Shown: positions 1 to 20,058 of the stretch, piece after piece | How the letters are laid out: every line of letters begins with the position of its first letter | How positions within the stretch are numbered: the stretch's first letter is position 1 | Virus record (IMG/VR): IMGVR_UViG_3300042868_003346 | Location: 1 to 20,058 of that record | Direction: 5' to 3' (one strand) | Length of the DNA: 20,058 nt | DNA from: a virus | Program-made: the position numbers and the translations under genes | The notes under the pieces: model-generated | What the model was told of the DNA's origin: nothing | Database searches by the model: none | The model's input: only the letters and a program-made list of their open reading frames with translations

Positions 1-1
1 A

Positions 2-586
2 TATCAAACTGATAAAAGTTCTAGATTAACTGATAAGCAAATTGATAATGTAACAAAAGATATAGATAAGTTAAATACAACCTTACTTCAATACACTGAT
101 TCAATTAATAAATTATCAGTAGCATCAACTCAAGCTAAGTTAAAAAATAATTTAACATCCGACCTAGGCCCGTTGCAATTTATATCAGAGACATTTAATG
201 TAAAAATGGATTCAGTTGTTAATGCATTGATTATACTATTTATAATTGTATTTGATCCATTGGCAATTTGTTTAGTACTAGCATATAATTTCATGAAGCG
301 TCAAAATGAAATAGAGCCCGAAATTAGTACGTCTAATGAAGTTGATAATCTACCAGTTGAATTGGATCAAGCTAGTCTTGTAGATATTATTACAGAACAA
401 GAAACACCGGTTAAACCATATGAAGATCGCATCGATACAAGAATAGAACCTGAAATTATAGTTGAATCGATGGATTTAATGTCGCCTGAGCCGTTATATG
501 AAGATACTATTATAGATATTAATGAAGTTCGTGCATTGAAAGCGGAAAAAGCGCAGCAAATGTATTCAGGCGGAATATCAGTTTAA
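2..586 (+). CDS. Phage membrane protein with coiled-coil N-terminal part (5' end missing)
   Basis: The frame is open from base 2, so this is the last 194 residues of a longer protein. The TTG at 173 is internal, not a start. The visible part begins with about 55 polar, helix-prone residues rich in Asp, Lys, Leu and Thr, compatible with a coiled coil. A hydrophobic stretch follows (about residues 70-96, from VVNALIILF to LAICLVLAYN) with the short motif FDPLA inside it, probably one long or two short membrane-spanning helices. The last 95 residues are strongly acidic and probably soluble. Similar FDPLA-containing membrane segments occur, as far as I recall, in hypothetical membrane proteins of large phages, but I know no function for them. 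The membrane location is well supported by hydrophobicity; the role is unknown. Confidence 0.75.
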   Translation, partial: YQTDKSSRLTDKQIDNVTKDIDKLNTTLLQYTDSINKLSVASTQAKLKNNLTSDLGPLQFISETFNVKMDSVVNALIILFIIVFDPLAICLVLAYNFMKRQNEIEPEISTSNEVDNLPVELDQASLVDIITEQETPVKPYEDRIDTRIEPEIIVESMDLMSPEPLYEDTIIDINEVRALKAEKAQQMYSGGISV

Positions 587-625
587 AATTTTGATTTACG
601 AGATTTTTTACTTATATTCATATTA

Positions 626-1135
626 ATGAAAATAAAAGAATCAATTTACAAGACTAAACATGTTGACGGTAAAAAATACGTACAATGTGAAAATTCTATT
701 CCCGATGGTAGATTTTGGAAAGGTAAAATTTGTAAAGAATATGTAGCAATCGCAGAAACATCTGTAGCTGCTGTATGTTATTTATGCGTAAATAAAATAG
801 TCGAAGCTCCTATATTTAAAGGAATTCAAGAAAAATCAGATAAACCTAAAGGGTGGAAATTTATGAAATTATATGTACATAAAGATGGTACAGTTTATCA
901 TAAAGGCGTCGAGCAACCTAGTTTAAAAGGTACATTGCCTGTTACTAATGTAGCAGATAAACCAGAAAAGAAACGTTTATCTAAACAAGAAAAATCAGAT
1001 CGAGTATTAGTAGTAGGTAAAGAAATTCAAAGTCTAAAAGCTGAATTATTTGCCGAAACTAGAAAAGGTAAAAAGGCTGAGATTACAAAAAAGTTATCTA
1101 AATTAAATAGAGAATTATCTAAACTATCAAAATAA
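626..1135 (+). CDS. Hypothetical protein with a possible four-Cys zinc site
   Basis: This 169-residue protein is not recognised. The N-terminal 55 residues hold four cysteines (C21, C36, C51, C54) in a C-x14-C-x14-C-x2-C arrangement that could bind one zinc ion; this is inferred from spacing alone. A middle part (about 75-110) contains the string KGWKFMKLYVHKDG and looks like a small beta-rich fold. The C-terminal 60 residues are very rich in Lys, Glu and Leu and probably form a basic coiled-coil helix that could contact nucleic acid or another protein. The start follows a 39-base AT-rich gap with no Shine-Dalgarno sequence. The stop lies 5 bases before the ClpP-like gene, so the two are probably co-transcribed. 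A minus-strand frame over the Lys-rich end is only a shadow. Confidence 0.8.
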   Translation: MKIKESIYKTKHVDGKKYVQCENSIPDGRFWKGKICKEYVAIAETSVAAVCYLCVNKIVEAPIFKGIQEKSDKPKGWKFMKLYVHKDGTVYHKGVEQPSLKGTLPVTNVADKPEKKRLSKQEKSDRVLVVGKEIQSLKAELFAETRKGKKAEITKKLSKLNRELSKLSK

Positions 1136-1140
1136 AAGTT

Positions 1141-1779
1141 ATGACTAAAAAAAATATATACGATGAAGGACCTAACGCTCAAATGAAATTGAGTGATCCT
1201 AAACAACTTAACCAATTGGAAAAAGAATTTGAACAAGATGTATATAAAGAATTTGAATTTGGATTTAATTCAAAAGATTCGGTTATTTATTTACATGGTG
1301 ATATTCAAAATGGAAATTTATTTGATATCGTTTCTAAATGTAGATTGATCTTAAATTATCGTCCGGAAGAAGATGCTGAAAAACCTATTACAGTATTGTT
1401 AAATTCGAACGGCGGCGATGTATACGAAGCATTAGGTATTATTGATTATTTTGATTCATTATCAGTACCTGTTAACATTATTGCTAGAGGAAGAGCAATG
1501 TCAGCCGCAGCAATGATTTTATGTTCAGCCTCAGGTGTACGAGCAGCATCAAAAAATACTACAATTATGCTTCATGAAGCTTCTGCAGAAATTTATGGTA
1601 AGACAGCTGACTTAAAAGCAAATGCAGATCATATTGATGAATTAGAAGATTCATTTTATAAAATGTTAGCAAGTAAATCTAATCAAACAGAAGAATTTTG
1701 GATTAAAGCATGTAGAAAAGATTTTTATATGACAGCTACCAAAGCTTTAGAATATGGATTAATTGACCAAATAGTATGA
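1141..1779 (+). CDS. ClpP-family serine protease (S14-like)
   Basis: The 212-residue length fits ClpP (about 200 residues). The core order matches the family: a first strand with VIYLHGDI (48-55), the LLNSNGGDVYEALGI segment (86-100) that forms the oxyanion region, the nucleophile Ser121 in GRAMSAAAM, His145 in IMLHEAS, and Asp194 in RKDFYMTA, followed by the family-typical ALEYGLID end. The triad is therefore complete and the enzyme is probably active. Tail-less phage ClpP homologues often act as prohead proteases or scaffold-cleaving enzymes. Here no capsid gene is in view, so an auxiliary role, or mixing with the host Clp machine, is equally possible. The stop overlaps the start of the HD-domain gene as ATGA, which suggests translational coupling. 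Family assignment is firm; biological role is inferred. Confidence 0.9.
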   Translation: MTKKNIYDEGPNAQMKLSDPKQLNQLEKEFEQDVYKEFEFGFNSKDSVIYLHGDIQNGNLFDIVSKCRLILNYRPEEDAEKPITVLLNSNGGDVYEALGIIDYFDSLSVPVNIIARGRAMSAAAMILCSASGVRAASKNTTIMLHEASAEIYGKTADLKANADHIDELEDSFYKMLASKSNQTEEFWIKACRKDFYMTATKALEYGLIDQIV

Positions 1780-2519
1780 AAGTAGACGTAGAAAAACAAT
1801 GGGAAGAATTAATGGGTTACATAGATACGTATGTAGCCCCTGATAGAAAAGATACAATGAAATTAATGTATGAAAATTTATCAGATAAAATTTGTACAGC
1901 TCCGGCATCAGGTAATTCAAATTATCATAACTGTTTTCCCGGTGGTTATATTGACCACGTAAATAGAGTAGTTAGATGTGCAATTAAATTACATGATATT
2001 TGGATTGAGAACGGCGCAATTGTAGGTAACTATACTCGCAATGAATTAGTATTCGCAGCAATTAATCACGATTTAGGTAAAGTAGGAACAGATACAGAAG
2101 ATTATTATATTCCAAATGACTCTAAATGGCATGTTGAACGAGGACAGATTTATAAAATTAATACAAATCTTACCTTTATGAAAGTACCTGATAGAAGTTT
2201 ATTTATGTTGCAACGATATAATATTCCGGTATCCGAGACTGAGTATTTAGCAATTAAATTACATGATGGTATGTATGCAAAAGGTAATGAATCTTATTTA
2301 ATGACTAATTCAGAAATGTCATTAAAAAATAATATGCCTATTTTATTACATCATGCAGATCATATGGCATCGCAAATTGAAGATGCGAATAAACATAAAG
2401 GTACTATTGAAAATGTAGTTGTTGAGCCGCAAAATAGAATTAAATCTAAAATGACAAACGTCAACAACCCAGTACAAGACGATGCATTAAAAGCTGCATT
2501 TGATTCTATATTTGGATAA
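1776..2519 (+). CDS. HD-domain metal-dependent phosphohydrolase
   Basis: This 247-residue protein carries the spaced His/Asp signature of HD hydrolases: His61 in GGYIDHVNRV, the His98-Asp99 doublet in AAINHDLGK, then KLHDGMY (His163, Asp164) and LLHHADHMAS (His192, His193, Asp195, His196). H...HD...D is the metal-binding set of the superfamily, whose members remove phosphates from nucleotides or cyclic or alarmone nucleotides. The substrate cannot be read from the sequence; nucleotide-pool control or destruction of a host signal are both possible. The C-terminus is a loosely attached tail ending in AAFDSIFG. Translation starts inside the ClpP-like stop codon (ATGA), with no Shine-Dalgarno site, so its synthesis probably depends on ribosomes finishing the protease. 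Confidence 0.87.
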   Translation: MKVDVEKQWEELMGYIDTYVAPDRKDTMKLMYENLSDKICTAPASGNSNYHNCFPGGYIDHVNRVVRCAIKLHDIWIENGAIVGNYTRNELVFAAINHDLGKVGTDTEDYYIPNDSKWHVERGQIYKINTNLTFMKVPDRSLFMLQRYNIPVSETEYLAIKLHDGMYAKGNESYLMTNSEMSLKNNMPILLHHADHMASQIEDANKHKGTIENVVVEPQNRIKSKMTNVNNPVQDDALKAAFDSIFG

Positions 2520-2523
2520 TAGT

Positions 2524-2802
2524 ATGATAATTACAATAATTTTATTTATATTAGTAGTTGGAGCAGGTTATGGTATTTATAATCTGCTCCAACAAAATGA
2601 ACAGTTAGAAGATTTAGTAAATGAACAAGCTACTAAATTAGCTGATATTAGAACTACAGTTTTAGATATTGAAGCTAAATTAATTTCCTTAGATATAAAA
2701 GGATCTTTTGAAGCAGATGATGAAGTAGGATTTTTCTTTACTGAACTTAAAAACTTAAGTAAGGAATTAACAAAAGGAGTGCAAGACACATATGACATTT
2801 GA
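2524..2802 (+). CDS. Small single-span membrane protein with coiled coil
   Basis: A 92-residue protein starting at ATG 2524, five bases after the HD-gene stop, in the leader ggataatagt seen before other genes here. An in-frame TTG at 2500 would add eight residues but lies inside the previous gene and is less likely. Residues 1-20 are hydrophobic (MIITIILFILVVG) and should be a membrane anchor. Residues about 22-60 are rich in Glu, Gln, Leu and Lys with heptad-like spacing and probably form a coiled coil. The end is acidic. The layout resembles an inner-membrane spanin, but no lipobox-bearing partner gene overlaps it, so I do not call it one. It overlaps the sigma-factor gene by 11 bases. Function unknown. 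Confidence 0.72.
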   Translation: MIITIILFILVVGAGYGIYNLLQQNEQLEDLVNEQATKLADIRTTVLDIEAKLISLDIKGSFEADDEVGFFFTELKNLSKELTKGVQDTYDI

Positions 2803-3562
2803 AGAATTAGAACAACTTGAGACTGAGTATTGGATAAAAAATAATACTAAAAAAGCTAAAAAACGTTATTTTACTGAAATAACAGAGCAGGCTATATTAG
2901 CATATAATGCTACTGAGGATGAATTAGATAGAAATAAAATTTACAATAAATTTATTCGGTATTCATTTGATAAATTATCAGAGAACCTAATTCATACATT
3001 TAAGTTTTATAACTTTGATGTTCCGTATGAAGACGTTAAAAATGAAACAATTGCATTTTTAAATGAAAAAATTCATAAATATTCAGACCCATCAAAAGGA
3101 AAAGCTTTTTCATATTTTTCAATCGTAGGTAAAAATTATTTGATTTATCATAATTCAAACAACTATGATAAGTTTAAGAATAAAGCAGATGTTGATGCAA
3201 TTGATGAAGCTCGTCAAATAATCAATGAAGTAACTAGAGCATCTGATGTAGAAGAAAAGTCAGAATTTATGGATGAGTTTATTAAATATGTTGATGATAA
3301 TTTAACAGTATTATTTAAGTCTCAAGTAGATATGTCAGTTGCAGATTCAGTATTAGAGTTATTTCGTACTAGAGAAAATATTGAAAACTTTAATAAAAAG
3401 GCTTTATATATTATGATACGAGATCGTACCGGAGTTAAGACTCAGTATATTACAAAAGTAGTAAATATACTAAAACGTATGTACGCTGAAATGTATTATC
3501 AGTTTTTGCAAACCGGAAAGGTTAAGTATACAATTACTAAAAAATCCGAATTTATGGTTTAA
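2792..3562 (+). CDS. 55: Late-transcription sigma factor, T4 gp55-like
   Basis: In T4, gp55 replaces the host sigma factor and directs RNA polymerase, with the sliding clamp, to late promoters. This 256-residue protein (T4 gp55 is about 185) has the hallmark central region: FYNFDVPYEDVKNE, then KYSDPSKGKAFSYFSIVGKNYLI (about residues 93-119), the sigma region 2-like helix seen in gp55 proteins. An N-terminal helical part contains the AILAYNATEDELDR segment that aligns by eye with gp55. The C-terminal third has a helix-turn-helix-like stretch and ends in the hydrophobic EFMV, where gp55 proteins carry a clamp-contact tail. The start has an AGGAG at 2775-2779, 12 bases upstream, one of the few Shine-Dalgarno-like sites here. 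The gene precedes the structural module it probably activates. Confidence 0.8.
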   Translation: MTFEELEQLETEYWIKNNTKKAKKRYFTEITEQAILAYNATEDELDRNKIYNKFIRYSFDKLSENLIHTFKFYNFDVPYEDVKNETIAFLNEKIHKYSDPSKGKAFSYFSIVGKNYLIYHNSNNYDKFKNKADVDAIDEARQIINEVTRASDVEEKSEFMDEFIKYVDDNLTVLFKSQVDMSVADSVLELFRTRENIENFNKKALYIMIRDRTGVKTQYITKVVNILKRMYAEMYYQFLQTGKVKYTITKKSEFMV

Positions 3563-3585
3563 GTATATTTATATATAAACCGTAA
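3552..3585. other. Hairpin over the end of the sigma-factor gene
   Basis: Bases 3552-3561 pair with 3576-3585 (core GGTTTA with TAAACC, one G-T wobble). A two-base bulge (AG) and a further four pairs (TATA with TATA, 3564-3567 and 3572-3575) close on a TTTA loop, giving 14 pairs in all. It includes the stop codon at 3560-3562 and ends five bases before the next ATG. No T-run follows, so a simple intrinsic terminator is unlikely; RNA processing, transcript protection or translational control are options. The loop side contains the octamer ATATTTAT (3565-3572) seen in other gaps. Confidence 0.5.
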
Positions 3586-3589
3586 TAGT

Positions 3590-4024
3590 ATGGAAGGATT
3601 TAACATAGAACTTTTTAAAGGTAAATCATTTTCAGACTTATTAAAAGACATTTATAGTAACTCTCAAAAGAAAGATAGACAAATAAATGTATTAATATCT
3701 GAACTAAGACCTTTAATAAAGAACATAGGTGACGCAACAGTTATAGTCCCTTTAATTAAAGAATATTTAGAAGTAGGTGTAAAAAATGATGAGCACCTAG
3801 TAAAATTAGCCGCTGTAGTACAACGGTTAATTTCTACTAATAATAAGGTCCAAGCCGAGACAGGTCAGTCATGGATGTTATCTGACGAAGAAAAGAAACA
3901 GTTACTGGAAGAATTAGATTCATTAGACGTTAGTCATACTGAAATTAATCAAAAGGTTATTGAACTTTCAGCTACTCAAAACGAAGTAGAGCAGTCAATT
4001 GATAATATTGAGGACGAATTATAA
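3590..4024 (+). CDS. Conserved-looking helical phage protein of unknown function
   Basis: This 144-residue protein is not recognised with certainty. It appears all-helical: an N-terminal segment (residues 10-30, FKGKSFSDLLKDIYSNSQKK), a central compact region rich in Leu, Ile and Val (33-85, containing LIKNIGDATVIVPLIKEYL), a Gln/Trp-bearing linker (90-97), and an acidic C-terminal coiled-coil helix ending in EDEL. The stop overlaps the next start as TAATG, so it is coupled to the spike-like gene. Its place between the late sigma factor and the baseplate spike allows two guesses: a late-transcription accessory factor, by analogy with T4 gp33, or a tail-assembly or structural protein. Neither is shown by a motif. 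The start follows the leader cgtaatagt with no Shine-Dalgarno site. Confidence 0.75.
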   Translation: MEGFNIELFKGKSFSDLLKDIYSNSQKKDRQINVLISELRPLIKNIGDATVIVPLIKEYLEVGVKNDEHLVKLAAVVQRLISTNNKVQAETGQSWMLSDEEKKQLLEELDSLDVSHTEINQKVIELSATQNEVEQSIDNIEDEL

Positions 4025-5433
4025 TGTTAGATAAGTTTAAGACATCAGCCGGTGAATTAGAAATAGTTCCTGCAGAAGTATTATCTGTTAATTTTTCGGA
4101 TTCAAATCCGACATTAGTTAATACAATTCGAGTTAAAGTCTTAGACCGACAAACAGCTGCTAGTACTGATACATCATTAAATTCATTAATTGCACGTCCA
4201 TTAAGTTCGTTAGTTAAACGAATTCCATTAGTTCATGAAGTAGTATTATTAATAAAAGCTCCGTCTGCGTATACAAATGGAATTCGTGTTGATAATGATA
4301 ACTATTACATTGACGTTGTAGGTTTAGCTAGTAACTTAAATCATAATTCATTACCAAAAGTTTCTAAAGTAAATGTATTAGGTACTACTAAAACAAATAG
4401 TACATCGTATTCTAATTCGCAGACAGGTAATGTTAAAGTTAATACTACAACAGACTCTACGTTAGATAATAATTTTACGGAAAATTCTTTAGTAAAAGCT
4501 TTACAACCATATGTAGGTGATGTATTATTAGAAGGTCGATTTGGTAATTCGATTAGATTTTCATCTACTCAAAAAAATACATCATTATTTTCAAAAATAC
4601 CTAGATGGTCTCAAGGTAATACAGGTGATCCTATTTTAATAATTAGAAATACTAGACAGTCGACAAATACAAATCGACAAAATGATTTTACTACTGAAGA
4701 TTTTAATTTAGATGATTCAGTAATTGCATTAACTAGTGGTCAACAATTAGAATTTACACCTAATACAACAGTAGATGTTGCATTAAAATCAGAAGGATTA
4801 AATACTTGGCAAAAAGATAAATGGGGTAAAATACCAAATGCATTAATATCATCGGGTCGAGTTACTGTTAATTCAACTGCTAAAGAAGTATCTGTATTTG
4901 GTAAAGATGGAATTTCATTAGCTTCAGATAATAGCGTAACTGTTGATTCATCTAAAAACATTGTATTCAATGGTTCGGAAATTAAATTAGGAAATAATGC
5001 AACTGAACAATTAGTATTAGGTAATCAGTTAGTAACTTGGTTAAACAATTTAATTACAACATTAAGTACATTAACTGTTACTACCGCAGCTGGTCCGTCA
5101 GCGCCATTAATTACTAGTCCGCAATGGGCAGCAATTCAATCATTGCAAGGTCAGTTAAATACATTGTTAAGTTTAAATGTTAAAGTAGCTAAGACATTAT
5201 CTACTACCGCAACATCGGGTAAGTCTAGTCCATTCTTTAAAAATTCAGGTAATCCTGATTATTCAGTTTCAGAACAACGTAAACAGTCATTAACTCAAGA
5301 ACGAGATGCTATTATTGATAAAGAAAATACATTAGGTACTTTATCAGTTCCAGATCGAGAACGAAAACAGTTAATAGAACGTATATTATTATATCAGTCT
5401 GAGTTAAATTCAGAAATACCTAAACCTAGTTAA
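4024..5433 (+). CDS. Baseplate central spike/hub-like structural protein (gp5/gpV-like, no lysozyme domain)
   Basis: A 469-residue tail protein. Residues 1-115 are beta-rich (VLSVNFSDSNPTLVNTIRVKVLD, then YYIDVVGLA) and resemble the oligomer-binding fold that opens spike proteins. A Ser/Thr/Asn-rich linker follows (about 120-155). Residues 162-215 hold the segment GDVLLEGRFGNSIRFSST and a GDPILIIRN strand, found in spike- or hub-type proteins of T4-like phages. Residues about 255-325 show the regular short strands of a triple beta-helix needle (VTVDSSKNIVFNGSEIKLG). The last 135 residues are helical. T4 gp5 carries a lysozyme domain between its OB fold and needle; none is visible here, and a separate cell-wall hydrolase gene follows at once. 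Structural assignment is likely, the exact T4 counterpart is inferred. Confidence 0.68.
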   Translation: MLDKFKTSAGELEIVPAEVLSVNFSDSNPTLVNTIRVKVLDRQTAASTDTSLNSLIARPLSSLVKRIPLVHEVVLLIKAPSAYTNGIRVDNDNYYIDVVGLASNLNHNSLPKVSKVNVLGTTKTNSTSYSNSQTGNVKVNTTTDSTLDNNFTENSLVKALQPYVGDVLLEGRFGNSIRFSSTQKNTSLFSKIPRWSQGNTGDPILIIRNTRQSTNTNRQNDFTTEDFNLDDSVIALTSGQQLEFTPNTTVDVALKSEGLNTWQKDKWGKIPNALISSGRVTVNSTAKEVSVFGKDGISLASDNSVTVDSSKNIVFNGSEIKLGNNATEQLVLGNQLVTWLNNLITTLSTLTVTTAAGPSAPLITSPQWAAIQSLQGQLNTLLSLNVKVAKTLSTTATSGKSSPFFKNSGNPDYSVSEQRKQSLTQERDAIIDKENTLGTLSVPDRERKQLIERILLYQSELNSEIPKPS

Positions 5434-5434
5434 T

Positions 5435-6157
5435 ATGCCAAATGATTTAAATATAAATGATCCGGAATTAGAAGATGACGAAATCATTGAACCGGATTCA
5501 GAGGAAGAACAAGACTTAGATGAATCTACGGTAGATTTTTTTAAGTCATTGGCAGTTTCAACACCAACTGAAACTGATCCGGAGGCAATTGACCCTGCGG
5601 GTATTGCAGTTAATAACGAAGATGTACAAAAGATATTAAAGGCAATAAAAATTGCAAAACAAGATTGGTTAAACAATGTAAAAGAATCAGGTCGTGATAA
5701 TACCGGTAGTCCTAGAATTTTGCAAATGCAAAAAAATACAGGAGCAATTGCACAAGCTTGGTGTGCTTCTGCAGTTACTACATGGTGGAAAGAATCAGGA
5801 CTATTACCATCGAATTGGAATGGATCCGCATCAGTAGTTGCATGGACAGAATGGGCAAAGAAAAATAAACGATGGAGTAAAACTCCAATGCCTGGCGCTG
5901 CAATAATATATGATTTTGAGGGCGGTCGATCTGCCGGCGGCGATCATATTGGTTTATGTGTAGCAGTAGAAGGCGGAAAAGTTGCATCAATTGATGGAAA
6001 TTATGGAGATAAAGTTTCTGCATATCAACCAAATTTGGCTACTGTATTAGGATATGTATTACCAGTAACAGGTAGTACAATTGATATATTTAATGAATTA
6101 TCATCAGAAGTTAGATTAGCTGACTTTAAGAAATCAAAACCGCAAAAGTATAGCTAA
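5435..6157 (+). CDS. CHAP-domain peptidoglycan hydrolase, probably baseplate-borne
   Basis: CHAP enzymes cut peptidoglycan as amidases or endopeptidases through a Cys-His pair. In this 240-residue protein the nucleophile is probably Cys110 in AQAWCASAVTTWW and the base His171 in AGGDHIGLCV, with a polar third residue in SIDGNYGD (Asp187 or Asn189). PMPGAAIIYD before the His is also typical. Residues 8-56 are very acidic and low in complexity, perhaps a flexible tether or a docking tail. The gene starts one base after the spike-like gene and is followed by gp25 and gp6 genes. The enzyme therefore most likely rides on the tail tip and opens the wall during DNA injection, doing the job of the lysozyme domain missing from the spike. 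A role in end-of-cycle lysis is less likely because no holin is next to it. Confidence 0.85.
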   Translation: MPNDLNINDPELEDDEIIEPDSEEEQDLDESTVDFFKSLAVSTPTETDPEAIDPAGIAVNNEDVQKILKAIKIAKQDWLNNVKESGRDNTGSPRILQMQKNTGAIAQAWCASAVTTWWKESGLLPSNWNGSASVVAWTEWAKKNKRWSKTPMPGAAIIYDFEGGRSAGGDHIGLCVAVEGGKVASIDGNYGDKVSAYQPNLATVLGYVLPVTGSTIDIFNELSSEVRLADFKKSKPQKYS

Positions 6158-6189
6158 TTGTAGAATAACTATAATTATTTAAAAGAATT

Positions 6190-6681
6190 ATGAATACAAA
6201 AGAGTTTGTACAGGCAATACGCCAAATTATTAAAGAAGAAGTACAAAAAACTGTTAAACGAGAAATTCAAGTTTTGTTAAGTGAATCTAAAACGATTGAT
6301 ACGTCGTTAATAGATATTGTTGAACCTAGAGTTAAAGTACAGCCTAGAAAGCCGCAACCGCAACGTACCTTTTCAAAAAATCCGGTATTAAATGAAATTT
6401 TAAATTCAACAGCTCCGATGTCTAAGCATGATAGTTATATACAAGAATCATTTATGCAAGAAACGGTTGCAGAAGTAAATTATAATGACCATTCAGAATG
6501 GCCAACAATGCGTAATATGTCAGGAATGTCAAATAAAATTGGCGTAGCTTCTATGTTACCAACTACCGATACCGAAGGAAGGCCGTTAAACAATGTACAT
6601 GTACCTGAGGAAGTAGCAAATGCATTAACAAAAGATTATTCTGCGTTAATGAAAGCAATTAATAAGAAAAAAGGAAATTAA
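6190..6681 (+). CDS. Hypothetical protein in baseplate operon
   Basis: A 163-residue protein not recognised by motif. Residues 1-33 form a strongly charged amphipathic helix (EFVQAIRQIIKEEVQKTVKR), followed by a basic Pro/Arg-rich linker (46-60) with the string KNPVLNEIL after it. The middle is Met/Ser/Asn-rich and probably disordered. The end (EEVANALTKDYSALMKAINK) is again helical and basic. The pattern, two helices joined by a flexible region, fits a small tail-assembly or bridging component. It lies 32 bases after the CHAP gene and 3 bases before the gp25-like gene, so it is inside the baseplate operon. The 6158-6189 gap holds a weak five-pair AT hairpin (6164-6168 with 6175-6179) and no clear promoter. 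Confidence 0.72.
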   Translation: MNTKEFVQAIRQIIKEEVQKTVKREIQVLLSESKTIDTSLIDIVEPRVKVQPRKPQPQRTFSKNPVLNEILNSTAPMSKHDSYIQESFMQETVAEVNYNDHSEWPTMRNMSGMSNKIGVASMLPTTDTEGRPLNNVHVPEEVANALTKDYSALMKAINKKKGN

Positions 6682-6684
6682 TAA

Positions 6685-7152
6685 GTGGCAATAGAACAAC
6701 GAAATAAAGCTGTAATAGATACAGAACCAGATGTAGCAATAGGATTAAAATTACCTATTGTTTCTACTAATGGCAGATTATTTCCGTTAAACTACACCAC
6801 CGATGATCAACTTTTTACAAATGTAAAAAATTTATTATTAACTAGTCCCGGTGAAAGATTATTTCATCCGGAATTTGGAACTGATATTAGAAAATCTTTA
6901 TTTGAACCTAATACATCTAAGTTAATAGGTAAAATAAAAGATTCAATTGTAACGGCAATTGGATATTGGATTCCAAATGCTAGTATTGTTACGTTAGATG
7001 TAGAGCCATTAACAGTTGCAACTGGAATAGTTGAAGAAAATGGCGTTGCTATTAGTTTAGTAATTCAAAATAATACATCAGGTGTAACGCAACCAGTTAC
7101 ATTTTTAGCTACCCCGTCGGGTATAGAAGAAACATCAGAATTAGCAATATAA
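6685..7152 (+). CDS. 25: Baseplate wedge protein, T4 gp25-like
   Basis: The gp25/GPW family forms the sheath-contacting part of the baseplate wedge in contractile tails and related injection machines. The 155-residue protein (T4 gp25 is about 132) shows the family core: DDQLFTNVKNLLLTSPGERLF (40-60) followed by HPEFGTDIRKSLFEP (61-75), including the near-invariant PGER and the G-x-D/G that follow it. Residues 100-125 give the VTLDVEP strand and a short tail follows. The gene starts with GTG at 6685, preceded by AAGGAA at 6671-6676; no ATG in frame would give the conserved N-terminus. It sits directly before gp6, as in most contractile-tail phages and type VI-like systems. Confidence 0.92.
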   Translation: MAIEQRNKAVIDTEPDVAIGLKLPIVSTNGRLFPLNYTTDDQLFTNVKNLLLTSPGERLFHPEFGTDIRKSLFEPNTSKLIGKIKDSIVTAIGYWIPNASIVTLDVEPLTVATGIVEENGVAISLVIQNNTSGVTQPVTFLATPSGIEETSELAI

Positions 7153-7153
7153 C

Positions 7154-9022
7154 ATGACACAAGTTAATAAAGATATACGTTATTTAAATAAAGACTTTAG
7201 TCAGTTTAGACAAAGTTTAATAGAATTTACTAAGACGTATTTCCCGGATACATTTAATGACTTTTCAGAAGCATCACCGGGTACAGTATTGTTAGAACAG
7301 GCTGCGTATGTAGGCGATGTATTATCATATTACACTGATTCTCAATTAAAAGAATCATTATTATCATATGCAACTGAGCGACCTAATGTATTGGCATTGG
7401 CAGCGGATAAAGGATATAAAACAAAAAATTCTATTCCTGCAACTGTTGAATTAGATATATATCAATTACTACCTGCAATTACATTGGGTACGACAAAAGT
7501 ACCAGATTGGAATTATGCATTGACATTAAATTCAGGCATGACTGTTCGTGCAGATCAGTATAATGTAGAATTTAGAACAATATCAGATGTTAATTTTTCT
7601 GCATCATCTTCATTTAATCCTACCGAAGTATCTGTTTATCAAATTAATAGTGTAACAAAAGAAGTTGAGTATTTTCTTTTAAAGAAAAAAGTAAAAGCCA
7701 TTGCAGGTACATTAAAAACAGTTACATTTGATTTTGCAGATGCTAGAAGATTTGATAAAGTAATTGTAGATGATGAAAATATTATTGAAATAGTTGCAAT
7801 TGTAGATTCAGATGAAAATATATGGACAGAAGTGCCGTATTTAGCACAAGATACAGTATATGAAACTGTAGCTAATTCAGTACAAAACGATCCTGCATTA
7901 TCAGTTAATTCAGATGTTCCTTATTTATTAAAACTTAAAAAGACTGCTAGACGATTTGTAACTAGATTTACATCGGAAGGTAAATTAGAAGTTCAATTTG
8001 GAGCAGGTGTTTCTGACAATGACGATGAAACAATTATTCCTAATCCTGATGTATTAGGATTATCATTACCTGGTATTGGTAAATCATTTGATAGTGCATT
8101 AGATCCATCTAACTTTTTATATACAAAAACATATGGATTAGCTCCGTCAAATACAACATTAACTATTACTTATTCAGTAGGAGGAGGCGTAGCTTCAAAT
8201 TTACCATCGCAGACATTAACAAATATCGTAGGTGTAAATTATTCTATTAATGAAGAATTTTTAGATAAGACATTATTACAGCGAATAAAATCTTCAATTG
8301 CATCAACAAATATGTCACCTGCTATTGGCGGGAAGTCATTAGAGTCGATCGAAGAAATACGTCAAAATGCAATGGCAGAATTTGCATCTCAAAATAGAGC
8401 AGTTACTGTACAAGATTATATTATTCGTGCATATTCATTACCTGCTAAATTTGGATCTGTAGCAAAAGCATATGTATTACAAGATGATCAACTTAATGCT
8501 GATAATATAAGAATTCCAAATCCATTAGCTTTAAATTTATATACATTGGGATATGATGTTAATGGTAATTTAGCTCCATTAAATGACGCTGTTAAAACTA
8601 ATCTACAAACTTATTTAAGTCAATATAGATTATTAACGGATGCTGTTAATATTAAAGATGCGTATATTATTAATGTTGGAATTACATTTGAAATAGTTAC
8701 GTTGCCTGAATATAATTCAAATGAAGTATTATTAGCATGTATTACTAAGTTAAAAGATATATTTGCAATTAATAAATGGCAAATAAATCAGCCAATTATA
8801 TTATCTAAAATATATACAGAATTAGATAAAGTAGTAGGTGTACAGACAGTTACATCAGTTGATATTAAGAATTTATATTCATCAACAGCTGGTTATTCAG
8901 GAAATATTTATGATATAAAGACAGCTACTAAAGATGGTGTAGTATATCCTTCATTAGATCCGTCTATTTTTGAAATTAAATATCCTAATAAAGATATAAT
9001 AGGAAAGGTTGTATCACTTTAA
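7154..9022 (+). CDS. 6: Baseplate wedge protein, T4 gp6-like (J-family)
   Basis: gp6 dimers form the inner ring that holds the six wedges of a contractile baseplate together. This protein has 622 residues (T4 gp6 is 660). The N-terminus carries the family pattern: DIRYLNKDFSQFRQSLIEF (7-25), PDTFNDFSEASPGTVLLEQ (31-49) and AYVGDVLSYYTDSQLKE (51-67). A beta-rich middle (about 95-340) is followed by the helical segment SLESIEEIRQNAMAEFASQNR and VTVQDYIIRAYSLPAKFG (about 395-435), also conserved in gp6 and P2 gpJ relatives. The C-terminal domain has alternating strands and helices. The start is one base after the gp25 stop, in a leader with no Shine-Dalgarno site. Identification rests on recognised sequence pattern and gene order. 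Confidence 0.92.
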   Translation: MTQVNKDIRYLNKDFSQFRQSLIEFTKTYFPDTFNDFSEASPGTVLLEQAAYVGDVLSYYTDSQLKESLLSYATERPNVLALAADKGYKTKNSIPATVELDIYQLLPAITLGTTKVPDWNYALTLNSGMTVRADQYNVEFRTISDVNFSASSSFNPTEVSVYQINSVTKEVEYFLLKKKVKAIAGTLKTVTFDFADARRFDKVIVDDENIIEIVAIVDSDENIWTEVPYLAQDTVYETVANSVQNDPALSVNSDVPYLLKLKKTARRFVTRFTSEGKLEVQFGAGVSDNDDETIIPNPDVLGLSLPGIGKSFDSALDPSNFLYTKTYGLAPSNTTLTITYSVGGGVASNLPSQTLTNIVGVNYSINEEFLDKTLLQRIKSSIASTNMSPAIGGKSLESIEEIRQNAMAEFASQNRAVTVQDYIIRAYSLPAKFGSVAKAYVLQDDQLNADNIRIPNPLALNLYTLGYDVNGNLAPLNDAVKTNLQTYLSQYRLLTDAVNIKDAYIINVGITFEIVTLPEYNSNEVLLACITKLKDIFAINKWQINQPIILSKIYTELDKVVGVQTVTSVDIKNLYSSTAGYSGNIYDIKTATKDGVVYPSLDPSIFEIKYPNKDIIGKVVSL

Positions 9023-9033
9023 TACATACAAAA

Positions 9034-10209
9034 ATGATTTGGTCAATATTACCATATAAAGATACTACCTTATACGAGGAAGATTCTACTAGAAATACCG
9101 GATTAGATCAGGTAAACGAACTTCGTGTTCAATTAATAGATTCAAATTATTATGAGTCTAGAATATTAATGTCGTATGATACGAATAAAATTCAAAGTTA
9201 TTTATCAGCCGAATCAATTAATGTATCTGATATCTCTGCTTCATTAAACTTAAATTTAGTGCAAGCATATGAATTACCATTTAAATATGAAATCGGTGTT
9301 CGTCCATTATCACAACCATGGGTTAATGGAAGAGGATATTTAACAGGTACTAGAGTTACTAACGGAGCATCATGGGCTAATATTAATGGTACTACAGATT
9401 GGACCGGTTCGGTGACATTAACGCCGTCAAACTCGGGTAGTTTTAATTATCAAGAAATATCAGGTTCATTATATAAAACCGGTTCATATGATACTGTTAT
9501 AAACTATAATACAACCCCAGGCGGCGGATCGTGGTATATTAATGAAGCTGAAACAGGTTCTTTGTATTGTTTTCAAAGCTTTGATTATAGAACAGATTCA
9601 AATATATCAGTGGATGTATCTCCAATTGTTAAGCAATGGTTAACCAATGACATTCCAAATTACGGATTTATTGTTTATTTAAATAAAATTGATTCTGAAA
9701 CTAGTACTAGTATTTCATTTAATGAAAATACATTAATTCAGACATATGCTGCAGAAACTGATACTATATATTCGCCTACATTAACAATTTATAATTTAGT
9801 ATCTCAAAGTTTTAGTCCTAGTAATACTATTTTAAGTCCAACTGGTAGTGTAATTGTATATCAACCAAATTTCAGTGGAGAAGTTAAAGCTAATTCTAAG
9901 CATAGATTTATATTAGCTGCTAGGCCTGAATATCCTAGGCCTGCATTTGGCCAAAATACAGTGTTTAATGCTTTATTAAATTTACCTAGTAGTTCATATT
10001 ATCAAATTAAAGATTCATTAACAGATGATATTATAATTCCATATAGTCAGTATACAAAAATAAACACTATTGGTAATAATTCATTTATTGAATTTTATAC
10101 AACTATGTTATATCCTGAGCGATATTATAAGTTTGAAATAAAAACTATAGTAGATAACTTTGAATATTTTATAACATCACCTGACTTTACATTTAAAGTA
10201 GTAAGATAA
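9034..10209 (+). CDS. Tail/baseplate structural protein with DNRLRE-like domain
   Basis: A 391-residue beta-rich protein. The first 220 residues resemble the DNRLRE fold, a beta-sandwich found in surface and adhesion proteins: an opening PYKDTTLYEEDSTRNTGLD (7-25), ESRILMSYD (41-49), a conserved-type QPWVNGRGY (about 93-101), and VSPIVKQWLTNDIPNYGFIVYL (about 199-220), the last two being where this family is most recognisable. Residues about 260-391 form a second beta domain. The TPGGGSW loop (about 165) is Gly-rich. The gene follows gp6 by 11 bases, where T4-like phages place further wedge components, and overlaps the next start as TAATG. It is probably a wedge or tail-tip component; I cannot assign a T4 number. 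Confidence 0.65.
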   Translation: MIWSILPYKDTTLYEEDSTRNTGLDQVNELRVQLIDSNYYESRILMSYDTNKIQSYLSAESINVSDISASLNLNLVQAYELPFKYEIGVRPLSQPWVNGRGYLTGTRVTNGASWANINGTTDWTGSVTLTPSNSGSFNYQEISGSLYKTGSYDTVINYNTTPGGGSWYINEAETGSLYCFQSFDYRTDSNISVDVSPIVKQWLTNDIPNYGFIVYLNKIDSETSTSISFNENTLIQTYAAETDTIYSPTLTIYNLVSQSFSPSNTILSPTGSVIVYQPNFSGEVKANSKHRFILAARPEYPRPAFGQNTVFNALLNLPSSSYYQIKDSLTDDIIIPYSQYTKINTIGNNSFIEFYTTMLYPERYYKFEIKTIVDNFEYFITSPDFTFKVVR

Positions 10210-10976
10210 TGCCATATAAGTTACAAGAATTCGATAAAACATATGTATCTACAGGTGCAATTAAGTTAGATACGATAAAATCATTAGGTTATATTCCCTT
10301 GGAAACAGCACCAGATGGTACATTATATATTGATCCTAATGATACTGTTGATAGAAATAATTTAATTCCATTATATTCTGTTAAATTAAATAATGATCAG
10401 TTTCAAAATGTAATAGATACTGAGTTCAATGAGTTTACAGTTCCGGCACAAGATCGTACGCCGTTACTAGAAGCTGAAATTGAAGCACTTCGGTCTGATA
10501 GAAATAGATTGGCAAAATTGTATCAGCAAACAAAAGCTGTTAATGTAGAACAAGAACAAATTATACAAGAGTTTGAAGTTAAAAAGTTTTCTGATCGATT
10601 GTATAGAACATTTGCTTTATTTTCTGATGCAAATCCAACTAAATTAATGTCTAAAAACAAACGTTATATTTTGTATATGCAACCAGATGGTAATCTAGTA
10701 ATGTATCAATCTAAAAATCCAAATGGATATGACGTTAATGCAGAGGGCGAAAATGGAATTGTTATATGGGCATCAAATCAAGGAGTAAAAGGCGACGGTC
10801 CATGGACAGCGGGATTTCAGGTAGATACTAATTTTGTAGTACGAGATAATTCAGGTATTGCTAGATGGGATTCAGGAACTGATAATCGAGCTAGCGCTGA
10901 TGCATATTTAATTTTACAAGACAGTGGAGTATTACAAATTCTAGATGGTACTAGAGTTGTATGGCAAGTACCGTAA
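10209..10976 (+). CDS. Baseplate/tail protein with C-terminal bulb-type lectin domain
   Basis: A 255-residue protein with three parts. Residues 1-75 contain a short beta region (YKLQEFDKTY, TLYIDPND). Residues about 80-125 (LLEAEIEALRSDRNRLAKLY and following) form a coiled coil. Residues about 127-255 look like a bulb-type (B-) lectin: three sub-repeats, with YMQPDGNLVMYQ close to the Q-x-D-x-N-x-V-x-Y mannose-binding motif, then FQVDTNFVVRDNSGIARWDSG and LILQDSGVLQILDGTRVVWQ, in which the motif is partly degraded. Only the first repeat keeps the binding residues well, so sugar binding is plausible at one site. The gene overlaps the previous stop and is followed by a hairpin. Role: probably surface-glycan contact or stabilisation at the tail tip. 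Confidence 0.75.
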   Translation: MPYKLQEFDKTYVSTGAIKLDTIKSLGYIPLETAPDGTLYIDPNDTVDRNNLIPLYSVKLNNDQFQNVIDTEFNEFTVPAQDRTPLLEAEIEALRSDRNRLAKLYQQTKAVNVEQEQIIQEFEVKKFSDRLYRTFALFSDANPTKLMSKNKRYILYMQPDGNLVMYQSKNPNGYDVNAEGENGIVIWASNQGVKGDGPWTAGFQVDTNFVVRDNSGIARWDSGTDNRASADAYLILQDSGVLQILDGTRVVWQVP

Positions 10977-10977
10977 C

Positions 10978-10995
10978 GGTTTATCTACATAAACC
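10978..10995. other. Perfect seven-pair hairpin between tail genes
   Basis: GGTTTAT (10978-10984) pairs perfectly with ATAAACC (10989-10995) around a CTAC loop, starting two bases after the stop at 10974-10976. The overlapping string ACCGT-A-ACGGT (10970-10980) is a competing small palindrome. No T-run follows, so it is not a classical terminator. The stem uses the same GGTTTA/TAAACC arms as the hairpin after the sigma-factor gene. Confidence 0.55.
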
Positions 10996-11001
10996 TTATA
11001 T

Positions 11002-11014
11002 CTAAATATTTATA
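11002..11014. promoter_or_regulatory. Possible late-promoter-like AT element before the 1418-residue tail gene
   Basis: The stretch contains CTAAATA (11002-11008), like late-promoter cores reported in cyanophage relatives of T4, and ATATTTAT (11006-11013). TATTTATA at 11007-11014 is the exact reverse complement of the T4 late core TATAAATA. It ends only four bases before the ATG at 11019. If CTAAATA were a -10 box the transcript would start at or inside the gene, giving a leaderless message. Orientation and function are uncertain. Confidence 0.25.
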
Positions 11015-11018
11015 ATAG

Positions 11019-14000
11019 ATGTTATCGGTATTTACAAATTCAAATGAATTATTAGCTACTAACAAAACTACTGTTGGTAATCGATTGCAGATTATTGACA
11101 CTAGTTTAATGTCTGCAAAATACTTCGGTGTTACGTTATCAGGTAGTAATAATTCAAATGTAAAAACAGAATTTCATTTATATACAACTACAGGAAACTA
11201 TATTACGGGTGATCATAATATTACTACAAAAATAGGATATAATGATACTACTAATAATGATGTAGCTCCGGAATTTTTAGCTGTAGATTTTAAATCTAAG
11301 TTTAATGAATTAGGTCTTACTAAAGGTACATTTAAAACAGTTTTAAATGTACTTGATGATATTATTGGTTCATTCGATGGTCCAAAATTATGGGTTAAAG
11401 AAATTTCGCCATCTAGAACAGAACTTCGTTTACAGTTAGCTAATAATTTAGATCCTACTTTAATTCAAAGTGTAACTGATTTTCAACGCAGGTGGGAGTT
11501 AAATAATAAATTAAATACAGCATTTTCGTATTTACTTAATTTTGGAAATAACAATACATTTCAAATTGTTAATTTTAGATTTGATATTGATTTATCGACT
11601 GTACCAGAAATAGTCGTAAAACTATATCAGCCATTATCTAGTACTATAGGTGAAAAGTCTAAACTTTGGATTTCTGAAGAAGTCATTAGTAGTATAATAC
11701 AAACTATAAACATTGTACCTGAAGCTACTGAGGAAGACGGAAATCAACTTTTAGGACCTAATTTTAATATTGATGAATATACAGTTCAATCTGTAGCGAC
11801 TGATTATAAATCATTTAACGATTTATTAGCTTCAAATGTTAGTACATCGCAAAAAATTATTGATAAGTACGTTTCAGGATCTAGTGGTATTGCATTAAAT
11901 ATTCAGTACAATGAATTTAATAACTTTGTTCATTATGGATCTGCAGTAGAACAAGTAGAAAACTTCTACTATAAAATGCAATTAATTGAATCATATTCAG
12001 ATAAAATTAATACATTAAAAACATCTACTTTATCTAGTTATATTTCTACAAATATTAATGATATATACAATCAACGAAATGCTATAGTAAATTCATTTAG
12101 TAATTTTGAAAAGTATTTGTTTTTTGAATCTGATATTTCTAGATTATATACACATATAACTGGATCTGTATCACCATGGCCTAAACAAGCAGTTACATCA
12201 GGATCGACTTGGGTAGAAGCATTTGAACGATGGTCATTAGCATCTTATACATTTGGAAGTGGAGGAGTATATGAAGATCCATATCAATACTTCGAATCAA
12301 ATTATTCTACTACTAGTTCAGTAGCCGAAACATATTATGCTAATTTATTAGAACAAGCTACAATTTATGATACATTTAATGTACATGCATTAGTAAATGC
12401 AGTACCTGCTCATATGTTAACAGTAGATGCATCTGATGAATTTTCTATGTTTGTTAATATGTTAGGTCAGCATTATGACGTAATTTGGTCATATGTTAAC
12501 CATTTAACAGATATTAATCTTCGAGAAGAAAATCCTAAGGCAGGTGTATCTGATGATTTATTATATGACATCGCTAAGTCATTTGGTTGGGAGTTAATTA
12601 ATGGTAAATCTACATCTGAATTATGGAGATATGCATTAGGAGTTGATACTAATAATTCAGATTCTAATTCATTATCAACTGAAGCTTCAGTTAAAGAAGT
12701 ATGGCGTCGAATAGTTAATAATTTACCGTATATTTTAAAAACAAAAGGAACAATAAGATCTGTTAAAGCTTTAATTAACTGTTTTGGTATTCCATCGACA
12801 TTTTTATCTATTAAAGAATACGGCGGCCCGTCTACATATACAGAAGACAATCATTTTCCTAATTTCGAAAAAGAAACATTTAATTATGCATGGCGAGCGA
12901 CCGGATCTGCATATTTATCTATTCCTTATACAGGCTCATTAGCGCAGATTAATCCTAATACAATTGAATTTAGGTTTAAGACTGATAATAACAGTGTATA
13001 TAATTCAGGCTCTTCATATAGAATTTTACAATTATCCGATAGTTTATTTTTAGATTTAACTAAACAGTCTAATGTAAACAATAAAGGTCGATTAACATTA
13101 TATGGCACAGGTAATTCGGGATCTGTATTTATATCTGATTTAGAAGTATTTGATAATTCATGGCATACCGTTGCAATTAATCATAGCACGGGTAGTACGA
13201 TGACATGGAATATAGATGCAGTTAAATCATTATATGGAAAAACAGTATACCATAAGTCAGCATCTATTGATTTAACAGTATCTAGTTCAGCATTTAAATT
13301 GTTTAGTTCTGCATCTAATAGTACCGTATTATATTTTGGCAGCGGCTCGAACAAATTAAATGGCCATATACAAGAAATTAGACTTTGGTCTGGTAGTTTA
13401 AATGATTCGTCTATTCAAGAACATGCAGCTTCACCGTCTACATATACATTTAATGTAGATAGATATGCAACAGCTACCGGTGACGAAGCATTAGCTTCAT
13501 ATAATAACTTGATCAACAGATATTCATTATTATCTAATCAAGTATATTCAGGATCTGTATACATAAATTCTATACATCCTAATCAAAGTTTATATCAAAA
13601 TAAATTGTATTTTAATGGATATGTAACACAATCAACCGATTACATTAAAACTAATGCATTTGAAGGGTTTGAAGAAACATATTATTTGCCTACGCCGTCG
13701 TTAGGAAATACGTCATTGTATTCTAATAAGGTTAGGATAGAATCGTCTTCATTAAACGGAACATTAAATACAAAAACTAGAGTAGAAGCTTCTTCATATG
13801 ATAAATTTTCGTCTGATTCAAATCGGTTAGGAATTTACTTTTCTCCACAAAATGCAATCAATGAAGATATTTTTAATCAATTAGGATATTTTGAAATTGA
13901 TGATTATATAGGAAATCCAAGTGACATTTTCAACGACAACTATCCAGTTTTAAAATCATTCTCTAGTAAGTATTGGAAAAAGTATAATACTAAAAATGAT

Positions 14001-15275
14001 TTTGAAGCATATTTTAGATCATTGGTTGATTATGATTTTACATTATTTGAATATATTAAGAGATTAGTTCCATTACGAACTAATTTAATATCTGGTTTAG
14101 TAATTGAACCAAATGTATTAGAAAGAAATAAAGTACGATCATTAGGTAAAGCATCGATTCAGAACTTATATCATACTAGTTCAATTAACGTAGATGATAC
14201 AACTATAGTAACCGGCGTTGATGAAACATTACCAATGGCACAAATGTCCGGATCTACCGCAACATTTAATGCAGAGTATAGACAAGTATCTCCCGGATTA
14301 ATTGAAAGTATTGGAGAAGATATTAATATCTTAACAGGTACCTGGTCACAGACAAGACAAATTGGAGCATTTACTATTAAAGAATCAGGCTCATATGTAC
14401 CTATACAAAAATTAATATTAAATAGTAGGCCATCTGTTGAATTACTAGTTCCTAGTACCGATTTATCTGATATATTTGGTAATGCATTAAATTTTGATAA
14501 TGCAGATCCTGCTTTTTATTTTAATACCGTAGCTGCGGTAGGTTCTAACATTACATATACATATGGAACAGTACCAGGCGGTGATCAAGGTGTTACTTAT
14601 TCTACAAATACAGATATAACAAACAAAGGAAAAATAGCTGCACCGGGTGGTTCTGGAGTACCTGGGTTTGTAACATCGTCATGTTTATGGATTTCAGGTT
14701 CGATCGGACCGGGCAGTGGTAAGTTTGTTAATATTTTTATTCCGTCATTAAATAACATTTATCAAAATATTAACGTTTCATTTGCAGTTAGAGATAAAAC
14801 CGGCTTAGGATTACCTACTAATACAGCATTAACATTATATGCAGCTGGTACTAATAGAATATTACATGAAACATCTACTAGTGCCGTAGGAAGTTTTGTT
14901 ACATACAATTACACTGCGGTTCCAAATATTAATGGAATTAATTTAAGTATTGTTATTAATGGAATTTCATCGTTTGATTTATTTGTAGATAATATTTCTG
15001 TTATAGGAACATATAAAAAATCTGATATTCAAGATTTTGAAAAAGGTTCAATGCAACATATTTCATTAAAGAATCAAACATATGCAGGCTCAAAATTAAC
15101 AGGACCTGCAGTTAACGTTAATTCAGCAGCAACAGTAGATGGTGGACCTGTAGTTAAAGTAACTAAAGTTAATCCAAATCAGTTAACGTTTGCAGATAAA
15201 CAAATAACTACAATTGATCAGACCGTTACAGGTCAAAAGATTAAAAAGGTAGGCGGTAGCAATACAAATGTATAA
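11019..15275 (+). CDS. Giant tail/baseplate protein with internal LamG-like domain
   Basis: At 1418 residues this is the largest protein of the window. The N-terminal 150 residues include FDGPKLWVKEISPSRTELRL, of a type seen at the start of large baseplate proteins. Residues about 470-615 (DEFSMFVNMLGQHYDVIWSY, then NNLPYILKTKGTIRSVKALI and SIKEYGGP) resemble the tail-protein-I/gp7-like module of contractile phages. Residues about 628-808 look like a LamG/concanavalin-type beta-sandwich (ATGSAYLSIPYTG, WHTVAINHSTG, GHIQEIRLWSGSL), an insert likely to bind sugars. After it the helical part resumes, with VPLRTNLISGLVIEPNVLERN (about 1017-1037). Residues about 1180-1335 form another carbohydrate-binding-like beta domain. 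It probably combines a wedge role (gp7-like) with receptor contact; the combination is inferred from layout. Confidence 0.72.
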   Translation: MLSVFTNSNELLATNKTTVGNRLQIIDTSLMSAKYFGVTLSGSNNSNVKTEFHLYTTTGNYITGDHNITTKIGYNDTTNNDVAPEFLAVDFKSKFNELGLTKGTFKTVLNVLDDIIGSFDGPKLWVKEISPSRTELRLQLANNLDPTLIQSVTDFQRRWELNNKLNTAFSYLLNFGNNNTFQIVNFRFDIDLSTVPEIVVKLYQPLSSTIGEKSKLWISEEVISSIIQTINIVPEATEEDGNQLLGPNFNIDEYTVQSVATDYKSFNDLLASNVSTSQKIIDKYVSGSSGIALNIQYNEFNNFVHYGSAVEQVENFYYKMQLIESYSDKINTLKTSTLSSYISTNINDIYNQRNAIVNSFSNFEKYLFFESDISRLYTHITGSVSPWPKQAVTSGSTWVEAFERWSLASYTFGSGGVYEDPYQYFESNYSTTSSVAETYYANLLEQATIYDTFNVHALVNAVPAHMLTVDASDEFSMFVNMLGQHYDVIWSYVNHLTDINLREENPKAGVSDDLLYDIAKSFGWELINGKSTSELWRYALGVDTNNSDSNSLSTEASVKEVWRRIVNNLPYILKTKGTIRSVKALINCFGIPSTFLSIKEYGGPSTYTEDNHFPNFEKETFNYAWRATGSAYLSIPYTGSLAQINPNTIEFRFKTDNNSVYNSGSSYRILQLSDSLFLDLTKQSNVNNKGRLTLYGTGNSGSVFISDLEVFDNSWHTVAINHSTGSTMTWNIDAVKSLYGKTVYHKSASIDLTVSSSAFKLFSSASNSTVLYFGSGSNKLNGHIQEIRLWSGSLNDSSIQEHAASPSTYTFNVDRYATATGDEALASYNNLINRYSLLSNQVYSGSVYINSIHPNQSLYQNKLYFNGYVTQSTDYIKTNAFEGFEETYYLPTPSLGNTSLYSNKVRIESSSLNGTLNTKTRVEASSYDKFSSDSNRLGIYFSPQNAINEDIFNQLGYFEIDDYIGNPSDIFNDNYPVLKSFSSKYWKKYNTKNDFEAYFRSLVDYDFTLFEYIKRLVPLRTNLISGLVIEPNVLERNKVRSLGKASIQNLYHTSSINVDDTTIVTGVDETLPMAQMSGSTATFNAEYRQVSPGLIESIGEDINILTGTWSQTRQIGAFTIKESGSYVPIQKLILNSRPSVELLVPSTDLSDIFGNALNFDNADPAFYFNTVAAVGSNITYTYGTVPGGDQGVTYSTNTDITNKGKIAAPGGSGVPGFVTSSCLWISGSIGPGSGKFVNIFIPSLNNIYQNINVSFAVRDKTGLGLPTNTALTLYAAGTNRILHETSTSAVGSFVTYNYTAVPNINGINLSIVINGISSFDLFVDNISVIGTYKKSDIQDFEKGSMQHISLKNQTYAGSKLTGPAVNVNSAATVDGGPVVKVTKVNPNQLTFADKQITTIDQTVTGQKIKKVGGSNTNV

Positions 15276-15291
15276 TTTTTACAAAACAATA

Positions 15292-15309
15292 TTTATTAAA
15301 AATAATAAA
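15292..15309. other. A/T-only hairpin just before a tail gene
   Basis: TTTATTA (15292-15298) pairs perfectly with TAATAAA (15303-15309) around an AAAA loop, ending four bases before the ATG at 15314. Only A-T pairs are present, so the fold is weak. The left arm overlaps ATATTTAT (15289-15296). It could influence translation start or simply reflect AT richness. Confidence 0.35.
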
Positions 15310-15313
15310 GAAA

Positions 15314-15988
15314 ATGGCATATTTAGATAACAGTTCAATAACAGTTGACGCTATTTTAACTAAAAAAGGAAGAGAACTTCTTTCAAAAGGTAAAGATGAG
15401 TTTAAAATTACACAATTTGCAGTAGCGGATGATGAAATTGATTATGATTTATGGAATCCAGCACATCCATTAGGGTCAGATTATTATGGAATCATTATCG
15501 AAAACATGCCATTAGTAGAAGCCACGCCCGATGAGTCTAATATAATGCGTTATAAATTAGTAACGTTACCTAAAAAGACCGCAAGGATTCCAGTTATATC
15601 AGTTGGACAAACTTCAATTACATTAACTTCACCTGGTCAAATATCTAGAATTGAACCTACTACCGTTAACTTTGATAAAGGAAATGCAACTTTAGGATAC
15701 ACTGCAATTCTTTCAAATTCGGATGTAGCAACTTTATCTGTTGTACAACCGGTAGCAGCTGGAGTAAGTCCTACCGTTCCTAGATTTATTGGAGATTCAG
15801 AAGCAGCTCAATCAGTTGCAGCTACGGGATTTACTTTTTCAATTACTGCAAAACAACAATTAGTATCTGATAAGTCAGCTACTATTACAATCATTGGTAA
15901 TGAAACAGGTGGTAGAATTACTATTAACTTAACTGTTAAGAAAACAGAATTAGCTACCGCAATTGGAACATCAATTACAAACGCATAA
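15314..15988 (+). CDS. Tail structural protein with Ig-like C-terminal domain
   Basis: A 224-residue protein in two parts. Residues 1-90 contain the strongly patterned start MAYLDNSSITVDAILTKKGR, then FKITQFAVADDEIDYDLWN and HPLGSDYYGIIIENMPLVEA, a layout I recall from hypothetical tail proteins of marine phages; the function is not known to me. Residues about 95-215 form regular beta strands (SITLTSPGQISRIEPTTVNF, GYTAILSNSDVATLSVV, SATITIIGNETGGRITINL) compatible with an Ig-like decoration domain. The gene is 38 bases after the giant tail gene and 5 bases before the next tail gene, so it belongs to the distal tail cluster. The leader aataaagaaa-ATG lacks a real Shine-Dalgarno site. Confidence 0.75.
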   Translation: MAYLDNSSITVDAILTKKGRELLSKGKDEFKITQFAVADDEIDYDLWNPAHPLGSDYYGIIIENMPLVEATPDESNIMRYKLVTLPKKTARIPVISVGQTSITLTSPGQISRIEPTTVNFDKGNATLGYTAILSNSDVATLSVVQPVAAGVSPTVPRFIGDSEAAQSVAATGFTFSITAKQQLVSDKSATITIIGNETGGRITINLTVKKTELATAIGTSITNA

Positions 15989-15993
15989 AATAA

Positions 15994-17229
15994 ATGGCAA
16001 CAATAAACCCAATAACAGGCTTAGTTGATACTAGTGCAGATGCTATAAATGTAGATTCGTCATTATCAACGGCGTATTTACAAGACCAAATTGAAACACG
16101 TGCTAGACAAATAGCAAATGATATAATTGCTCAACAAGCACTTCAGTCTCAAACAGTTTCATCTGGTCGTATATTTACTAGATTTGATGTATCATCTGAT
16201 GTAGTTGAAAATCAACAAACAACAGTAACGACCGGTTTATTTACTGGCAATGCAGCTTCATTAACTACATTGTTTACTTCGTCGTTACAATCAACATCAT
16301 CAAAACAGTATTACTACTCAGTTTATAATGATACTACATCTATTGCAGAATCACAATTTGCTGTAGCATATGGTCATAGATTAGGATCAGGATCATCCGC
16401 ACAAGGAACATTAAATGATTCAGCAACTAGAGCAGTATATTCTCAGTATAGATTATTATTACTTAATCCTGGTGATACTACATTTACCTTTGCAAATAAT
16501 ACTAATTCTGATCAAATCTATGCAATTAACTTTGATAGAGCAAGAATTAAAGAAAAATTAAATTCAGGTAATTGGCAGTTTAATTTAGCTTCATTAAATG
16601 GCGGATCATATCCAAATATTTATTTTACAGGTTCAAATGTATCAGTTAATGCTTCAGGTCCAGTAATTTCATTGATCGACGATTCATCAACTGTTACAAA
16701 TACAACCTTAGGTAATTCAGGTAGAATATATAATATTGTATCTGGTTCAATTACTAATGGTGTTTATAAGCAAAATGGATCGCCTGTTTATTATGGATTA
16801 GCATATCCAGATATGGGTATTTTGGTATTGAATGGAACAATGTTAAATGCATCTGCTTCATTTAATTCTGTAACAGGTTCAAATGTAGCTGGTGATAATG
16901 CAATGAAATTATTTAAATCTATTTCAGGTTCAGTAGTTATTGCATCAACTAATGCGCCTCAAGCTAGAAATGAACAAAATGTTACTTCTACTCATTACTT
17001 TGTGAGAATGAAGAATGCAGAATATAATTTTTCTAATAATCCTACATTTACTACCGGATCAGTTGGAGAATTTAAACAACCTACATTTATTGGAGATCCA
17101 AAAGTATATGCTACGACAGTAGGATTATACAATGATCGTCAAGAATTATTAGCAGTCGCTAAATTATCTCAGCCTATTCAAAAATCATTTAATTCAGAAG
17201 TATTGATTAAATGTAAAATTGACTATTAA
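15994..17229 (+). CDS. Tail structural protein, shares C-terminal domain with the next gene
   Basis: A 411-residue protein rich in Ser, Thr, Asn and Gly. The N-terminal 50 residues are helical (SSLSTAYLQDQIETRARQIA), followed by a beta-rich body from about residue 55 with YSVYNDTTSIAESQFAVAYG (about 107-126) and YSQYRLLLLNPGD. The C-terminal 78 residues (from about 334, HYFVRMKNAEYNFSNNPT, to ATTVGLYNDRQELLAVAKL and PIQKS) match the end of the 540-residue protein encoded downstream. Such a shared end suggests a common docking or trimerisation module with different exposed bodies. Probably a virion tail-tip or fibre-associated protein. It follows the previous stop by 5 bases; the leader acgcataaaataa has no Shine-Dalgarno site. 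Confidence 0.72.
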   Translation: MATINPITGLVDTSADAINVDSSLSTAYLQDQIETRARQIANDIIAQQALQSQTVSSGRIFTRFDVSSDVVENQQTTVTTGLFTGNAASLTTLFTSSLQSTSSKQYYYSVYNDTTSIAESQFAVAYGHRLGSGSSAQGTLNDSATRAVYSQYRLLLLNPGDTTFTFANNTNSDQIYAINFDRARIKEKLNSGNWQFNLASLNGGSYPNIYFTGSNVSVNASGPVISLIDDSSTVTNTTLGNSGRIYNIVSGSITNGVYKQNGSPVYYGLAYPDMGILVLNGTMLNASASFNSVTGSNVAGDNAMKLFKSISGSVVIASTNAPQARNEQNVTSTHYFVRMKNAEYNFSNNPTFTTGSVGEFKQPTFIGDPKVYATTVGLYNDRQELLAVAKLSQPIQKSFNSEVLIKCKIDY

Positions 17230-17231
17230 AG

Positions 17232-17262
17232 TACATTTGATATTTATTATTAAATAGATGTA
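17232..17262. other. Bipartite AT-rich hairpin upstream of LamG tail gene
   Basis: TACAT (17232-17236) pairs with ATGTA (17258-17262), and TATTTA (17241-17246) pairs with TAAATA (17251-17256) around a TTAT loop, giving 11 pairs with a 4-by-1 internal loop. It ends five bases before the ATG at 17268. It carries ATATTTAT (17240-17247). TACATTTG (17232-17239) fits the Bacteroidota -7 box TAnnTTTG, but no -33 TTG at usable spacing was found. Confidence 0.35.
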
Positions 17263-17267
17263 TTTTA

Positions 17268-18890
17268 ATGGCTACACCTGGCGTATTCAAATCAATTAAA
17301 ACAGCTGATAAGTCTATAACTCCATTTAAGGTATTTAAATCTTGGAGGTATAACTTATCTACTATTGATACTGATTTAAATCGTTTATCAGCTATTAAGC
17401 CAGATACTAGTAACCAGTCTGGCAATGTAATTACATTAGAAGCTGTTGAGCAGTTAGTTGATTCATCTTCGTATTTAATTAATACTACTGATAATAAACC
17501 TACAGGTGTTATTTATTATAGTTTAGATCATTTATACTATAAACGATCATCGGAACCATCTAATACATTTGGTTACTCATCTACATCTGTATCTAAGTTA
17601 TACGATAAAGCTAGTATAATATCTATTCCGCAACAAATATTCGGAGAATCATTACGACCTAGTTCTATAGTATTTAATTATACTGCATCTGCAATGTCAG
17701 CTTCATTGTATGATAATAATGGTTCGTTGATTGACCGTAATTTACCTACTCCAATAACTAATGTTTTAAACGTATCATTTAATGATACTACATATGAATC
17801 AAATTGGTTAAATTCGGACTATTATAATACTGATAAATATACAGGTAATAATATTGCATTTACTTCTTCTTTTATAGGATATGGTAATTCATTAAAATTA
17901 CAAAATAACAGTTATTTACTAATTAATGATTCTGCAAAATACAATTATCAACCTGATGAAGAATTTGCAATTTCATTATGGGCGAATATTTCAAACATAA
18001 CAGCATCAGTAGCGGACGGTGATTATGTATATTTAGTTTCTAAACGAACTACATCATATCAAACTACATTATCTAATACGGGTGTTAATGTAACTTCATT
18101 ATCATCTAAATCATCTGATAAATATTCATATGATATTAGATACAATTTAATTACATCAGAATTAGAATGTAGAAGATCTGACGGTATTAATACCGCAGTA
18201 TTAAAATATACAATATTACCTAATACAAATTATCATATTGTATTTCAAAAAACAGATAATTTATTAGCACTATACGTAAATAATGTAGAAATTTCTAGTA
18301 CATCAGATGTAATTTATAATACTGCAAATGAATGTTCTATTATAGTTGGTGCATTAGATGTAAATACTGCATCAATGACAGGTCAAATATTTGAATTAAA
18401 TATATTTGATTTTGCATTAACTAATACACAGATTAATCAATTATACCAAAATCCAATTAATTCAAATCAAGTAGGTAAAGTTATTTATGAACATGGTCAG
18501 ATTATAGTATCGGATCCTAGACCAGTATATAACCAACTTATATTTTCAGATTTGTTATACAATAAAAAAACAAATTCTAATGAAACTGCTACATGTACAG
18601 GATTAGTATTAGAATTTAGTTCTACATTGACTTTGTTTGAGCATGAATATATTTGTAGATTAAATTCTGACGAGTTTAATTTTACATCTAATCCTACGAT
18701 TCGAAGAAACAATGATTTAAATTCATCAGTACCTAAAGATATAGCAACTAATCCAAATTTTAATCCATATATAACTACAGTTGGATTATATAATGATAAA
18801 GGTCAGTTATTAGCAATAGGAAAATTAGCATCTGCTATACAAAAAAGAAGCAACGTCGATACAAATGTCGTTGTTAGATTTGATATTTAA
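17268..18890 (+). CDS. Tail protein with LamG-like domain and shared C-terminal module
   Basis: A 540-residue protein. The opening ATPGVFKSIKTADKSITPFK and the following 150 residues are beta-rich (SVSKLYDKASIISIPQQIFG at about 104-123, a short GESLRPSS-type strand). Residues about 165-395 look like a concanavalin/LamG sandwich: GNSLKLQNNSYLLI, EFAISLWANIS, NYHIVFQKTDNLLALYVNN and GQIFELNIFDFALTNTQINQ, in the order usual for that fold. The last 83 residues (from about 458) share TTVGLYND-x-x-x-LLA-x-x-KL-x-x-x-IQK with the 411-residue protein before it. It is probably a receptor- or glycan-binding tail-tip protein. The ATG at 17258 is out of frame. It ends five bases before the resolvase gene. 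Confidence 0.75.
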   Translation: MATPGVFKSIKTADKSITPFKVFKSWRYNLSTIDTDLNRLSAIKPDTSNQSGNVITLEAVEQLVDSSSYLINTTDNKPTGVIYYSLDHLYYKRSSEPSNTFGYSSTSVSKLYDKASIISIPQQIFGESLRPSSIVFNYTASAMSASLYDNNGSLIDRNLPTPITNVLNVSFNDTTYESNWLNSDYYNTDKYTGNNIAFTSSFIGYGNSLKLQNNSYLLINDSAKYNYQPDEEFAISLWANISNITASVADGDYVYLVSKRTTSYQTTLSNTGVNVTSLSSKSSDKYSYDIRYNLITSELECRRSDGINTAVLKYTILPNTNYHIVFQKTDNLLALYVNNVEISSTSDVIYNTANECSIIVGALDVNTASMTGQIFELNIFDFALTNTQINQLYQNPINSNQVGKVIYEHGQIIVSDPRPVYNQLIFSDLLYNKKTNSNETATCTGLVLEFSSTLTLFEHEYICRLNSDEFNFTSNPTIRRNNDLNSSVPKDIATNPNFNPYITTVGLYNDKGQLLAIGKLASAIQKRSNVDTNVVVRFDI

Positions 18891-18895
18891 CAGTT

Positions 18896-19306
18896 ATGAA
18901 ACCAAGATATAAAAGTAAAAAACAAGCAGCGCGGGCACAAGGATACAGATCTGGATTTGAAGTTGATATAGATGATACTTTAAAACAACGAGGAATAGAC
19001 GGAGAATATGAACAACATATTATTCAGTATATTAAGCCTGCAACAAAACACAAATACCATCCAGATTTTAAATTACCAAATGGGATCTATATAGAAACCA
19101 AAGGTCGATTCGTAGCCGCCGATAGAAAAAAACATTTATTGATCAAAGATCAAAATCCAGATTTAGATATTCGTTTTGTATTTCAAAATTCTAAAACAAA
19201 ATTATCTAAAACTTCAAAAACAACTTATGCAGATTGGTGTACTAAAAATGGCTTTATCTACGCAGATAAGCAAATACCGAATGAATGGATAAATGAAACT
19301 AAATAA
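18896..19306 (+). CDS. Holliday-junction resolvase, T7 endonuclease I-like
   Basis: T7 endonuclease I cuts branched DNA such as Holliday junctions, clearing replication and recombination intermediates before packaging. This 136-residue protein (T7: 149) matches along its whole length: GYRSGFE (16-22), KHKYHPDFKLPNGIYIETKG (51-70), DRKKHLLIKDQNPDLDIRFV (76-95), TTYADWC and ADKQIPNEWI. The active-site residues fall at Glu22, Asp57, Glu67 and Lys69, the same spacing as Glu20, Asp55, Glu65 and Lys67 of T7, so it should be active. T4 itself uses endonuclease VII (gp49), so this is a different resolvase in a T4-like genome. It follows the tail gene by five bases, so it could be read from the structural transcript, and a terminator-like hairpin follows it. 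Confidence 0.95.
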   Translation: MKPRYKSKKQAARAQGYRSGFEVDIDDTLKQRGIDGEYEQHIIQYIKPATKHKYHPDFKLPNGIYIETKGRFVAADRKKHLLIKDQNPDLDIRFVFQNSKTKLSKTSKTTYADWCTKNGFIYADKQIPNEWINETK

Positions 19307-19332
19307 TTAGGTTTCTATTCATTTTTTCTTTA
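19295..19332 (+). terminator. Possible intrinsic terminator after the resolvase gene
   Basis: GAAA (19295-19298) pairs with TTTC (19312-19315), and CTAA (19299-19302) with TTAG (19307-19310), with G19311 bulged and an ATAA loop that overlaps the stop codon (19304-19306). A T-rich stretch (CATTTTTTCTTT) begins six bases after the stem. The short stem and the gap before the T-run make it a weak terminator at best. Confidence 0.4.
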
Positions 19333-19344
19333 TATTATAGTACA

Positions 19345-20058
19345 ATGAATCAAGAAAGACTAATTGAGTTACTTACATCTGTATTAGGCAAAGGAAAGTC
19401 TACAAACAGAGGTAATCATGCTTTTATATGTCCGTTCTGTAATACACAAAAAAGAAAATTAGAAATACAAGTAGTTTCTGATTCAGATGAAAATCATTGG
19501 CATTGTTGGGTTTGCAATGCATCTGGGAAACGAATTAATACTTTGTTCAAGGCTTTAAACCTACCTAGGGATAGATTTACAGAACTTTATAAGATAACCA
19601 GTAAACCAGATTATAGTAGTCTTAGTAGAACCGTTGTTAGTTCTTCTAATACAGTAATAAGCCTGCCTAAGGAGTATATTCCGTTATGGAAACCATCTAA
19701 TTCAATTGAATATAAAAATGCTATTCATTATCTACTAAAACGTAATGTAACATTATCTGAAATTATAAAATACAGTATTGGATATTGCGAAACAGGTGAA
19801 TATGAAAAGAAAATTATAATACCATCATATAATGAATTTGGTAAACTAAATTATTTTGTAGGTCGTTCATATTATGAAGGTGTTGCATTTAAACATAAAA
19901 ATCCAGATGTATCTAAAAATATAATAGGATTCGATTTATTAGTAAATTGGGCATTACCAATTGTGTTAGTAGAAGGAGCATTTGATGCAATATCAGTTAG
20001 AAGAAATGCAATTCCATTATTCGGAAAGACTATATCAGAAAACCTTCGTAAGAAAGTT
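19345..20058 (+). CDS. DnaG-type/T4 gp61-like DNA primase (3' end cut by window)
   Basis: Primase makes the RNA primers for lagging-strand synthesis at the phage fork, working with the replicative helicase. The frame is open from ATG 19345 to the window end, giving 238 residues. Residues 29-57 hold a zinc ribbon: C29-P-F-C32 and C54-W-V-C57, preceded by HWH, typical of DnaG-like primases. Residues about 150-185 (KKIIIPSYNEFGKLNYFVGR) match the N-terminal part of the catalytic core, and VLVEGAFDAISVRR (207-220) is the first Toprim motif with catalytic Glu210. The rest of Toprim lies beyond the window. It follows a terminator-like hairpin and an AT-rich 38-base gap with TATATTATAG (19331-19340), so it may be transcribed separately from the tail genes. 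No Shine-Dalgarno site. Confidence 0.9.
   Translation, partial: MNQERLIELLTSVLGKGKSTNRGNHAFICPFCNTQKRKLEIQVVSDSDENHWHCWVCNASGKRINTLFKALNLPRDRFTELYKITSKPDYSSLSRTVVSSSNTVISLPKEYIPLWKPSNSIEYKNAIHYLLKRNVTLSEIIKYSIGYCETGEYEKKIIIPSYNEFGKLNYFVGRSYYEGVAFKHKNPDVSKNIIGFDLLVNWALPIVLVEGAFDAISVRRNAIPLFGKTISENLRKKV

Follow-up and report, generated by a model that had tools for sequence, protein, structure and literature searches.

The gene at 4024-5433 of the DNA stretch analyzed here, a 20,058-base virus record (the window), probably encodes the puncturing spike of a contractile-tailed phage, and the one at 5435-6157 its virion-borne hydrolase, in a slot after the spike whose content is exchangeable. The spike gene is encoded in a baseplate operon, where it adjoins homologs of gp25 and gp6, and all the genes of this region lie on the + strand. 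Both ORFs, of 469 and 240 aa respectively, are present on that strand, with a single base between them (TAA-T-ATG). The features of the region are:

4024..5433, + strand: central-spike-like baseplate protein, 469 aa, without a lysozyme domain
4057..4809, + strand: spike body, residues about 12-262, with an OB-like start (HMM alignment, model and structural neighbors; boundary set by hand from the alignment)
4807..4812, + strand: body/needle junction (residue 262/263, set by hand from the alignment), where the gene is split in other family members, mostly with an enzyme between the halves
4810..5172, + strand: needle-like part, residues about 263-383, a putative needle fold (HMM alignment and model)
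5173..5430, + strand: C-terminal spike tail (86 residues, two helices predicted), which we propose as the dock of the CHAP protein
5435..6157, + strand: CHAP-domain protein, 240 aa, in its own gene (Pfam, PHROG)
5435..5569, + strand: acidic N-terminal tail of the CHAP protein, residues 1-45, matching the acidic linker of fused relatives
5753..6001, + strand: CHAP domain, spanning residues 107-189 in the Pfam match; C110, H171 and D187 occupy active-site columns
6190..6681, + strand: small conserved helical gene of the baseplate operon, which closes the enzyme slot
6685..7152, + strand: gp25-like baseplate wedge protein (PF04965, 3.5e-10)
7154..9022, + strand: gp6-like baseplate wedge protein (PHROG 219, 1.5e-23), used as anchor and tree marker

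The pair formed by the spike gene and the separate CHAP gene is real and conserved. Identity to the window is 92% for the spike and 94% for the CHAP protein in locus L004 (of which L005 is a duplicate), and 62% and 74%, respectively, in L006, with dN/dS values for the CHAP gene of 0.055 and 0.217 against these two loci, which indicate purifying selection. By gp6, the closest named relative is Microcystis phage Mel-JY01, with 55%, followed by four Flavobacterium immuto phage records at 46% and an uncultured phage at 44%. The original prediction that a spike without lysozyme is followed, one base on, by an acidic-tailed CHAP gene was confirmed by the ORFs, the Pfam and PHROG matches, the alignment to the family HMM, and the AlphaFold2 model of the spike.

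In the case of the spike, no Pfam family was matched at E<=1, and hence neither a recognised lysozyme nor PF06714 (Gp5_OB). The family HMM (positions 3-363 on residues 12-383) aligns unbroken across the body/needle junction, and for this reason we conclude that the spike holds no lysozyme. The AlphaFold2 model, based on 38 sequences and with a mean pLDDT of 73.8, shows beta strands and short helices at the junction, and no inserted helical domain was seen there. Structural neighbors of this model include a baseplate chain of phage P1 (9vzk_q; Z 7.5, rmsd 3.8, 177 aligned residues), VgrG (9jg9_E; Z 6.8, 170 aligned), gpV of phage P2 (3qr8; Z 6.6, 126 aligned), and AlgoCIS (7aef_q; Z 6.5, 130 aligned). 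Z values for these four systems range between 6.4 and 7.5 over 115-177 residues, all below 8 and in a fold, the OB fold, that is common; many plain OB-fold proteins were in fact also found among the neighbors, aligned only over about 55-90 residues. A Foldseek search of the PDB with the model gave no match at E<=0.001, and the spike profile against PDB sequences returned VgrG 8gra alone, with an E-value of 0.34. Our confidence that this protein is the central spike, based on fold similarity and genomic context, is good but not complete. It is very unlikely that we are dealing with a different OB-fold baseplate protein rather than with the tail-tip spike, even though its sequence matches no known spike significantly and ribosomal and other OB folds reach equal Z values, because the alignments to spikes are twice as long as those to plain OB folds and extend beyond the first domain, and because the gene adjoins gp25 and gp6, and this family, like T4 gp5, has fused hydrolases, here placed C-terminally or at the junction.

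The protein encoded at 5435-6157 matched Pfam CHAP (PF05257) with an E-value of 4.1e-5 and 24.4 bits, slightly under the Pfam cut-off of 26; 15 of the 18 CHAP homologs match the same family (best E-value 1e-10), and the one fused to the spike in L166 scores above the cut-off, at 28.8 bits. Matches were also obtained to PHROG 9589, an endolysin family (2.2e-11), and to PHROG 1259, annotated as baseplate hub subunit and tail lysozyme (3.4e-9). The N-terminal tail is markedly acidic, with 16 D/E and 1 K/R in the first 45 residues. The active-site columns hold C110 (in AWCASAV), H171 (in GDHIG) and D187 (in the IDGN motif), which correspond to the catalytic residues of CHAP enzymes. C110 and H171 are conserved in 15 of the 18 aligned members, and in the three that have lost the Cys, the gene also encodes a C39-like module. 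Judged from its sequence, the window protein carries a CHAP domain with an intact Cys-His active site, and peptidoglycan amidase/endopeptidase activity is predicted. Structure prediction, which the original prediction had proposed for both proteins, succeeded for the spike but gave a poor model of the CHAP protein (pLDDT 39.6, from 5 rows); its profile found only weak matches among PDB sequences, to 5t1q_A (E 0.011) and 2lrj_A (E 0.024).

The strongest evidence that the CHAP protein acts with the spike is that relatives encode this CHAP and this spike as one fusion protein. Among the best 55 loci of a CHAP profile search of IMG/VR, the spike HMM and the CHAP HMM matched one and the same ORF in L166-L171 (661 aa), in L173 (652 aa), and in the partial L172. 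These fused ORFs are followed by the same helical gene, by gp25 and, where the contig extends so far, by gp6, and the separate CHAP of the window aligns with the fused ones across both the acidic tail and the domain. Related CHAP domains are also found at the C terminus of Gp5_OB proteins in L193 and L214 (PF06714, 7.9e-27 and 1.5e-30), of which the L193 spike also carries GH19. The fusion in close relatives indicates that the window CHAP is very probably spike-borne.

One could argue that this protein is the lysis endolysin, placed among the baseplate genes by chance and with no link to the spike, given that its best PHROG match is the lysis family phrog_9589, that the proteins it matches best in named phages carry an endolysin annotation, and that no other lysin was seen in the 20-kb fragment. 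We find this unlikely, however, as close relatives have the same CHAP domain covalently joined to the spike and other relatives have it joined to Gp5_OB spikes, as the slot holds no enzyme in several relatives (28 of 102 are empty), and as longer relatives have a distinct GH19 lysin distant from the spike. The latter was seen upon searching ten long records for four families (GH19, CHAP, Amidase_2 and M15_3). Six of the ten have, away from the spike, a stand-alone GH19 that belongs to the endolysin family phrog_181, and in Mel-JY01 it lies some 69 kb from a second GH19 located in the slot. CHAP was found in two records, in both cases as the known slot gene, Amidase_2 in one, and M15_3 in none of the ten.

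The content of the place after the spike was compared across loci obtained from three scans of viral contigs (best 80, 80 and 55 matches). Among 219 sequences (218 loci plus the window), 171 had gp6 and 144 of these also had the spike, which corresponds to 102 clusters with spike, out of 125 clusters made at 97% gp6 identity; since the third scan asked for CHAP, this class is over-represented in the 102 clusters. L193, L210, L213, L214 and L215 are outside them, as gp6 or a match to the spike HMM is absent on the contig. Enzyme classes were assigned by seven class HMMs, seeded on proteins with Pfam or PHROG matches. A recognised wall enzyme was found at the spike in 28 of the 102 clusters: as a separate gene in 19, fused at the C terminus of the spike in 4, and at the body/needle junction in the others (3 fused, 2 separate). 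The slot is taken by another gene in 46 clusters and is empty in 28. The classes found at the spike are CHAP, GH19, VanY, M15_3, Amidase_2, GH108 and C39, and a quick gp6 tree required at least 14 changes of class. GH19, for example, is present as an acidic-tailed separate gene in the slot of Mel-JY01 and fused to the spike in L032, and the junction holds Amidase_2 in L059 and L060, VanY in L050, M15_3 in L078, and GH108 in L070. Because the enzyme is fused, replaced or absent in relatives, the spike appears to be a dock on which wall cutters can be exchanged.

The slot genes of L011 (GH108-like) and of the L024 type, which had been named by eye, have no Pfam support and were not taken as enzymes; L011 enters the enzyme count solely through its degenerate CHAP and C39-like gene. 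The slot genes of L024 (6341-7771), L099 (5704-7137), L104 and L106 have a Cys/His region (WCG...HVETCV...GGN) that is CHAP-like by eye and without a Pfam match, and might represent an unrecognised class of enzyme.

The spike itself is encoded in two ORFs (HMM positions about 2-248 and 241-363) in seven clusters (L050, L059, L060, L064, L070, L074 and L078), and five of these (L050, L059, L060, L070 and L078) have a recognised enzyme between the two halves; the split spike of L074 is truncated at the contig start. On the tree, the split state needs three changes, two of which are forced by well-supported branches. About 500 residues without an assigned family lie at the split-spike junction of L064 (2593-5007). 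The longest enzyme array at a split spike was seen in L070 (390-7471), where spike body, GH108, needle, VanY, and a helical gene of 971 aa follow in series.

As for the CHAP domain, a His takes the place of the Cys in L205 (with L008 and L206), in L215, and in the fused L213, and L011 has lost the Cys. Peptidase_C39_2 was matched in L008, in L215 (above the cut-off) and in L210 (below it), and the C39-like neighbor in L011 was recognised by a self-built HMM only. The simplest reading is that a dead CHAP would have been retained as carrier of a new peptidase. In L213 (3143-6601), a single ORF of 1152 aa combines the spike, a degenerate CHAP, a C39-like region, and Phage_lysozyme2.

These patterns could be accommodated by a modular spike dock with two ports, one at the body/needle junction, which is the place of the T4 lysozyme, and the other at the needle end, where at least six classes of hydrolase would be exchanged, fused or separate. 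In one branch, Cys-less CHAP would be kept as an adaptor for a C39-type peptidase, and the separate body and needle genes of some members would amount to a genetically pre-cleaved gp5. We give this broader model about an even chance of being correct.

With regard to the window, we propose that the protein encoded at 4024-5433 would serve a contractile-tailed phage as its central puncturing spike, and that encoded at 5435-6157 would be a separate subunit of the virion, acting as a peptidoglycan hydrolase of the CHAP cysteine amidase/endopeptidase type. Most likely, the latter would dock non-covalently at the tip region of the spike, by way of its acidic tail and the 86-residue tail of the spike. 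Tail contraction would then carry the CHAP protein into the envelope, where it would open the wall locally and allow DNA entry. The place after the spike would be an exchangeable enzyme slot, which in relatives accommodates a fused CHAP, an inactivated one with a new peptidase, an enzyme of another class, or nothing. We infer the presence of the CHAP protein in virions, its docking through the tails, its catalytic activity, and its timing at entry.

The lengths of the spike tails bear on docking. Separate enzymes of eleven clusters have an N-terminal domain of about 200 residues (ND200), and the spike tails of these clusters measure 6-8 residues; separate enzymes without ND200 are found in eight clusters, including the window, with tails of 53-386 residues. 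In a comparison of 91 clusters, a spike tail of at least 50 residues was thus present in 8 of 8 separate-enzyme clusters without ND200 and in 0 of 11 with it, as well as in 1 of 28 with an empty slot and 4 of 44 with another gene in the slot. After correction for kinship, the association does not reach significance (p 0.25, with 3 pairs for, 0 against and 3 equal), and tail length was rejected as a kinship-independent predictor of a separate enzyme. The pattern, at this corrected p of 0.25, suggests that either the spike tail or ND200 serves as the dock. The HMM of the fused linker picked up the spike tails of L008 (iE 3.7e-9) and L215 (1.4e-9) but not that of the window, for which shuffle tests were mixed (14, 374, 161 and 2 of 500). 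For L008, L205 and L215, but not for the window, the data support the notion that the tail is a remnant of a fused linker.

According to the original prediction, the wall-cutting activity had moved from a T4-like spike to its own gene and enzyme class. What stands is the present arrangement, as the spike has no lysozyme, the separate CHAP is of another class, and its role at the spike is backed by the fusions in L166-L173 and the Gp5_OB spikes of L193 and L214. The move itself found no support, given that the spike family is not Gp5_OB by sequence, that enzymes in relatives occur at two places and are fused, separate or missing, and that the trees do not polarise these states. In a careful tree of 33 gp6 rows, the window groups with L004 and L006 (100/100), and this trio stands beside a group of eight (100/99) with fused, separate-degenerate and empty members whose order is not resolved; the branch joining the two groups has a support of 87/71, and the tree of the spike core agrees. 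Neither tree tells which of the separate and fused states came first, and in the clade of the window the separate state is, if anything, no less likely to be ancestral. It is doubtful, although conceivable, that a wall enzyme formerly inside or on the spike was freed by gene fission in this lineage. Such fission would be in line with the position of the break, which falls in the acidic linker that joins spike and CHAP in fused relatives, with the match of the L008 and L215 tails to that linker, and with the precedent of a spike-hydrolase fusion described for T4 (PMC3004832). On the gp6 tree, however, the enzyme is separate in the window trio, L205 and L011, fused in one group (86/85), and absent in another, with no resolution of the inner branches. 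The spike tree places the fused L213 apart from L166/L173, again without resolution, and a fused ancestor saves no changes over a separate one.

The proposed arrangement shares with T4 gp5 a central spike with a wall hydrolase. In T4 gp5, as described in PMC3004832, the lysozyme sits between the OB fold and the needle, and proteolysis cuts the protein behind the lysozyme, yielding gp5* and gp5C. L050, L059, L060, L070 and L078 come closest to this layout, as their enzyme lies between body and needle, which are separate chains as they are after T4 cleavage (PMC3004832), although the break in these split relatives is genetic and not proteolytic. The window spike, in contrast, is continuous, lacks both a hydrolase and PF06714, and has its enzyme after the needle, as a separate CHAP. 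The families annotated as baseplate hub subunit and tail lysozyme also offer a parallel: PHROG 1259 carries the same CHAP-type region C-terminally (positions 981-1131), and the Gp5_OB spikes that bear this CHAP in L193 and L214 belong to PHROG 430. These are single large polypeptides, whereas the window encodes its enzyme in a separate gene and has a spike of another family. The nearest named relative is Mel-JY01 (WWT39504-WWT39505), in which a homologous spike (28%) is followed in the same slot by a separate, acidic-tailed wall-enzyme gene, which is of GH19 type (phrog_181, 9.9e-33) where that of the window is CHAP. Cargo effectors of the T6SS protein VgrG are also encoded in neighboring genes. 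The same logic applies to VgrG proteins that carry the effector fused to the spike C terminus (PMC6899460). Unlike T6SS cargo, however, the cargo proposed here would serve to open the wall at phage entry and has no immunity genes, and the likeness seen is one of layout.

Virion lysins, as well as spikes that have or lack an enzyme, are already known, as reported in PMC3004832, PMC5380687, PMC6116005 and PMC11948020, and the gene pair alone adds one more member to them; exchange at two ports, split spikes and an inactivated CHAP are what would set the present case apart. Our literature search, which covered papers accessible without subscription, found none that describes, for the spike of this clade, a slot with exchangeable enzymes. 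Most described virion lysins are glycosidases according to PMC5380687, and the CHAP, M15 and C39 enzymes at these spikes are peptide cutters. The interest of these findings lies more in the pattern across the family than in the window alone. The wall enzyme used at entry is usually regarded as a fixed component of the spike; a single spike family with fused, separate, split, inactivated and absent enzymes in close genomes makes exchange testable, with its fused, separate and degenerate forms serving as natural experiments on how a hydrolase is loaded onto a spike.

Three other genes of the window are worth reporting. A Clp-type protease gene (1141-1779; PF00574, 1.6e-31) lies a short way upstream of the spike and is also found in Mel-JY01. 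In the baseplate region, the gene at 10209-10976 has a weakly B_lectin-like C-terminal part (E 0.0058, under the cut-off), and a homolog of Phage endonuclease I (18896-19306; PF05367, 1.7e-58) is located where the baseplate/fiber region ends.
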